From contig NZ_BMLV01000001.1 in NCBI RefSeq assembly GCF_014645495.1, positions 810,410-874,409 of the forward strand: a DNA stretch of 64,000 nucleotides, read 5' to 3'. The position numbers and the translations under genes were made by a program. Source of the stretch: Cloacibacterium rupense (lineage in GTDB: Bacteria; Bacteroidota; Bacteroidia; Flavobacteriales; Weeksellaceae). This document shows positions 1 through 64,000 of this stretch, piece after piece. Every line of letters begins with the position of its first letter. Within the stretch, counting starts at the first letter, position 1. The notes under the pieces were generated by a model. The model was not told the origin of the DNA and did no database searches. It saw only the letters and a list, made by a program, of their open reading frames with translations.

Positions 1-2082
1 TGCATCTTCTTTATTGAAACAAGTGCTTCCTTTCGGTTGAGGAATACCCAATTCTTGTAACGCTTTTTCGAATTTATCACGGTTTTCAGCTCTATCTAAG
101 TCTTCTAAAGAAGTTCCTAAAATCTGTACACCGTGCGCTGCTAATTTATCTGCAAGGTTGATAGCGGTTTGTCCGCCAAACTGAACTACTACCCCTTTTG
201 GTTTTTCTAGCTCTATGATGTTCATTACATCTTCTTCCGTAAGAGGTTCGAAGTATAATTTATCTGAAATAGAGAAATCTGTAGAAACTGTTTCGGGATT
301 ATTATTGATGATAATCGCCTCGTAACCCATTTCTTTAATTGCCCAAACTGAGTGTACGGTTGCATAATCAAACTCCACACCTTGTCCAATTCTGATAGGA
401 CCAGAACCTAAAACAATTACTTTTTCTTTATCAGAAACAATGCTTTCATTTTCCTCTTCGTAAGAACCGTAGAAATATGGGGTTTCACTTTCAAATTCTG
501 CGGCGCAAGTATCTACCATTTTATAGACAGGCATCACTCCGTTTTCTTTTCTGAATTTAAAAATTTCTCTGTGGTCAGTCTCCCAAAGATGTGCAATATT
601 AATATCTGAAAAACCTAATTTTTTGGCTTGAAGTAAAACTTCTTTATTGAATTTATTCTCAGAAATTGTTTTTTCGAAATCAACTAGTTTTTTGAATTTC
701 CAAACAAAGAATTTATCGATTTTACTCCATTCTACAATAGTTTCCCAATCATATCCTCTTCTAAGCGCATCACCTATGATAAATAATCTTTCGTCATCAC
801 ATACTCTTATTCTTCTTTCAATTTCCTCTTCGGTAAGTGCAGCTGCTTGTTTAGATTTAAGACCAAAATGCTGAATACCAGTTTCTAAAGAGCGAATAGC
901 TTTCATTAAAGATTCTTCAAAAGTTCTTCCGATGGCCATTACTTCACCCGTAGCTTTCATTTGAGTAGAAAGTCTTCTGTCACCATGCTCGAATTTATCA
1001 AAAGGAAATCTAGGAATTTTGGTTACCACATAGTCCAAAGCTGGCTCGAAACAAGCATACGTTTTACCAGTTACAGGATTTAGCATTTCGTCTAGCGTAA
1101 GACCTACTGCAATTTTTGCCGCCAATTTTGCGATAGGATAACCCGTAGCTTTACTTGCCAAAGCAGATGAACGAGAAACTCTAGGATTTACTTCAATAAT
1201 ATAATAATCAAAAGAATGAGGATCTAGAGCCAATTGCACATTACAACCGCCTTCTATTCCTAAAGCTCTGATAATTTTGAGGGAAGCATTTCTCAACATT
1301 TGATATTCTCTATCTGAAAGTGTCTGAGAAGGCGCTACTACAATAGAATCTCCGGTATGTACCCCAACTGGGTCTATGTTTTCCATATTACAAACCACAA
1401 TAGCATTGTCATTTGCATCTCGCATTACCTCGTATTCTATTTCTTTGAAACCCGCAATTGATTTTTCAATAAGACACTGATTTACAGGACTATATTTAAG
1501 ACCATTAGCGGTAATTTCTTTTAATTCTGTTTCATTATTGGCAATTCCGCCACCTGTACCTCCCATTGTAAAAGCAGGACGAACGATTACAGGATAGCCA
1601 ATTTCTGCTGCAAAATTTAAAGCACCTTGCACATCATTTACAATATCAGAATCAGGCACAGGCTCATTCAATTCTCTCATCAAAGCACGGAAAAGTTCTC
1701 TATCTTCCGCTTGATTGATGGCAGAAAGTTTGGTTCCTAAAACCTCAACTCCACATTCTTCTAAAATCCCAGAATTTTGCAATTCTACTGCCATATTAAG
1801 GCCTGTTTGTCCGCCCAAAGTAGGCAAAAGCGCATCTGGTCTTTCTTTTCTGATGATATGACTTACAAAAGGTAAAGAGATAGGCTCTATGTAAACTTTA
1901 TCTGCAATTTCTTTATCCGTCATAATCGTAGCAGGATTCGAATTGATCAAAATTACTTTGTAACCTTCTTCTTTAAGAGCAAGGCAAGCCTGAGTTCCTG
2001 CATAATCAAACTCTGCAGCTTGACCAATGATGATTGGCCCAGAACCAATTACAAGTATGGTTTTTATATCGTTTCTTTTCAT
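1..2082 (-). CDS. carB: Carbamoyl-phosphate synthase large subunit, 5'-portion (cut by window edge)
   Basis: Only the first 694 codons are present; the frame is open from the ATG at 2082 to the window edge, and the family is about 1,060-1,070 residues. The enzyme makes carbamoyl phosphate from bicarbonate, ATP and ammonia supplied by CarA, in the cytoplasm, for pyrimidine and arginine synthesis. The N-terminus reads [20 protein letters not shown], the first ATP-grasp nucleotide fold; further on come [13 protein letters not shown] and [20 protein letters not shown], both hallmarks of the carboxyphosphate half. A second dinucleotide-like start ([18 protein letters not shown], about residue 545) opens the carbamoyl-phosphate half. 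It follows carA on the same strand after 63 nt, so the two are probably co-transcribed. Confidence 0.97.
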
Positions 2083-2145
2083 TTTTATATTGTTGAGAAC
2101 TTCGGAAATCCGAAATTCTAAGATTTATGAGTTATTTTAAAATTC

Positions 2146-3228
2146 TTAATTATGATTAGCTTTGAAACCCTCCATCAAATTGATAAAATCATCAAATAGA
2201 TAATTCGCATCTTCAGGACCAGGGCTAGCTTCAGGATGGTACTGAACTGAGAAGCAAGGATGAATTTTGTGCCTTATCCCTTCGTTTGTCCTATCATTAA
2301 GAGCTATATGTGTAACTTCTAAATCTGTATTGGCTAGAGATTCTTCATCTATTGCATACCCGTGATTTTGAGAAGTGATGGCCACTTTATTGGTTTTTAA
2401 ATCTAAAACAGGATGATTACCTCCCCTATGTCCGAATTTTAATTTGTAAGTTTTAGCACCACAAGCTAAGCCAATTAATTGGTGCCCTAAACAAATCCCA
2501 AAAATCGGAACTTTGCCTAATAAGCTTCTAATCATTTCTTGAGCATGAGGTACATCTTGCGGATCACCAGGCCCGTTAGAAAGCATAATTCCGTCTGGTT
2601 TCATGAGAAGGATTTCTTCAGCAGAAGTATCTTGAGAAACCACTATAATATCACAATTTCTTTTAGAAAGTTCTCTGATGATACCTAGCTTAGAGCCAAA
2701 ATCTACCAAAACTACTTTGAAGCCTTTTCCTGGCGCAGAATATGGTGTTTTTGTAGAAACCTGCTCTACTTGATTGGTTGGAAAATTTTTAGATTTCAAA
2801 TCTTGAATTACCGTTTCAGTATCTGTATCAAAACTCACAATTTTACCTTTTACTACTCCTTTATTTCTAATGATTCTAGTAAGTCTTCTAGTATCTATAC
2901 CTGAAATACCGGTAAGATTTCTTTTTTTGAATAATTCGTCTAATGACATTTGACTTCTAAAATTAGAAGGGAAATCACAAAGTTCTTTTACAATAAGACC
3001 TTTAATGGCAGGCTCTATACTTTCAAAATCGTCTCTATTGATACCATAATTCCCAATTAATGGATAGGTCATGCAAACGATTTGCCCACAATAAGAAGGA
3101 TCTGACATCAATTCTTGATAACCAGTCATTCCGGTATTAAAAACCACTTCACCCTCTGTTTCGTGATTTATACCGAAGCCTTCTCCCACAAAAACTTCTC
3201 CTGTTTCTAAAACTAATTTACTTTTCAT
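2146..3228 (-). CDS. carA: Carbamoyl-phosphate synthase small (glutaminase) subunit
   Basis: 360 residues, normal family length. It hydrolyses glutamine and channels ammonia to CarB. The N-terminal CarA domain (about residues 1-150) carries LETGEVFVGEGFG and FNTGMTGYQE; the C-terminal class I glutamine amidotransferase domain has the nucleophile elbow FGICLGHQLIG with Cys246 and the VQYHPEASPGP motif giving His331 and Glu333. It lies 63 nt upstream of carB. It is separated from pyrB by a perfect hairpin terminator (3373-3401), so it probably starts from its own promoter; a TAATTTTG (-7-like) lies at 3279-3272 but I see no good -33 partner. Confidence 0.97.
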   Translation of the reverse strand: MKSKLVLETGEVFVGEGFGINHETEGEVVFNTGMTGYQELMSDPSYCGQIVCMTYPLIGNYGINRDDFESIEPAIKGLIVKELCDFPSNFRSQMSLDELFKKRNLTGISGIDTRRLTRIIRNKGVVKGKIVSFDTDTETVIQDLKSKNFPTNQVEQVSTKTPYSAPGKGFKVVLVDFGSKLGIIRELSKRNCDIIVVSQDTSAEEILLMKPDGIMLSNGPGDPQDVPHAQEMIRSLLGKVPIFGICLGHQLIGLACGAKTYKLKFGHRGGNHPVLDLKTNKVAITSQNHGYAIDEESLANTDLEVTHIALNDRTNEGIRHKIHPCFSVQYHPEASPGPEDANYLFDDFINLMEGFKANHN

Positions 3229-3372
3229 TATTACTTTTAAGATTTATCTAATTTTAATTAAAAAACCTAAACAAAATTACAAAAAATTAAATTTAAAAAG
3301 ATAAAAAATCTAAATAAATAAATTTAACAGTAATTTTTATATTTTTATAAATTTCTACAAATTCTATGATAT

Positions 3373-3401
3373 AAAAAATGAGAGCATCACTCTCATTTTT
3401 T
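3373..3401 (-). terminator. Intrinsic terminator after pyrB
   Basis: A perfect 12-bp inverted repeat, AAAAAATGAGAG / CTCTCATTTTTT, with a 5-nt loop (CATCA). Read on the minus strand it ends in a run of six T just after the pyrB stop, and so separates pyrB from carA. Confidence 0.85.
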
Positions 3402-3405
3402 GAAA

Positions 3406-4305
3406 TTATTTTATTTCTTCAAACTCAAATGATTGCTTTTCTAAAACGTATTTCAATATCGCCATTCTCGCATAGACGCCATTGCTCATTTGCTTGAAAA
3501 TCCTACTTCTCTTACATTCTACCAAATCACCATCTATTTCTACCCCTCTATTAATAGGTGCTGGATGCATAATAATGGCATTAGGCTTCATTTTTTTCTC
3601 GCGTTCTTTTGTTAACCCGTATTTTTTGAGATATTCTGAAGCAGTTAATTTCATTTTTTCTTGATGTCTTTCGTGTTGAATTCTCAGCATCATCAACACA
3701 TCTACTTCTTTTAATAAATTATCAAAAGAAAGATAAGTACCATTAACCAACATAGCTTCATCAAACCAATCTACAGGACCAGAAAAATATACTTTAGCGC
3801 CTAATCTTCTTAAAGTATCTGCATTAGAATTGGCAACTCTACTGTGTTTTACATCACCTACAATCCCAACTTTTAATCCTTTGAAATCTCCAAATTCTTG
3901 TTTAATAGTCATTAAATCTAGAATAGCTTGACTAGGATGATGCCCTACTCCGTCACCAGCGTTTACTAATGCCAATCTAGCGTCTTTTAATTCATCATAA
4001 TACCTTGTTTGTTGATGGCGAATAACCGCAACATTAATACCAATTGCTTCCAGCGTTTTTATGGTATCTAGCAAAGTTTCTCCTTTATTAATTGAGCTTT
4101 TTTTCTCATCAAACTGCACAAGATGTAAACCCAATTTTTTCTCGGCAATTTCAAAACTAACTTTAGTTCTTGTACTATCTTCAAAAAATAAATTAGCAAC
4201 AAAAACGTCACTTTTTGCTTTTACTACTTTTCCATTAGCAAAATCTAGAGCTTCTGAGAGAATGCCAGAAATGCTATCTGTGGATAATCTTGATAATTTA
4301 ATCAT
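3406..4305 (-). CDS. pyrB: Aspartate carbamoyltransferase catalytic subunit
   Basis: 299 residues, a little shorter than the E. coli catalytic chain. It condenses carbamoyl phosphate with aspartate, the committed step of pyrimidine synthesis. The carbamoyl-phosphate loop is [13 protein letters not shown] (Ser44-Thr45-Arg46-Thr47); [10 protein letters not shown] and the aspartate-binding [12 protein letters not shown] segment near residue 245 are intact. No pyrI regulatory gene is visible nearby. The ATG at 4305 is preceded by an attenuator-like leader (4306-4422) with a short U-rich reading frame, suggesting UTP-dependent premature termination and not protein-based feedback alone. Its own terminator follows the stop codon. 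Confidence 0.97.
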
Positions 4306-4326
4306 AACTCAAAAAAATATAAAAAA

Positions 4327-4351
4327 AAACGAAGCCGATACGACTTCGTTT
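4327..4351 (-). terminator. pyrB leader attenuator (intrinsic terminator before the gene)
   Basis: On the minus strand AAACGAAG, a 9-nt loop and CTTCGTTT form an 8-bp stem followed by an unbroken T run, ending about 20 nt before the pyrB ATG. There is no minus-strand gene between this hairpin and the pyrB promoter other than the 22-codon leader frame, so it can only act on transcripts heading into pyrB. The leader stop codon lies 2 nt before the 5' arm, so a ribosome stopped there would cover that arm and block the hairpin. Confidence 0.8.
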
Positions 4352-4353
4352 GA

Positions 4354-4422
4354 TTAAAAAAATATTATTGTAACGGTTTGAAAACCGATATTTACTATAG
4401 ATATGTAACCTTTTAGTTTCAT
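4354..4422 (-). CDS. Putative pyrB leader peptide (22 residues)
   Basis: ATG at 4422, TAA at 4356-4354; the product starts MKLKGYISIV and ends TVTIIFF. The last codons are ATA ATA TTT TTT TAA, so the transcript has a run of seven U (4362-4356). A perfect 6-bp inverted repeat CGGTTT-TC-AAACCG (4387-4374) ends 11 nt before that run, the spacing expected for a hairpin-stabilised polymerase pause with UTP as the next nucleotide. The arrangement (pause hairpin, U tract inside a reading frame, stop codon, terminator) is that of the enterobacterial pyrBI leader. Translation is inferred: the ATG begins only 5 nt after the -7 box, so initiation would be nearly leaderless. Confidence 0.6.
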   Translation of the reverse strand: MKLKGYISIVNIGFQTVTIIFF

Positions 4423-4427
4423 TGTTG

Positions 4428-4458
4428 CAAATATACATATAAAGTAAATGCTTCCAAA
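4428..4458 (-). promoter_or_regulatory. pyrB promoter (Bacteroidota -33/-7 type)
   Basis: Minus strand TTTG (4458-4455), 19-nt spacer, TATATTTG (4435-4428). This matches the Bacteroidota housekeeping consensus TTTG / TAnnTTTG. Expected start of transcription is a few nucleotides downstream, at or next to the leader ATG (4422). Confidence 0.75.
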
Positions 4459-4508
4459 ATTTTTATAAAAAATTATTTTTCTTTAACATTTTAATTGCAA
4501 AATTAGTA

Positions 4509-4516
4509 TATCTTTG
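4509..4516 (+). promoter_or_regulatory. Probable -7 box for the InsA-like gene
   Basis: TATCTTTG matches TAnnTTTG and lies 14 nt before the ATG at 4531. No convincing TTG at the usual distance upstream was found. It is divergent from the pyrB promoter. Confidence 0.4.
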
Positions 4517-4530
4517 CTAAAAAAGTATAT

Positions 4531-4950
4531 ATGAAAATTTCTTGCTGTCCAAAATGCGAAAACACAGAAATAGTAAAAAGTGGCGTTGTAAAAGGCAAAC
4601 AAAGGTTTTTCTGTAGAAATTGCAACTATTATTTTACGGTTAATAAAATAGGTAAAAAGATAGATGATTACTATGTCACCAAGGCACTTCAGCTTTATCT
4701 AGAAGGCTTAAGCTTGAGAGAAATAGAGCGTATTTTGGGGATTTCACATGTAACTATAAGTTCATGGATTAAAGAATATAACATCAAGAAACCTCCACAT
4801 TCAGATTTCCATGCTACATATAAGGTTTTCAAGCAGAAAGAACTAGCAGAATATATAGAAAAAGAAGAAAATTTAAAAGGAAGTGGACTCATCATTACAG
4901 AATTTGGAGACAAGTTTATGCTCATAAAATGGGAACGTTTCAAAAAATAA
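4531..4950 (+). CDS. InsA/IS1-like zinc-ribbon plus helix-turn-helix DNA-binding protein, probably a domesticated regulator
   Basis: 139 residues. The N-terminal zinc ribbon uses CPKC (Cys6, Cys9) and CRNC (Cys28, Cys31), as in the InsA protein of IS1. Next comes a helix-turn-helix of resolvase/Hin type (about 52-85: LYLEGLSLREIERILGIS), then a basic linker and a short C-terminal module ending FMLIKWERFKK. No InsB transposase frame, terminal inverted repeats or target duplications are seen around it, so it does not look like a mobile element. It stands alone 95 nt before a porin-transporter-kinase block and may regulate that block; this is inference from position. Alternative: a relic of an insertion sequence. 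Confidence 0.7.
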   Translation: MKISCCPKCENTEIVKSGVVKGKQRFFCRNCNYYFTVNKIGKKIDDYYVTKALQLYLEGLSLREIERILGISHVTISSWIKEYNIKKPPHSDFHATYKVFKQKELAEYIEKEENLKGSGLIITEFGDKFMLIKWERFKK

Positions 4951-5045
4951 CTATACCTATTAACAAAAATATATACAAAATTTTTATAGAGTTTTTTTTA
5001 TTATCAGTTTAGCTGTGTTAAAATCACAAAAAACTGTTATAAATT

Positions 5046-6314
5046 ATGAAGAAAACTCAACCAATCCTTACTGTAATTGCATCATTTATATTTTGCAGTA
5101 TAATGTATGGACAAGAAAAACCAAAGGAATGGGATATCAATTTCTATGGCTATGCGAGAGCAGATTATATTTTCGATTCTAGAAAATCTGCTTATGTAAG
5201 AGAATACCAACTCAATCTTTACCCTCTAGATGTAGCAAAAGATGCCAACGGCGAAGACAAAAACGCAACGGGTTCTAGCAATTTTTTATCTGTAGTTTCT
5301 AGACTAGGCGTAAAATTTAAAGGACCCGACGTTTTCAAAGCTAAAATTTCTGGAAACTTAGAAGGAGATTTTTTTGGGAATACAGAAGTTAATGCTGCAG
5401 CTTCAGGAACTGGAAGCATAGGACTTTTTAGACTTAGACATGCAACCATAAAACTAGATTGGGCTAAAACATCTCTCACATTAGGGCAAACTTGGTACCC
5501 TACTTTTGTTCCAGAGGTTTTCCCAGGTGTCGCCAATTTCAACACAGGAATTATGTTTAATCCTTTTGGTTGGGCAGGTCAAATTAGACTCAGACAAAAA
5601 ATATCAGAACAATTATCTTTTGACTTAGTAGCTTATAAAGATAGAGAATTCACCGCTTCTTCTGTTAGTGGAACTGCACCAAACGCACCTACTTTCAATT
5701 CTTCTGTACCAACTCTGCACGGTCAATTTCAATTCAAAAACAAAAAAATAATTGCAGGATTAGGAGCAGAATATCAATCCTTAAAACCTGTAATAGAATC
5801 TGGTGGTCTAGCTTCTGATGAAAAACTAAATTCGACTACCGTTTTTGGGTATTTCAAATACGCAAATGAAGCCATAGTAACCAAACTCTATGGTATCTCT
5901 GGAGGAAACCTTACTCACCTTGTCATGTTAGGAGGTTATGGTAGTTATGCCAATTCAAACGGAATAGATTCTTACAAACCAACCAAAACAACCGCATTTT
6001 GGGTAGATATTGCAAGTAATAAATCTAAAATCGCTCCGGGATTATTTGCTGGTTATTCTAAAAATAATGGGCTTTCTAATTCAGGCTACAAAGCATTGTA
6101 TATGAGAGGACTGAATGGAACAACCCGAGCCATAGACAATGTGTGGAGAGTATCTGCAAGAGTAGATTTCAAAGAAAATAAATTTAAACTTACCCCAGAA
6201 CTAGAATACACTGGTGCTACTTGGGGCGCTATGGATTCTTCTGCCAAAGTAGTTTCAGCGAAAGAAAACGTGGGAAATTTCCGTGCATTAGTAAGTGCAA
6301 CTTATTCATTCTAA
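5046..6314 (+). CDS. DcaP-like trimeric outer-membrane porin
   Basis: 422 residues with a signal peptide (MKKTQPILTVIASFIFCSIM, cleavage near residue 22) and a beta-barrel composition ending in Phe (ALVSATYSF), the usual outer-membrane assembly signal. The early INFYGYARADYIFDSR segment and the LRHATIKLDWAKTSLTLGQTW repeat-strand pattern are those of the DcaP family, porins known to pass dicarboxylates and other small anions. It is 34 nt upstream of an MHS-type carrier, so together they would move a small organic acid from outside to the cytoplasm. Substrate is inferred from the acyl-CoA synthetases downstream. Confidence 0.8.
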   Translation: MKKTQPILTVIASFIFCSIMYGQEKPKEWDINFYGYARADYIFDSRKSAYVREYQLNLYPLDVAKDANGEDKNATGSSNFLSVVSRLGVKFKGPDVFKAKISGNLEGDFFGNTEVNAAASGTGSIGLFRLRHATIKLDWAKTSLTLGQTWYPTFVPEVFPGVANFNTGIMFNPFGWAGQIRLRQKISEQLSFDLVAYKDREFTASSVSGTAPNAPTFNSSVPTLHGQFQFKNKKIIAGLGAEYQSLKPVIESGGLASDEKLNSTTVFGYFKYANEAIVTKLYGISGGNLTHLVMLGGYGSYANSNGIDSYKPTKTTAFWVDIASNKSKIAPGLFAGYSKNNGLSNSGYKALYMRGLNGTTRAIDNVWRVSARVDFKENKFKLTPELEYTGATWGAMDSSAKVVSAKENVGNFRALVSATYSF

Positions 6315-6348
6315 ATAAAACAATAATTCTAAAAAACAAAATATTATT

Positions 6349-7932
6349 ATGAGCCACCAATTTAATTCTCAAGCAGAACACGATGCGTACGTAGAAGAAC
6401 GCAAAAAAAACAGTACCATCTGGAGCGTAATCATGGCTTCGTCATTAGGTACAATGATCGAATGGTATGATTTTTATATTTTCGGAAGTTTGGCAGTAGT
6501 ATTATCTACTAAATTTTTCCCAGCAGATAATCCTACCGCAGCATTCTTATCTACGCTTGCAACATTTGCAGCGGGATTTGTAGTAAGACCATTCGGAGCA
6601 TTATTCTTCGGAAGATTAGGCGACCTTATTGGTAGAAAATATACCTTTTTGGTAACCTTACTAATTATGGGATTTTCTACTTTTTTAATCGGTTGTATTC
6701 CTGCGTATGAAACCATAGGATTTATGGCGCCAGTTCTTGTATTATTGTTAAGATTATTACAAGGCCTAGCACTCGGTGGAGAGTATGGTGGTGCTGCAAC
6801 TTATGTAGCAGAATATTCTCAGCCTAATAGACGTGGATATTGGACTTCTTGGATCCAAACTACCGCTACTATAGGACTTTTCGTTTCCTTAATTGTAATT
6901 TTAGTGACTAAATCTTCTCTGACTGCCGAAGAATTTGACAATTGGGGATGGAGAGTTCCGTTTTGGGTTTCTATTTTGATGGTAGGTGTTTCTTACATCA
7001 TTAGAAAAAACATGAAAGAATCTCCACTTTTTGCAAAGGCTAAAAAGGAAGGAAAAACATCTACCAATCCATTAAAAGAATCTTTCGGAAATAAATATAA
7101 TTTCAAGTTCGTATTATTGGCATTATTTGGAGCGGTAATGGGACAAGGGGTAATCTGGTACACTGGTCAGTTCTACGCCATGTCTTTTATGCAAAAAGTA
7201 ATGAACTTAGATTCTGCACAAGTAGATTCTCTGATGGCAACTTCGCTTTTTGTAGCTACTCCTTTATTTATATTCTTTGGTTGGCTATCAGACAAAGTGG
7301 GTAGAAAAACCATAATGATGGCCGGGATGTTGATTGCCATATTATCTTACAGACCTATTTATGATAAAATGTTTAAACTAGGAGATTATTCTACTAAACA
7401 AGAATTAACAGAAAAAACAACCAAAGAAGCTACTGCTAAAGTACTAGAAGGCACAAAAGTAGATTCTGTCTACACGACTCAAAAGTTCTATGCAGATGGC
7501 GCTGCTTATAAAGAAATTGTTACCAAACATTTAGACAACGGAAAAATAATGCTAGATGATAAAGGCAAAGAAAAAGTAGAAACTAAAATCACCAAAACCG
7601 TAGATAGCCATACAAAATGGATGCTTGCATTCTGGGTTTTTATACAAGTAGTTTTTGTAACAATGGTTTATGGTCCTATTGCAGCATTTTTAGTTGAAAT
7701 GTTCCCAATCAGAATCAGATACACTTCTATGTCTTTACCATATCACATTGGTAATGGCGTTTTCGGAGGACTATTACCAGCAGTAGCAACTTACTTAGTA
7801 ACTTCTGCTAAAGATGCCGGCAATCCTGAATATTACCTGCAAGGTTTATGGTATCCAATTGTAGTTGCAGGCGTTTGTTTAATCATAGGAATGATTTATC
7901 TAGACGGAAAAGACAGAAATGTAGAAGATTAA
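6349..7932 (+). CDS. MFS transporter, metabolite:H+ symporter (MHS) type, with a periplasmic insertion
   Basis: 527 residues, longer than the usual 430-450. GTMIEWYDFYIFGSLA in helix 1 and GRLGDLIGRKYTF in the first cytoplasmic loop are the signatures of the MHS branch (ProP, KgtP, ShiA, proline/alpha-ketoglutarate/shikimate carriers); ALGGEYGGAATYVAEY and the second-half GWLSDKVGRKTIMM are also intact. Between helices 9 and 10 (about residues 338-423) there is a charged, lysine-rich stretch of roughly 85 residues that most relatives lack; by topology it faces the periplasm. Neighbours suggest a monocarboxylate or dicarboxylate substrate, but the sequence alone does not decide this. Confidence 0.85.
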   Translation: MSHQFNSQAEHDAYVEERKKNSTIWSVIMASSLGTMIEWYDFYIFGSLAVVLSTKFFPADNPTAAFLSTLATFAAGFVVRPFGALFFGRLGDLIGRKYTFLVTLLIMGFSTFLIGCIPAYETIGFMAPVLVLLLRLLQGLALGGEYGGAATYVAEYSQPNRRGYWTSWIQTTATIGLFVSLIVILVTKSSLTAEEFDNWGWRVPFWVSILMVGVSYIIRKNMKESPLFAKAKKEGKTSTNPLKESFGNKYNFKFVLLALFGAVMGQGVIWYTGQFYAMSFMQKVMNLDSAQVDSLMATSLFVATPLFIFFGWLSDKVGRKTIMMAGMLIAILSYRPIYDKMFKLGDYSTKQELTEKTTKEATAKVLEGTKVDSVYTTQKFYADGAAYKEIVTKHLDNGKIMLDDKGKEKVETKITKTVDSHTKWMLAFWVFIQVVFVTMVYGPIAAFLVEMFPIRIRYTSMSLPYHIGNGVFGGLLPAVATYLVTSAKDAGNPEYYLQGLWYPIVVAGVCLIIGMIYLDGKDRNVED

Positions 7933-7935
7933 TTT

Positions 7936-8015
7936 GATGGGTGATGGATTTTAGATAATAGAAGTAAAAAATTTAACACTAGAAAAGCATCCTGCACCCA
8001 ACTTCAATCACCCAA
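7936..8015. repeat. Short repeat-rich spacer between MFS and small membrane protein genes
   Basis: GATGGGT-GATGGAT (7936-7949) and CACCCAA-CTTCAAT-CACCCAA (7995-8015) are short 7-bp-phased repeats, and the TGGGTG and CACCCA copies are complementary, so the spacer could fold. No T run follows the fold, so I do not call a terminator. Confidence 0.4.
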
Positions 8016-8056
8016 CAAAATTTTAAAAATTTTCATTAACTTTAAAAAACAAAAAA

Positions 8057-8284
8057 ATGGACGCAATAAAAAAAATATTAGGTATTGTTTGGCTAGCTTT
8101 GGCAGCAGCAGTAGCATACTTCGGACTTACAGTTTTAGGAATTCCTAAAATCACATCTGAAAAACAAGAAGACCTAGTTTTTGGTATTATCATCGTATTT
8201 ATATTAATGCCAATTGTAGTAGGCGGATTAGCCGTTTTCGGTTGGTATTCGCTAAATGGTGAGTATTCTGCAAACAAAAAATAG
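8057..8284 (+). CDS. Small two-helix membrane protein (DUF6814-like)
   Basis: 75 residues with two hydrophobic helices (about 8-27 and 42-66) and a charged loop between them (PKITSEKQEDL). The sequence resembles a small family I know as DUF6814, common in Flavobacteriia; the name is from memory. It sits between the carrier and the sensor kinase, so a role as an accessory subunit of either is possible. No function is established. Confidence 0.75.
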   Translation: MDAIKKILGIVWLALAAAVAYFGLTVLGIPKITSEKQEDLVFGIIIVFILMPIVVGGLAVFGWYSLNGEYSANKK

Positions 8285-8292
8285 ATGATTAT

Positions 8293-8335
8293 AGATGGTT
8301 GATAATTGAAGTATTCTCTTATCGACCATCTTTTT
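8293..8335 (+). terminator. Intrinsic terminator after the DUF6814-like gene
   Basis: AGATGGTTGATAA (8293-8305) pairs with TTATCGACCATCT (8319-8331), 13 bp with one G-U pair and a 13-nt loop, followed by TTTTT. It would end the porin-carrier transcript before the kinase genes or allow partial read-through. Confidence 0.65.
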
Positions 8336-8346
8336 AATTAATAATT

Positions 8347-8541
8347 ATGAAAAAAAGACACGAGCAAAAATTGGTGATTCTAAGTGTAATACTTTTTGTA
8401 TTATTCAATGCACCAGTTTTGCTTTTGTTTAATAAAATTGAAAACTATTTTGGTCTTCCATTAATCTACATTTACATTTTCGGAGTTTGGTTTTTATCAG
8501 TAGTTTTTTCTTTTGTAATATTCAAAAAATTCGATGAATAA
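8347..8541 (+). CDS. Small membrane protein overlapping the sensor kinase gene
   Basis: 64 residues: a basic start (MKKRHEQK), two hydrophobic helices (about 9-28 and 38-58) and a charged tail. The stop overlaps the kinase start by 8 nt, which suggests translational coupling. Pseudomonas has a comparable small gene (cbrX) coupled to cbrA, the SLC5-type sensor kinase; the parallel is in position and size only. It may be a small partner of the transporter domain. Confidence 0.7.
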   Translation: MKKRHEQKLVILSVILFVLFNAPVLLLFNKIENYFGLPLIYIYIFGVWFLSVVFSFVIFKKFDE

Positions 8542-11206
8542 TATAGAATTATTTGTAATCATTATGCTTTATTTGGCGCTTCTTTTCTTCATTGCTTTTT
8601 GGGCAGAGAAGAAAAAAAGTAATTTTTGGGCAAATAATCCTTATGTTTATTCATTATCTCTTGCGGTTTATTGCACCGCTTGGACGTATTATGGGAGCAT
8701 AGGTGTAGCGGCTAACCAAGGATTAGAATATCTTGCCATCTACATTGGCCCTATCATCATTATTCCTGCTTGGATTGTCATTAATTCTAAAATTATTAGA
8801 ATATCAAGAGTGAACAAAATAAGTTCTATTGCAGATTTTATTTCGTTGAGATACGGCAACAGCAGATCCTTCGGAGCTATTATTTCCGTGGTGTGTATTT
8901 TGGCGATTATACCTTATATTGGTCTTCAGATTAAAGCCATATCAGACACTTTTCACTTGGTTACCAAATCAGAAAACCCAAGTAATATTTTTACAGATAC
9001 GGCAACTTATGTAGTGCTTTTAATTGCTATTTTTTCATCTTATTACGGCACTAGATATGTAGATGCATCAGAAAAAAGATTAGGAATTATCTCTGCGGTT
9101 GCGGTAGAAAGCTTCCTTAAGCTTATCTTTTTTGCCATTCTTGGGATTTTCGTAACCTACGGAATTTTCAATGGTTTTGATGATATTTATGAAAAAGCTA
9201 AGAATCTACCAGATTTCACCCAAAGAAATTCATTTAACGGTCTTGAAGGAAGTTTCAATTGGATGCTTACTTCTATGTTATCTATGACCGCTATTTTTTT
9301 ATTACCAAGACAGTTCCACACGACCATTATAGAAAACCGAAAAGAAAATCATTTGAAAACTGCAATTTGGGTATTTCCTTTATACTTATTGATTTTCAAT
9401 TTATTTGTATTCCCGATTGCGTGGGGAGGCAAAATTTTATTTCTTGGGCAAAATCTAAATCCAGAACTTTTCCCTATTCTTATTCCTCAAAAATTCGGAA
9501 GTATTTTAATCTCAGTCATTGTGTTTTTAGGAGGATTAAGTGCCAGTATATCTATGATTATTATTTCTAGCGTTACACTGTCTATTATGCTATCAAACAA
9601 CGTAATCATTCCGTACGGTTGGATAGATACTTTCAAAACAAAAAATGATACTTTTAACAATAAGAATATTGTAAACATCAGAAAAGTAAGTATTTTTTTA
9701 CTCATTATAACAGCATTTGTTTTTTACAAATATTTAATTCTAGAATCATCGCTTTTTTCTGTTGGTTTGGTTTCATTTGTATTGATTGCACAGCTTGCGC
9801 CTTCATTTTTCGGAGCTATTTTTTGGAGAAGAGGCACCTATACAGGAGCGGTAATTGGTCTTATTTTAGGAATTTTAATATGCTATATCAACCTTATTAT
9901 TCCTCAGTATTTAAAGGCTATCAATCCAGAATTGGCAATCAATCAATATAGAATTTTACAATTTTTCAAAATTCCATATTTAGAAACTATTCCACAGGTT
10001 TTCTTTTGGAGTTTATTGGCAAATGCTACTGTTTTCACCATTATTTCTGTAAGTTCTAAAGGAAACTATAGAGAAAGAAACTATGCCGAAATCTATGTAG
10101 ATATCAATAGATACATCCAAAATCACGAAGGCGCATACATCTGGAAAGGTAAAGCCAATGTGTCTGACATTAGAAAAATTTTAGTAAGATTTTTGGGGGA
10201 TAAAAAGACGAAGCAAGCCCTCAAAATTTTTAATCTAAAATATAATATTGATGATGAAAACGACACTGCAGATTCTAGATTCATCAAATTTTCTGAAAAC
10301 CTTCTCTCAGGAAGAATAGGTACAGCTTCTGCTAAAATTTTGATTGAAGGTGTAACCAAAGAAGACAAAATTTCTCTTCCTGAAGTTCTTAAAATTCTAG
10401 AAGAAAGTAAAGAAAACATTACCCTAAACAGAAAGCTTACCGAACAATCTAAACAACTGAGAAGACTCTCTGAAGACTTACAAATTGCCAATTACAGCTT
10501 AATTGAAAAAGACAAGCAAAAAGATGATTTCTTAGATTCTGTTACCCACGAACTAAGAACGCCTATTACCGCCATAAGAGCTGCTGGAGAAATCTTGCTA
10601 GATGATGATGACATACCTACCGAAATTAAAAAAGATTTTCTAGAAAATATTATTTCTGAGTCCGATAGATTAAATGAAATCATCAATGACATTCTTTACC
10701 TAGACAAACTAGAATCTGGAACGATACAACTTAACATTAATAAAAACAATATTATAGAAACCTATCACAAGGCTTTGAAACCAATTTATCATCTTTTTCA
10801 TCAAAAAAACATTCATCATTCTGAAATCAATCTATTAAATGACAATGAATTCTATTATGATGAAGCCAGAATTATTCAAGTATTCCAAAACATCTTAGGA
10901 AATGCCTATAAATTCACAGAAGAAGGTGGAATGATACAAGTGAAATTTCAAGAAAAAGATAATCTCTTGAAAATTGGAATTTTCAATACAGGAAAAAAAA
11001 TACCCGAAGAAGATATAGAACTTATTTTTGATAAATTTTATCAATCAAAACATCAAAATATTAGAAAACCAGTTGGTACAGGACTGGGATTGGCGATTTG
11101 TAAAAAAATTATAGACGCACACCAAGGAAAAATCTACGCAGAAAACAAAGAAATAGGCGTAACGATTAACATATTAATGAATAATGACAAAAATGAAGCA
11201 GTATGA
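8534..11206 (+). CDS. SLC5 (sodium:solute symporter)-STAC-histidine kinase fusion, CbrA-like
   Basis: 890 residues. Residues about 1-510 form a many-helix sodium:solute symporter fold (SISMIIISSVTLSIMLSNN lies in the core). Residues about 520-625 look like the STAC linker known from CbrA, followed by a coiled coil. The DHp box FLDSVTHELRTPITA has the phospho-acceptor His672; the ATPase domain has FQNILGNAYKF (N box) and VGTGLGLAICKKII (G2 box). It is a membrane sensor that may report substrate flux or availability. It overlaps its receiver gene by 4 nt (ATGA) and lies directly upstream of two acyl-CoA synthetases, so short-chain acids are the most likely signal. This is inference; CbrA itself senses other cues. 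Confidence 0.9.
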   Translation: MNNIELFVIIMLYLALLFFIAFWAEKKKSNFWANNPYVYSLSLAVYCTAWTYYGSIGVAANQGLEYLAIYIGPIIIIPAWIVINSKIIRISRVNKISSIADFISLRYGNSRSFGAIISVVCILAIIPYIGLQIKAISDTFHLVTKSENPSNIFTDTATYVVLLIAIFSSYYGTRYVDASEKRLGIISAVAVESFLKLIFFAILGIFVTYGIFNGFDDIYEKAKNLPDFTQRNSFNGLEGSFNWMLTSMLSMTAIFLLPRQFHTTIIENRKENHLKTAIWVFPLYLLIFNLFVFPIAWGGKILFLGQNLNPELFPILIPQKFGSILISVIVFLGGLSASISMIIISSVTLSIMLSNNVIIPYGWIDTFKTKNDTFNNKNIVNIRKVSIFLLIITAFVFYKYLILESSLFSVGLVSFVLIAQLAPSFFGAIFWRRGTYTGAVIGLILGILICYINLIIPQYLKAINPELAINQYRILQFFKIPYLETIPQVFFWSLLANATVFTIISVSSKGNYRERNYAEIYVDINRYIQNHEGAYIWKGKANVSDIRKILVRFLGDKKTKQALKIFNLKYNIDDENDTADSRFIKFSENLLSGRIGTASAKILIEGVTKEDKISLPEVLKILEESKENITLNRKLTEQSKQLRRLSEDLQIANYSLIEKDKQKDDFLDSVTHELRTPITAIRAAGEILLDDDDIPTEIKKDFLENIISESDRLNEIINDILYLDKLESGTIQLNINKNNIIETYHKALKPIYHLFHQKNIHHSEINLLNDNEFYYDEARIIQVFQNILGNAYKFTEEGGMIQVKFQEKDNLLKIGIFNTGKKIPEEDIELIFDKFYQSKHQNIRKPVGTGLGLAICKKIIDAHQGKIYAENKEIGVTINILMNNDKNEAV

Positions 11207-11568
11207 GAAAAATTTTAATTGCAGACGATGAACACAAAATTGTGATGACGCTAGAGTACACTTTTAGAAAAAACGGCTACGAAGTTTTTATCGCAAGAGA
11301 TGGCTCAGAAGTTTTAGAACTTCTGAAAGAAGAAACCCCTGATATCATTCTACTAGATATTATGATGCCCAATGTAGATGGTTACACGACAATACAAGAA
11401 ATAAAAAAACAAGAAAAACTGAAAGAATGTAAAGTGGTTTTCCTTTCTGCCAAAACCAATCCTGCAGATATAGAAAAAGGATTGAGCTTGGGAGCAGACG
11501 CATACGTTACCAAACCTTATTCCATCAAAAAACTAATCCAACAGATAGATGAACTCTTAGAAACTTAA
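11203..11568 (+). CDS. Stand-alone response regulator receiver
   Basis: 121 residues, a receiver domain only. Acidic pocket Asp8-Asp9, phospho-acceptor Asp52 (IILLDIMMPNVDGY), switch Ser82 and Lys104 (TKPYS) are all present. There is no DNA-binding output domain, so it must act by protein contact or pass the phosphate on. Start codon overlaps the kinase stop (ATGA), so the pair is translationally coupled. How it would reach transcription of the downstream synthetases is unknown; the InsA-like DNA-binding protein at 4531 is one possible partner. Confidence 0.92.
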   Translation: MRKILIADDEHKIVMTLEYTFRKNGYEVFIARDGSEVLELLKEETPDIILLDIMMPNVDGYTTIQEIKKQEKLKECKVVFLSAKTNPADIEKGLSLGADAYVTKPYSIKKLIQQIDELLET

Positions 11569-11603
11569 CAATCATTTACATATTAACCTAAAACACCTAC
11601 ACA

Positions 11604-13496
11604 ATGAAAGCGCATAAAATGTTCCTCAATAGTATTGAAAACAAGGAACTATTTTGGGCAGAACAAGCCGAAAAAATTCAATGGTTCAAAAAACCTCAAA
11701 ATATTCTCTCTGAAGGAGAACACAACTACCCTATCTGGTTTGCTGATGGCGAGCTTAATGCTTGTTATATCGCCGTAGATAAACACGTAGAAGACGGATA
11801 TGGAGACCAAGTAGCCTATATTTATGATTCTCCGGTTACAGAAACCATCCAGAAAATCACCTTCAAAGAATTGCAAGAAAACGTCTCGAAATTTGCTGGA
11901 GGTTTACAATCTCTAGGTCTTAAAAAAGGAGACACGGCTATTATTTATATGCCAATGATTCCTCAGGCTGCGTATGCTATGCTAGCTTGTGCCAGATTAG
12001 GTATTACACATTCTGTAGTTTTCGGAGGTTTTGCACCTCACGAATTGGCCATTAGAATAGATGATTGTAACCCAAAAGTACTCATCACTGCTAGCGCTGG
12101 TGTAGAAGTTAAAAAAAGAGTTCCATATCTTCCTTTTGTAAAAGAAGCATATGAAATGTCTGCTCATAAACCCGAAAATATAGTGGTTTTTGACCGCCAA
12201 CTTTGGGGTAATAAAGTAGATTGGGAAAACGAACCTCAACTCACCAATTTTCAAGAATTGTTAGAAAAATCAGAATATGTAGATTGCGTTCCTGTAGCTT
12301 CTACGCATCCTTTGTACATTCTTTATACTTCTGGTACTACGGGCAAACCGAAAGGAGTAATTCGTGATACTGGTGGATACGCTACTGCTCTTAAATTTTC
12401 TATGAAAAATATATATGGAGTAAATGAAGGCGAAGTTTTTTGGGCTGCTTCAGATATTGGTTGGGTAGTTGGTCATAGTTTTATCATTTATGGTCCACTT
12501 TTCAATAGAAATACTTCTATCATTTACGAAGGAAAACCAATTATGACTCCAGATGCTGGTACTACTTGGCGCGTTATAGAACAGCACAAAGTTTCTGTAA
12601 TGTTTACCGCTCCTACTGCAATTAGAGCCATAAAAAAAGAAGATCCAAATGGTGAATTAATTAAAAAATATGATATTTCTAGCCTTAGAACTCAATTTTT
12701 AGCTGGCGAAAGATGTGATGTAGCCACACTAGATTGGTACGAAGAAAAAGTAGGAATTACACCTATTGACCATTGGTGGCAAACAGAATCTGGCTGGCCA
12801 ATGCTATCTCTAATGCCAGGTGTAGAAACTGCCGAAATAAAACGCGCATCAGCAGGAAAACCAGTTCCGGGATATGATATTAAAATTTTTGACGAAGAAG
12901 GTTATGAACTAGAACCACACCACGAAGGTTATTTGGTGATAAAACTTCCGCTTCCTCCAGGTGCTTTACTAGGAATTTGGGGAGATTATGAAAGATTTCA
13001 TTACGGATATTTGGCAAAATTCCCGGGTTATTATTTCTCTGGTGATGGCGCTATTAAAGATGAAGAAGGTTATGTTTTCATTTCGGGAAGAGTAGATGAT
13101 ATCATTAATGTAGCTGGTCACAGGTTATCTACCGCAGAAATGGAAGAAGCAGTTTCTGGGCACAAAGATGTAGCAGAATGCTGTGTAGTAGGTATAGATG
13201 ATGATTTAAAAGGTCAAATTCCTTTCGGATTGGCAGTTCTAAAATCTGGAGTTGAAATTACAGAAGAAAATCTAGAAAAAGAAGTGGTAGCATTGGTAAG
13301 AGAAAAAATAGGTGCTGTAGCTTGCCTCAGAAATATTGTTGTGGTAAAAAGATTACCAAAAACCAGAAGCGGAAAAATATTGAGAAAACTCATCAGAACA
13401 ATGCTAGATGGTAAAGAGTTCCAAATTCCTTCTACCATAGATGACGAAACAATTATTACAGAATTAGAAGAAAAATTTTTAGAATACCGAAAATAA
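11604..13496 (+). CDS. Acyl-CoA synthetase, propionate-CoA ligase (PrpE/ACSS3) type
   Basis: 630 residues, the family length. It activates a short-chain acid with ATP to an acyl-adenylate and then the CoA ester. Core motifs: LYTSGTTGKPKGV (P loop), DIGWVVGHSF, DHWWQTESGWP, and the C-terminal PKTRSGKILRKLIR with the conserved catalytic lysine. WWQTESGWP and LAGERCD are closer to PrpE/ACSS3 than to the acetate enzyme encoded next door, so propionate is the best guess. It lies 35 nt after the receiver gene and 27 nt before acs, so it is probably in one operon. Confidence 0.85.
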   Translation: MKAHKMFLNSIENKELFWAEQAEKIQWFKKPQNILSEGEHNYPIWFADGELNACYIAVDKHVEDGYGDQVAYIYDSPVTETIQKITFKELQENVSKFAGGLQSLGLKKGDTAIIYMPMIPQAAYAMLACARLGITHSVVFGGFAPHELAIRIDDCNPKVLITASAGVEVKKRVPYLPFVKEAYEMSAHKPENIVVFDRQLWGNKVDWENEPQLTNFQELLEKSEYVDCVPVASTHPLYILYTSGTTGKPKGVIRDTGGYATALKFSMKNIYGVNEGEVFWAASDIGWVVGHSFIIYGPLFNRNTSIIYEGKPIMTPDAGTTWRVIEQHKVSVMFTAPTAIRAIKKEDPNGELIKKYDISSLRTQFLAGERCDVATLDWYEEKVGITPIDHWWQTESGWPMLSLMPGVETAEIKRASAGKPVPGYDIKIFDEEGYELEPHHEGYLVIKLPLPPGALLGIWGDYERFHYGYLAKFPGYYFSGDGAIKDEEGYVFISGRVDDIINVAGHRLSTAEMEEAVSGHKDVAECCVVGIDDDLKGQIPFGLAVLKSGVEITEENLEKEVVALVREKIGAVACLRNIVVVKRLPKTRSGKILRKLIRTMLDGKEFQIPSTIDDETIITELEEKFLEYRK

Positions 13497-13523
13497 ATTG
13501 AATTTAAAAATATAAAAATAATT

Positions 13524-15431
13524 ATGAAAAATTACGTAATAGACAATCTACCAGACTATTTTAAACAATACAAAAAATCCATCAAAGACCCAAAAAAATT
13601 CTGGGACAAAATAGCTGATGAAAATTTTGTATGGTATCAAAGGTGGAACAAAGTAGTAAAATTCGATATGGAAGAAGCCAAAATCGAATGGTTTAAAGGG
13701 GCTAAACTCAATATTACTAAAAACTGTCTAGACAGACACCTTAACTTAAGAGGTGATAAAACTGCAATCATTTGGGAACCTAATAATCCTAATGAAGAAG
13801 CACAGCATATTTCTTATAAAGAACTCCACGAAAGAGTTTGCAAAATGGCAAATGTACTTACAGAATTGGGCATCAAAAAAGGGGATAGAGTTTGTATTTA
13901 TCTTCCTATGATCCCAGAATTGGCAGTTACGATGTTGGCTTGTGCCAAAATGGGAGCCGTGCATTCAGTAATTTTTGCAGGATTTTCTGCTTCTGCGGTT
14001 GCTTCTAGAGTAAATGATTGCGAAGCGAAAATGATAATCACTTCAGACGGAAGCTACAGAGGAAATAAAGCCATAGACTTAAAAGGAATTATAGACGAAG
14101 CTGCTGAAAAATGCCCAACTGTAGAAAAAGTTTTAGTGGTAAAAAGAACCAATACTGAAATCAAAATTAAAGAAGGTAGAGATTTCTTGTTAGATGATTT
14201 CTATCCTAAAGCTTCTGCTGATTTTGTAACCAAAATTATGGATGCCGAAGATCCATTATTTATCTTATACACATCTGGTTCAACTGGTAAACCCAAAGGA
14301 ATGCTTCACACTACAGCTGGCTATATGGTTTACACGGCTTACACCTTCAAGAATGTATTCAATTATAGAGAAAATGACATCTATTGGTGTACTGCAGATA
14401 TTGGTTGGATTACTGGTCATTCTTATATTCTGTACGGACCACTTTTAAACGGAGCAACTACTGTAATTTTTGAAGGAGTGCCAACTTATCCTGAACCTGA
14501 TAGATTCTGGGCTGTGATAGAAAAACATAAAGTTAACCAATTCTACACTGCACCTACTGCTATTCGTTCTTTGGCTAAAGAATCTTCAGAATGGGTAGAA
14601 AAACATGATTTATCTAGCCTTAGAGTCATAGGTTCTGTAGGTGAACCAATTAATGATGAAGCTTGGCATTGGTATAACGACCACGTTGGTAAGAAAAAAA
14701 GCCCAATTGTAGATACTTGGTGGCAAACCGAAACTGGTGGAATTATGATTTCTCCGCTTCCATTTGTTACGCCTACTAAACCTACTTATGCTACGCTTCC
14801 ATTGCCAGGAATTCAGCCCGTTTTAATGGATGAGAAGCGTAACGAAATTACAGGAAACCAAGTAGATGGTGCTCTTTGCATCAGATTTCCTTGGCCAGGA
14901 ATTGCTAGAACCATTTGGGGAGACCACCAAAGATATAAAGAAACTTATTTCACGGCATTTCCGGGTAAATATTTTACAGGAGATGGCGCTCTAAGAGATG
15001 AAGTAGGCTACTACAGAATTACAGGTAGAATGGATGATGTAATCATTGTTTCTGGTCACAATCTAGGAACTGCGCCTATAGAAGACAGTATCAACTTGCA
15101 CCCAGCAGTAGCAGAATCTGCGATTGTAGGATTCCCACATGATATTAAGGGTAATGCACTTTATGGTTTCGTCATTCTAAAAGAATCTGGCGAAGACCGA
15201 GATAAAGAAAATTTGAAAAAAGAAATCAATATGCTGATTTCTGATACCATAGGTCCTATTGCTAAATTAGATAAAATACAGTTTGTTTCTGGATTGCCAA
15301 AAACACGTTCTGGTAAAATTATGCGTAGAATTTTAAGAAAAATTGCAGAAGGAGATTTCAGTAATTTCGGAGATACTACTACGCTTCTAAACCCTGAAAT
15401 TGTAGATGAAATTAAAAATGAAAGAATCTAA
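13524..15431 (+). CDS. acs: Acetyl-CoA synthetase
   Basis: 635 residues. AMP-forming acetate activation, cytoplasmic. Motifs: LYTSGSTGKPKGML, DIGWITGHSYILYGPL, DTWWQTETGGIMISP, and PKTRSGKIMRRILRKIA with the catalytic lysine that is acetylated in many bacteria. The N-terminal acetyl-CoA synthetase extension (WDKIADENFVWYQRWNKVVKF) is present. It is the last gene of the block and is followed by a strong terminator. Confidence 0.95.
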   Translation: MKNYVIDNLPDYFKQYKKSIKDPKKFWDKIADENFVWYQRWNKVVKFDMEEAKIEWFKGAKLNITKNCLDRHLNLRGDKTAIIWEPNNPNEEAQHISYKELHERVCKMANVLTELGIKKGDRVCIYLPMIPELAVTMLACAKMGAVHSVIFAGFSASAVASRVNDCEAKMIITSDGSYRGNKAIDLKGIIDEAAEKCPTVEKVLVVKRTNTEIKIKEGRDFLLDDFYPKASADFVTKIMDAEDPLFILYTSGSTGKPKGMLHTTAGYMVYTAYTFKNVFNYRENDIYWCTADIGWITGHSYILYGPLLNGATTVIFEGVPTYPEPDRFWAVIEKHKVNQFYTAPTAIRSLAKESSEWVEKHDLSSLRVIGSVGEPINDEAWHWYNDHVGKKKSPIVDTWWQTETGGIMISPLPFVTPTKPTYATLPLPGIQPVLMDEKRNEITGNQVDGALCIRFPWPGIARTIWGDHQRYKETYFTAFPGKYFTGDGALRDEVGYYRITGRMDDVIIVSGHNLGTAPIEDSINLHPAVAESAIVGFPHDIKGNALYGFVILKESGEDRDKENLKKEINMLISDTIGPIAKLDKIQFVSGLPKTRSGKIMRRILRKIAEGDFSNFGDTTTLLNPEIVDEIKNERI

Positions 15432-15460
15432 ATTATAAAATTGTTAATTTAAATTGATTG

Positions 15461-15488
15461 AAAACCTCACAAAAAGTGAGGTTTTTTT
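15461..15488 (+). terminator. Intrinsic terminator after acs
   Basis: AAAACCTCAC, loop AAAAA, GTGAGGTTTT (15461-15485), a perfect 10-bp stem followed by more T. It ends the acyl-CoA synthetase operon. Confidence 0.9.
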
Positions 15489-15507
15489 GTAAAAATCATC
15501 TAACAAA

Positions 15508-15535
15508 AAAACCAGCGAAAAAATCCGCTGGTTTT
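15508..15535 (-). terminator. Intrinsic terminator after susD-like gene
   Basis: AAAACCAGCG and CGCTGGTTTT form a perfect 10-bp stem with an 8-nt loop. On the minus strand a T run follows, 23 nt after the SusD stop. It faces the acs terminator. Confidence 0.85.
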
Positions 15536-15557
15536 AGTTTTTATATGGTTAATAATC

Positions 15558-16925
15558 TTAGTTATAACCAGGATTTTGAACCAATTTGGTGTTTACTTGC
15601 ATTTCTCTCAATGGAATTGGGAAAACTAGTTTGTCTGAATCCCAAGTCCAAGAACCTGTTCCTAAAACTCCTTTGGTACGCTTAATATCATGTACTAAAA
15701 ATCCTTCAAAGCCTAATTCTCTTCTTCTTTCTAGTAAAATATCGTTTAAAGTAACAGAACTAAGAGTAGATGCGCCAGACCTTGTTCTTACAAGATTTAC
15801 GTCATCACTTGGAGTAGCTCCTATAGAAGTTCCTTCTTTTAAATTAGCTTCTGCTCTTATCAAATACATTTCTGCTAATCTTACCACGTGAATATTACCA
15901 AATTGATTGATAAATTTACTTGTAAGTCTATCATCATAGATATTAAAATGAAAGAAAGATCTTCTAACATCAGCTGATTCAAAAAGTGCAGTATAACTAC
16001 TTCTTACAGCAATATCACCACCTCTACCACCATAAATATCATCTGCATAGAATAAATTTAAGTCATTAAATCCTGATTGAGATGTGATATGTAGAGCAAA
16101 AACATCTTCTGATGTATTTTCGTTGGTATTAAATGCTTTCGTATAATCAGAAACTAAAGAATAACCTCCGTTTTCTATAACATCATTGGCGAAATCTCTT
16201 GCATTTTTAGTATCTCCTTTTTGAAGATAAACTCTAGCTAAAAGTGCCTTAGCAGCATTCTTATCTGCATAATAAGAATTAGAAGTAGGCAATTTACTTA
16301 CCGCTTCGGTTAGGTCTTTTATGATTTGAGAATATACTTCTTCTACAGTATTTCTAGCTACATTAAGGTCTTTAGTAAAATCTACTTTGCTAGAAAGCAT
16401 AATAGGTACGGCAAGTTGAGTATTTGTTTTACCGGCTTCATATGTTTTACCATATAGTTTAACTAGTTCATAGTAGCTAAAAGCTCTTAAAAACTTAGCT
16501 TCCCCTTCAATTCTAGCTTTATCAGAAGCATCTGTAACTACTGCTAAATTATCTATAATAGTATTGGTTTGGAAAATTAGTTTATAAGCTGTAGCCCAAG
16601 TATTTTCTACATATGAATTGTCAGAAGTTATGGTTTTACCATTCATTTGTCTCAATTGAGAATATGTGCCGTACCAATTCACATAATTAGAACTGCTAAC
16701 GTTGTTCCCAAGAAGATCAGCATAAATCTGAGTTCTTCCACCTAACATATAGCTATCTAGTAATAGACCGTAACTACCTACCAATATATTCTGAATATTT
16801 TCTGGAGTAGAAACTGCTTTGTCTGTAGAAATACTTTGTGCTGGGTCTATATCTAATTCTTTGTCGCACGAATTCATCAAGAAAACGACTGAAAGACCTA
16901 ATAATAAATATTTTATATTTTTCAT
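15558..16925 (-). CDS. SusD/RagB-family outer-membrane nutrient-binding lipoprotein
   Basis: 455 residues. Lipoprotein signal with lipobox ending at Cys20 (FLMNSC), then KELDIDPAQSIST, the usual SusD start. TPR-like helices follow (AKFLRAFSYYELVKLYGKTY; AAKALLARVYLQKGDTKNARDFA), and the C-terminus has RLAEMYLIRAEANL and the closing NPGYN. SusD proteins form the lid over the SusC channel at the cell surface. Directly downstream of susC (12 nt). Substrate is inferred from the cyanophycinase and isoaspartyl peptidase genes at the start of the same operon. Confidence 0.95.
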   Translation of the reverse strand: MKNIKYLLLGLSVVFLMNSCDKELDIDPAQSISTDKAVSTPENIQNILVGSYGLLLDSYMLGGRTQIYADLLGNNVSSSNYVNWYGTYSQLRQMNGKTITSDNSYVENTWATAYKLIFQTNTIIDNLAVVTDASDKARIEGEAKFLRAFSYYELVKLYGKTYEAGKTNTQLAVPIMLSSKVDFTKDLNVARNTVEEVYSQIIKDLTEAVSKLPTSNSYYADKNAAKALLARVYLQKGDTKNARDFANDVIENGGYSLVSDYTKAFNTNENTSEDVFALHITSQSGFNDLNLFYADDIYGGRGGDIAVRSSYTALFESADVRRSFFHFNIYDDRLTSKFINQFGNIHVVRLAEMYLIRAEANLKEGTSIGATPSDDVNLVRTRSGASTLSSVTLNDILLERRRELGFEGFLVHDIKRTKGVLGTGSWTWDSDKLVFPIPLREMQVNTKLVQNPGYN

Positions 16926-16937
16926 TTTTTTTAAAAT

Positions 16938-19730
16938 TTAGAAATTAACGTTTACACCAAAAGTTACTGTTTTAGCTGGAGGTGCAGAGTAGAAAGTAGA
17001 ACCACCACCACCTCTAGAAGTATCTGATCTAGATTCTGGATCGTATCCGTTTTTATAATTAGTAAAGGTAAGCGCATTAATAGCAGAAACATAGATTCTT
17101 AGTTTACTTACTCCTATAGATTCCATAAGACCTTTATTAAAGGTATAACCTAAACTGATATTTCTCAATCTCACAAAATCACTTTTTTCTAAATATCTTG
17201 TAGATTCTTGAGTTCCGTTTGCTCCATCTAGCCTTGCTTGTGGCACCATTGTGATATCACCAGGATTTTGCCAACGGTTCATTTGGTCTTTAGTTTGGTT
17301 ATCAAACCAATCACCACTTGTAGATTGGAATCTTCCTGCTGCATTATAAATACTAGCTCCAAATTCACCTTGGAAAGTAAATGAAAAATCAAAATTTCTA
17401 TACTCGATATTATTGGTAATACCTCCAATCCAAGTTGGTGCAGAGTTTCCAGCAATTACTCTACTCGCTTCTGAGTAGTCATTTGTAGTAGATCTGTCTC
17501 TAGAACCATCTGCTAAAAGTGTGTTTTTATAAAACAAAGCATCACCATTTGCTGGATCTACTCCTGCGTATTCTACTAAATAGAATGAATCTAGTCTTTC
17601 TCCTACTCTTCTAATTACAAAACCATTAACAATATCTTGGTTACCATTTGGCAACGAAACTACTTTATTGTCATTGTTTGCAATGTTGAAACTTGTATCC
17701 CAAGAGAAGTTTTCTTTAACAACGTTTCTAGTATTTAAAATAAATTCAAAACCTTTGTTGCTTAGGTCTCCAATATTTCTATAGATATTAGAATATCCTG
17801 TAGTATATGGTACATTTTGGTAGAAAAGCAATCCATTGGTTTTTTTGTTGTAATAGTCTATTTCCCCAGAAATTCTATTTTTGAATAACCCAAAATCTAA
17901 ACCTAAGTCAAATTGTGAAGATTTTTCCCAAGTCAAATCATCATTACCCGGTTGAGAAGAGATAAATCCTGGAATTTGTTTGTAGTTATTAACTCCCCAT
18001 AAATCTCTAGAAGCGAAGTTACCAATTTCTGCATTACCAGTTTCACCCCAGCTAGCTCTTAACTTTAATAAAGAAATAGTATTAGAAGTAGATAAGAAAT
18101 TTTCTTTAGAAATTACCCAACCTGCAGAAAATGCTGGAAAGATACCATATCTATTGTTAACACCAAATCTAGAAGAACCATCTCTTCTAATTGAAGCTTT
18201 CAAAAGGTATTTACCTTCGAAATCATAGTTGATTCTTCCGAATAAAGAGTAAAATGCATATTCAGTAACGTTTCCAGAACCAGCATTTACTTCACCAGCA
18301 CTATCTATATTTTGAAAATCATCAGAAGGGAATCTAATACCTGTAACGCTGGTATATTCTCTAGTATTTTTGTTGTATTCCATACCTGCAACTGTGGTTA
18401 CATGATGACTTCCTAGATTAAGATTATAGGTTAAATAATTTGAGAAAATAATGTTTTCTGAATCTACATTAGAGTTAAAGGCATATCCATCGGTTGACAT
18501 AAACGGATATTTTCTACCTTGGTATTCTTTTTCTTTTTGAGAATAATAATCATATCCAAAATCAGAATTGAATGCTAAGTCTTTAATTATTTTGTATTCA
18601 CCAAAAACTTTACCAGTAACTCTTTTTATATTGGTCTTATAAGTACCGTATTTATCAGCTAGTAAGAAGTTTACATAAGTAGTACCAGCAAAAGGTTCAC
18701 CATTTACAAAAGCAGGCGAAATAGGTGCTAATGCTACCGCTTGCATAGGTGTGGTAAATTGGTTGTCATTAGAAACCCTTTCTATGCTTGTTCTAGAAAA
18801 ACCTAAGTTCAATCCCAATTTAAGTTTATTGGTAACCTGTGCACTTACATTTAATCTAGCTGTATTTCTATCCATGTCGTTTTTTCTAATAATACCTTCG
18901 GTATCGTTATTAGAAGCTGTAAACATGTAGTTATACTTTTCATCACCTCCAGAAACTGTAAAGTCTGCATCTCTTACAGAACCTGTTCTGAAAATGTAAT
19001 CATGCCAATCTGTATTAATTTCTCCATTTCTCCAGTCAGTATTGTTAGAATATCTATCTAATCTACCTATTACAAAAGGCTCATCACCCACGTTTCTTCC
19101 TGCTTCTAAAAATAGTTCAACATATTCTTTAGCATTCAACCACTCTACTTTGTTTGTAGGAGCACTAAAACCTTGAGATAAATTTAAACTTAATCTTGGT
19201 TTTCCTTTTTTACCTGTCTTGGTAGTGATTAATACCACCCCGTTACTACCTCTAGAACCATAAATAGCAGCCGAAGATGCATCTTTTAGAATTTCTATAG
19301 ATTCAATTTCAGTGGCACTTAATGAAATTAATGGGTTTACAGCAGCTCCGTTGGTAGATTCATTTCTATTAATCATAGGAATCCCATCAATTACATAAAG
19401 AGGATCTGTTCCTGCACTTATACTTGCAGCCCCTCTTACGTTGATATTGAAACCTGATTCTAATTTACCATTGGTTTGTGTAACTCTTACCCCCGCTGCT
19501 TTACCTACAATGGTATTTTGGAAATTCGCGTTTGGAATTTCTTTAATAGACTCTGAACTGATTTTTGCAACATTATCAGTGAGTTTTGCTTTAGTAGATT
19601 TTCCATAACCTACAACTATTACCTCATCTATTTTTTTCTCAGCAGCAATGGTGTCTTTTTTTTGACCATAAACACCTACTCCTATGAAAAATAATGACGC
19701 AACAGATACTTTAAGTACGTTTTTTCTCAT
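16938..19730 (-). CDS. SusC/RagA-family TonB-dependent outer-membrane transporter
   Basis: 930 residues. Signal peptide to about residue 22, then straight into a TonB-box-like segment (IDEVIVVGYGKSTKAKLTDN) and plug (about 50-165), with the SusC signature GSRGSNGVVLITTKTGKKG. The barrel ends TVTFGVNVNF. It lacks the carboxypeptidase-like N-terminal domain that many SusC proteins carry, so it is a short form. It moves substrate captured with SusD into the periplasm using TonB energy. Preceded by a 107-nt spacer after the cyanophycinase gene, with no terminator in it. Confidence 0.95.
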   Translation of the reverse strand: MRKNVLKVSVASLFFIGVGVYGQKKDTIAAEKKIDEVIVVGYGKSTKAKLTDNVAKISSESIKEIPNANFQNTIVGKAAGVRVTQTNGKLESGFNINVRGAASISAGTDPLYVIDGIPMINRNESTNGAAVNPLISLSATEIESIEILKDASSAAIYGSRGSNGVVLITTKTGKKGKPRLSLNLSQGFSAPTNKVEWLNAKEYVELFLEAGRNVGDEPFVIGRLDRYSNNTDWRNGEINTDWHDYIFRTGSVRDADFTVSGGDEKYNYMFTASNNDTEGIIRKNDMDRNTARLNVSAQVTNKLKLGLNLGFSRTSIERVSNDNQFTTPMQAVALAPISPAFVNGEPFAGTTYVNFLLADKYGTYKTNIKRVTGKVFGEYKIIKDLAFNSDFGYDYYSQKEKEYQGRKYPFMSTDGYAFNSNVDSENIIFSNYLTYNLNLGSHHVTTVAGMEYNKNTREYTSVTGIRFPSDDFQNIDSAGEVNAGSGNVTEYAFYSLFGRINYDFEGKYLLKASIRRDGSSRFGVNNRYGIFPAFSAGWVISKENFLSTSNTISLLKLRASWGETGNAEIGNFASRDLWGVNNYKQIPGFISSQPGNDDLTWEKSSQFDLGLDFGLFKNRISGEIDYYNKKTNGLLFYQNVPYTTGYSNIYRNIGDLSNKGFEFILNTRNVVKENFSWDTSFNIANNDNKVVSLPNGNQDIVNGFVIRRVGERLDSFYLVEYAGVDPANGDALFYKNTLLADGSRDRSTTNDYSEASRVIAGNSAPTWIGGITNNIEYRNFDFSFTFQGEFGASIYNAAGRFQSTSGDWFDNQTKDQMNRWQNPGDITMVPQARLDGANGTQESTRYLEKSDFVRLRNISLGYTFNKGLMESIGVSKLRIYVSAINALTFTNYKNGYDPESRSDTSRGGGGSTFYSAPPAKTVTFGVNVNF

Positions 19731-19837
19731 ATCAAATTAAATTTTTTCAATATTAGTAATAAATTTATTTTTAACAAAATTTTAACAGTAAAATCTAAAT
19801 CACTAGAACGTTTGTTAACATTAAATTAACAAAAAAA

Positions 19838-20665
19838 TTAAAATTGAAACTTTTCTCCGTTTAAGTAAATATCTAGAATGATAGATTTAGCTCCTAGTTT
19901 GTCCTTATATAAATGCTTAGATTTTTTAGGATTTTTAAAAACAACCACCTGAGCTCTACCTACTACCTCGGCAACATTATTTTTTACTAAAATAGCAGTC
20001 CCTTCGTCTATTCCAATTCCTTTTAATTTAGGATTTTCTATAATTATAGATAATAATCTATTGTACCTACTTCTAACCACAAAATGCTGGTCTATAACTG
20101 CAGTAGTAATAAAACCTAGGCCTTTACTTGTATCCACATTTTGAGCCTCTATATTATCAAAAGTGTTTTCGTAATTTTTATATTTTAATTGATTTCCTGT
20201 GAGCATTACTTCACTCATTATTGCAGCACCAGCACTAGTACCTGCAATCATTTTACCATCTTGATAAGCAGATTTTAACAGATTTTTTACTTCAGGATAA
20301 GAATTAATTATTTCCATAAATCTTACTTGGTCACCACCACCTATATAAATCAATTTTGCATTTTTTAGAGAATCTAATTTAGAAGAAGAAAGTCGACCCT
20401 CTTTTTTGAAGGCACAATCTAAAGTTTTAAGATTTCTTTTCTCAAATTGCTGTCTTGCATAATAAAAAGATGAATCTTGCTCTTCGCTAGCATGAGGAAA
20501 AATTGCAACCGTTTCACTAGGTTTTAATCCTGCTTCTTTAATCATTCTATCTACCAAAAAATCTGGTCTAGAGCCACCTCCTATAATGAATAATTTTCCT
20601 TTTGGACTTTGAGAAAAAGTAAAATTGAAAATAAAAAATAATAAAAACAATATACGTCTATCCAT
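19838..20665 (-). CDS. Secreted cyanophycinase-family serine peptidase (S51)
   Basis: 275 residues with a signal peptide (LFLLFFIFNFTFSQ, to about residue 19), so it acts outside the cytoplasm. The catalytic elbow GTSAGAAIMS gives Ser144, with IGGGDQVR upstream, and IDQHFVVRSRYNRL (His194) and GIGIDEGTAILV (Glu221) downstream, all characteristic of cyanophycinase. These enzymes cut multi-L-arginyl-poly-L-aspartate into beta-Asp-Arg dipeptides. The start overlaps the stop of the isoaspartyl peptidase gene by 1 nt, and SusC/SusD follow. Alternative: another S51 peptidase acting on alpha-aspartyl dipeptides, but the motif set fits cyanophycinase better. Confidence 0.85.
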   Translation of the reverse strand: MDRRILFLLFFIFNFTFSQSPKGKLFIIGGGSRPDFLVDRMIKEAGLKPSETVAIFPHASEEQDSSFYYARQQFEKRNLKTLDCAFKKEGRLSSSKLDSLKNAKLIYIGGGDQVRFMEIINSYPEVKNLLKSAYQDGKMIAGTSAGAAIMSEVMLTGNQLKYKNYENTFDNIEAQNVDTSKGLGFITTAVIDQHFVVRSRYNRLLSIIIENPKLKGIGIDEGTAILVKNNVAEVVGRAQVVVFKNPKKSKHLYKDKLGAKSIILDIYLNGEKFQF

Positions 20666-21681
20666 TACTTGTAGATTTCTATATTTATTTCACCATCTTC
20701 AGTTACAGTTCCTCTGTACATTCCTTCAGTATTGAAGGTCATCGCTACATTTCCGTTTTTGTCAAGTGCAATCATTCCGCCGTCACCTCCTAGTTTTTCT
20801 ATTTCTAGCATTACTTCTTGTGTTGCGGTTTTCACATCTTTATTTTGATATTCATATTTAGCAGCAACTGTTCTGGCTGCAGATGTTCTGATGTAAAATT
20901 CTCCCCAACCAGTTCCAGAAATTCCTATATTTTTGTCTGCATAGGTACCAGCACCTATGATGGGAGCATCACCTACTCTTCCGTATTTTTTATTGGTCAT
21001 TCCACCAGTAGAAGTTCCAGCAGAAATATTGCCTTCTTTGTCTAAGGCAACACAGCCAACTGTCCCAAATTTTTTATCAACCCAGTAGTAACTTGGATAA
21101 TGAGAGTTGTTCATTGCATTGGGCTGATTAGCCTTTAGCTCAGCTTTTTTCACTTTTTGCAAAGCATCCCATCTGTGTTTGGTCCAAAAGTATTTAGGAT
21201 TTACGATTTCTAAACCTTCTTTTTTTGCAAATTGTTCTGCTCCTTTCCCAATCATCATTACATGTTCAGATTTTTGCATCACGGCAATGGCAGCTTTTAT
21301 TGGGTTTTTTACTGTACTAAGTCCAGCCACAGCTCCTGCAGATTTATCTTTTCCGTATATAATAGATGCATCTAATTCATTTTTGCCATCATTGGTAAAA
21401 ACAGCTCCTTTACCCGCATTAAAAAGTGGACTATCCTCCATTACTACAATTGCAGTTTCTACAGCTTCTAGAGAAGATTTGCCTTCTTTTATTTTTTCGT
21501 AAGATTTTTGTAAAGCCTCTCTCAATTTCTCTCTATACTGTTGTTCTAATTCAGAAGACATTTCTTTTTTTAGAATGGTCCCCGCACCTCCGTGTATCAC
21601 CACTACATACTTTTTCTGAGAATAAAAAAACACAGAAAGACAAACTGCACACAATAAATAAAATTTATTCATTCTTATCAA
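20665..21681 (-). CDS. Exported isoaspartyl peptidase / plant-type L-asparaginase (Ntn hydrolase, T2)
   Basis: 338 residues with a signal peptide (KFYLLCAVCLSVFFYSQ), so it is extracytoplasmic. HGGAGT near residue 31 and NAGKGAVFTNDG near 88 are family marks. Self-cleavage is expected before Thr207 in KFGTVGCVALD; GTSTGGMTNK (Thr225) and GRVGDAP (Arg235, Asp238) build the substrate pocket. The enzyme hydrolyses beta-aspartyl dipeptides, which are exactly the product of cyanophycinase. It is the first gene of the operon with cyanophycinase, SusC and SusD. Asparaginase or glycosylasparaginase-like activity is an alternative. Confidence 0.9.
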   Translation of the reverse strand: MIRMNKFYLLCAVCLSVFFYSQKKYVVVIHGGAGTILKKEMSSELEQQYREKLREALQKSYEKIKEGKSSLEAVETAIVVMEDSPLFNAGKGAVFTNDGKNELDASIIYGKDKSAGAVAGLSTVKNPIKAAIAVMQKSEHVMMIGKGAEQFAKKEGLEIVNPKYFWTKHRWDALQKVKKAELKANQPNAMNNSHYPSYYWVDKKFGTVGCVALDKEGNISAGTSTGGMTNKKYGRVGDAPIIGAGTYADKNIGISGTGWGEFYIRTSAARTVAAKYEYQNKDVKTATQEVMLEIEKLGGDGGMIALDKNGNVAMTFNTEGMYRGTVTEDGEINIEIYK

Positions 21682-21797
21682 TATTTATAAATCCGTGCTA
21701 AAATTATAAAAAAATCAAGCATTCAAAGCGATTCAAGCAAAATAAAATATTATTTCCAATATATTTTATAATTTAAAAATCATTAATTACAATGAGC

Positions 21798-21825
21798 TTA
21801 ATTAGTAGATAATTTATCTAATTAA
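21798..21825. promoter_or_regulatory. AT-rich palindrome between iaaA-like gene and pheA
   Basis: TTAATTAG (21798-21805) and CTAATTAA (21818-21825) are inverted, and nested within is TAGATAA-T-TTATCTA (21806-21820). It could be an operator in the 275-nt divergent spacer. In such AT-rich DNA chance is possible. I see nothing else firm in this spacer. Confidence 0.3.
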
Positions 21826-21956
21826 AATACTGAACACCCCCCTAAAAAGATAAAAACATCTGAAGTATTTCATGAATTTTAAATTTTAATCCTATTTTTT
21901 GTCTTTATTTTTTCCTATTTTTACTTTTTTAAAATTAAAATCAACAAATATTTATA

Positions 21957-22796
21957 ATGAAGATAGCATATTTCGGGAGCGAAGCATCTAACACACACAT
22001 TGTAGCATTACAAACTTTTGAAAACGAAGAATTAATCTCAAAAGCCACTATTCTAGACTGTTTCAAGGCGGTAGATAATGGTGAAATAGACAAAGCTGTG
22101 GTTCCGTTAGAAAATTCTATTGAAGGCACAGTATCAACTACATTAGACTTTTTATACGAATTCGACGGCATAAAAATAGAAGCAGAAGCAGTAATGCCCA
22201 TCACTCATCACCTGATGATACACCCCGAAAACACAGAAATTGAAAAGATTTATTCTCATCCTCAAGCTTTGGCTCAATGCTATCATTTTTTAGATAAAGA
22301 ATATAAAGAAGTCGTTAAACAAGAATTCGGTTCTACTGCTGCTGCTGCAAAAAGAGTAGCAGAAAATCCAGAGAAAAAATATGCCGCAATTGCCAATTTA
22401 TATGCTGCTAAATTTTACCATTTAAAAGTTCTGCATTCTAACATCCAAGATTTTGAACAAAATCACACCAAATTTATTGTAATTTCTAAAAAAGATAAAA
22501 GTCTAAAACTTTCTAAAAATAAAGTTGCCGAAAAAACTTCTCTCATACTTACAATGCCCGAAGACCATGCTGGTGGATTACACCAGGTACTTTCTGTTTT
22601 TGCGTGGCGAAAAATGAACCTTACCAAAATTGAAAGCAGAACTCTGAAAACAGGTCTTGGTAATTACTTTTTCTTTATTAATGTAGATGGAAATTGGGAA
22701 AGTGTTCTTTATAAAAATGCCATTGAAGAACTAGAATCAATTGATGTAAGGGTAAAATTTTTAGGTCATTACGAAGAATATTTACTCGAAAGTTAA
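21957..22796 (+). CDS. pheA: Prephenate dehydratase (monofunctional, with ACT domain)
   Basis: 279 residues. It converts prephenate to phenylpyruvate in phenylalanine synthesis. The catalytic part (about 1-180) has AYFGSEASNTH, VVPLENSIEGTVSTTLDFL and EFGSTAAAAKRV, and NHTKFIVIS where many relatives have TRF. The ACT domain (about 195-275: HAGGLHQVLSVFAWRKMNLTKIESR) is the phenylalanine-binding regulator. No chorismate mutase domain is attached. It starts a plus-strand run with a DUF2339 protein 21 nt later. Confidence 0.95.
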   Translation: MKIAYFGSEASNTHIVALQTFENEELISKATILDCFKAVDNGEIDKAVVPLENSIEGTVSTTLDFLYEFDGIKIEAEAVMPITHHLMIHPENTEIEKIYSHPQALAQCYHFLDKEYKEVVKQEFGSTAAAAKRVAENPEKKYAAIANLYAAKFYHLKVLHSNIQDFEQNHTKFIVISKKDKSLKLSKNKVAEKTSLILTMPEDHAGGLHQVLSVFAWRKMNLTKIESRTLKTGLGNYFFFINVDGNWESVLYKNAIEELESIDVRVKFLGHYEEYLLES

Positions 22797-22817
22797 AACC
22801 AATTAAACAACAAAAAA

Positions 22818-25022
22818 ATGATGTTGGTCAATATTATTTTAGCAATTCTCATTTTCTTTTTGTATTCTCATTTTAATGGGAAAATCAACCATCTAGAAAA
22901 CGAAATTAAGGATTTAAAAAGAAGAAATCTTCTTGGTAAAAACCCTGAAAATTCACCTAGCGAAGATAAAATAACTTCACCAACTGAAATTTCTGAAGAA
23001 AAAACTATTCCTGAAACTTATTTAACTTTCAGAAATACAAAAACAGAAGAACCAATTGCACAAAATTCACCTCAAAATCAAACTTCCGAAAGTAAAGAAA
23101 ACACTTGGATAGATGATGTTTTGAGCTTTGTAAAACAAAACATCCTTACCATTATTGGGATTTTGACTTTGGTTATCGGAATTGGATATTTTGTAAAATA
23201 CGCTATTGATAAAAACTGGATTGGCGAAACCGCAAGATTTATTATAGGAATGCTTATAGGTTTCGGAATTATGGGAATTGGTTATTTCATTCATAAAAAT
23301 TACAAAACTTTTTCTTCAATTATTTCGGGCGGCGGAGTCGCTATTTTATACCTCAGCGTTACACTCGCCTTCCAAGAATACCATCTATTTACGCAGAATA
23401 TTGCCTTTATATTTTTAGTTTTCATCACTATTCTTGCGGTAATTACTGCCTATTTTTATGACAGCGAAGTGCTGATTATCTTTGCGTTAATTGGTGGTTT
23501 TGCATCTCCTCTTATGGTAAGCAACGGCAACAGCAATTACCTTTTCCTGTTCATTTACATTTCTTTGTTAAACCTAGGAATGTTGGCAATTTCTTATCTC
23601 AAAAACTGGAAAAGCATTGGTTGGTTTTCCTATTTTACCAGCTATTTATATCTTACCGTTTGGATTTCTGATTCTTTAGACCAAAAAACGATTTATTTTG
23701 TTGCTCTATTTTATGTAATTTTCTATGCTTTTGCGATTAGAAATTATATTAAAAATAAAAATTGGAATGCACTAGATATTCTACTTTTAGTGATGGTAAA
23801 TATTTCTAGTTTAATAGCTATTACCTACATTTTCAGAGAACTAAACTTAGAACCTATCATTCTTTTTCCACTGATTTTTGCAGGAATTAATGCACTCCTT
23901 TGGTTTATTGAACTAAAAAACAACAGCTCAAAAATTTATCATCCTATTTTCATTGGCATTACTTTAAGCCTCATCACGATTGCAGTTGCCCTACAATTTG
24001 ATCTTCATATTTTCACCTCACTTTGGGCAATAGAAGGCTCTTTGTTGCTTTTTATTTGGTACAAAACGAAACAAGATCTCTTCAAAAGAGCATTTCTATT
24101 TCTACTTCCTTTAATTTTAATTGCAGAACTTACTTCTTGGACTAAATACAACGAAATATCTCACTTCAATTTCATTTTTAACCCAATCTTTTTCACGGGG
24201 TTATTAATTAGTGTTACATTTGGCACCAACTACTATTTTATCAGAAAAAATAAAGCTGAAAATGGCCTAGATATTGAATTCGAAGCCTTATTCAAATTTC
24301 TAGCACTTGCTAATTTGTATGTGATTTTTCTATTAGAGTTGATGTATCTTTACAGAAATTCAGATGACAATTTCCTATACATTACAGGTCTTTTGTTTAC
24401 CATTTTCTACATTTTTATTCTTGTTTTACTCTCCAGATTTATTTTGGAAGAAAAAGAAGAAGAACTCCTATTATTCACCATACCTGTTTTAATTACTTTA
24501 TTGATTTCAAAACCAGATATTAATACCTACTTTATCACCAAAACAGGAACATACACCTATTATTTACTCTACACTATTCCACTTGCATATATCATTTGGA
24601 AAACGCTGAAAAAGAAATATTTAACTACAAAATTTGCTTATTATGTTTTGGCAATTTTCTTCACTTACATTATTTCTATAGAGCTTTCGCATTTTTATAT
24701 TGTTTCAAATGCTTCAAAATTTAATGAAATTCTACCTTTAAAGAGTCGCTATATTTACTTTTATTTGCCTATGATTTGGACGGTTTGCGCCATCACTTTC
24801 TTATTTTTAGGATTAAGAAAACAAATTCCTGATTTTGTAAAATTCGGGTTTGGTTTAATCGGATTAATGGCGGTAAAACTCTATGCACTAGATGTTTGGA
24901 AAATGGATAACATTTCTAGAATCATTGCTTTCATCATTCTAGGAATTATCTTGCTTTCTAGTTCCTTTATGTACCAAAAACTAAAAGGAATTTTAAAAGA
25001 CTTCATCGAAAATAAAAAATAA
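22818..25022 (+). CDS. DUF2339 polytopic membrane protein
   Basis: 734 residues. An N-terminal helix, a short coiled coil (HLENEIKDLKRRN) and a low-complexity linker (about 40-95) are followed by many transmembrane helices filling the rest of the protein. FVKYAIDKNWIGETARFIIG and GGGVAILYLSVTLAFQEYHL, followed by IGGFASPLMVSNG, are the conserved core I associate with DUF2339. Function is unknown; the family has been linked to the cell envelope. It lies between pheA and an MFS gene with short spacers, so they are probably co-transcribed. Confidence 0.9.
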   Translation: MMLVNIILAILIFFLYSHFNGKINHLENEIKDLKRRNLLGKNPENSPSEDKITSPTEISEEKTIPETYLTFRNTKTEEPIAQNSPQNQTSESKENTWIDDVLSFVKQNILTIIGILTLVIGIGYFVKYAIDKNWIGETARFIIGMLIGFGIMGIGYFIHKNYKTFSSIISGGGVAILYLSVTLAFQEYHLFTQNIAFIFLVFITILAVITAYFYDSEVLIIFALIGGFASPLMVSNGNSNYLFLFIYISLLNLGMLAISYLKNWKSIGWFSYFTSYLYLTVWISDSLDQKTIYFVALFYVIFYAFAIRNYIKNKNWNALDILLLVMVNISSLIAITYIFRELNLEPIILFPLIFAGINALLWFIELKNNSSKIYHPIFIGITLSLITIAVALQFDLHIFTSLWAIEGSLLLFIWYKTKQDLFKRAFLFLLPLILIAELTSWTKYNEISHFNFIFNPIFFTGLLISVTFGTNYYFIRKNKAENGLDIEFEALFKFLALANLYVIFLLELMYLYRNSDDNFLYITGLLFTIFYIFILVLLSRFILEEKEEELLLFTIPVLITLLISKPDINTYFITKTGTYTYYLLYTIPLAYIIWKTLKKKYLTTKFAYYVLAIFFTYIISIELSHFYIVSNASKFNEILPLKSRYIYFYLPMIWTVCAITFLFLGLRKQIPDFVKFGFGLIGLMAVKLYALDVWKMDNISRIIAFIILGIILLSSSFMYQKLKGILKDFIENKK

Positions 25023-25047
25023 AATTTCAAAAAATTTTCTACCATCA

Positions 25048-26274
25048 ATGGATTCTACTCCGCAGAAAAAAAATGTACTTTTCATCATCATTTTGGCATC
25101 ATTTGGCTATTTTGTTGACATTTATGATTTGGTTATTTTCTCTATTGTGCGCGTAAAAAGTTTTACCGAAATAGGTATTTCTGGCGAAGCCGAAATGTTA
25201 AAAAACACGCAATATGTACTGAATATGCAAATGGCAGGTTTACTTCTTGGCGGAATTTTCTGGGGGATTATTGGCGATAAATTAGGACGTGTAAAAGTAC
25301 TTTTCGGGTCTATTCTTATTTATTCTTTGGCTAATATTGCCAATGCATTTGTAAACCAAATCGATATGTACGCTTGGATTAGACTGATTACAGGAATTGG
25401 TTTAGCTGGCGAATTAGGCGCAGGAATTACCTTAATTTCTGAAACCATGAGCAAAGAAAAACGCGGTTATGGAACTATGATTGTAGCTACAACAGGTGTT
25501 TTGGGAGCTGTTGCTGCATTTTACATTTCTGAAATTACCACTTGGCGAAACGCTTACATTATTGGTGGTATTTTAGGATTGGTTCTTTTAGCATTCAGAA
25601 TGGGAACTTTTGAATCAAAAATGTTTAAAAATTCTCAAAATTCAGAAATTCCTAGAGGTGATATTGTGGTGCTTTTTAATACTAAAGAACGATTTCTAAG
25701 ATTTTCAAAAGTAATTTTAGTAGGTGCGCCTATTTGGTTTTTGGTGGGAATTCTCATCACTTTAGCTCCAGAATTTGGCAAAGAATTAAACGCCACAGAA
25801 ACGCTGAGCGCTGGAAAAGGAATTTTATACTGTTATATCGGGATTTCTCTAGGGGATTTAATTGCAGGACTTTTGGCACAAATTTTAAAATCTAGATTAA
25901 AAACAGTTTTAATTTTCCAAGTTCTCATCATTACATTTGCCACCATTTACTTGAATTCCGAAAATATAACGCCTCAGAAATTTAACATTTTGGCGTTTTT
26001 AATAGGAATTGGCACAGGATATTGGGCTACTTTTGCCACCATTGCTGCGGAGCAATTTGGGACAAACATAAGAGCTACCGTAGCTACTACTGCACCTAAT
26101 TTTGTACGTGGATTGTTAATTCCTACTACCTTTTTTTTCAATTTTGTTGCAGGAAAAACAAATCTCATTACTTCTGCTTACATTACATTGTTTCTGCTAT
26201 GCGCAATGGCGTTGATTTCAATTTTCACCTTAAAGGAAACTTTTTCTAAAGATTTAGACTATTTTGAAATATAA
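25048..26274 (+). CDS. MFS transporter
   Basis: 408 residues, 12 predicted helices. GYFVDIYDLVIFSIVRV in helix 1 and GGIFWGIIGDKLGRVKVLFG give the MFS A-motif region; RLITGIGLAGELGAGITLISE is helix 4-5. Relatives include sugar-phosphate and aromatic acid carriers, but the substrate cannot be set from the sequence. It starts 25 nt after the DUF2339 gene. Confidence 0.85.
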   Translation: MDSTPQKKNVLFIIILASFGYFVDIYDLVIFSIVRVKSFTEIGISGEAEMLKNTQYVLNMQMAGLLLGGIFWGIIGDKLGRVKVLFGSILIYSLANIANAFVNQIDMYAWIRLITGIGLAGELGAGITLISETMSKEKRGYGTMIVATTGVLGAVAAFYISEITTWRNAYIIGGILGLVLLAFRMGTFESKMFKNSQNSEIPRGDIVVLFNTKERFLRFSKVILVGAPIWFLVGILITLAPEFGKELNATETLSAGKGILYCYIGISLGDLIAGLLAQILKSRLKTVLIFQVLIITFATIYLNSENITPQKFNILAFLIGIGTGYWATFATIAAEQFGTNIRATVATTAPNFVRGLLIPTTFFFNFVAGKTNLITSAYITLFLLCAMALISIFTLKETFSKDLDYFEI

Positions 26275-26449
26275 ATCTGAAATTTTGTCAGAATTTTTAA
26301 GTCATTTTTTTAAAAATAAGTCATTTTTACCGCTCACTATCAAATAGTTATGAAATTTTGTCGCTTTTTTTGAGTGGCATTTTTTTTGTGAAGTTCTTGG
26401 TACAACACATTAAAAATATAAAATGTTTAACCAAAAAAAATATCACAAA

Positions 26450-26899
26450 ATGACACTTATTAAAAGAAACCCAAACGTACCAGCATTTGCTAATTTTTTC
26501 GATGACTTCTTTGCAAAAGATGCTTTTAATTGGAACGACAAAAATTTCGCAGATTTCGGGAATACCTTGCCATCTGTAAACGTGAAAGAAGCAGACCAAA
26601 ATTTTGACATAGAATTAGCAGTTCCTGGAATGAAAAAAGAAGATTTCAAAATTAGTTTAGACCGAAATATTCTTACCATCTCTTCTGAACAAAAATCTGA
26701 AACCGAACAAAAAGACCAAAATGGCAAATACACCAGAAGAGAATTTAATTATAATGCTTTCAGCAGATCTTTTACTCTACCTTCACAAGTGGTAGATGCA
26801 GAAAACATTGTTGCTAGCTACACCGATGGAATTTTAAAAATAGTAATTCCTAAAAAAGTAAAAGAAGAAAACGCTATAAAAACCATAGAAATAAAGTAA
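26450..26899 (+). CDS. Small heat shock protein, Hsp20/alpha-crystallin family
   Basis: I place the start at 26450 (MTLIKRNPNVPAFANFFDDF), which matches the usual N-terminus of Flavobacteriia Hsp20; an in-frame ATG at 26423 would add nine atypical residues. 149 residues. The alpha-crystallin domain spans about 45-135 (PSVNVKEADQNFDIELAVPG; NILTISSEQKSE; YNAFSRSFTLP; YTDGILKIVIPKK), and the C-terminal TIEIK gives the IxI motif. An ATP-independent holdase, cytoplasmic. Confidence 0.93.
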   Translation: MTLIKRNPNVPAFANFFDDFFAKDAFNWNDKNFADFGNTLPSVNVKEADQNFDIELAVPGMKKEDFKISLDRNILTISSEQKSETEQKDQNGKYTRREFNYNAFSRSFTLPSQVVDAENIVASYTDGILKIVIPKKVKEENAIKTIEIK

Positions 26900-26928
26900 T
26901 TTTTTTCATATTCATTTCATATTAAAAG

Positions 26929-26960
26929 AAAAGCGAGACAGATTCTGCCTCGCTTTTTTT
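26929..26960. terminator. Bidirectional terminator between hsp20 and GH13 gene
   Basis: AAAAGCGAG and CTCGCTTTT enclose ACAGATTCTGC, which can pair further (CAG/CTG). T runs occur on both sides, and the flanking genes converge. Confidence 0.85.
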
Positions 26961-26979
26961 GCATCAAAACACTTTATTT

Positions 26980-29748
26980 TTATTTCTTGATAATTTTAAA
27001 CGCTTTAGCATTACCATTATTCAACATGATGTGTAAGATATACATTCCTGAAGGAATTGAGCCTAACTGAACTTTATTATTGATAATACTTGGCGTAAAA
27101 GTAAGCCCATTCATGTTAATAAGCTGAATGTATCTAATCGTTTCTTTAGTATCTATTGTTAGGTCATCTGTAACATAAGTAGGATAAACTTTTACATCAA
27201 TAGATTTTGAAAAATTAGAAGTCGATAAAAAATCATAACTTACAGGAACTACTGGCAATGGCAGTTTTTTTGCGGTATAAATTTTTAGTTCACCAGGCTG
27301 TAATGGTATACTTGTTCCAGCATTTAAAGCGGTGTTGCTATCTTCAAAATAATCATACCAATTATTACCGAGTGGTAAATTCACATTTACATTTCCTGTA
27401 TAGGTAGACCCGTCCGTTGGCGCATTGAAATTGCCTACTATAAAAACTCTTTTATCATCAGCTCCCCAGATAACACTTCTAGCAGCTTTTCCGGTTCCTA
27501 AATCAGAATTTATAGGATTACCTTCGAAAACCTCTGGTAGAATTCTGGTTCTCAGTTGTATGGTTTGAGCAATTTTTTTATAAGAATTCATTCTAGAAGA
27601 ATTAGTATACCAACCTAAAGTTTCTGGAACGGGCTTAGGGTCTGTTCTATTACCAGCAGCACCACTCGCATTGCTCAAAATACTATAATCATAAGCCAAT
27701 TCTTGGAACATCCATAGCATATGTGGTCCATTGAGCAGAACATTAAAAGCTGTATTAAGAGGAGCTCTATTTGTATAACCCTGAGTAGACCTTAAGGTAG
27801 AACCATTACCATAAGTTTTTGCTTTAAACATATTTCTTTCTTCGTCATGGCTTTCACAATAAGTGACCCAACCATCTTGATTAGAAGCGTCTAAGCTATC
27901 TCCGTCATGTAACCATCCCATTGCTGTTTGCTCATAACTATGAGTATTATTAAGCCAACAAAGCATTCCCCAATTGATATAGTTTTGTCTTTCTCCTGGT
28001 GCCTCTTCCCAATGTTCTAAGATAAAATATGCATCATTATTAGCAGCTTTAACTCCATTATTATAATAATCAAATACAATATCTGTACGATTAGAACAAT
28101 TTTCTCCACAAAATCCATGAGAAATATCCATACGATAGCCATCTACTTTGTATTCATCAATCCAATATTTCAAAGCACTTCTAAGTAAGTCTCTAGTTGG
28201 TCCAAAATTATGATTCCAATCTTGAAAAACACTTGCTCCATGAGGTGCCATTTGATTAAACCAAGGGTTGTTAGCAGCTGTATTATTAGTACCCCAATAT
28301 AGTTTAGCTTGAGGTGCTGACCCAGTAACATGATTAAAAACCATATCCATAATTACTGCTATCCCTCTTTTATGAGCTTCATCAACCAATTTTTTGAGGT
28401 CGTTTTCAGAACCATATGCTTTGTCTAATGCAAAGTAATGAGTAGGATTATAGCCCCAACTTACATTACCTTCAAATTCTGCAATTGGCATTAGTTCAAT
28501 GGCATTCACCCCTAAATTCTTAATATAGTCTAAACGTTCAATAATAGATTTTAAATTCTTATTTGGGGCAAAATCATGAACCCAAACTTCATATATAACT
28601 AAATTATTTTTATTAGGTTTTGTGAAACCTAATGTCTGAGGGCTCCAACTATATTGAGATTTATTCGTTTGAAATACAGCAACATAATTACCATCTGCTT
28701 TTGTTGGGTAAGGCTTCAGATTTGGATAATTTTGTGAGGGTTCCCATTGGTCATTAGGATGCAGAACTTTAGTAGCATAAGGATCACTAATATTTATAGT
28801 ATTATTACCAATTTTTACTACATATTGATAGGCATATTCAACTCCAGGCTGAATTCCTGATAGCTCTATCCACCAATAACCTGTATTCCCGTCTTTCTTT
28901 AATTGATAAGCATTAGAAGCTGTCCAATTATTAAAATCACCAATAACAAAAACATTGTCTGGCAAAACATTATTCTTATCTTTCGCATACAAACATAAGT
29001 GCAACTTGGTTGGATCTGATGAATTATAAGTTACTCCTTCTTTTATTCCATTGGGTTTTGCTTGGTCTTCAGAAGCAGAAACAATAGTAATATTTCTAGT
29101 ATCTGATACAGTATTTCCATTTGCTGTGGCTTCTACTGTATAAAGATAATCGCCAGCTACAGATAATGTTTCAGAAAAAGTGATGCTAGTTCCTGAAGTA
29201 CTACTTACTGTAGCTCCATTTTTTTTCAGAACAATATTTGCTGTAGATGTTGTATTTGCAGTTAAATTCACAGTAGACCCAGCATTAATTATCCCAGATG
29301 AAGATGTAGTAGAAAACTGTACACTAAGCTGACTTGCAGGAGATATATTAATGAAAAAATCTCCTCCAGTGCTGGTTTTTCCTTCTTTTGTTCCAGCAGG
29401 TCCATCATTAAACACCATATCTAATTCTTGAAATGGAGCAGCACAACCTGAGAAATAACTATACATATTATCAATGGTTAGCTCCCAATTAGAACCATTT
29501 TTTACCATTTTATGTTTTTCTAAACCACTTCTCCAAGATGGTGCACACTGCCATCTTACTCCACCAGTCTTCACTCCAATATGAGCATAACAGTTAGTAG
29601 CAGTAGACATTGGGCCAGAACCAGGATTGTAAATAACTTTAATAACCCCTGTATAATCATCAGGAATAATCGCAGGAATTGTAGTTACAGTCTGAGTGTA
29701 AAAAACACTAAAAAACAAAAAATTAAGTAGTAGTAAAATTTTCTTCAT
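26980..29748 (-). CDS. Secreted GH13 alpha-amylase-family enzyme with T9SS sorting domain
   Basis: 922 residues. Signal peptide (MKKILLLLNFLFFSVFYTQ), an N-terminal module of about 200 residues, then a CBM48/E-set-like domain (VFVIGDFNNWTASNAY) as in branching and debranching enzymes. The GH13 barrel has MDMVFNHV (region I), GYRMDISHG with nucleophile Asp541, FILEHWEE with acid Glu578 and ESHDEERN with Asp635. The last 75 residues (VKVYPTYVTDDLTI to AFKIIKK) are a type A C-terminal sorting domain, so export through the type IX system to the surface is expected. It probably cuts or branches alpha-glucan; the exact reaction is not decidable here. Confidence 0.9.
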   Translation of the reverse strand: MKKILLLLNFLFFSVFYTQTVTTIPAIIPDDYTGVIKVIYNPGSGPMSTATNCYAHIGVKTGGVRWQCAPSWRSGLEKHKMVKNGSNWELTIDNMYSYFSGCAAPFQELDMVFNDGPAGTKEGKTSTGGDFFINISPASQLSVQFSTTSSSGIINAGSTVNLTANTTSTANIVLKKNGATVSSTSGTSITFSETLSVAGDYLYTVEATANGNTVSDTRNITIVSASEDQAKPNGIKEGVTYNSSDPTKLHLCLYAKDKNNVLPDNVFVIGDFNNWTASNAYQLKKDGNTGYWWIELSGIQPGVEYAYQYVVKIGNNTINISDPYATKVLHPNDQWEPSQNYPNLKPYPTKADGNYVAVFQTNKSQYSWSPQTLGFTKPNKNNLVIYEVWVHDFAPNKNLKSIIERLDYIKNLGVNAIELMPIAEFEGNVSWGYNPTHYFALDKAYGSENDLKKLVDEAHKRGIAVIMDMVFNHVTGSAPQAKLYWGTNNTAANNPWFNQMAPHGASVFQDWNHNFGPTRDLLRSALKYWIDEYKVDGYRMDISHGFCGENCSNRTDIVFDYYNNGVKAANNDAYFILEHWEEAPGERQNYINWGMLCWLNNTHSYEQTAMGWLHDGDSLDASNQDGWVTYCESHDEERNMFKAKTYGNGSTLRSTQGYTNRAPLNTAFNVLLNGPHMLWMFQELAYDYSILSNASGAAGNRTDPKPVPETLGWYTNSSRMNSYKKIAQTIQLRTRILPEVFEGNPINSDLGTGKAARSVIWGADDKRVFIVGNFNAPTDGSTYTGNVNVNLPLGNNWYDYFEDSNTALNAGTSIPLQPGELKIYTAKKLPLPVVPVSYDFLSTSNFSKSIDVKVYPTYVTDDLTIDTKETIRYIQLINMNGLTFTPSIINNKVQLGSIPSGMYILHIMLNNGNAKAFKIIKK

Positions 29749-29792
29749 TTCTATTTAACTTAAAACAAGTATTTTTTATTAAAATAACACGC

Positions 29793-29825
29793 CAAATATA
29801 ATTGAATAATGTCATTAAAAAAACA
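29793..29825 (-). promoter_or_regulatory. Candidate promoter for GH13 gene
   Basis: Minus strand TTG (29825-29823), 22-nt spacer, TATATTTG (29800-29793), 44 nt before the ATG. The -7 box is a full match; the spacer is at the long end. Confidence 0.45.
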
Positions 29826-29841
29826 AGAAAAATTATGATTT

Positions 29842-30534
29842 TTATTCTTCTAAAAGTTTCTTAATATCTTCAATAAGTAGTTTTCTATCTGGTTGAAATT
29901 TTCCATCTAATTTCGGGTTTTTACCTTCCGCATCTTCATAATTCAAACCAGAATAATATAAAATAGGCATTCCATCTTTCCCAAATCTGCATCTCACATT
30001 ACCTTCTTTATCTACCAAAGCAATCATTCCGCTATGGTTTAGGCTTTCAGCTTGGTCATCTTTATCCCCTACGAAAATATCAAATTCATTAGCAACCTTG
30101 CCGATGTATTCTCTATCACCTGTCAAAAAATGCCAATTAGGATTGGTAACGCCTAATTTTTTGGCGTGATTTTTCAGAAATTCAGGGGTATCATTCGTAG
30201 GATCAATGCTGATGGAAATAATTCCGAAATCTGGGCTATTTATCTCTTTATCTACAAATTTCAGATTGCTGTTCATCACTGGGCAAATGGTAGGACATCT
30301 GGCATAGAAAAACTCCACCACATAGACTTTTCCAAGCATATCTTTGTTAGAAATTTTCTTATTATTTTGGTCAGTTAGCACAAAATTTGGAGCTTTCATT
30401 ACCGTATGAAGGCTTTTTTTGAAATAAGAATTTCCAATAAACAGCGCCAAAACAATCACCAGCAAACCTATCAATTGATAAATCAGCATTTTGTTCATCC
30501 CAAATTTGGAGGGATTTTTTTTATTAGAACTCAT
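29842..30534 (-). CDS. SCO1/SenC-family copper-binding thioredoxin-like protein
   Basis: 230 residues with an N-terminal membrane anchor (about 17-36). The thioredoxin fold has FFYARCPTICPVM with Cys80 and Cys84, and LNHSGM with His167, the three copper ligands of SCO proteins. SCO proteins deliver copper to, or reduce cysteines of, the CuA centre of cytochrome oxidase. It is one nucleotide downstream of a YHS-domain lipoprotein gene, in what appears to be a metal-handling operon. Confidence 0.93.
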   Translation of the reverse strand: MSSNKKNPSKFGMNKMLIYQLIGLLVIVLALFIGNSYFKKSLHTVMKAPNFVLTDQNNKKISNKDMLGKVYVVEFFYARCPTICPVMNSNLKFVDKEINSPDFGIISISIDPTNDTPEFLKNHAKKLGVTNPNWHFLTGDREYIGKVANEFDIFVGDKDDQAESLNHSGMIALVDKEGNVRCRFGKDGMPILYYSGLNYEDAEGKNPKLDGKFQPDRKLLIEDIKKLLEE

Positions 30535-30535
30535 T

Positions 30536-30826
30536 TTATTCTTTTATAGCGTATTTTTCTGGGTCTTTTTTAAACTCATCTTTGCACATAGAATTACAAA
30601 AACCGTAGGTTTTACCTTTGTAATTAGCGGTGTCTTTCAGATATTCTGCGGTTTTCATTCCACAAATTGGGTCTTCTGCATTTACTACTTTTACATTCAG
30701 TTTTTCTCCGTGTGCAGCATTCATCATTTTAGAATGATCTACTTTTTTCACTTCTATATTTTCTTTTTTGCAAGAAATTACAGTAATTGCCAGAATTCCT
30801 GCGATTAAGTATATTGATTTCATCAT
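30536..30826 (-). CDS. YHS-domain lipoprotein
   Basis: 96 residues. Lipobox at Cys19 (TVISC), then a histidine/methionine-bearing linker (VDHSKMMNAAHG) and a YHS domain: DPICGMKTA (Cys55) and YGFCNSMCKDEFKKDP (Cys77, Cys81). YHS domains bind metals, often copper or iron. It is clearly related to the next gene upstream (shared KLNVKVVN, EDPICGMKTA, KDT, YGFC) and so is half of a tandem duplication. Two adjacent ATG codons make the start ambiguous by one residue. Confidence 0.88.
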   Translation of the reverse strand: MMKSIYLIAGILAITVISCKKENIEVKKVDHSKMMNAAHGEKLNVKVVNAEDPICGMKTAEYLKDTANYKGKTYGFCNSMCKDEFKKDPEKYAIKE

Positions 30827-30834
30827 TATTTCAA

Positions 30835-31077
30835 TTATTTTTTAACGTATTTTTTAGGTTCTTTTTTGAAAGCTTCTTTGCAATGCGTTCCGCAAAATCC
30901 GTATAATTTCTTATTATAAGTAACGGTATCTTTCAGAAATTGAGCAGTTTTCATTCCGCAAATTGGGTCTTCAGTGTTCACTACTTTTACATTAAGTTTA
31001 GCGGGTGCTTTTTTTGCCTCTTGTGAATAAGATAATAGAGATACTGCAACCAATGCAGCAGATAAAATATGTTTCAT
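30835..31077 (-). CDS. Secreted YHS-domain protein
   Basis: 80 residues with a cleavable signal (MKHILSAALVAVSLLSYSQ) and no lipobox. YHS domain: DPICGM (Cys40), YGFCGTHCKEAFKKEP (Cys62, Cys66). It is the paralogue of the lipoprotein 8 nt downstream: one copy soluble in the periplasm, one membrane-bound. Likely a metal chaperone or sensor working with the SCO protein; this is inference from the neighbourhood. Confidence 0.85.
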   Translation of the reverse strand: MKHILSAALVAVSLLSYSQEAKKAPAKLNVKVVNTEDPICGMKTAQFLKDTVTYNKKLYGFCGTHCKEAFKKEPKKYVKK

Positions 31078-31253
31078 TTTTTTTGATTTAAAGGGTTAAT
31101 TAAAATTTGAAAATTAAAACCAAAAAAGAAATTATTGAGAAAAAACATTTCAAAAGCAAAAAAAAGAAAAATTTCTACTTTTAAAAGGTTTAGTTGTATT
31201 TCATCGTTTTTCTTTTTGGGTTAAAATTAAAAGTGATTATTTTGAAAATAAAA

Positions 31254-31619
31254 CTAAGAAAGTGGCGGATGAAAAACGCCTTCATCAAAAGGTTTTCCCC
31301 TCAAATTAAAGCAATTTTGGAAATTATTTTCTGTCTTTTTTTCTACTGAAAAATCTGCTATAAACTCTGAAATTTCGTTCACAACAAAAACGTCTATACT
31401 TTTAATCTGAACTTTAGATTCTTTGGCACTTTGATTCTCAGAAGATTTTAGAATTTCTTTTTTCACATAGCATTTACCATTGCAACGCAATTCTGGTCTT
31501 GCTCTATTCTCACAAAGCTGAGTAGAAATATATTCATAATTTACAGCATAATCTAAGATGGGCATTGCCGTTCTAAGCGCCAAAACCAATAATAAAAATA
31601 TGGAAATTACTGTTCTCAT
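31254..31619 (-). CDS. Small exported protein of unknown function with a Cys motif
   Basis: 121 residues. Signal or anchor helix (TVISIFLLLVLALRTAMPIL), then LCENRARPELRCNGKCYVKKE with Cys36, Cys46 and Cys50, which could bind metal, then a polar tail ending HPPLS. I recall similar short proteins beside copper and other metal genes in Bacteroidota but cannot name a family. It lies 176 nt upstream of the YHS genes on the same strand. Confidence 0.7.
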   Translation of the reverse strand: MRTVISIFLLLVLALRTAMPILDYAVNYEYISTQLCENRARPELRCNGKCYVKKEILKSSENQSAKESKVQIKSIDVFVVNEISEFIADFSVEKKTENNFQNCFNLRGKPFDEGVFHPPLS

Positions 31620-31672
31620 TTTTTAAGAATTACAAATTTAATGAAATTAAAATACAATTGATGTGATTTTTG

Positions 31673-31680
31673 TAACTTTG
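31673..31680 (+). promoter_or_regulatory. Candidate -7 box for the broken lipoprotein gene
   Basis: TAACTTTG matches TAnnTTTG, 17 nt before the ATG at 31698. The nearest TTG upstream is too close (12-nt spacer), so support is partial. Confidence 0.35.
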
Positions 31681-31697
31681 AGGAAAGCTTTTAATCA

Positions 31698-32471
31698 ATG
31701 AAAAACTTTCTATTCTTTCTGCTCATTTTTTTAAGTGTGTTTTCTTGCAAAAAAGAAGAAAAAACTAATTCTAAAGTTAAAAAAAAGACATTAGAAAAAA
31801 TCAAAAACGACACTATTTTTATCAAGGAAAAGTGTGCTGTTTTCTTAATTCCAGAAAAAAATTTAATAATAAAAAATGTACAAAATAAAGGATTTGATAA
31901 ACACTACAAAGAAATTGATGAGTTTGGTTACGCTAAGATGTATATAGAAAACAAAGGATTGAAAGTTATATCAACTAACTCAAAATTCTTAATATTCAAA
32001 AATTTAAAAGAAAATTTTATAATCGATGCAAATCAAGAAAACAAAATATTAAAATTATACTTATTTGACATAAACAAAAAACCTTTACTAATAGATAATA
32101 TAAACATAGAAAACGAATACAAAAATTATTTTGGCGAAAAAGACATTTTAAAATTTTCAAAAAAAGAAGAAACCGTACAATTTATTTTCAATGCAATTGC
32201 TTGTCCTTGTGCACAATGGACTAATTTTAACAACAAAAAATCGACAGAAAAATTTTATTTAATTGATGACAAAAAATTGACATAAGATGCGGAAGATTTT
32301 TGGGATGGCTCAAGTTTACCTTTTATTGTAGAAGCAACTGGTGTTTTTTCTGAAAATAAATCTATTCCAAAAGATTTTTCACCAAAAGGAGATGCAGAAA
32401 GAGAAAAATCGAGAATTTTTAAGTACAGAAAAATTAGATTGGTGCAATTAGGAGATAAAAAATATTTTTAA
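31698..32471 (+). pseudogene. Lipoprotein of unknown function, interrupted by one in-frame TAA
   Basis: The first 195 codons read a lipoprotein (lipobox at Cys17, VFSCKKEEK; an IACPCAQW motif near the end) and stop at TAA, 32283-32285. The same frame then stays open for 61 more codons to TAA at 32469-32471, with protein-like text (DFWDGSSLPFIVEATGVFSE; KIRLVQLGDKKYF). Together they make 257 sense codons plus the one stop. A single base change would restore the full gene. It could be a real nonsense mutation, a sequencing error, or a shortened but working protein. The family is not recognised. Confidence 0.75.
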
Positions 32472-32476
32472 TAAAA

Positions 32477-32698
32477 ATGGAAAACAAAATTTTATATCAA
32501 ATTATTATTGGAGGAATATTCTACTTTTTAGTTTCTCTTGCTTTGTACACATTTTTTAAAGAACCAAAACAAATTTTAAAAGATTTTTTAGATGTAACAA
32601 TAAGTAGTTTTTTAGAAAAATTTCTATTTGTTTTTTTAGCTCCAGTATTAATTATTGCACTTCCTTTAATTTTAATTTTCAGAAATAAAAAAAAGTAG
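32477..32698 (+). CDS. Small two-helix membrane protein, unknown function
   Basis: 73 residues with two hydrophobic helices (about 6-28 and 45-68) and a basic end (RNKKK). It begins 5 nt after the end of the interrupted lipoprotein gene and so was probably in its operon. No family recognised. Confidence 0.6.
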   Translation: MENKILYQIIIGGIFYFLVSLALYTFFKEPKQILKDFLDVTISSFLEKFLFVFLAPVLIIALPLILIFRNKKK

Positions 32699-32706
32699 CA
32701 TCCAAC

Positions 32707-34023
32707 CTAAAAATACCTTCCCTTCCATTTTTTCTCCATTTCTTCACGAATTTTCTTTTCGATGGCATTTTCGCCAGGTTCATAAAATTGAGTACCTGAA
32801 ATTTCTTCGGGCAAAAACTCTTGATTTACAAAATTTCCTTCGTAAGAATGGGCGTATTGATAGTCTTTTCCGTAATCTAAATTCTTCATTAATTTAGTCG
32901 GAGCGTTTCTAAGATGCAACGGAACTGGCAAATTACCTGTCTGTTTTACCAAGGCTAAAGCTGCATCAATTGCTTTGTACGTAGAATTAGATTTTGGTGA
33001 ACAAGCCAAATAAACCGCAGTTTCACTCAAAATAATCCTAGATTCTGGATTTCCGATAACATTCACCGCTTGAAAACAATTATTAGCAATTGTTAAAGCA
33101 TTCGGATTGGCCAAACCAATATCTTCCGAAGCTAAAATGAGCATTCTTCTTGCGATAAATTTCACATCTTCACCACCAGCAATCATTCTTGCGAGCCAAT
33201 AAACTGCACCATTCGGATCAGAACCTCTCATTGATTTGATGAACGCCGAAATAATATCGTAATGTTGTTCTCCGTTTTTGTCGTAAAGTGCCATCGTTTC
33301 TTGCAAAACAGAGAGTACATCTTCGTTGGTAATTTCTTTTTCTTTTATATTTTTGAATTGATTAAGCACCAATTCTATAGAATTAATCAGTTTTCTAGCA
33401 TCACCTCCAGAATATTGAATGAAAGCTTCCTTTTCTTTAATTTTGAATTGAGTTCCTTCTTCTTCATTGAATTTTTGCAGAGAAATTTCTGCCAATTCTT
33501 CTAGTTTTTCAAAACTTAACGATTTTAAAACATAAACTTGACTTCTAGACAAAAGCGCAGAAACCACTTCGAAACTTGGGTTTTCCGTCGTCGCGCCGAT
33601 TAATACAATCCACCCTTTTTCTACCGCATGAAGCAGAGAATCTTGTTGAGATTTATTAAAACGGTGAATTTCATCAATGAATAAAATAGGAGATTTTCCT
33701 GAAAAAAGGTTTTGTTTTTTGGCTTCTTCTATTACATCTCTCACGTCTTTTACACCGCTAGAAACCGCCGAAAGTTTGTAGAATTTCCTGCCAGATTTTT
33801 CCGAAATTATTTCTGCCAAAGTGGTTTTTCCCGTTCCTGGAGGTCCCCAAAAAATAAGAGAATTGAGCGTGTCATTTTCTAGCATTTTTCGGATGGTTCC
33901 GTTTTCACCAGTAAGATGCTCTTGACCTAAAACATCGTCTAGAGTTTTTGGTCTTAATTTTTCGGCTAAAGGAATATTGTTTTTCAAGCTTGAGTTAAGA
34001 TTAAGGTTGAGAAGAAATTTCAA
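32707..34023 (-). CDS. rarA: Replication-associated recombination AAA+ ATPase RarA (MgsA)
   Basis: 438 residues from the ATG at 34023. IPLAEKLRPKTLDDVLGQEHL is the family start; Walker A is FWGPPGTGKTTLAE, Walker B LFIDEIHRF, sensor ATTENPSFE, and the C-terminal tetramerisation part has GSDPNGAVYWLARMIAGGED. It acts at stalled replication forks. The first 12 residues (MKFLLNLNLNSS) are unlike the family and overlap the upstream gene by 23 nt; they are encoded by a 6-bp-phased repeat. A TTG start at 33987 giving (M)KNNIPLAEKL would remove both oddities. Confidence 0.95.
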   Translation of the reverse strand: MKFLLNLNLNSSLKNNIPLAEKLRPKTLDDVLGQEHLTGENGTIRKMLENDTLNSLIFWGPPGTGKTTLAEIISEKSGRKFYKLSAVSSGVKDVRDVIEEAKKQNLFSGKSPILFIDEIHRFNKSQQDSLLHAVEKGWIVLIGATTENPSFEVVSALLSRSQVYVLKSLSFEKLEELAEISLQKFNEEEGTQFKIKEKEAFIQYSGGDARKLINSIELVLNQFKNIKEKEITNEDVLSVLQETMALYDKNGEQHYDIISAFIKSMRGSDPNGAVYWLARMIAGGEDVKFIARRMLILASEDIGLANPNALTIANNCFQAVNVIGNPESRIILSETAVYLACSPKSNSTYKAIDAALALVKQTGNLPVPLHLRNAPTKLMKNLDYGKDYQYAHSYEGNFVNQEFLPEEISGTQFYEPGENAIEKKIREEMEKKWKGRYF

Positions 34024-34405
34024 AAGTAGATTTTACTTCATTCCATATTTTTTCAAAATCTTCTAATTGATTTTTATCTATTTGCGACTTGACAATGGTA
34101 ATACTTTTATTTTTATCTTTAAACACATAATCCCCAGCAAAATATTTGATTTCCAACAAATCTTTAAAATCTATTTTTCTATTTTTTAGTCCAAACAAAA
34201 CTATTTCTTGAGATGTAATTTTAAAATATTTTTTGAAAAACTCTAATAAAAAAATCCACAAATAAAGTAATCCAACAATCAAAAATCCATAATGATGCCA
34301 CAGTAATTTTTCTTCACCTAATAAATAACTTGCACCAATAAAAAGCCAGAGAATTCCTAAAAATAAATTGAAAAAAAGTCTCTTCTTGCTATAATTAACT
34401 GTCAT
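34001..34405 (-). CDS. Small membrane protein with a PH-like cytoplasmic domain
   Basis: 134 residues: two hydrophobic helices (about 10-28 and 36-56) then a soluble region (ITSQEIVLFGLKNRKIDFKDLLEIKYF) that resembles bacterial PH-like domains in pattern. Function unknown. It overlaps the annotated rarA start and is divergent from yidD. Confidence 0.65.
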   Translation of the reverse strand: MTVNYSKKRLFFNLFLGILWLFIGASYLLGEEKLLWHHYGFLIVGLLYLWIFLLEFFKKYFKITSQEIVLFGLKNRKIDFKDLLEIKYFAGDYVFKDKNKSITIVKSQIDKNQLEDFEKIWNEVKSTFEISSQP

Positions 34406-34431
34406 GGAAAATATTTTGAATTCTTAAATTT

Positions 34432-34463
34432 CAAATTTATCAATTATTATCCTATTTTTGCAA
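34432..34463 (-). promoter_or_regulatory. Candidate promoter for the PH-like gene
   Basis: Minus strand TTG (34463-34461), 21-nt spacer, TAAATTTG (34439-34432), 26 nt before the ATG at 34405. The -33 end overlaps the TATTTTTG box (34453-34460) that faces yidD. Confidence 0.4.
34453..34460 (+). promoter_or_regulatory. Probable -7 box for yidD
   Basis: TATTTTTG is a full TAnnTTTG match ending 7 nt before the yidD ATG, so the 5' untranslated region would be very short. No -33 box at the usual distance. Confidence 0.4.
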
Positions 34464-34467
34464 GGAA

Positions 34468-34701
34468 ATGCTCAACAAAATTCTCATATTTCCATTGGTA
34501 ATTTTAATCAAATTTTATCAATATGCCATTTCGCCTTGGTTAGGAAAAAACTGTAGGTATGAGCCAACTTGTTCGCATTACACTTTAGAAGCACTTAAAG
34601 TTCACGGACTTTTCAAAGGCGGATTTTTAGGAATTAAAAGAATTATGAGTTGTCATCCTTGGGGCGGAAGTGGTTACGACCCTGTTCCACCGAAAAAATA
34701 G
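34468..34701 (+). CDS. yidD: Membrane protein insertion efficiency factor YidD
   Basis: 77 residues, normal length. [38 protein letters not shown] and [13 protein letters not shown] are the full set of family motifs. A small inner-membrane-associated protein that helps YidC-dependent insertion. It lies 50 nt upstream of lgt. Confidence 0.95.
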
Positions 34702-34751
34702 AAATAAAAATTGTAACATTTTTAAACAATAAAAACTAAATCAATAAAAAT

Positions 34752-35612
34752 ATGAATTTAGCTACGCTACTCTACTACACTTGGGATCCTTCTAAAGGAA
34801 TAGAAATAGGTTCTTTTACATTGCATTATTACAGTTTAATGTTTGTTTTAGCATTTGGAATTGGTTATTATTTATTTGTAAAAATGTTTAAAATAGACCA
34901 CGAAAGCGAGAAAAGTTTAGATTCTATCTTCACTTGGACTTTAGTAGGAACGATTTTGGGTGCTAGATTAGGACACGTTATTTTTTATCAACCAGAGCTT
35001 TTCAAACAAGATTTCTTAAGTGTTTTCTTACCAATACAGACTGTTCCAGAATTCAAATTCACTGGATTTTCGGGATTAGCAAGTCACGGTGCAGCCATTG
35101 TTTTGGTATGTTCTACTATATTTTTAGCCATAAAAGTTTTGAAAAAAAATCCGTTTTGGTTGCTTGATAGATTGGCAATTACCGTTGCATTGGCAGGATT
35201 TTTCATTAGAATTGGCAATTTCTTCAATTCTGAAATTGTAGGAAAACCAGCTCCAGATTTTGCTTTTGCAGTTCAATTTCCTCAAGATAATAGTTACGGA
35301 CCAATAGTTCCTAGATACCCAACTCAATTATTCGAAGCGTTTTCTTATTTGGCTTTATTTTTTGTAATGTGGGGAATTTATTTGTACACCAAGAAAAAAT
35401 ACAGTCAAGGTTGGCTTTTCGGATTTTTCTTTGCCGTTTTGTGGACGATTAGATTTTTAGTAGAATTTTTAAAAGAACCACAAGGCGACGAAAAAATTAC
35501 TTGGGGAATTCTAAATACGGGTCAAGTACTCTCTATACCTTTAATTATTATAGGAATTATTTGTATGATTTATTCCTCTAAAATGAAGTACGAAGACAAA
35601 GTAGAAGCATAA
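34752..35612 (+). CDS. lgt: Prolipoprotein diacylglyceryl transferase
   Basis: 286 residues. Transfers diacylglycerol to the lipobox cysteine of prolipoproteins in the inner membrane. HYYSLMFVLAFGIGYYLF, GARLGHVIFY, SHGAAI and RIGNFFNSEIVGKPA (with the conserved Arg and Asn) mark the family; seven hydrophobic helices are visible. The many lipoproteins in this window are its substrates. Confidence 0.96.
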   Translation: MNLATLLYYTWDPSKGIEIGSFTLHYYSLMFVLAFGIGYYLFVKMFKIDHESEKSLDSIFTWTLVGTILGARLGHVIFYQPELFKQDFLSVFLPIQTVPEFKFTGFSGLASHGAAIVLVCSTIFLAIKVLKKNPFWLLDRLAITVALAGFFIRIGNFFNSEIVGKPAPDFAFAVQFPQDNSYGPIVPRYPTQLFEAFSYLALFFVMWGIYLYTKKKYSQGWLFGFFFAVLWTIRFLVEFLKEPQGDEKITWGILNTGQVLSIPLIIIGIICMIYSSKMKYEDKVEA

Positions 35613-35617
35613 AAACG

Positions 35618-35645
35618 AAGGAAACCGAAAGTGGTTTCCTTTTTT
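35618..35645. terminator. Terminator between lgt and nnr
   Basis: AAGGAAACC, loop GAAAGT, GGTTTCCTT, then T run to 35645. It serves lgt; the minus-strand nnr stop overlaps the T run. Confidence 0.85.
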
Positions 35646-37140
35646 AGTACAATTTTTTAAAAACTTCACCAAGATTATCAATTACATCACTTGGTTGCAT
35701 CGCTTCTTTTGAGAATTTTTCAGCAGCAAAATCAGCTGCTTTTCCGTGAAGCCATACTCCGAAAACACAAGCGTTTTTAGGCGAATAATTTTGAGCCAAA
35801 AGAGAAGCAATCATTCCCAAAAGAACATCTCCGCTTCCGCCTTTTGCCAAACCAGAATTGCCCGTAACATTATAAAAAACCTCGCCTTCTGGAGTTACAA
35901 TCTGTGTATGATGGTCTTTTAAAACAATAAAAATCTGTAATTCCTTAGCTTTTAGCTTCGCTAAATTTAATCTTTCAAAAGAGTTTTTGGTTTCGCCAAA
36001 AAGTCGAGCAAATTCTTTAGGATGAGGCGTAATGATAGAATTTCTCGGAATTAAATTCAGATTTTCTGAGTTTTTAGCTAAAATATTGAGGGCATCTGCA
36101 TCTAAAACCAATGGAAGAGAATAATTATTTAAAAATTCTAAAAATTTCTCTTCCATTTCGGGGTCTGTTCCCAATCCGGGACCAATTCCACAAATAAAAT
36201 CATTTTCTACTTCAAAATTTTGAATAAAATCTTTACCTCCGTATAAAAACATTGCTTCCGGACAAGATGTTTGTAGGATTTCATAACCACATTTCGGAGC
36301 GAGAATATAAGTTAGACCACTCCCTGTTCTCAAAGCCGATTTTGTAGCCAAAACCGCTGCTCCTATTTTCCCGAAACTACCTGCAATGATACACGTTTTG
36401 CCAAAATTTCCTTTATGAGAAAACTCGTTTCTGGGCAGATAAATTTCTCTAATTAAATCACCATCAATAGTGAAATTGCTTGTTTCTGTTACGTTAATAT
36501 ATTTTTGATGTAAACCTATATTTAAAATTTCAATTTTTCCGCAATATTTTCCAGTTTCGGGATGTAAAAATGCTTTCTTATAAAACTGAAAACTTAACGT
36601 ATAATCTGCTTTAAAAACCACTGCATCTGCCTCAATTATTTCATCACAAAATAAGCCCGAAGGAATATCTATAGAAATTTTAGTTCCTTTTGCGAAATTC
36701 ATTTTTTCGATGGTTTTAGCCAATTCTCCATCCAATTTTCTATTGAGTCCACTTCCAAAAACCGCATCAATAATTACCTCATTTTCAATAATTTCAGTTA
36801 AATAAAATTCTGAAAAATCTTTGATTTCAATTCCTGAAAGTTCTTTTAATAGATTAAAATTAACCTGAGCATCTTTAGAAAAATGCTCTTGAGACTTATT
36901 AATGTAAACCACAACATCAAAACTCAAATAATATAACATTCTGGCGATAGCAAAACCGTCTCCGCCATTATTACCATTTCCGCAAAAAATATGAATTTTT
37001 TGTTCAATATCTAGAATTTGAAAAAGAAAATCTGTGCATTTTTGAGCAGCTCTTTCCATCAAAAGAAGAGAAGAAACTGGTTCATTTTGAATGGTAAAAT
37101 CATCGCAAGCACGAATCTGAGAAGCAGTAAAAATTTTCAT
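35644..37140 (-). CDS. nnr: Bifunctional NAD(P)H-hydrate repair enzyme (epimerase and ADP/ATP-dependent dehydratase)
   Basis: 498 residues, normal for the fusion. The N-terminal YjeF_N domain (about 1-215) has CGNGNNGGDGFAIARML, the Rossmann-like epimerase loop. The C-terminal ribokinase-like domain (about 225-498) has CGIGPGLGTDPEM, PLVLDADALN, TPHPKEFARL and GGSGDVLLGMIASLL with the catalytic Asp. It repairs hydrated NADH and NADPH in the cytoplasm. Confidence 0.96.
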   Translation of the reverse strand: MKIFTASQIRACDDFTIQNEPVSSLLLMERAAQKCTDFLFQILDIEQKIHIFCGNGNNGGDGFAIARMLYYLSFDVVVYINKSQEHFSKDAQVNFNLLKELSGIEIKDFSEFYLTEIIENEVIIDAVFGSGLNRKLDGELAKTIEKMNFAKGTKISIDIPSGLFCDEIIEADAVVFKADYTLSFQFYKKAFLHPETGKYCGKIEILNIGLHQKYINVTETSNFTIDGDLIREIYLPRNEFSHKGNFGKTCIIAGSFGKIGAAVLATKSALRTGSGLTYILAPKCGYEILQTSCPEAMFLYGGKDFIQNFEVENDFICGIGPGLGTDPEMEEKFLEFLNNYSLPLVLDADALNILAKNSENLNLIPRNSIITPHPKEFARLFGETKNSFERLNLAKLKAKELQIFIVLKDHHTQIVTPEGEVFYNVTGNSGLAKGGSGDVLLGMIASLLAQNYSPKNACVFGVWLHGKAADFAAEKFSKEAMQPSDVIDNLGEVFKKLY

Positions 37141-37251
37141 TGTGAAATATACTTATACAAATTTACACATTTGGAAAAATATAAACTTCAATAAAAATTT
37201 AATTTTTAACAAAAAAAGTAAACGAAAATAATGCAATTAATTATTTTTTTA

Positions 37252-37259
37252 TACTTTTG
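37252..37259 (+). promoter_or_regulatory. Probable -7 box for mscL
   Basis: TACTTTTG matches TAnnTTTG, 21 nt before the ATG at 37281. No clear -33 element. Confidence 0.4.
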
Positions 37260-37280
37260 TTAAAATAACACACTTGAAAT

Positions 37281-37661
37281 ATGGGACTTGTAAAAGAATT
37301 TAAAGAATTTATTGCAAAAGGAAATGCAATGGATTTAGCAGTGGGAGTAATCATTGGTGCTGCATTTGGTAAAATTGTAAGTTCATTGGTAGATGACGTA
37401 ATTACTCCAGCCTTATTAAAACCAGCTCTAAAGGCTGCAAACTTAGAAAAAATTCAAGAATTAAAAACAGATGGAGGAATTTTGTATGGAAATTTTTTAG
37501 CAGCTGTACTTAGCTTTCTAATCATTTCATTTGTAATTTTCTTGTTGGTAAAAGGAATCAATAGTTTAAAGAAAAAAGATGAACCTGCACCTGCTGCACC
37601 TACCGGGCCAACTCAAGAAGAACTATTAGCAGAAATTAGAGATTTACTCAAAAATAAATAA
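37281..37661 (+). CDS. mscL: Large-conductance mechanosensitive channel
   Basis: 126 residues. KEFKEFIAKGNAMDLAVGVI and GAAFGKIVSSLVDDVITP are the amphipathic N-terminal helix and TM1 of MscL; TM2 is ILYGNFLAAVLSFLIISFVIF, followed by a Pro/Ala-rich linker and a C-terminal helix (EELLAEIRDLLKNK). It opens under osmotic down-shock. Confidence 0.97.
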   Translation: MGLVKEFKEFIAKGNAMDLAVGVIIGAAFGKIVSSLVDDVITPALLKPALKAANLEKIQELKTDGGILYGNFLAAVLSFLIISFVIFLLVKGINSLKKKDEPAPAAPTGPTQEELLAEIRDLLKNK

Positions 37662-37669
37662 CAAGCAAG

Positions 37670-37695
37670 AAGCTCCGAAAAATCGGAGCTTTTAC
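37670..37695 (+). terminator. Intrinsic terminator after mscL
   Basis: AAGCTCCGA, loop AAAA, TCGGAGCTT (37670-37691), then T-rich DNA. Nine base pairs, perfect. Confidence 0.8.
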
Positions 37696-37707
37696 TTTTA
37701 TATACTT

Positions 37708-37944
37708 TTAAATACTGCGGAGATAATTATAGATTTCATCTTTTAGGTGAACTCTTTTTTTCCTAAGATCTGTAAGATGTTCGTCTGTGGTGTGATTTTG
37801 TTCACCGTCTTCGTAATGCTCTATCAAGGCATTTACCTCTTCATAATTTACATAAAGTTTTAGGAATTTTTGATCTGAAATTTTCAACTCTGAGATTTTG
37901 TCTGTAAATTCAGGAAATTCGTGGGTAATCGTGTGGTGTTCCAT
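37708..37944 (-). CDS. YdcH/DUF465-family small coiled protein
   Basis: 78 residues, mostly helical and charged. HEFPEFTDKISELKISDQKF and LRKKRVHLKDEIYNYL fit the DUF465 pattern (FPE near the start, H/K-rich ending helix). A small cytoplasmic protein of unknown role. Alone between mscL and the transglutaminase operon. Confidence 0.85.
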   Translation of the reverse strand: MEHHTITHEFPEFTDKISELKISDQKFLKLYVNYEEVNALIEHYEDGEQNHTTDEHLTDLRKKRVHLKDEIYNYLRSI

Positions 37945-38049
37945 AACTTTTAAGTTTTAAGTGAATTAAACTCTTTTTAGTACACTAAAGTTAGGAAATA
38001 TTACTCAATTATCTTTTATGAAAATTGTCACTATATTTTATCATTAAAT

Positions 38050-39045
38050 CTACTGTTGTTGTTGTTGCTGTTGCATTTGCATATGTCGCCAGTAAGAATT
38101 GTTATTTTCTACCGTTTCCGGAATTTCGTTTATGCTTACAAAAGACGGTTTTTCTACTCTATCACTGAAAAAATCATTGTAAATTGCAGAAATATGACTA
38201 TCTGTATTTTCCACAACCACCGTAACTTCTAATCTATGCTCTAAATTTCCTTTGTAAATTCCTTTAACTGGCGTGCAATCGTGAAAATCTTTACCAACCG
38301 CCAATCTTACGTGCCTATCAGAAACCAAACAATTGTTGGTAGGATCTATCCCAATCCAACCGTAAGTTGGTAAAAAAACTTCTACCCAAGCGTGAGTAGC
38401 GCCTTCACCTCTTAAATCGTGATTTTTAGGACAAATGTAACCACTTACATATCTTGAAGGCAGCCCTACAATTTGCAACATTTCTAATAATAAATGTGCA
38501 AAATCTTGACAAACACCAGCTTTTAAACTCCAAATTTCGTCAATATTTGTTTCAATAGTAGTAACGCCTTGTTTGTAGGTGAAATTTTCAAAAATATATT
38601 TTGAAATATTAAAAGCATTCTCAAAAACGGGTTTTCCTTTATCAACCAGAGAGTTCACCACTTCTGTAATTTCTTTTTTATAATCAAAATCTTCTATTTC
38701 TAGGAAATCTTTCAAAGTAAAATCGTTTTTTAAGTTTTCTATTTCTTTCCATTGTTCTGATGGAGAAATTTCTAAAACAGGTTCTTCTATCGGAATTACC
38801 TCTACCACAATATTAGACTGAATGCTTAATTCTGAATGAGGTTTAAGAATATTAAAAACCCCTAATTGATTGAAATAATGATCTTTAAAAACCTCAATAC
38901 TCGGAGAATCTGTAATTCTAATCGATTGAAAATGCAATGTCTGATGCAAATCTTGGATAGGATATAGCATTATTTGATTAATAGACTCATAAACAGGAGA
39001 ATTGTAAAAATAATGCGTGATATGTTTAATTTTATACTTTGCCAT
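38050..39045 (-). CDS. Transglutaminase-like cysteine protease with poly-Gln tail
   Basis: 331 residues. An N-terminal bacterial transglutaminase-associated domain (YKIKHITHYFYNSPVYESIN), then the catalytic core: SLKAGVCQDFAHLLLEML (Cys), ATHAWVEVFLP (His) and GIDPTNN (Asp). The C-terminus ends in MQMQ and seven more Gln, encoded by a CAA/CAG run, a likely slippage site. It is the last gene of a three-gene operon (ATP-grasp, alpha-E, transglutaminase) that is widely conserved; the group is thought to make or process an unknown peptide, but the product is not known. Confidence 0.92.
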   Translation of the reverse strand: MAKYKIKHITHYFYNSPVYESINQIMLYPIQDLHQTLHFQSIRITDSPSIEVFKDHYFNQLGVFNILKPHSELSIQSNIVVEVIPIEEPVLEISPSEQWKEIENLKNDFTLKDFLEIEDFDYKKEITEVVNSLVDKGKPVFENAFNISKYIFENFTYKQGVTTIETNIDEIWSLKAGVCQDFAHLLLEMLQIVGLPSRYVSGYICPKNHDLRGEGATHAWVEVFLPTYGWIGIDPTNNCLVSDRHVRLAVGKDFHDCTPVKGIYKGNLEHRLEVTVVVENTDSHISAIYNDFFSDRVEKPSFVSINEIPETVENNNSYWRHMQMQQQQQQQ

Positions 39046-39048
39046 AAT

Positions 39049-39987
39049 TTATAAATAACCGAAATAAAATTTAGAAAATAAATTGGATAAATAACTGATG
39101 TCTTCTTCGATGTCTTCTAGATAAAGAAGCAGTTTTTTGCCGTCTTCCATATCTGGTTTAGAATATTGAAATTTACTGAGAATCTTCCCAACTTCGAACT
39201 GAACGGTATTAAAAGCTTCCACCGTAGAATCTTCTCTAATCTTTTCTAATCTTGTTTTAATTCTATTGAGTGCATAATAGACAGAATTGGTGAAAATTGG
39301 ATTAAAAAGAACGTAATTTATAATGTTCTGAACCGTAAGTTCGCCTCTGTACGTTTTATTGTACAATTCATATCCTGATAAGGAATAAAGAAGATACCTG
39401 AAAGAAGTGACCTCTTGTTCATTGGTAATTTTATAATCTATTTCTTTGATTTTTAATGACAAAATCTTTAGCGTTTGCAAAGCTTGTTCTATATGCCTGC
39501 CAATACTCATAAAAGAATAACCTACACCTCTATCCATCGTTGTATTTATCATCCCAACATACAATACAGATTGTTGCAATATAGAATCCATCACATCTAC
39601 TGAATCTTGATATTTTAGCTGCTTTTTGATTTTATCATTCCTCACGAAATGGTAAAAATTATTCAAAGTTTGCCACATTTCTTTAGTAATATGATCTTGC
39701 GAAGCTCTTGCATTTTCTCTAGCGTAGAAAATATTATTGATAATAGAAGAAGGATTGTCTTTATCAGTAATGAGATAAATTAAAGCATCAGAATAAGCCC
39801 AATCATTTATATCATCATTTTTTAAAACATCTTTGCTTCCATATTGTTCTACTATAAATTTCCAGTTGTCTTTTATGGCATTATCTTGAAGTGCTACGTA
39901 ATTGGTTTGTAATAATTTTATTTCAGATTTTGTACGTTCCATATATCTGGACATCCAAAAAATTGAATCCGCTACTCTACTCAGCAT
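39049..39987 (-). CDS. Alpha-E domain protein (DUF403)
   Basis: 312 residues, all-helical. MLSRVADSIFWMSRYMERTKSEIKLL is the diagnostic N-terminus; MDRGVGYSFMSIGRHIEQAL in the middle is also typical. It is 3 nt upstream of the transglutaminase gene. Function unknown beyond association with the ATP-grasp enzyme. Confidence 0.94.
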   Translation of the reverse strand: MLSRVADSIFWMSRYMERTKSEIKLLQTNYVALQDNAIKDNWKFIVEQYGSKDVLKNDDINDWAYSDALIYLITDKDNPSSIINNIFYARENARASQDHITKEMWQTLNNFYHFVRNDKIKKQLKYQDSVDVMDSILQQSVLYVGMINTTMDRGVGYSFMSIGRHIEQALQTLKILSLKIKEIDYKITNEQEVTSFRYLLYSLSGYELYNKTYRGELTVQNIINYVLFNPIFTNSVYYALNRIKTRLEKIREDSTVEAFNTVQFEVGKILSKFQYSKPDMEDGKKLLLYLEDIEEDISYLSNLFSKFYFGYL

Positions 39988-40013
39988 ATTTTTAGTTTAA
40001 ATGTAGTTAGTAA

Positions 40014-40090
40014 TTTGGTATTTGGTACTTGGTACTTGGTATTTAGTATTGGGCGTTTTGCATTTTGTACTTTTTACTTCGTACTTTGTA
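40014..40090. repeat. Heptanucleotide tandem array, 11 units (consensus YTTKGTA)
   Basis: Eleven consecutive 7-bp units: TTTGGTA twice, CTTGGTA twice, TTTAGTA, TTGGGCG, TTTTGCA, TTTTGTA, CTTTTTA, CTTCGTA, CTTTGTA. The period is exact over 77 bp while units diverge, which shows expansion and then drift. It fills most of the 110-nt gap between the ATP-grasp and alpha-E genes inside their operon. Confidence 0.9.
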
Positions 40091-40097
40091 ATTTAAT

Positions 40098-41546
40098 TTA
40101 TTCGCTTAAAACCCAAGTATCTTTACTGCCGCCACCTTGAGAAGAATTCACCACCAAAGAACCTTCTTTTAGTGCAACTCTGGTTAAACCTCCAGGAACG
40201 ATATCAATTCCTCTAGGTCCGTACAAAGCAAAAGGCCTTAGATCTACTCTTCTTGGCGAAAGTTCATTATTAATAAAACAAGGAGATGATGATAAATTGA
40301 TAATAGGTTGAGCAATAAAATCTCTAGGATTTTCGGTAATTGCTTTTTTGAAATCATTGATTTGTTCGTCTGTTGCGCTGTTTCCTATCAACATTCCGTA
40401 ACCACCACTTCCGTTGGTACGCTTTATCACCATATCATTCATTTTCCCGAAAACCATTTCTCTATAATCTTCGTTTTCCATATGGTAAGTTGGTACATTA
40501 TTAAGAATCGGCGTTTCGTTAAGGTAATATCTAATCATATCTGGAACATAGGCGTAGATTGCTTTATCATCTGAAACTCCATTACCAATGGCATTTACAA
40601 TATTCACATTTCCTGCTCTGTAAGCCCAATACAAACCTGCAACCCCTAACTGACTGTCTGGACGGAAAACCAAAGGATCTAAAAATTCATCATCTACTCT
40701 TCTGTAAATAACATCTACCTGCACCAAACCTCTGGTTGTTTTTTTGTAAACTTTAAGATTATCTACCACTAAATCTCTACCTTCCACCAATTCTATTCCC
40801 ATTAATTTAGCAAGAGTAGAATGCTCAAAATAAGCAGAATTATAAATTCCTGGGGTTAACAAAACCACTTCTGGCTTACTTGTTTGTAAATTAGAAAGTT
40901 CTAGCAAATTTTTAAGCAATAAATCAGGGTAATTTCTTACAGGTTGTACCTTATTATTTCTCAATGCATTAGGGAAAATTCTATTGCTAATATTTCTATT
41001 TTCGAGCATATAAGAAACTCCTGAAGGTGTTCTGAGGTTATCTTCCAAAACATAATATTGTCCGTCATTAGATCTAATTAAATCTACACCAGCAATATGC
41101 GTATAAACATTATAAGGAACATCAACACCTACCATTTGCTTGAGAAAATACGGACAAGAATACACCAATTCCGCAGGAATAATGCCATCTTTTATGATGA
41201 ATTGCCCGTGATAAACATCTTTCAAAAAAATATTTAATGCTTTAAGTCTCTGCTTAATTCCTTCTTCTATAGTTCGCCATTCTTTTTGCTCAATAATTCT
41301 CGGAATTACATCAAAAGGAAAAATCTTTTCGATACCTTCTCCGTTATCATAAACGGTAAAAGTAATTCCCTGAGTCATAAAAAGTTTTTTAGCCAACTCA
41401 TTTCTATTGGCCAATTCTTCTTTGCCCATTTGTTTTAAACCATTAAGAAAAAGTTCATAATGCTCTCTTACACCATCACGAGAAAACATCTCGTCCCAAA
41501 CCTTGTCTGACCCATTATAATCAGTTTTAAAATCTTCAAAAATCAT
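40098..41546 (-). CDS. Circularly permuted ATP-grasp protein (DUF404/DUF407)
   Basis: 482 residues. GITFTVYDNGEGIEKIFPFD, GVDLIRSNDGQYYVLEDN, RTPSGVSYMLENR, GNGVSDDKAIYAYVPDMIRY and VIKRTNGSGGYGML are the recurring motifs of this family; the last is the ATP-binding loop. Predicted peptide or amide ligase. First gene of the operon with alpha-E and transglutaminase proteins. A palindrome (41561-41579) lies 15 nt upstream. Confidence 0.94.
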   Translation of the reverse strand: MIFEDFKTDYNGSDKVWDEMFSRDGVREHYELFLNGLKQMGKEELANRNELAKKLFMTQGITFTVYDNGEGIEKIFPFDVIPRIIEQKEWRTIEEGIKQRLKALNIFLKDVYHGQFIIKDGIIPAELVYSCPYFLKQMVGVDVPYNVYTHIAGVDLIRSNDGQYYVLEDNLRTPSGVSYMLENRNISNRIFPNALRNNKVQPVRNYPDLLLKNLLELSNLQTSKPEVVLLTPGIYNSAYFEHSTLAKLMGIELVEGRDLVVDNLKVYKKTTRGLVQVDVIYRRVDDEFLDPLVFRPDSQLGVAGLYWAYRAGNVNIVNAIGNGVSDDKAIYAYVPDMIRYYLNETPILNNVPTYHMENEDYREMVFGKMNDMVIKRTNGSGGYGMLIGNSATDEQINDFKKAITENPRDFIAQPIINLSSSPCFINNELSPRRVDLRPFALYGPRGIDIVPGGLTRVALKEGSLVVNSSQGGGSKDTWVLSE

Positions 41547-41560
41547 ACATTTGTGATTTA

Positions 41561-41579
41561 ACCCTATTTAAAATAGGGT
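41561..41579. promoter_or_regulatory. Palindrome upstream of the ATP-grasp operon
   Basis: ACCCTATTT-A-AAATAGGGT, a perfect 19-nt palindrome. Fourteen bases of it (CCCTATTTAAAATA) recur at 46739-46752 upstream of the amino acid permease. It may be an operator. Not followed by a T run, so not a terminator. Confidence 0.4.
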
Positions 41580-41694
41580 AATTATTGATAAAATTAATAA
41601 AATTTATCAAATAACCCTTATTTTAAAGCGATTAATTTATATTTTTTTTGAAATTTATTAATTACATCCCTAAAAAAACGCTCTTAAAAACAAA

Positions 41695-41717
41695 AAAACT
41701 TCCAAAAAGGAAGTTTT
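41695..41717 (-). terminator. Intrinsic terminator after tRNA-Arg
   Basis: AAAACTTCC, loop AAAAA, GGAAGTTTT; on the minus strand a T run follows, three nucleotides past the tRNA 3' end. Confidence 0.8.
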
Positions 41718-41720
41718 ATG

Positions 41721-41792
41721 TGACCGCAGAAGGATTCGAACCCTCACTGTCGGAGCCGAAATCCGAAGTTCTATCCATTAAACTATGCAGCC
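41721..41792 (-). tRNA. tRNA-Arg, anticodon UCG
   Basis: Minus strand cloverleaf: acceptor GGCTGCA / TGCGGTC (with G-U pairs), D arm around GTTTAATGGATAGAAC, anticodon stem TCGGA/TCCGA with loop TTTCGGC giving anticodon TCG at 41759-41757, and T arm GAGGG-TTCGAAT-CCTTC. CCA is not encoded. It decodes CGA. A hairpin terminator follows directly. Confidence 0.92.
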
Positions 41793-41798
41793 TATTTT

Positions 41799-41819
41799 AT
41801 TTACGATTTATGATTTACG
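41799..41819. repeat. Heptanucleotide array (ATTTACG, 3 units) upstream of tRNA-Arg
   Basis: ATTTACG, ATTTATG, ATTTACG in exact 7-bp phase, followed by decayed ATTTTAA. It lies just 5' of the tRNA (minus strand), between it and the barrel gene. The rest of the 41547-41866 stretch holds the palindrome, terminator and tRNA already listed. Confidence 0.75.
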
Positions 41820-41866
41820 ATTTTAAATTCTTTAATTTTGAGAATGCAAAAATAAGTTCTTCTTCA

Positions 41867-43627
41867 TTAAAAAGCAATTCTAATACCGCCTAAAACTTGC
41901 GCTCCTAGAACTTTATAACCTAAATAATGTTCGTATTTTTTGTTCAAAAGATTATTTCCCATCACAAAAACCGTAAAGTTTTTATTGATTTTATAATCAG
42001 CATTTAGATTTAAATCCAAGTAAGATGGTAAAGATTTTTTAACATTTTCCTGCATCGAAAAATATGGAAAAGTAGTTACTACACTATAAGAATTAGTGGT
42101 TCTTTCCGTTACAAAAATTCCTTTGAAACCAAGATTTAGCTTTCTGTCTAACAAAGAATATTTAGCGCCAAAAGTAGATTGCAAAACTGGTTTGTAATAC
42201 ACTTCGTTTAGATTTTTCAAATTAAATTTCATAAAATGAAGTTCCGTATCTAAAACCAAATTCTGCAAAGGAAAATATTGCACACTTCCTTTCACTTCAC
42301 TCAAAGTTCCGTCATCATAAATTGCAGAAAAATTATTCGCAAAATTATAAGCAGAACGATTAAGCGTATTGTTGAAATCAAACAAATTGTTGGCTTTGAA
42401 AAACTGTGCATTTTTCAATTGACTAAAACCTGCATTCACATCATATTTCAAATCCTGATCAATGTCTCCTTTCAAACCAAAATAAAAATGATATTTGGTT
42501 TCTGTAGGTTTCAAAACCAAATCCGAAACAAGAAATGAATTTTGTTGGAGCAAATTAGAATAAGAATTCAACTGAACTCCGCCATCAATTCCTGCGTAGA
42601 ATTTATATTGTTCTGTAGCTTCGTAAAGCACTTCTGCATAAGGAAACCATCGGAAATTGTTGGTTTTAGTTTCCGCTGTATTTTTATCCGAAATTTTAGA
42701 ATTCACAAAAGAAAAATCTGAACCAATTGCCAAATATGAATTGCCTTTGTAGAAAGAAATTTTAGGCTTCAAACTCGTAACTAAATATTGCGATTGGTTT
42801 TGATTCAGTAATTCAAAAGTTGATTTTTGGGTAGAAAGTTTCACGCCTAAATCTGCATTGATTTTGGTATTTTCTTCTGCTAAAAACGGTAAATCGTATT
42901 TAGAAAAATTAATTTGAGCTTCCCCAGAATTTTCCTTGGCATCGAAATGATCCGTCAATAACGAAGATTTAAATCGAACATCATTAATCCAATTATTTTT
43001 AAAAAAATCATAATATCCATTGATTTTCAATTCATTGTAACTTTGTTTCAAATCAATATCAGCAGCTGGTTGAAGTGCATAAATTCCGTAATAATTGTAA
43101 TTATGATTACCAAAATCTGCCGTAATATTGAATTTACCTGTTTCTGTAGTAGAATTGATAAACGCAGCCACATTGAAATCACTTTGCTTGGAACTCCAAG
43201 GAAATTCCTTTTTCAAACCATTGGTAGAAAGTCCGTGAAGATCTACGCCAACCTCTGTGTCTTTATTAATTTCGTAAGAGATATTTCCGTCTGCCAAAAA
43301 TTTAGAATAGTTGCCATAACCAACCTGAAAATAGTTTCGCTGACTATCATTATTGAATTTCGGAGAAATATCTTCACCTTCAATAGTAGAAGTTTTGAAA
43401 TCTGAAACCGCAGGAACATTGGTAATTTTGTAATCCACAGGTTCTTGCTCTTTTTCTTTCGGAGGATAATTTTTCTCTGTTTCTACCGAAGTTTTTTTCT
43501 TTTCGATTTTCTTCACTTCAGGTTCGCGTTTTCTATCGAGAATCAGTCTTTCTTCTTTGATTTGAGCCAAAGAAAACTGCGAAATTCCTACTAAAACGAA
43601 AGATAATATTTTTATGTTTTTGTTCAT
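41867..43627 (-). CDS. TonB-receptor-like outer-membrane beta-barrel protein
   Basis: 586 residues. Signal peptide to about residue 21, then a lysine/glutamate-rich linker (about 22-65), then beta-strand-rich sequence to a terminal LGGIRIAF. NADYKINKNFTVFVMGNNLLNKKYEHYLGY is a typical late-barrel segment of TonB receptors, but I see no plug domain, so this is a plugless relative. It is 27 nt downstream of a large TPR protein and probably works with it at the outer membrane. Confidence 0.8.
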   Translation of the reverse strand: MNKNIKILSFVLVGISQFSLAQIKEERLILDRKREPEVKKIEKKKTSVETEKNYPPKEKEQEPVDYKITNVPAVSDFKTSTIEGEDISPKFNNDSQRNYFQVGYGNYSKFLADGNISYEINKDTEVGVDLHGLSTNGLKKEFPWSSKQSDFNVAAFINSTTETGKFNITADFGNHNYNYYGIYALQPAADIDLKQSYNELKINGYYDFFKNNWINDVRFKSSLLTDHFDAKENSGEAQINFSKYDLPFLAEENTKINADLGVKLSTQKSTFELLNQNQSQYLVTSLKPKISFYKGNSYLAIGSDFSFVNSKISDKNTAETKTNNFRWFPYAEVLYEATEQYKFYAGIDGGVQLNSYSNLLQQNSFLVSDLVLKPTETKYHFYFGLKGDIDQDLKYDVNAGFSQLKNAQFFKANNLFDFNNTLNRSAYNFANNFSAIYDDGTLSEVKGSVQYFPLQNLVLDTELHFMKFNLKNLNEVYYKPVLQSTFGAKYSLLDRKLNLGFKGIFVTERTTNSYSVVTTFPYFSMQENVKKSLPSYLDLNLNADYKINKNFTVFVMGNNLLNKKYEHYLGYKVLGAQVLGGIRIAF

Positions 43628-43654
43628 TTTTTAAAAGTTAAATTAATTATCAAA

Positions 43655-46609
43655 TTACTTAATCATCGCTTTCACTCCCCTAGCTTCTGAAACGATTTCT
43701 GGGAAATCTTGATAGTTTTCTATGATTTGATCACAAGTATAACTTGCCTGATAATTGTCTTTCAAAGCCAAATAATTTCTAGCCATCAACACCAAAGCTT
43801 TTGCACCCCAAAATTCTTCTGAAGCATAATTATTTGCGAGTTTGAAAATCGTTTCGTTGGAAGATTTGAAGGCTTTTCCTTTGTTTTGATAAAAAGCTTT
43901 TGCATATAAAGCTTCTGCTGCCACTTCTGTATTTGCAGATTTTTCTAACGCAGCATAAGCAGATTGCGCGTCTTTATCTTTACCTTGATTCATCAAACTT
44001 CTGGCTTTTATCACTTTCGCTTGTTCTAAAACCGCAGCAGAATTTTTAGAATTTTTCAATACTTCATTCGCAAATTTTTCTGCTTGAGAGAAATTCTTTT
44101 CCTCGGCGTAGATTTTCATCAATTCAGTATTGGCGAAGTTTTTAATATTGATATTCGAAGAATTGGTAAGTCCTTCTAAATAAATTTTAGCTTCCGAAGT
44201 ATTATTTTCACTCAACAAAATCTGAGAAATTCTTACTTGAGCATCTTCCTGATAATCATTTTGAGCATTAGCAACCTCACCTAAAACCAATTTCGCTTTC
44301 GTTAAATTTTTGGTTTGATAATAACTTTCGCCCAATTCATATTGCGCTTGGTAGAATTTTTCACCTGTCGGATTTTGGGTTAAAAACTTTTCATAATTCG
44401 GAATGGCCTTTGCGTATTCTTTCTTCGCAAATTGTTGTTGAGCCAAAGAAAGATTGATTTCATCTAAATCTGTTTGAGCAATATTTACGCCTAAGTTTTT
44501 CGCAAAATATTCGTAACCAGAAGCGTCTCCGTTTTTCAAATAAATTGGTTTTGCTGCCGCTACAATTTTCTCTGCATAAGCAGTATTTTTATATTTATTG
44601 CCAAGAGATTTCAGTTCTGCTAAAGCTTTTTCTGGCTGATTTAAGTCTTCATAATTCTGCGCTCTGTAGATTTCTGCATTCGCTACCAAATCTTTATCTG
44701 CTCCAATTTTTATCACTTGCGAAAACGCATCACTCGAATTTTGAAACTGATCAATCGAAGCATAAGAAGTTCCCAATTCGTAATACGCATCATCTTGATA
44801 TTCAGAGTTTTTATAATTTGAAATTAATCTCTTCAATTCTACAATTTTGGCTTCTGTATCACCTTTGAAACCAATCGCCATTGCTTTTTGAAACTGCGTG
44901 TAATCGTTCGCACCTTCTGTTTTATTGTATATTGCAATCGCTTCATTCAGTTCATTACCAGCATAATACGTGTCTGCTAATCGCAATTCTGCATCAGATT
45001 TAAACTCTGGTTTCGGATTTTTAAGATATTCTTTGAAATATTCTTTAGCTTTCTCAAAATTCTTAGATTTGAAATAAGCGTATCCTAAATCATAACTCAA
45101 TTGTTGTTTTTCTGGAAACTCTTCTACATTTCTATCCAATTTTTCAAAACCATAAATTGCAGTCGCGTAATCTCCTTTTTGATAATAGGTTTGCGCCAAC
45201 CAATATTGCGCTCTTAAGTTGAAGGTTTTATTAAGATTGTATTTTAAACTTTTCTTGAAATTCTGTTCCGCAGCATCTAATTCACCTTTGTTAAAAAGTT
45301 CTGTTCCGTAGAGAAACAACACTTCTTGGTAGATTTTTTCGGTTTGAGCATCAACTCCTGTCAATTCTTCGATGGCTTTTATTGTGCCTTTGTAATCTCC
45401 AGAATACAAATAAGATTTTACCAAAAGTTGCTCTAATTCTTTAGAATAACCATATTTTTCGAGGTAAGATTTGATGGCAATTTGTGGGCTTTCAAACGGA
45501 TTTCCGATGTCGTAACTCAGTTTTGCGTATTGTTCGTGAGCTAATTTTGAGACGTTTTTATCATACGTCATTTCCTTTGCAGAACGAAAAGCAGCCAAAG
45601 CTTCTTGTTTTTTCCCTACTTCTAAATAGGCGTTACCTAATTGATAATAAGCATTTTGCGCCAAAGCAGATTTAGAATTAAGCAATTTATTGTAGTAAGA
45701 AATTGCCTCATCAAATTTTTGAAGATTTGCTGCCACAAAACCCATTTCGTACAAATCACTTTCCGAAGGATTTTGTTGAGTTTGCAAATAAGCTTTTAGA
45801 TGAGGATATGCTTCAGAATATTGTTTTTGCATAAAATAACTTTCACCGATAATCTTGTGAACTTCGGCTTTATAAGCTGTTGAAATATCTTCGTTTAATA
45901 AATCATTTCCTTCGGAAATAGCCTTATCATATTGTTTTTCATTGAAATACAATTGCACGTAATAAGGCTTTACCAATTTAGCATATTTTTCTTGATTTTT
46001 AATCTCATCAAAATACTGAAATGCTTTATCGTTTTGTTTATCAGCATAATACAAATGCCCGAGCATATATGCAATATCGCCTTTATCTTCGGCGGTTTTG
46101 TAGGCTTCTTCTAATGCTTCAATTGCACCATTAGAATCGCCAGTCATAAATTTGGCATAACCCAACTTTAAGATATACTGCGTATTTTCTTGCTTATCCA
46201 ATTGATACTGATTGACTTTTTGTAACGTTTCTAAAGCTTTTGGAAAATCTTTTTTAGCCAAATAATAATCTGCCAAAGGTAAATTGGCTTGCGCAAAAAG
46301 TGCAGATTTAGGATATTCTTTGATGAAATTATCCAAACCTTGCTCTGCGTAATTTTTCCCTAAAATTACTCCAATAACATTGCTAAAAAATAGCGCGGTT
46401 TCTTTTTTAGAATTTTCTAGATTTTGGTTAAAAAAATATTGTCTAGAAAACTCATATTGAGAAGCAGCGTAGATTTTATTTTGGTAAAGATTTTCAGCTA
46501 AATTATAGCGGTAAAGTTCTTGGTCTGCAAAAAATTGCGATTGTTGTGCTTCAGAAAAACTATATAAAGAAAATGCCGAAAGCAGTAAGAATTTTTGTTT
46601 ATTATTCAT
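43655..46609 (-). CDS. Large exported TPR protein
   Basis: 984 residues with a signal peptide (KFLLLSAFSLYSFSEAQ). Nearly the whole protein consists of tetratricopeptide repeats, for example AYKTAEDKGDIAYMLGHLYY, AQNAYYQLGNAYLEVGKKQE, LRAQYWLAQTYYQKGDYATA and QAQYELGESYYQTKNLTKAK. Such proteins form periplasmic scaffolds. First gene of a pair with the barrel protein; partner and function unknown. Confidence 0.9.
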   Translation of the reverse strand: MNNKQKFLLLSAFSLYSFSEAQQSQFFADQELYRYNLAENLYQNKIYAASQYEFSRQYFFNQNLENSKKETALFFSNVIGVILGKNYAEQGLDNFIKEYPKSALFAQANLPLADYYLAKKDFPKALETLQKVNQYQLDKQENTQYILKLGYAKFMTGDSNGAIEALEEAYKTAEDKGDIAYMLGHLYYADKQNDKAFQYFDEIKNQEKYAKLVKPYYVQLYFNEKQYDKAISEGNDLLNEDISTAYKAEVHKIIGESYFMQKQYSEAYPHLKAYLQTQQNPSESDLYEMGFVAANLQKFDEAISYYNKLLNSKSALAQNAYYQLGNAYLEVGKKQEALAAFRSAKEMTYDKNVSKLAHEQYAKLSYDIGNPFESPQIAIKSYLEKYGYSKELEQLLVKSYLYSGDYKGTIKAIEELTGVDAQTEKIYQEVLFLYGTELFNKGELDAAEQNFKKSLKYNLNKTFNLRAQYWLAQTYYQKGDYATAIYGFEKLDRNVEEFPEKQQLSYDLGYAYFKSKNFEKAKEYFKEYLKNPKPEFKSDAELRLADTYYAGNELNEAIAIYNKTEGANDYTQFQKAMAIGFKGDTEAKIVELKRLISNYKNSEYQDDAYYELGTSYASIDQFQNSSDAFSQVIKIGADKDLVANAEIYRAQNYEDLNQPEKALAELKSLGNKYKNTAYAEKIVAAAKPIYLKNGDASGYEYFAKNLGVNIAQTDLDEINLSLAQQQFAKKEYAKAIPNYEKFLTQNPTGEKFYQAQYELGESYYQTKNLTKAKLVLGEVANAQNDYQEDAQVRISQILLSENNTSEAKIYLEGLTNSSNINIKNFANTELMKIYAEEKNFSQAEKFANEVLKNSKNSAAVLEQAKVIKARSLMNQGKDKDAQSAYAALEKSANTEVAAEALYAKAFYQNKGKAFKSSNETIFKLANNYASEEFWGAKALVLMARNYLALKDNYQASYTCDQIIENYQDFPEIVSEARGVKAMIK

Positions 46610-46738
46610 TGGTTAAGGATGAATTGATGTACATTAATTGAACGAAAATACTGAAAACTTATTGCAGAAACAAGTTATAAAGATTTTTTCTTTGAAAACT
46701 AGGAAATGATTAGATGATTTATTTTTTTTTAGATTTAC

Positions 46739-46752
46739 CCCTATTTAAAATA
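46739..46752. promoter_or_regulatory. Second copy of CCCTATTTAAAATA motif
   Basis: Same 14 bases as in the palindrome at 41561-41579, here without the second half of the palindrome. It lies 22 nt before the TACATTTG box of the permease gene. Possible shared regulator site. Confidence 0.3.
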
Positions 46753-46773
46753 ATACTTAAACACAAAATTCAT

Positions 46774-46781
46774 TACATTTG
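46774..46781 (+). promoter_or_regulatory. Probable -7 box for the amino acid permease
   Basis: TACATTTG matches TAnnTTTG, 27 nt before the ATG at 46809. No good -33 TTG. Confidence 0.4.
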
Positions 46782-46808
46782 TGACTTTGACAGATAAAAA
46801 TTGAATTA

Positions 46809-48479
46809 ATGAGCCAACTTTTTAGAAAAAAGACATTTACTATAAAGAGTAATTCTGGATTAGAGAGAGCATTAGGTCTTTGGGATATTGTGTTTTTTGG
46901 ATTAGCCGCTATTATTGGAGCTGGAAGTTTTAGTAGTTTAGGCGAGGCTATTTTCAGGGGTGGACCTGGTGTAATTACATTATATATCATTTGTGGAATT
47001 GCATGTGGTTTTACCGCAATGTCTTATGCAGAATTTGCTACCAGAATCCCAACAGCAGGTAGTGCTTACACCTATGCTTACGCTAGTTTCGGAGAAATTA
47101 TTGCGTGGATTATTGGTTGGGCTCTCATCATGGAATACAGTTTTGGGAATATCTATGTAGCTTTTTCTTGGAGTGATTATTTCACCTCATTTATAGAAAG
47201 AATAGGTTTTGATATTCCAGATTATTTAACAACAAGTTATACAGAAGCTAAAAAAGCATTTTTGGCAGGCTCTGAAAATAAAGAATTAATAACCGCTTGG
47301 ACTACCGCACCTATAGTTGCCGGAATTAAATTTATTGTAGACATTCCTGCATTAATTATCAATGCTTTAATCACTTGGTTGGTTTACATAGGTATCAAAG
47401 AAAGTAGAAATTTCAATAACATTTTGGTAATTATGAAATTGGCTGTAATTATGCTAATTATTGCCGTTGGCGTTTTCTACATCAATTCAGACAATTGGGT
47501 TCCTACCAATAATGACGGAGTAAAAACCTTTATGCCCAATGGTTTTGCTGGTGTAATGGCAGCCGTAAGTGGTGTTTTCTTTGCATATATTGGATTTGAT
47601 GCACTCAGTGTTTTATCTGAAGAGACCAAAGAACCCGAAAAAACATTACCCAAAGGAATGATTCTTTCTCTAGTGCTTAGTACAGCAATTTATATGGTTC
47701 TAACCTTAGTTCTTACCGGAATTGTAGATTACCGAAAATTTGAAGGAATTGGTGATCCGCTTTCATTTATCTTCGCTCCAGAAAATGGCAATATCCCTTG
47801 GATGGAATTTGTAGTTTCTGTAACCGCGATTATTGCAATAACCACCGTATTATTGGTTTTCCAAATGGGTCAACCAAGAATTTGGATGAGTATGAGTAGA
47901 GACGGACTTTTGCCTAAAAAATTTGCAGAAGTTCACCCAAAATACAAAACACCTTCTTTTGCGACCATTATCACTGGTATAGCAGTTGGCTTACCTATTT
48001 TTTTTACAGACAAATCTTTTATTTTAGATTTTACAAGTATAGGGACTATTTTTGCCTTTGTATTGGTAAATGGAGGTATTTTACTAATGCCTGCTCGCGA
48101 AAAAGTAAAAGGCAGCTTCCACCTTCCTTACATCAATTCTAAGTTTATATTCCCTATATTATTTTTAGGAGGATTGATCGGATTTTATTTTTGGCAACCT
48201 CAATTTTTCCACGATTTATGGAATATTTCAGACGAAAAGCAAGGCGAATTCAGACTTTCTGTAATCATTTATATTATGATCAACTTGATGCTAGTTGTTC
48301 TTTCTTATCTTAAAAATTTATCATTAATTCCACTTCTAGGATTGAGTTCTTGTCTTTATCTTTTAACTGGGATGACGCACAACAACTGGTTTTGGTTTGG
48401 TCTTTGGTTTATCGTAGGATTAGGAATTTATTTCTTCTACGGGAAAAAACACAGCAAATTAAATTCAGAAAATGCTTAA
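46809..48479 (+). CDS. APC-family amino acid permease
   Basis: 556 residues, 12 or more helices. LERALGLWDIVFFGLAAIIGAGSF is the helix-1 substrate loop of the CAT/YfnA branch; GGPGVITLYIICGIACGFTAMSYAEFATRIPTAGSAY is split over helices 2-3; SVLSEETKEPEKTLPKG is the conserved cytoplasmic loop. Probably imports cationic or neutral amino acids. It is immediately upstream of the trp leader but has its own promoter. Confidence 0.92.
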   Translation: MSQLFRKKTFTIKSNSGLERALGLWDIVFFGLAAIIGAGSFSSLGEAIFRGGPGVITLYIICGIACGFTAMSYAEFATRIPTAGSAYTYAYASFGEIIAWIIGWALIMEYSFGNIYVAFSWSDYFTSFIERIGFDIPDYLTTSYTEAKKAFLAGSENKELITAWTTAPIVAGIKFIVDIPALIINALITWLVYIGIKESRNFNNILVIMKLAVIMLIIAVGVFYINSDNWVPTNNDGVKTFMPNGFAGVMAAVSGVFFAYIGFDALSVLSEETKEPEKTLPKGMILSLVLSTAIYMVLTLVLTGIVDYRKFEGIGDPLSFIFAPENGNIPWMEFVVSVTAIIAITTVLLVFQMGQPRIWMSMSRDGLLPKKFAEVHPKYKTPSFATIITGIAVGLPIFFTDKSFILDFTSIGTIFAFVLVNGGILLMPAREKVKGSFHLPYINSKFIFPILFLGGLIGFYFWQPQFFHDLWNISDEKQGEFRLSVIIYIMINLMLVVLSYLKNLSLIPLLGLSSCLYLLTGMTHNNWFWFGLWFIVGLGIYFFYGKKHSKLNSENA

Positions 48480-48484
48480 AAATA

Positions 48485-48515
48485 TTTGCAAAAATTAAAA
48501 TACTTTATATATTTG
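48485..48515 (+). promoter_or_regulatory. trp operon promoter
   Basis: TTTG (48485-48488), 19-nt spacer, TATATTTG (48508-48515), a full match to the Bacteroidota consensus and the same -7 box and spacer as the pyrB promoter. Expected transcription start is at or next to the leader-peptide ATG at 48521. Confidence 0.8.
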
Positions 48516-48520
48516 TACCA

Positions 48521-48583
48521 ATGAAATCAACAATGAACAAAAACTGGTGGTGGCACTTATACTCTTCGCTGAGTCTAAGCTAA
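48521..48583 (+). CDS. trpL: trp operon leader peptide (WWW)
   Basis: Twenty codons from ATG 48521 (or 16 from the ATG at 48533): the core is MNKNWWWHLYSS, with three consecutive TGG codons at 48545-48553. Ribosome stalling here under tryptophan shortage leaves CGCTGAGTCT (48567-48576) free to pair with AGACTTCAGCG (48626-48636), the 5' arm of the terminator, with one bulged base. When tryptophan is plentiful the ribosome runs to the stop at 48583, covers that segment and the terminator can form. The ATG is 5 nt after the -7 box, so the peptide is probably translated from a leaderless transcript. Confidence 0.9.
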   Translation: MKSTMNKNWWWHLYSSLSLS

Positions 48584-48624
48584 ACTGCTATGGAAACGTT
48601 CTACGTAAACTAATTTCATAAAAG

Positions 48625-48661
48625 AAGACTTCAGCGATTTATCCGTTGAAGTCTTTTTTTT
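48625..48661 (+). terminator. trp attenuator terminator
   Basis: AAGACTTCAGCG (48625-48636) and CGTTGAAGTCTT (48644-48655) pair over 12 bp with one G-U, 7-nt loop, then eight T. It stands before trpE and its 5' arm is shared with the antiterminator formed with the leader-peptide region. Confidence 0.9.
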
Positions 48662-48678
48662 ATTTAAAACCTTTAAAT

Positions 48679-50112
48679 ATGCCAACAACCAAAAACCAAC
48701 AACCAAAAACTAAAATAAAAACCACTTCCAAATCTTTGATGGGAGATTTACATACCGCAATGGGAATTTATCTGAAATTAAGAGATAAATTCAGAGACAC
48801 TATTCTTCTTGAAAGTGCCGACCATAATGTAAATAACAATAGTTTTTCGTACATCGCCATCAACGCAATTGCAGGAGTAGAAATTAAAAATCTGCAAGAA
48901 ATGGAGGTTAAATTTCCTTTAACAGCTCCAGAAAAATCTGTCATTCCAGAAGGTTTGAAAATATCAGAATATTTAGAAAATTTTTCTAAAAGTTTTGATT
49001 GTGAAACGGTGAAAAATCCTGTAGAAAAAATAGCGCAAGGTTTGTTTGGTTACACTAGTTTTGATGCCGTTCAGTTTTTTGAAACGATTAAATTCAAACC
49101 TCAAAGCAAAGAAGTAGAAATCCCACTTTTACGCTACAGACTCTATCAGTACGTGATTGCCATCAATCACTTTAATGACGAAATGTTCTTGATTGAAAAT
49201 AAAATCGAAGGTTTAAAATCCGAAATTTTGGAAATTGAAAACATTATTCATAACAAAGATGTTGCACTCTACTCTTTCGAAAAAATAGACGAAGAAACCT
49301 CTAATCTCACTGATGAAGAATACAGAAATTTGGTAGAATTAGCCAAAAAACACTGTTTCCGAGGTGATGTTTTTCAATTGGTTCTCAGCAGAAGATTCGA
49401 GCAAAAATTCCAAGGAGACGAATTCAATGTTTACCGAGCTTTACGAAACATCAATCCATCTCCCTATCTATTTTTCTTTGATTATGGAGATTATAAATTA
49501 ATGGGTTCTAGTCCTGAAAGTCAGTTGATTATTCAAAATCAAAAAGCAATCATTCACCCAATTGCAGGTACTTTCCGCAGAACTGGTGACACCGAAAAAG
49601 ATTTACAATCTGTAGAAATTCTAAAAAAAGACCCAAAAGAAAATGCCGAACATACGATGCTCGTAGATTTAGCAAGAAATGATTTAAGCAAATTAGGAAA
49701 AAACGTAACGGTTTCTAAATTAAAAGAAATTCAGTTGTTTTCTCACGTTATTCACATGGTTTCAGAAGTTACCGCAGAATTAGAAGAAACCACTAATCCT
49801 TATGAAATGATTGCCACCACTTTTCCGCAAGGTACTTTAAGTGGCGCTCCAAAATATAAAGCATTGGAATTAATAGACGCTTACGAAAAATCTTCCAGAG
49901 GTTATTACGGTGGTTGTATCGGTTTTGTAGGCTTTGACGGGAGTTGCAATCAAGCGATTATGATTAGAACATTTTTGAGCAAAAACAACACACTCTTTTA
50001 TCAAGCTGGAGCTGGAATTGTTGCTAAATCTTCCGAAGAAAGTGAATTGCAAGAAGTAAATAACAAACTAAACGCCTTGAAAATGGCAGTTAAAAAAGCA
50101 GAAAAATTATGA
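48679..50112 (+). CDS. trpE: Anthranilate synthase component I
   Basis: Start chosen at 48679 (MPTTKNQQPKTK), because the earlier in-frame ATG at 48646 lies inside the attenuator stem; 477 residues. LLESADH (about 43-49) is the tryptophan feedback motif. The chorismate-binding core has SRRFEQKFQGDEF, FDYGDYKLMGSSPESQL, HPIAGTFRRTGDTE and ATTFPQGTLSGAPKYKALE. Makes anthranilate with TrpG. The first codons are CCAACAA/CCAAAAA heptanucleotide repeats, so the N-terminus is probably non-functional. Overlaps trpG by 4 nt (ATGA). Confidence 0.96.
   Translation: MPTTKNQQPKTKIKTTSKSLMGDLHTAMGIYLKLRDKFRDTILLESADHNVNNNSFSYIAINAIAGVEIKNLQEMEVKFPLTAPEKSVIPEGLKISEYLENFSKSFDCETVKNPVEKIAQGLFGYTSFDAVQFFETIKFKPQSKEVEIPLLRYRLYQYVIAINHFNDEMFLIENKIEGLKSEILEIENIIHNKDVALYSFEKIDEETSNLTDEEYRNLVELAKKHCFRGDVFQLVLSRRFEQKFQGDEFNVYRALRNINPSPYLFFFDYGDYKLMGSSPESQLIIQNQKAIIHPIAGTFRRTGDTEKDLQSVEILKKDPKENAEHTMLVDLARNDLSKLGKNVTVSKLKEIQLFSHVIHMVSEVTAELEETTNPYEMIATTFPQGTLSGAPKYKALELIDAYEKSSRGYYGGCIGFVGFDGSCNQAIMIRTFLSKNNTLFYQAGAGIVAKSSEESELQEVNNKLNALKMAVKKAEKL
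48682..48716. repeat. Heptanucleotide array at the trpE start
   Basis: CCAACAA, CCAAAAA, CCAACAA, CCAAAAA, CTAAAAT in 7-bp phase, beginning right after the ATG and encoding Pro-Thr-Thr-Lys-Asn-Gln-type residues. Confidence 0.75.
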
Positions 50113-50675
50113 AAGTTTTAGTTTTCGATAATTACGATAGTTTTACTTATAATTTGGTTCAAATTGTAGAACAAATTTTGGGCGAAAAAGTAGATGTATT
50201 CAGAAATGACGAAATTCCTTTGGAAGACATCAACCAATATGATAAAATTATCCTTTCACCTGGACCAGGAATTCCCGAAGAAGCAGGAATTTTACTTGAC
50301 GTGATTAAAAAATATGCTCCAACAAAATCTATTTTTGGAGTTTGTTTGGGGCAACAAGCAATTGCCGAAGCTTTCGGTGGAAGTTTAATTAATCTTTCTG
50401 AAATTTATCACGGAGTTGCCACCGAAGCAAAACAAATAAAACCTCACAAAATTTTAGAAAATTTACCCGAAGTTTTAGAAGTTGGGCGGTATCATTCTTG
50501 GGCGGTAAATCCTGATGATTTTCCTGAAGAATTAGAAATTACTTCTATTGATAATTCTGGAATGATTATGAGCCTAAAACACAAAAAGTACGATGTACAC
50601 GCAGTACAGTATCATCCTGAAAGTATTTTAACACCGAAAGGAAGAGAAATTTTAGAGAATTTTTTAAAAAGCTAA
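50109..50675 (+). CDS. trpG: Anthranilate synthase component II (glutamine amidotransferase)
   Basis: 188 residues. DNYDSFTYNLVQIVEQ, LSPGPGIPEEAG, FGVCLGQQAIAEAFGG with Cys79, and VQYHPESIL with His169 and Glu171. Supplies ammonia to TrpE. Whether the same subunit serves p-aminobenzoate synthesis cannot be told here. Its start overlaps the trpE stop. Confidence 0.96.
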   Translation: MKVLVFDNYDSFTYNLVQIVEQILGEKVDVFRNDEIPLEDINQYDKIILSPGPGIPEEAGILLDVIKKYAPTKSIFGVCLGQQAIAEAFGGSLINLSEIYHGVATEAKQIKPHKILENLPEVLEVGRYHSWAVNPDDFPEELEITSIDNSGMIMSLKHKKYDVHAVQYHPESILTPKGREILENFLKS

Positions 50676-50696
50676 TGGCCAATTGCAAATAGCACT

Positions 50697-51686
50697 ATGA
50701 AACAAATATTACAATACCTTTTCAATCATCAAACATTGACCAAAGCCGAAGCAAAGGCGATAATGATTGAAATTGCACAAAATAAATTCAACGAAACAGA
50801 AGTTTCGGCGTTTATCACCGTTTTTATGATGCGAAGCATTACGCTAGAAGAAATGCAAGGTTTTCGAGATGCTTTGCTAGATTTGGCGGTAAAAGTAGAT
50901 CTCGGAACTCACGATTTGGTTGACATTGTTGGAACTGGCGGTGATGGAAAAAACACCTTTAATATTTCCACTTTGGCAAGTTTCATCGTTGCAGGAACCG
51001 GACAAAAAGTAGCAAAACACGGTAATTATGGCGTTTCTGCGATTTCTGGTTCGTCTAATGTCTTGGAGGAATTAGGGTACAAATTCAAAAATAATCAAGA
51101 AGATTTGAAGAAAGATTTAGAAAAAGCCAATATTTGCTTTCTTCACGCTCCGCTTTTTCATCCAGCGTTGAAATCGGTTGCACCTTTGAGAAAAGGATTA
51201 GGTTTAAGAACTTTTTTTAATCTTTTGGGACCTTTGGTAAATCCTGCAAAACCAAAATTTTCTATGATTGGCGTTTACAGTTTAGAAATTGCGAGGTTGT
51301 ATCAATATATTTTACAAAAAAACAACGAAGATTTTATGTTGGTTCACGCTTTAGACGGTTACGACGAGATTTCCTTGACAGGCGACACCAAAATTTTCAA
51401 TAAAAATGGAGAAGAAATTTTCTCTGCTGAAGAATTAGGTTTCAAAAATATTGCTCCAGAAACTATTTTTGGAGGAAATTCTAAAGAAGAAGCTGCCAAA
51501 ATTTTCAGAAATATTTTAGAAGGAAAAGGAACTTACGAACAAAACGCCGTAGTTCTTGCCAATGCTGCAAAAGCATTACAAAATACTGGGAAATTTGAAA
51601 ATTACGAGGCAAGTTTAGCTGCTGCAAAAGAGAGTTTAGAAAACGGAAAAGCTTTGGAATGTCTTATTAAACTAATTGAAAATTGA
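50697..51686 (+). CDS. trpD: Anthranilate phosphoribosyltransferase
   Basis: 329 residues. PRPP loop GTGGDGKNTFNIST (from residue 79), KHGNYGVSAISGSSNVLEELG, and LGLRTFFNLLGPLVNPA are intact. Second step of the pathway. Its last codons (IEN, stop) are part of a heptanucleotide repeat (AATTGAA). Confidence 0.96.
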   Translation: MKQILQYLFNHQTLTKAEAKAIMIEIAQNKFNETEVSAFITVFMMRSITLEEMQGFRDALLDLAVKVDLGTHDLVDIVGTGGDGKNTFNISTLASFIVAGTGQKVAKHGNYGVSAISGSSNVLEELGYKFKNNQEDLKKDLEKANICFLHAPLFHPALKSVAPLRKGLGLRTFFNLLGPLVNPAKPKFSMIGVYSLEIARLYQYILQKNNEDFMLVHALDGYDEISLTGDTKIFNKNGEEIFSAEELGFKNIAPETIFGGNSKEEAAKIFRNILEGKGTYEQNAVVLANAAKALQNTGKFENYEASLAAAKESLENGKALECLIKLIEN

Positions 51687-51708
51687 AAATTGAAAGTTGA
51701 AAATTAGA
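51674..51708. repeat. Heptanucleotide array (AATTGAA) across the trpD stop codon
   Basis: AATTGAA three times, AGTTGAA, AATTAGA, exact 7-bp phase. The trpD TGA at 51684-51686 is inside the array. The rest of the trpD-trpC gap (to 51812) holds ATTCATC-TTTA-GATGAAT (51727-51744) and three TCTTTGCG copies (51744, 51784, 51793). Confidence 0.8.
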
Positions 51709-51812
51709 AAAATTGCGAACTCTGCAATTCATCTTTAGATGAATCTTTGCGAACTTAAAAATATTTTCAAAGTTGTAAAAAAAATCTTTGCGCTCTTTGC
51801 GTTTTAAAAAAC

Positions 51813-52592
51813 ATGAACATTTTAGATAAAATAATAGTTAGAAAAAAAGAAGAAATAGCTTTCTCAAAAAGTAAAATTTCTGTTGATGAACTCAAAAATT
51901 CAGAATTTTTTGGGAAAGAAACTTTTTCTTTGAAAGAATCTGTAAAATCCAGAAACGGAATTATCGCAGAATTTAAAAGACAATCGCCTTCAAAAGGAAT
52001 CATCAACGATAAAGTTTCACCTTCGGAAGTAGTTACCAAATACGAAGAGTTCGGTGCAAGTGGAATTTCAATTCTCACGGATAAAGATTTTTTTGGAGGA
52101 AATTTTGAGGATATTTTGAATGTTAGAAATTCAGTAAATATTCCGATTTTGAGGAAAGATTTTATGGTAGATGAATACCAATTTTATGAAGCAAAATCAT
52201 TCGGTGCAGATGTCATTTTACTGATTGCAGCTTGTCTTTCCACTAGTCAAGTTCAGGAGTTTACAGATTTGGCTCACGAATTGAATTTGGAAGTTTTGTT
52301 AGAAATTCACACCGAAGAAGAGTTAAAACATTTCAATTCTGAAATTGATTTGGTGGGAATTAACAACAGAAATTTAAAAGATTTCAAAGTTGATTTACAG
52401 CATTCAGTCAATTTAAAAAATCTCCTTCCAAAAGGAACTTTATCAGTTGCCGAAAGTGGAATTTACAATGTAGAAGATTTTAAATTTCTGAAAGAAAAAG
52501 GATTTGATGCTTTCTTGATGGGCGAATATTTTATGAAAAACGAAAATCCCGGAAATAAATTCAAAGAATTTGTTTCTAATGTAACAATATAG
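51813..52592 (+). CDS. trpC: Indole-3-glycerol phosphate synthase
   Basis: 259 residues. IIAEFKRQSPSKGIIND (catalytic Lys), ISILTDKDFFGGNFED, VPILRKDF-like NIPILRKDFMVDEYQF, LEVLLEIHTEEEL, VGINNRNLKDFKVD and LSVAESGI are in order along the TIM barrel. Monofunctional, separate from TrpF. Confidence 0.96.
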   Translation: MNILDKIIVRKKEEIAFSKSKISVDELKNSEFFGKETFSLKESVKSRNGIIAEFKRQSPSKGIINDKVSPSEVVTKYEEFGASGISILTDKDFFGGNFEDILNVRNSVNIPILRKDFMVDEYQFYEAKSFGADVILLIAACLSTSQVQEFTDLAHELNLEVLLEIHTEEELKHFNSEIDLVGINNRNLKDFKVDLQHSVNLKNLLPKGTLSVAESGIYNVEDFKFLKEKGFDAFLMGEYFMKNENPGNKFKEFVSNVTI

Positions 52593-52613
52593 AAATGTAA
52601 CAATTTACCAATA

Positions 52614-53279
52614 ATGAAAAGCCAAAAGCCAAAAGCTAAAAGCCAATTGCAAATTAAAGTTTGTGGTTTAACTCAACAGTCTCAAATTCAAGAATTAATT
52701 TCTTTGAATGTAGATTTTTTAGGCTTTATTTTCTACGAAAAATCTCCAAGATTTGTATTGAATCATTTGAGTTTAAAAGAAATTGCAGAAATTAATCATC
52801 AAGGGAAAGTAGGCGTTTTCGTGAATGAAACGGTTGAAAAAATTGTCGAAATTTCAGAAAAAGCAAAACTCAATTTTATTCAATTGCACGGAGATGAAGA
52901 AGAAGAATTTGTAAAAAAGTTAGGGTTAAAGTTGAGCAAAAACACTAAAATCATTAAAGTAATTAGAATTGGTAATCAAAAGAAAGAAGAATTGGAAAAA
53001 ACCATCAACCATCAACCATCAACCATCAACTATTTTTTATTCGACACAGACAGCAAAGCTTTCGGAGGAACAGGAAAAACTTTTGATTGGCAAATTCTCA
53101 ACGAAATAGAAATTCCAATTCCTTATTTTTTAAGTGGCGGAATTTCGTTAGAAAACATCCATCAACTATCAACCATCAACCATCAACCAATTGCTTTAGA
53201 CATCAATTCAAAATTTGAAATTGAGGCAGGTATTAAAGATGTAGAAAAAATAAAAACATTCAAATCATTATTAAAATGA
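52614..53279 (+). CDS. trpF: Phosphoribosylanthranilate isomerase with repeat-derived segments
   Basis: 221 residues from ATG 52614. [14 protein letters not shown] (catalytic Cys), [48 protein letters not shown] (catalytic Asp) and [19 protein letters not shown] complete the barrel. Three stretches are made of 7-bp repeats: the N-terminus ([10 protein letters not shown]), a loop near residues 129-140 ([10 protein letters not shown]), and a loop near 182-192 ([10 protein letters not shown]). A TTG at 52647 giving (M)QIKVCGL may be the ancestral start. Overlaps trpB by 4 nt. Confidence 0.95.
52617..52658. repeat. Heptanucleotide array (AAAAGCC) at the trpF start
   Basis: AAAAGCC, AAAAGCC, AAAAGCT, AAAAGCC, then decayed AATTGCA, AATTAAA. 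It starts directly after the ATG. Confidence 0.8.
53000..53034. repeat. Heptanucleotide array (AACCATC) inside trpF
   Basis: AACCATC four times in exact phase, then AACTATT. It is in frame-neutral position inside trpF and encodes a loop of the [10 protein letters not shown] type; three units make 21 bp, or 7 codons. Confidence 0.9.
53164..53184. repeat. Second AACCATC array inside trpF
   Basis: AACTATC, AACCATC, AACCATC, preceded by CCATC and followed by AACCAAT. Same unit as the array 130 bp upstream, encoding a second loop with STINHQP. Confidence 0.85.
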
Positions 53280-54460
53280 CATATAAAAACCCTGACAAAA
53301 ACGGATATTACGGAGAATTTGGTGGCGCATTTGTTCCAGAAATGCTCTATCCAAACGTGGAAGAACTTCAACATAATTATATAGAAATTATAGAATCTGA
53401 AGAGTTCAAAACCGAGCTCAATGATTTATTGAAAGATTATGTAGGAAGAGCTACTCCACTTTATTTTGCAAAAAATTTAAGCGAAAAATACAGCACTAAT
53501 GTTTACCTGAAACGTGAAGACTTAAACCATACTGGCGCTCATAAAATCAATAACGCTCTCGGACAAGTTCTTCTCGCCAAAAAACTAGGAAAAAAGAGAA
53601 TTATTGCCGAAACTGGAGCTGGTCAACACGGCGTTGCAACGGCGACAGCTTGCGCTTTAATGAATCTGGAATGCATCGTTTATATGGGAGAAATTGACAT
53701 TGCGAGACAAGCTCCTAATGTTGCAAGAATGAAAATGCTCGGAGCAAAAGTTGTTCCTGCAACTTCTGGCTCAAAAACTTTGAAAGACGCTGTAAATGAA
53801 GCACTGAGAGATTGGATTAACAATGCTACAACTACCCATTACATCATCGGAAGTGTAGTTGGCCCACATCCTTTTCCAGATTTGGTGGCGAGATTTCAGA
53901 GTGTAATTTCCGAGGAAATTAAATGGCAATTGAAAGAGAAAATAGGTAGAAAAAATCCGGATTACGTAATTGCTTGTGTTGGCGGAGGAAGCAATGCAGC
54001 AGGAACTTTTTACCATTTTGTAGATGAACCTTCTGTGAAAATTATTGCGGCAGAAGCTGGTGGTTTCGGCGTAAATTCAGGAAAATCTGCAGCTACAACT
54101 TTTCTTGGAACAACTGGCGTTTTGCATGGTAGTAAAAGTATTGTGATGCAAACCAATGATGGACAAGTGATAGAACCTCACTCTATTTCTGCAGGGTTAG
54201 ATTACCCAGGAATTGGGCCTTTTCACGCTAATTTATTTAAAAATAATCGTGCAGAATTTTTCAGTATTAATGATGATGAAGCGTTAGAATCTGCTTTTGA
54301 ATTGACTAAATTAGAAGGCATTATTCCCGCTTTGGAAAGTTCACACGCATTGCAAGTTTTGAAGAAGAAAACCTTCCAAAAAGACGATGTAGTCGTAATT
54401 TGCTTAAGCGGACGTGGTGATAAAGATATGGAAACGTATTTGAAACATTTATCACAATGA
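53276..54460 (+). CDS. trpB: Tryptophan synthase beta chain
   Basis: 394 residues. [20 protein letters not shown] at the N-terminus, [17 protein letters not shown] with PLP lysine Lys90, [13 protein letters not shown] with Glu112, and [15 protein letters not shown] for the phosphate. Joins indole to serine. Overlaps trpF (4 nt) and the DoxX-like gene (4 nt). Confidence 0.97.
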
Positions 54461-55011
54461 AATTATTTTCTCGTAAAGAATTTATTGAACTCTTAGAATG
54501 GGTTTTTGTTTTGTATGTTGCGCTTCATATGAGCGTATATGGTGCAGCAAAATACATTCAGTTCGGAGACATCAATCAATATACGCAACCTTTAAATTCA
54601 TACAAAGGAATGCAACTAATGTGGGCTTTTTATGCCTATTCAAAAACTTTTTCAGTCATTATAGGTATTTTTGAAATTGTAGGTTCGGTTTTATTAATCC
54701 TTCCAAAAACCAGAATTTTAGGTGGATTTATTTTGACTTCAATTCTTGTTAACATCATTTTACAAGATATTTTTTATGGAGTTCATCTCGGTGCTTTGTT
54801 AGGTGCTATTCTTTACCAGATTCTAATTTTTATTATATTTTATTGGCATAGAAAACAAATTTTGCAAGCATTTTCTAAATTAAAACTTACCAATGCATTA
54901 ATTCTAAAGAATAACTTTTTAAAATACGTTATCACTGGAATTCTAATTTTTATTGGTTTATACTACATTCCAAAAATTATGGTATCAATCATTCATTTTT
55001 TTAATATTTAA
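54457..55011 (+). CDS. DoxX-like membrane protein in the trp operon
   Basis: 184 residues, five or so hydrophobic helices. [16 protein letters not shown] and [21 protein letters not shown] resemble the DoxX/DoxD fold. Its start overlaps the trpB stop (ATGA), so it is translationally coupled to trpB. Function unknown; no tryptophan role is known to me for this family. Confidence 0.7.
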
Positions 55012-55021
55012 TTTGATAAAT

Positions 55022-55810
55022 ATGACACAAAGAATCTATCAAATAGACGCTTTTGCAGAGAAACTTTTCACGGGAAATCCAGCAGCTGTTTGTCCGCTAA
55101 TACACTGGTTAAATGATGAAACGATGCAGAAAATCGCCGCCGAAAACAACTTGGCAGAAACCGCTTTTACCGTTCCTGTAGAAAATGGCTATGAAATTCG
55201 TTGGTTTACACCAGAAGTTGAAGTAGATTTATGCGGTCACGCTACTCTAGCATCGGCATTTGTTTTAATGAATTTTGAAGGATTTACGGAAGCTAAAATC
55301 AATTTCTTTTCTAGAAAAAGCGGAATACTTACCGTTACTAAAAATGGTGATTTATTAACTTTAGACTTCCCAAAAGATAATCTTCAAAAAGTGGAAAATT
55401 TATCTATTTTTGAGAAATGTTTTGCTTTTCAACCCATTGAAGCTTATCGAGGAAAAACAGATTATTTATTGATTTTTGAAAATGAACTTCAAATTCAAAA
55501 TATACAACCCAAAATTTCAGAAATTACAAAAATAGAGGCTAGAGGAATCATTGTAAGTTCAAAATCAGATAATTACGATTTTACTTCTAGATTTTTTGGT
55601 CCCAATTGCGGAGTAAATGAAGATCCTGTTACGGGTTCTGCTCACACTACTTTAACGCCATTTTGGGCAGAAAACTTAGGCAAAACTAAACTTATTGCGA
55701 AACAAATTTCAAAACGTGGTGGTGTTTTAGAATGCGAATTAAAAAACGATAGAATTCTCATCAGCGGAAAATGCAAAACCTACCTAAAAGGCGAAATATT
55801 CATTCTTTAA
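55022..55810 (+). CDS. PhzF-family isomerase/epimerase in the trp operon
   Basis: Start at 55022 (MTQRIYQIDAFAEKLFTGNP), 262 residues; in-frame upstream codons are not family-like. GNPAAVC, AENNLAETAFTV with catalytic Glu46, WFTPEVEVDLCGHATLASA and EDPVTGSAH are the PhzF signatures. PhzF itself isomerises trans-2,3-dihydro-3-hydroxyanthranilate in phenazine synthesis, an anthranilate-related substrate, but many homologues have other roles. It lies 10 nt after the DoxX-like gene and 11 nt before trpA. Confidence 0.92.
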   Translation: MTQRIYQIDAFAEKLFTGNPAAVCPLIHWLNDETMQKIAAENNLAETAFTVPVENGYEIRWFTPEVEVDLCGHATLASAFVLMNFEGFTEAKINFFSRKSGILTVTKNGDLLTLDFPKDNLQKVENLSIFEKCFAFQPIEAYRGKTDYLLIFENELQIQNIQPKISEITKIEARGIIVSSKSDNYDFTSRFFGPNCGVNEDPVTGSAHTTLTPFWAENLGKTKLIAKQISKRGGVLECELKNDRILISGKCKTYLKGEIFIL

Positions 55811-55821
55811 AAACGATTATT

Positions 55822-56553
55822 ATGAAAAAATTAAATATATATTTCACTGCAGGAATTCCTAATTTGGAAGATACCACAGAAATGATGAAAACCATCCAGA
55901 ATTCTGGTGCAGATATGATGGAAATCGGAATGCCTTATTCTGATCCTGTTGCAGATGGCCCTGTAATTCAGGAAGCACACGAATTGGCTCTAAAAAATGG
56001 AATGACGATTGCCAAGCTTTTTTCTCAACTGAAATCAGTGAAAAATGAAATCAACATTCCTGTGATTTTGATGGGTTATATTAACCCTGTTTTGAGTTTT
56101 GGTTTTGAAAAATTCTGCGAAGAATGTGCTAATTCAGGAGTTTCGGGATTGATTATTCCAGATTTACCTCCCATTGAATTTGAAAAAAATTATCAACCTA
56201 TTTTAGAAAAATATGGATTGAATTTTACCTTTTTAGTAACGCCAGAAACTTCGGAAGAGCGTATTAAATATTTAGATTCTTTAAGTTCTGGATTTTTATA
56301 TGCCGTTTCTAGTTCATCTACCACAGGAAACGAAAACAAAGAAGTGAAAAACGAAGAATATTTGAATAAATTAGCTTCCATCAAACTTAAAAACCCTGTA
56401 ATGATTGGTTTTGGAATCAAAAATAAATCAGATTTCGAACAAGTTACCGAAAAATCACAAGGCGGAATTATAGGAACTGCTTTCGTAAAAACAATTCTAG
56501 AAAACGAAAATTGGAAAGAAAAGGCCGAAGAATTTATTAAAGCTATCAAATAA
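55822..56553 (+). CDS. trpA: Tryptophan synthase alpha chain
   Basis: Start at 55822 (MKKLNIYFTAGIPN), 243 residues. MEIGMPYSDPVADGPVIQ carries the catalytic Glu34 and Asp45 (Glu49 and Asp60 of the E. coli enzyme); VILMGYINPVLSFG, GLIIPDLPPIEF and AVSSSSTTG follow in order. Cleaves indole-glycerol phosphate and passes indole to TrpB. Last gene of the operon. Confidence 0.96.
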   Translation: MKKLNIYFTAGIPNLEDTTEMMKTIQNSGADMMEIGMPYSDPVADGPVIQEAHELALKNGMTIAKLFSQLKSVKNEINIPVILMGYINPVLSFGFEKFCEECANSGVSGLIIPDLPPIEFEKNYQPILEKYGLNFTFLVTPETSEERIKYLDSLSSGFLYAVSSSSTTGNENKEVKNEEYLNKLASIKLKNPVMIGFGIKNKSDFEQVTEKSQGGIIGTAFVKTILENENWKEKAEEFIKAIK

Positions 56554-56555
56554 AA

Positions 56556-56580
56556 AAAACCTCGATTAAATCGAGGTTTT
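56556..56580. terminator. trp operon terminator
   Basis: AAAACCTCGAT, loop TAA, ATCGAGGTTTT, with A and T runs on both sides, so it can serve trpA and the convergent META gene. Confidence 0.88.
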
Positions 56581-56584
56581 CAGC

Positions 56585-56977
56585 TTATTTTTTGAATCTT
56601 AACAAAAGAAGATTATCTTTATAAAGTTCTAAATAACCGTCTTTCACAGTATATTTATTGGCTTGTTCTAACAAATTAAAGAAATTTTGTTCTGTTTTTA
56701 GGTCATTACAAGCCATCTTGGTAGAACCTACATTTCCAATAAGAAAAGTACCAGTCTTGGCATCTACCGTAGCTTCAGCAAAGAAATTATTGCAACCACC
56801 GTTTCCAGAAATTCTCTTATCCTCTATGTTTAAAGTAGGAATTTTACTCCCCGAAACTTGGTCAGCCAATGTCCATTGGGTATTGGTAACCACTTCTTGT
56901 TTAGAAGATTTACCCATTTGAGAAGCACAAGAAGCAACAACAATCAATGCAAAAAGTGCTAAAACTATATTTTTCAT
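56585..56977 (-). CDS. META-domain lipoprotein (HslJ-like)
   Basis: 130 residues. Lipobox at Cys17 (VVASC), then the META fold: NTQWTLADQVSG, NIEDKRISGNGGCNNFFAE and GNVGSTKMAC. Likely periplasmic or outer-membrane anchored; HslJ is linked to stress and antibiotic tolerance in E. coli. 27 nt downstream of pheT on the same strand. Confidence 0.92.
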   Translation of the reverse strand: MKNIVLALFALIVVASCASQMGKSSKQEVVTNTQWTLADQVSGSKIPTLNIEDKRISGNGGCNNFFAEATVDAKTGTFLIGNVGSTKMACNDLKTEQNFFNLLEQANKYTVKDGYLELYKDNLLLLRFKK

Positions 56978-57004
56978 ATGATATATTTTGATTAATGGTT
57001 ACTA

Positions 57005-59404
57005 CTAACGAAGTTCGGCATTAAATTCTTTTTTGAAATTCTTAATCAAAGAATCCATCACAGAAGTGATATCTTTTTCTTCCAATGTTTTTTCTTCATT
57101 TAAAAGTTCAAAACTTAGCGCATAAGATTTTTTGCCTTCTGGTAGATTTTTACCTTCATAAACATCGAATAAATTGATGTTTTTAAGATATTTAGAAGGG
57201 TTTTTCTTTGCAGATTTATATAATTCTGCATAAGTTACATTTTTATCTACTAACAATGCCAAATCTCTTCTAATTTTATTAAATTTAGGAATATCTACAA
57301 ATTTAAAATTGTCTGTACTTCTTAATTTTTGGGCAGTTTCTAGTTCTATCTCTGCATAAAAACAATCTTGGTCAATATCAAAATCTTTTAAAAGTTTTGC
57401 TGAGACTTTTCCTAATCTTGCGATGCTTTTTCCGCTAGAAACAATTTCTAAAGCATCATCAAATCTCTCATCTTCTAGAGAAATTTCTTCAGTCTTTAAA
57501 TTTAATTTATTCAAAAGAATATTGACAAAACTTTTTAATGTAAAGAAATCTGTAGAAGATTTTGGCAATAACCAATTTTCAGGATTATTTCTACCAGAAA
57601 CCAAAATCGCCAATTGCTTTCTTTCTTCGTATTTTTCTTTTTTGTGATAAATTTTTCCTAATTCAAAAAATTTGATATCAGAATTTTTTCTATTGATATT
57701 GTAAATTGCATTTTCTAAAAGTCCTTCTAACAAAGATTTTCTCATAAAAGCCAGATCTCCACTCAAAGGATTGAGCAATTTCACTGCATTGGTTTCGTCT
57801 TTTACAGAGGTAAGTGAATTGTTCATCACTTCATTGAAACCATTGCTTTGAAGAGTTCTAGCCCAAGAATTTTCTAATGCATCTTGGTCGTCAAAACTTA
57901 GTTTTACAGGGCTGAAAGATATTTTCTGAGGCGCATCTACTTTATTATAACCATAGATTCTAAGAATTTCTTCAATTACATCTATTTCTCTGGTTACGTC
58001 TGCTCTGTAAGCAGGAACTGCCAATTCTAAACCATCTGGAATATCATTAAGTACCGAAATATCAAGTGATTTTAATATTTCTTTTACTTTTTCTCTATGA
58101 ATTTTAATACCTAAAATTTGATCCAATTTAGAATATCTAAAAATCACTTTAGCGTCTTCTATTTTGCTTGGATAATGCTCTAGAAGATTTCCAACTTTTG
58201 TTCCACCAGTGATTTCTTCAATCAATTTAATAGCTTGAGTGATTGTAGTTCTGGTATTATTTGGGTCTACTCCACGTTCGAAACGGAAAGAAGCGTCTGT
58301 ATTTAAACCATGAGATTTCGCCGCTTTTCTGATGGCAACTGGATTAAAATACGCACTTTCTAAAAATATGGTTTTAGTCTCGTCTGAAACACCACTATCG
58401 TTACCCCCGAAAACACCAGCAATACACATTGGTTGGTTATTTCCGTCTTTAATCATAATTTCAGAACCATTTAGAGTTCTTTCAATTCCGTCTAGTGTTG
58501 TAAATTTAGTTCCAGCTTCGTTTACCCCTACTTTTACTTTTTTACCTGCAATTTTATCTGCATCAAAAGCATGAAGAGGCTGACCAAGACCGTGTAAAAT
58601 ATAATTGGTGATATCTACCACATTATTGATTGGTGAAAGACCAATTGCTTTCAATCTATCTTGAAGCCAAACAGGAGAAGGTGCTACTTTTGCATTTTCT
58701 ATAATCGCACCAATATATCTTGGGCATAATGCAGAGTCTTCAACTTCAAGTTCAAAACCGTGTTCACCTTCTGTACTTACAATTGCAGTGCTTACTTTTT
58801 CGAATTCAGATTTTAGTCCATTATTAGATAAAAAAGCTTGTAAATCTCTCGCTACACCATAATGAGACATTGCATCTGTTCTGTTAGGTGTTAAACCAAT
58901 TTCGTAAACTTCATCATTAGTTAAGCTAAAATATTTAGCAAAAGGTTGTCCTACTTTATAAGTTTCTTCGTCTAGCACCATTATTCCACCGTGGTCATCA
59001 GAAAGTCCCAATTCATCTTCAGCACAAATCATTCCTTCTGAAACTTCACCTCTAATTTTAGCTTTAGCTATTTCGAAAAAGCCTCCTTTTTTGTCATAGA
59101 TTTTAGTACCTACTACAGCTACTGGGACCGTTTGTCCAGCTGCAACATTAGGTGCGCCACAAACAATATTTAGAATTTTTCCTTCGTCTACTTCTACCGT
59201 AGTTATTTTGAGTTTATCTGCATTAGGATGTTGCTCGCAAGTCAATACTTTACCTACGATTATTCCTTCAAGGCTTCCTTTTACTGATTCATATTTTTCT
59301 ATTCCTTCTACTTCTAGACCAATATCCGTAAGAAAAGCCCCAATTTTTTCTGAGCTTAAATCTGTTTTGATAAAGTCTTTTAACCAATTGTTAGAAATTT
59401 TCAT
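57005..59404 (-). CDS. pheT: Phenylalanine-tRNA ligase beta subunit
   Basis: 799 residues, full length. N-terminal MKISNNWLKDFIKTDLSSEK, the OB-fold tRNA-binding domain (about 40-150: VGKVLTCEQHPNADKLKITT), the B3/B4 region with AMSHYGVARDL, B5 (PSKIEDAKVIFRYSKLDQIL), the core with NSLTSVKDE, and a ferredoxin-like anticodon domain at the C-terminus. Needs PheS, not in this window. Confidence 0.97.
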   Translation of the reverse strand: MKISNNWLKDFIKTDLSSEKIGAFLTDIGLEVEGIEKYESVKGSLEGIIVGKVLTCEQHPNADKLKITTVEVDEGKILNIVCGAPNVAAGQTVPVAVVGTKIYDKKGGFFEIAKAKIRGEVSEGMICAEDELGLSDDHGGIMVLDEETYKVGQPFAKYFSLTNDEVYEIGLTPNRTDAMSHYGVARDLQAFLSNNGLKSEFEKVSTAIVSTEGEHGFELEVEDSALCPRYIGAIIENAKVAPSPVWLQDRLKAIGLSPINNVVDITNYILHGLGQPLHAFDADKIAGKKVKVGVNEAGTKFTTLDGIERTLNGSEIMIKDGNNQPMCIAGVFGGNDSGVSDETKTIFLESAYFNPVAIRKAAKSHGLNTDASFRFERGVDPNNTRTTITQAIKLIEEITGGTKVGNLLEHYPSKIEDAKVIFRYSKLDQILGIKIHREKVKEILKSLDISVLNDIPDGLELAVPAYRADVTREIDVIEEILRIYGYNKVDAPQKISFSPVKLSFDDQDALENSWARTLQSNGFNEVMNNSLTSVKDETNAVKLLNPLSGDLAFMRKSLLEGLLENAIYNINRKNSDIKFFELGKIYHKKEKYEERKQLAILVSGRNNPENWLLPKSSTDFFTLKSFVNILLNKLNLKTEEISLEDERFDDALEIVSSGKSIARLGKVSAKLLKDFDIDQDCFYAEIELETAQKLRSTDNFKFVDIPKFNKIRRDLALLVDKNVTYAELYKSAKKNPSKYLKNINLFDVYEGKNLPEGKKSYALSFELLNEEKTLEEKDITSVMDSLIKNFKKEFNAELR

Positions 59405-59410
59405 AATTTA

Positions 59411-59438
59411 TGTCTAAAGTCTAATGTTTAAAGTCTAA
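59411..59438. repeat. Heptanucleotide array (TGTCTAA) just upstream of pheT
   Basis: TGTCTAA, AGTCTAA, TGTTTAA, AGTCTAA in exact 7-bp phase, ending 6 nt before the pheT start codon (minus strand). The rest of the 59405-59635 gap holds the dnaN terminator and CGAAATA-CGTATCT-CGAAATA (59609-59629), also 7-bp phased. Confidence 0.8.
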
Positions 59439-59560
59439 AAATAATTTTAAACTTTTTCTAAAAAAGTAAGTTGCAAATATCGTGAATTTTTGAGAGATAA
59501 GAAAATTTAAAAACCTTAATTTCGGTTTTGTATGAAGTCAAATTGAGCTTCAATAAAAAA

Positions 59561-59580
59561 AGTCGGACAAAAGTCCGACT
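59561..59580 (-). terminator. Intrinsic terminator after dnaN
   Basis: AGTCGGAC, loop AAAA, GTCCGACT; on the minus strand a run of six T follows. Perfect 8-bp GC-rich stem. Confidence 0.88.
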
Positions 59581-59635
59581 CTATTGATATTTTTTAATCT
59601 CGACAACACGAAATACGTATCTCGAAATACAGAAA

Positions 59636-60766
59636 TTACATTCCGATTACTGGCATAGAAAGCATTAAGATGTGTTCGTTTTCGTCTAAACCGTCAACTG
59701 GTTCTACAATTCCTGGTCTGTTTGGTTGAGACATTTTCAGTGTAATATCATCAGCCCCTAAAACAGAAAGCATTTCTGTTAAAAATTTAGAACTGAAACC
59801 AATATTAATGTCTTCGCCAGCATAGTTACAAGGGATTTGCATATCTGCCTTGTTTGCAAACTCAGTATCTTCTGCGTGTAAATGCAAGATATTTCCAGAA
59901 AGTTTAAATCTTACTTGGTTGGTCGATTTATTAGAGAAAATAGAAGCTCTTCTGATAGAACTTAACAATAAATTTCTATTAATGGTCAATACATTCGGGT
60001 TTTCTTTAGGGATTACCGCAGAATAATTAGGATATTTACCATCTATTAATCTACAAATCCAGATGTTTTCTCCGAAGGTAAATTTAGCCATATTTTCGTT
60101 GAATTCAATCACCACATCGTCATTAGAACTAGACAAAATGTTTTTGAAAATAGACAATGGTTTTTTCGGCATTATGAATTCTACTGGTTCTTCACTGGTA
60201 ACGTCTGTTCTTTTGTAAACCACCAATCTATGAGAATCTGTAGAGACAAAATTGGTTTCTTTATCAGAAAACTGGAAAAGAACTCCCGTCATTACAGGTC
60301 TTAGAGAATCATTACTGGTTGCAAAAAGGGTGTTACTTAGTGCATCTGCCAATACTCCAGATGAAATGGTTACTTTCTGAGCAGCATCGAATTCTGGTAA
60401 TTCTGGATAATCTTCGGCATTATCAAGTGCCACGAAATAATTATCTTTTTCGTCTAGAATTTCTAATAAACCACCTTCTCCACTTTCTGATTCTTTTACA
60501 GAAAAAGTAAGGGGTTGGTCTCCGAAAGACTTAATCACTTCTTGAAACATTTTAGCAGGAACTGCAATTTTACCACTATCATCAGATTTTACCCCTACCG
60601 AAGTAATGAGTGTAGTCTCGCCGTCTGAAGCAGTAATTTTTAATATTTCATTATCTAATTCAAAAAGAAAATTTTCTAAGATGGGTCTTGATTGAGAACT
60701 AGAAATTACTCCACTTACAATCTGTAGAGCTTTCTGTAATTCACCACTTGCAACAATAAATTTCAT
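59636..60766 (-). CDS. dnaN: DNA polymerase III sliding clamp (beta subunit)
   Basis: 376 residues. MKFIVASGELQKALQIVSGVI and SRPILENFLFELDNEIL at the start; VTSEEPVEFIMPKKPLSIFK in the second domain; DINIGFSSKFLTEMLSVLG and a C-terminal HILMLSMPVIGM ending, as in Bacteroidota clamps. No replication origin or dnaA is next to it. Confidence 0.97.
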   Translation of the reverse strand: MKFIVASGELQKALQIVSGVISSSQSRPILENFLFELDNEILKITASDGETTLITSVGVKSDDSGKIAVPAKMFQEVIKSFGDQPLTFSVKESESGEGGLLEILDEKDNYFVALDNAEDYPELPEFDAAQKVTISSGVLADALSNTLFATSNDSLRPVMTGVLFQFSDKETNFVSTDSHRLVVYKRTDVTSEEPVEFIMPKKPLSIFKNILSSSNDDVVIEFNENMAKFTFGENIWICRLIDGKYPNYSAVIPKENPNVLTINRNLLLSSIRRASIFSNKSTNQVRFKLSGNILHLHAEDTEFANKADMQIPCNYAGEDINIGFSSKFLTEMLSVLGADDITLKMSQPNRPGIVEPVDGLDENEHILMLSMPVIGM

Positions 60767-60789
60767 AAATTAAAATTATATTTAGTACA

Positions 60790-60820
60790 CAAATATACGA
60801 TTTTGGAAACAATAGACAAA
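60790..60820 (-). promoter_or_regulatory. dnaN promoter
   Basis: Minus strand TTTG (60820-60817), 19-nt spacer, TATATTTG (60797-60790), 23 nt before the ATG. Same boxes and spacer as the pyrB and trp promoters but with an ordinary 5' untranslated region. Confidence 0.75.
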
Positions 60821-60838
60821 CTTGAAAATCATTAATTT

Positions 60839-61459
60839 TTATTCAGTTTTCAACATTGAGAGAATATTGATTTTTCTGTATTCATTTATACGATAATCAA
60901 AGATATCAGCAGAATAATAGCTTACATTTACTTTCTTGCCTACCAATTCATTATATTTTTTTTCGAGTTCTATATTTGAGTCTACATTAGAAATCCAATA
61001 AAATTTAGTGAGAATATTATTATCTCCTTTCATATAAAATACCACAAAATTCTCTTTTTCAATTTTAGTAATTTCGCCGTTCATTAGTTCTTCATTAGAC
61101 ACCACTTCTTCAGCTTCAGCTTGAGATTCATTCTTATCCTCCGGAATAAATTGTTCAAAAACATCAGGACATTCTTGGGCCATCAAAATGCCTATTTCTG
61201 TTCCCAATTTATACATATTTTCTTTTTTAGAAAAATCACTTATGTCTATTCCAAATTCTTTTTTAATCTCAGCTTTGTAAGGATTAGCAACCTTGAACAT
61301 ACATATTCCAAACTGAAATTCTATCTGCTTCTTCGTTAAATTTTCTTTTTTAACATCTTTCACGCATTTACAAGTATTTTGTGCTATGATGGTTTTAAAA
61401 TCTTGAGCGAAATAAAAACTAGCAATAAGTACAAAAACAAATAATAAGATTTTTTTCAT
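60839..61459 (-). CDS. Exported protein of unknown function
   Basis: 206 residues. Signal peptide (MKKILLFVFVLIASFYFAQ), then two cysteine pairs in NTCKCVKDVKKEN and GICMFKV, an acidic linker (DKNESQAEAEEVVSNEE) and a C-terminal region of OB-like pattern (NGEITKIEKENFVVFYMKG; LVGKKVNVSYY). Not recognised. It lies upstream of dnaN on the same strand, but dnaN has its own promoter. Confidence 0.7.
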   Translation of the reverse strand: MKKILLFVFVLIASFYFAQDFKTIIAQNTCKCVKDVKKENLTKKQIEFQFGICMFKVANPYKAEIKKEFGIDISDFSKKENMYKLGTEIGILMAQECPDVFEQFIPEDKNESQAEAEEVVSNEELMNGEITKIEKENFVVFYMKGDNNILTKFYWISNVDSNIELEKKYNELVGKKVNVSYYSADIFDYRINEYRKINILSMLKTE

Positions 61460-61539
61460 TGGTCATCAATTTTTAATAGGTGTAAATTTATAGGAATTAA
61501 TGATTTTTTCAAAATAAATCTCATGTTTGTGGAAAAAAA

Positions 61540-61565
61540 ATTGCCAAATCTTGGGAGTTGGCAAT
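61540..61565 (-). terminator. Intrinsic terminator after the exported protein/TonB receptor region
   Basis: ATTGCCAA and TTGGCAAT, 10-nt loop, T run on the minus strand. It follows the TonB receptor stop (61572) by 7 nt. Confidence 0.8.
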
Positions 61566-61571
61566 ACTTTT

Positions 61572-63368
61572 TTATTTGAAACTAAATTGATAGGTAAATC
61601 CTGCATGAAACCACCTTCCTGGCATTGGCACCAATGAAGTCTCTATATAATCAGAATTGGTAATATTATTGACCAAAACATAGACATTAAAATTCTTAAA
61701 CTGATAACTGATTTTGTCATCTAGCAAATTATAACTTCCCAGATTCACTCTTTCGTTGTATCTGTAAATCAACTCATTAGACAACCCTTTGTAATTATTT
61801 CTGAGTTTAGCCACAAACTGATGTCTTAAATTATCTAAAGAATATCTAGAAATAATATCTTTATCTAGATTTTGATTATCTAAATATGTATATCCAAACG
61901 AATAACCTAACCAATTGTTTACCTGATGATTAGCTTCCATTTCAAAACCTTTAGTTTCTAATGTTCCTATATTTTGAGCTGTCCATTTAGAAGTTGTGCT
62001 ATCCTTTTGCCAATCTATGGCATTGTCTGTTTTTCTCCAAAACATACTGTACTTCAGATAGTTTTGTCCATCTTGATATTGATAACCAAACTCTCCAGAC
62101 CACGCTGTTTCTGCCTTTAGATTAGGGTTTCCTTGTTCTGCTCTGCTTATATAATACAAATCTGTATAGGTAGGAATTCTATTCACTTTAGCAAAATTTG
62201 CGTAAAACTTATTATTTTCCTCAGTATAACTCACATCAATACCTGGCAAGAAATAATCTTTTCCGTCACTAAATTTTGTCCAAGAAATTCCCGGAGAAAT
62301 ATTCAGACTTTCATTAAATAAAGAGAAATGATGCTCTAAAAAAGCCTGAGAAACAAACCTTTCTCTGCTTCCTAAATTATTACTTGCTAAAAATTCTTTT
62401 CTTAGATCTGCCCCAAATCCTGTAATCCCTAATTTTGATTTAAAATTAATTCCTAAATCTACTCCTACATTGTTCCCAATATGCATATTTCTGTAGAGCG
62501 AAGGATTATTTCTTACAAACAAGTACATATCTTGCGCTCTTCTCCAATAGGTTTTTGCATTGAAATTAATACTTTCCGAAAGCTTTTTCTCAAAAATGGC
62601 TGAAACCAAAGAAACTTGTACTTCCTCATATTGGTCTGTAAAAGCTGGCGAAGCATAGAAGCCATTCGCCCCGAATTTTTTTTCCTGAATACCCGCCATC
62701 AATTTCAGATTTCCATCTTTTATGGCAAGGTTATTTTGATACCAAATATTTTTAATTTTATAATCGGTATTGTATCTATAACCATCAGATTCAGAATTAT
62801 TTATTTGAATAAAATTTCTAAATTTTTCTGTCCCAAAGTTAGAAGCAGCACCATAAGCATAGGTGTTAAAATCACCACCTTCTCCTCTTACTGTAAGGCT
62901 ATTCGTAGAATTAGGTTTTGTAATGATATTCACAACACCAGCATAAGCTCCGTTTCCGAAACCTCTAGCTGCAGTGCCTTTTAGAATTTCTATTTTTTCT
63001 ACAGAAGCCAGATCAAAAGGAAGATTCATCGTATTATGACCCGTTTGAGAATCAGCCATTCTAATTCCGTTAACCAACAAGAGAACCTGTTCAAAACTAC
63101 TTCCTCTGATGGATAAATCTGTTTGTACACCATTGGCCCCACGTTTTCTAATGTCCATTCCGGTGTAATAAGCCAGAACTTCTTCTACACTTTGAGCGGC
63201 TGAATTTTGAATTTGAGTTTTATCTATGATGGTAACATTTACACTGCTTTTCTTCAGTGGTAAATCCATTAATTTGCCCGTAATGGTCACTTCGTCTATG
63301 TTTTTTTCTTGAGCTGTTGCATTAGAAATTAGCCCTAATAGAGCGATACTTACAATTAGTTTCTTCAT
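61572..63368 (-). CDS. TonB-dependent outer-membrane receptor
   Basis: 598 residues. Signal peptide to about 19, TonB box (KNIDEVTITGKL), plug (about 40-155: SVEEVLAYYTGMDIRKRG; VEKIEILKGTAARGFGNGAYAGVVNIITK), then a barrel ending WFHAGFTYQFSFK. Small receptor of BtuB-like size; the substrate (cobalamin, iron complex or other) is not shown by the sequence or neighbours. Confidence 0.93.
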   Translation of the reverse strand: MKKLIVSIALLGLISNATAQEKNIDEVTITGKLMDLPLKKSSVNVTIIDKTQIQNSAAQSVEEVLAYYTGMDIRKRGANGVQTDLSIRGSSFEQVLLLVNGIRMADSQTGHNTMNLPFDLASVEKIEILKGTAARGFGNGAYAGVVNIITKPNSTNSLTVRGEGGDFNTYAYGAASNFGTEKFRNFIQINNSESDGYRYNTDYKIKNIWYQNNLAIKDGNLKLMAGIQEKKFGANGFYASPAFTDQYEEVQVSLVSAIFEKKLSESINFNAKTYWRRAQDMYLFVRNNPSLYRNMHIGNNVGVDLGINFKSKLGITGFGADLRKEFLASNNLGSRERFVSQAFLEHHFSLFNESLNISPGISWTKFSDGKDYFLPGIDVSYTEENNKFYANFAKVNRIPTYTDLYYISRAEQGNPNLKAETAWSGEFGYQYQDGQNYLKYSMFWRKTDNAIDWQKDSTTSKWTAQNIGTLETKGFEMEANHQVNNWLGYSFGYTYLDNQNLDKDIISRYSLDNLRHQFVAKLRNNYKGLSNELIYRYNERVNLGSYNLLDDKISYQFKNFNVYVLVNNITNSDYIETSLVPMPGRWFHAGFTYQFSFK

Positions 63369-63393
63369 ATTTTATTTTTGATAAAAAATCGGG

Positions 63394-63423
63394 CAAATTT
63401 ATATGATTTTTTTAATTATCAAA
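63394..63423 (-). promoter_or_regulatory. Promoter of the TonB receptor gene
   Basis: Minus strand TTTG (63423-63420), 18-nt spacer, TAAATTTG (63401-63394), 25 nt before the ATG. Confidence 0.65.
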
Positions 63424-63457
63424 TCAAAATCAAGATTAAATTTTAGAAATAATAAAA

Positions 63458-63481
63458 AAGGCTCAACAAGAGTTGGGCCTT
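63458..63481 (-). terminator. Intrinsic terminator of the tiny transcription unit
   Basis: AAGGCTCAAC and GTTGGGCCTT, 4-nt loop, one G-U pair, T run on the minus strand. No other minus-strand gene lies between it and uvrA, so it belongs to the 16-codon frame at 63505-63555. Confidence 0.75.
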
Positions 63482-63504
63482 AGTTTTTCGATAATTATTG
63501 CTAA

Positions 63505-63555
63505 TTATCTCATTTTCATCAAATGTGCAATTAAATGTTCAATGATTTTTTTCAT
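63505..63555 (-). CDS. Candidate 16-residue protein or small RNA unit
   Basis: ATG at 63555 to TAA at 63505, product MKKIIEHLIAHLMKMR, a short amphipathic basic helix. It has a promoter-like sequence upstream (63582-63613) and its own terminator 24 nt downstream, giving a transcript of about 120 nt. This could be a small membrane-active peptide, a leader, or a non-coding RNA. No family recognised; coding is unproven. Confidence 0.45.
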   Translation of the reverse strand: MKKIIEHLIAHLMKMR

Positions 63556-63581
63556 AATGATTTTAATTACAATTTGTACAA

Positions 63582-63613
63582 CAAAGGTTGTCAATTTTTC
63601 TTAAAAAACCAAA
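63582..63613 (-). promoter_or_regulatory. Candidate promoter for the tiny unit
   Basis: Minus strand TTTG (63613-63610), 20-nt spacer, AACCTTTG (63589-63582), one mismatch from TAnnTTTG. Leaves a 5' untranslated region of about 22 nt. Confidence 0.45.
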
Positions 63614-63681
63614 TGTTTGTTTAAAATTTTCTCAACAATTTTAGAAATACAGCATCACAATATTTTCCGAAAAAAATTCCG

Positions 63682-63689
63682 TAATTTTG
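63682..63689 (+). promoter_or_regulatory. Probable -7 box for uvrA
   Basis: TAATTTTG matches TAnnTTTG, 17 nt before the uvrA ATG. No clear -33 TTG. Confidence 0.4.
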
Positions 63690-63706
63690 CTATTCTTCAA
63701 TTTGCT

Positions 63707-64000
63707 ATGACTACAACACAAGACATTGACATCAAGAAATATATTTTCGTAAAAAATGCACATCTTAACAACCTAAAACATATAGATGTACTGATTCCGA
63801 AAAACAAACTCATCGTTATAACTGGCGTTTCTGGTAGTGGAAAATCTTCTCTCGCTTTTGATACTATTTATGCTGAAGGACAAAGACGTTATGTAGAATC
63901 TTTGAGTTCTTACGCAAGACAATTTCTCGGAAAATTAGAAAAACCAAAGATTGATGACATCAAAGGACTAGCACCTTCTATCGCCATTCAACAAAAGGTA
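63707..64000 (+). CDS. uvrA: Excinuclease ABC subunit A, 5'-portion (cut by window edge)
   Basis: 98 codons from ATG 63707 to the window edge; the full family is about 930-950 residues. [20 protein letters not shown], Walker [21 protein letters not shown] (about 38-57) and [19 protein letters not shown] are diagnostic. Damage-recognition subunit of nucleotide excision repair. Confidence 0.96.

Follow-up and report, generated by a model that had tools for sequence, protein, structure and literature searches.

How is pyrB controlled in a family where PyrR is not found above its cut-off, and what does the short leader in front of the gene contribute? The leader considered here (4458-4306, minus strand) lies within the window, the whole 64,000 nt stretch of DNA that was analysed. 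Judging from sequence, it is probably a convergent, protein-free UTP attenuator of the pyrBI type that stands in for PyrR, with a UTP response, polymerase pausing and termination as its predicted activities.

The promoter, start codon, 22-codon frame, U tract and coordinates given by a first-pass annotation of the window all hold on re-reading (Table 1), and its spacing between the leader hairpin and the T7 run is exactly 11 nt (4374 to 4362). Two structures needed revision. In particular, the leader hairpin is present but has 5 pairs instead of 6 bp once its UUCA loop is counted; the terminator keeps the long U run and the stop codon 2 nt ahead of its stem, but that stem has 11 pairs instead of 8. 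By itself, the whole-leader fold of the window sequence is only modestly unusual (z = -2.1). Throughout the 64 kb, there are only three TAnnTTTG-N5-7-ATG sites, two of which lead to a terminator: those of the pyrB leader and of a trp leader.

Table 1. Features of the pyrB locus, in window coordinates.
Feature	Position	Strand	Remarks
Promoter	TTTG 4458-4455, 19 nt, TATATTTG 4435-4428	-	Bacteroidota -33/-7 type
Expected transcription start	4422-4423	-	From spacing, 4-5 nt behind the -7 box; would be the A of the ATG or 1 nt before it
Leader frame	4422-4354	-	ATG 4422, 22 codons MKLKGYISIVNIGFQTVTIIFF, TAA 4356-4354
Leader hairpin CGGTT-UUCA-AACCG	4387-4374	-	Proposed pause hairpin; 5 pairs
U tract T7	4362-4356	-	11 nt from the leader hairpin; proposed UTP-sensitive pause
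Predicted intrinsic terminator	4351-4321	-	11-pair stem and 3-nt loop 4351-4327, T9 4329-4321
pyrB, aspartate carbamoyltransferase catalytic subunit	3406-4305	-	Controlled gene; NF002032 and TIGR00670 over cut-off; ATG 4305
carA-like gene	2146-3228	-	Downstream of pyrB, with an intervening terminator and what may be its own promoter

Two other elements of the window bear separate mention. The trp attenuator before trpE (48508-48661) comprises TATATTTG, an ATG at 48521 that lies 5 nt behind it and would by this spacing be near-leaderless, the leader MKSTMNKNWWWHLYSSLSLS and a terminator with T8; it has three TGG codons and a stop 43 nt before the terminator, neither of which the pyrB leader has, and its best fold has the 5′ arm of the terminator paired to leader sequence (single-sequence p = 0.11). 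Further, a terminator (3402-3372) lies in the gap between pyrB and the carA-like gene (3229-3405, minus strand), as does a TAATTTTG box with AGGTTTTTTAATT behind it. The T6 run is kept in locus L001, and the TAATTTTG/T6 arrangement was not seen by eye in the other loci of the family that were printed. An early T6 run of this kind resembles UTP-sensitive slippage promoters, such as that of codBA.

The first-pass annotation had made its proposal depend on conservation of the frame and terminator in close relatives, and the proposal survived that comparison. Within the window's own family (f1; five of its eight named records are given as Weeksellaceae), PyrB was matched in 262 of 296 genomes and in all 7 genomes of the window's genus; among the 34 f1 genomes with no pyrB match, 15 were tested, all lacking an aspartate carbamoyltransferase match above the cut-off. 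The regions upstream of pyrB numbered 118, with 110 from genomes and 8 from the named records, some being the same assemblies. A leader was recognized by a TAnnTTTG box, an ATG (allowed 2-12 nt behind it) and a terminator before pyrB, and this full layout occurs in 114 of the 118 regions. These leaders comprise 91 distinct sequences that fall into 41 clusters under 85% identity. The four regions without the layout are three from genus g16 (L184, L185 and L186) and a fragment missing the pyrB start (L187). Matches to carA are present in many of the same f1 stretches, with other frames intervening in some.

Individual members of the family show arrangements of their own. In genus g16 (L184-L186 and L245-L248), reading of the frames shows that in 6 of 7 regions a frame of 64-83 codons with a TTG start extends across a different terminator before pyrB, as the E. 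coli pyrL frame does; L184 has neither the long frame nor the different terminator. One leader (L176) has 123 nt between its terminator and pyrB, compared to 17-41 nt in the others, together with an early stop in its leader frame. Moreover, one genome (G017) has two pyrB copies (L096 and L133), each with an attenuator-like leader, possibly as a result of contamination.

The leader frame is open to the terminator in 39 of the 41 clusters, compared to a mean of 10.3 and a maximum of 20 in 1000 dinucleotide shuffles; the +1 and +2 frames reach the terminator in 2 and 13 clusters. The first in-frame stop lies between -8 and +4 from the stem in 29 clusters, in or behind the stem in 10, and 11-16 nt before it in two (L176 and L177). 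A conserved stop-to-stem distance and synonymous constraint in the frame had also been expected, and neither was borne out: among frames that get as far as the U/A-rich end, a stop at the stem is no more frequent than expected (0.74 versus 0.62 in shuffles), and third codon positions carry no excess across the 41 clusters. Since that excess is missing, it is the open frame that argues for translation of the leader. Further, the leader peptides diverge widely, and the ATATT motif, present in 35 clusters, falls in each of the three codon phases (25, 7 and 3 clusters), so that nucleotides have been kept and not amino acids. The sequences therefore indicate that the frame is conserved rather than the peptide.

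Covariation in both hairpins had been suggested as a check. The terminator has two-sided changes at 5 of 9 consensus pairs; RNAalifold on a plain alignment (A1) found this terminator and missed the leader hairpin, probably owing to leader stems that are offset from one another in the alignment. A fixed-interval energy test was therefore used instead. Across the 41 clusters, the summed fold energy of the interval before the terminator is -263, whereas 300 shuffle sets give -141 (sd 12.6), for a z-score of -9.6, and a control interval upstream of the promoter yields z = -0.4. Singly, the hairpin reaches p = 0.05 in 16 of the 41 clusters, with p = 0.13 for the window's leader; it is real as a set, not one leader at a time. 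Overall, the observation made in the window is confirmed, and the family comparison puts the leader far beyond chance because of the open frame in 39 clusters and this z-score. Behind the hairpin, the first UUU begins at a median of nt 12 in the 40 clusters scored (nt 12 in the window), and the distance from hairpin to UUU is 10-14 nt in 29 of the 40 and outside this range in 11. The E. coli pyrL leader (NC_000913) has its first UUU at nt 11 behind the hairpin.

The start of the leader has a feature that is absent from the first-pass annotation. In all 114 leaders, the ATG lies 5-7 nt behind TAnnTTTG, within a search that allowed 2-12 nt. At many F. johnsoniae promoters, the -7 box is reported to lie 4 or 5 nt from the transcription start (PMC6847099), and in F. 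psychrophilum the box is reported at -12 to -5, with leaderless mRNAs making up only 5.5% (PMC9723704). Because of the box-to-ATG distance and this published Flavobacterium spacing, the leader AUG should be no more than about 3 nt from the 5′ end, which would make the transcript a near-leaderless mRNA.

Sequence comparison establishes the layout, the open frame, the hairpin as a set, the U tract and the terminator, with their conservation, as well as the absence of PyrR; the mechanism proposed on this basis is as follows. RNA polymerase would begin with the A of the leader AUG or a nucleotide adjacent to it, and a ribosome would load onto the 5′ end at once. The small hairpin, and the U tract about 12 nt later, would then pause the polymerase, and for longer when UTP is scarce. 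At low UTP, the ribosome would catch up and translate the whole leader frame, whose end by sequence lies against the terminator's 5′ arm or inside it; a ribosome in that position would prevent the terminator from folding and pyrB would be transcribed. When UTP is plentiful, the polymerase would run ahead, the terminator would fold and transcription would end before pyrB. UTP could thus be metered with neither a regulatory protein nor a ligand-binding RNA. The ribosome-blocking step has direct support in E. coli, as a stop codon relocated to 5 bp ahead of a terminator is reported to lower termination from about 90% to below 10% in a translation-dependent manner (PMC4824070). The pausing step draws on the pyrL model, which describes UTP-dependent pausing at low UTP and a hairpin pause (PMC10135430); counting against it, one study finds the E. 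coli pyrL pause to be helped by neither its hairpin nor NusA, though at a site about 24 nt from the earlier one (PMC9291695).

The best of the alternatives, though an unlikely one, is a translation-coupled attenuator that is blind to UTP and serves as a readout of coupling in general, of growth rate or of the capacity for translation, with a U tract that merely mirrors A/U-rich composition. A stop placed at the terminator would work with any ribosome lag (as PMC4824070 indicates), and the leaders are indeed A/T-rich throughout; yet within the same leaders, the T frequency is 0.58 at positions -16 to -6 before the stem, compared to 0.28 elsewhere, and C falls to 0.03 over the last 16 nt. This T-enriched tract before the terminator is found in 41 of 41 clusters. 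The hairpin at about the pyrL distance and the position before pyrB also weigh against an attenuator that ignores UTP, as does the standing of the pyrB leader within whole genomes. In particular, a sequence model (R1) placed the pyrB leader first in each of 7 genomes, far above all other matches (73-112 bits, the next best being 49 and 37), where some of the pyrB leaders scored had helped to build the model. The 16 inspected among 22 other matches had no such leader, many of them lying at the 3′ ends of long frames; the scan covered 150 first-look candidates per genome, from which leaders of other pyr genes with different sequences could escape.

The distribution of regulators bears on what the leader would replace. 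PyrR (NF003549) was over the cut-off in 0 of 34 f1 genomes, of which 7 have no pyrB match and 5 are under 90% complete, with a best score of 24.5 bits against a cut-off of 138 in the window's own genome; in contrast, it was over the cut-off in 23 of 23 genomes representing other families of the order. In these families PyrR is linked to pyrB, and at 16 of their loci inspected by eye, the DNA before pyrB looks like the end of a pyrR-like gene. The suggestion that the leader acts in place of PyrR is thereby upheld. PyrI (PF01948) was found in 0 of 28 genomes (25 from f1 and 3 from other families) by a search whose control matched 7 of 14 genomes. The results speak against two candidates: a PyrR-regulated leader, by the 0 of 34 result, and an enterobacterial pyrBI leader acquired by descent, by the missing PyrI and by the lack of a frame of about 44 codons running through the terminator. 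The attenuator would replace the PyrR control that is expected in the other families.

The gene itself may have a different origin. The window's PyrB is about 60% identical to that of Bacillus and 38-45% identical to the closer PyrBs among the other Flavobacteriales matches listed. A PyrB tree of 48 rows places the other Flavobacteriales together, set apart from both f1 and the Bacilli on a branch of 3.45 changes per column. These relationships suggest that pyrB was replaced by transfer in f1, and it is left as a suggestion because the tree does not show f1 as a single clade. Taken together, a reasonable but less secure reading is that the Weeksellaceae lost the PyrR-pyrB module of their order, now have a pyrB that is Bacillus-like, and gained a UTP meter that needs no protein and sits on a near-leaderless mRNA. 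This would be a second origin of pyrBI-type attenuation, with a likeness that extends to a first UUU 11-12 nt behind the hairpin.

An RNA-binding protein or ligand-binding RNA of a kind as yet unknown could instead read the leader, which is improbable. Hairpins are conserved before a biosynthetic gene, PyrR is tied to that gene elsewhere in the order, and many stems have a GGC/GCC core that a protein might read (GGCA/TGCC in 8 of 41 clusters, with a G-C third pair from the loop in 33). Yet PyrR is over its cut-off in none of the f1 genomes tested and no other regulator is known; over their full length, 31 of the 41 stems are different, and loop size ranges from 3 to 8 nt. Moreover, no Rfam 15 family exceeds its gathering score between 4000 and 4800 of the window (the best same-strand overlap with the leader is 19.2 bits versus 58.7), and a structure that competes with the terminator shows no sign in the set of 41 clusters, because the terminator's 5′ arm, taken without its partner, is less paired than in shuffles: its mean pairing probability is 0.34, compared to 0.45, and falls below all 60 shuffle sets. 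Low pairing is a property of the set, as the window's leader alone is not unusual (0.41 versus 0.47). The same result makes a trp-type attenuator, in which stalling at starved codons frees an antiterminator, a very remote prospect: a leader frame and terminator are present and a genuine trp leader, MKSTMNKNWWWHLYSSLSLS, precedes trpE 44 kb away, but the pyrB leader peptides have no shared regulatory-codon run by eye (their commonest residues are I, F, N, L and D), and in the window the stop begins 5 nt ahead of the stem, with 29 of 41 clusters at -8 to +4, versus 43 nt in the trp leader.

If the UTP-responsive pyrBI-type reading is true, the race between ribosome and polymerase arose as a nucleotide sensor at least twice and with nearly equal spacing, the second time in a phylum whose promoters and translation starts are unlike those of E. 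coli. It would also explain how a family without PyrR regulates pyrimidine synthesis, and would offer a natural system for testing how transcription and translation are coupled in Bacteroidota.

Attenuation of the pyrBI kind is itself known; what appears not to have been described is a version in this lineage with a near-leaderless start and a stop at the stem, in genomes without PyrR or PyrI. Among the titles and abstracts found in searches of open-access literature, none describes such a leader. The f1 leaders share with E. coli pyrBI and its PyrL a position just before the same gene, a short leader frame, a hairpin followed by UUU at about the same distance and a terminator just before pyrB; blocking of that terminator by a ribosome, reported for E. 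coli (PMC5021804, PMC10135430), is expected here. They differ in that the E. coli pyrL frame has 44 codons and runs through the terminator, with its first UUU 28 nt before the stem, whereas f1 frames of 21-26 codons stop at the stem in 29 of 41 clusters and would start near-leaderless. Further, f1 has no PyrI match and a Bacillus-like PyrB.

In the PyrR leaders of Bacillus, uridine nucleotides likewise control pyr transcription through a terminator. The f1 leaders depart from these, and from the PyrR control that gene linkage indicates in other Flavobacteriales, by having no PyrR over the cut-off and no antiterminator fold. Within the flavobacteria, strong clues to amino-acid attenuators with leader peptides are reported for F. 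psychrophilum (PMC9723704); these have a leader peptide and a terminator in common with the pyrB leader, but precede amino-acid operons, and the pyrB leader has no codon run. Finally, the leaderless polycysteine attenuators of mycobacteria, described as sensing cysteine by codons and acting on downstream translation (PMC9031893), also begin a leaderless mRNA with a short attenuating frame; in f1, by contrast, the proposed signal is a nucleotide and the proposed target a terminator.
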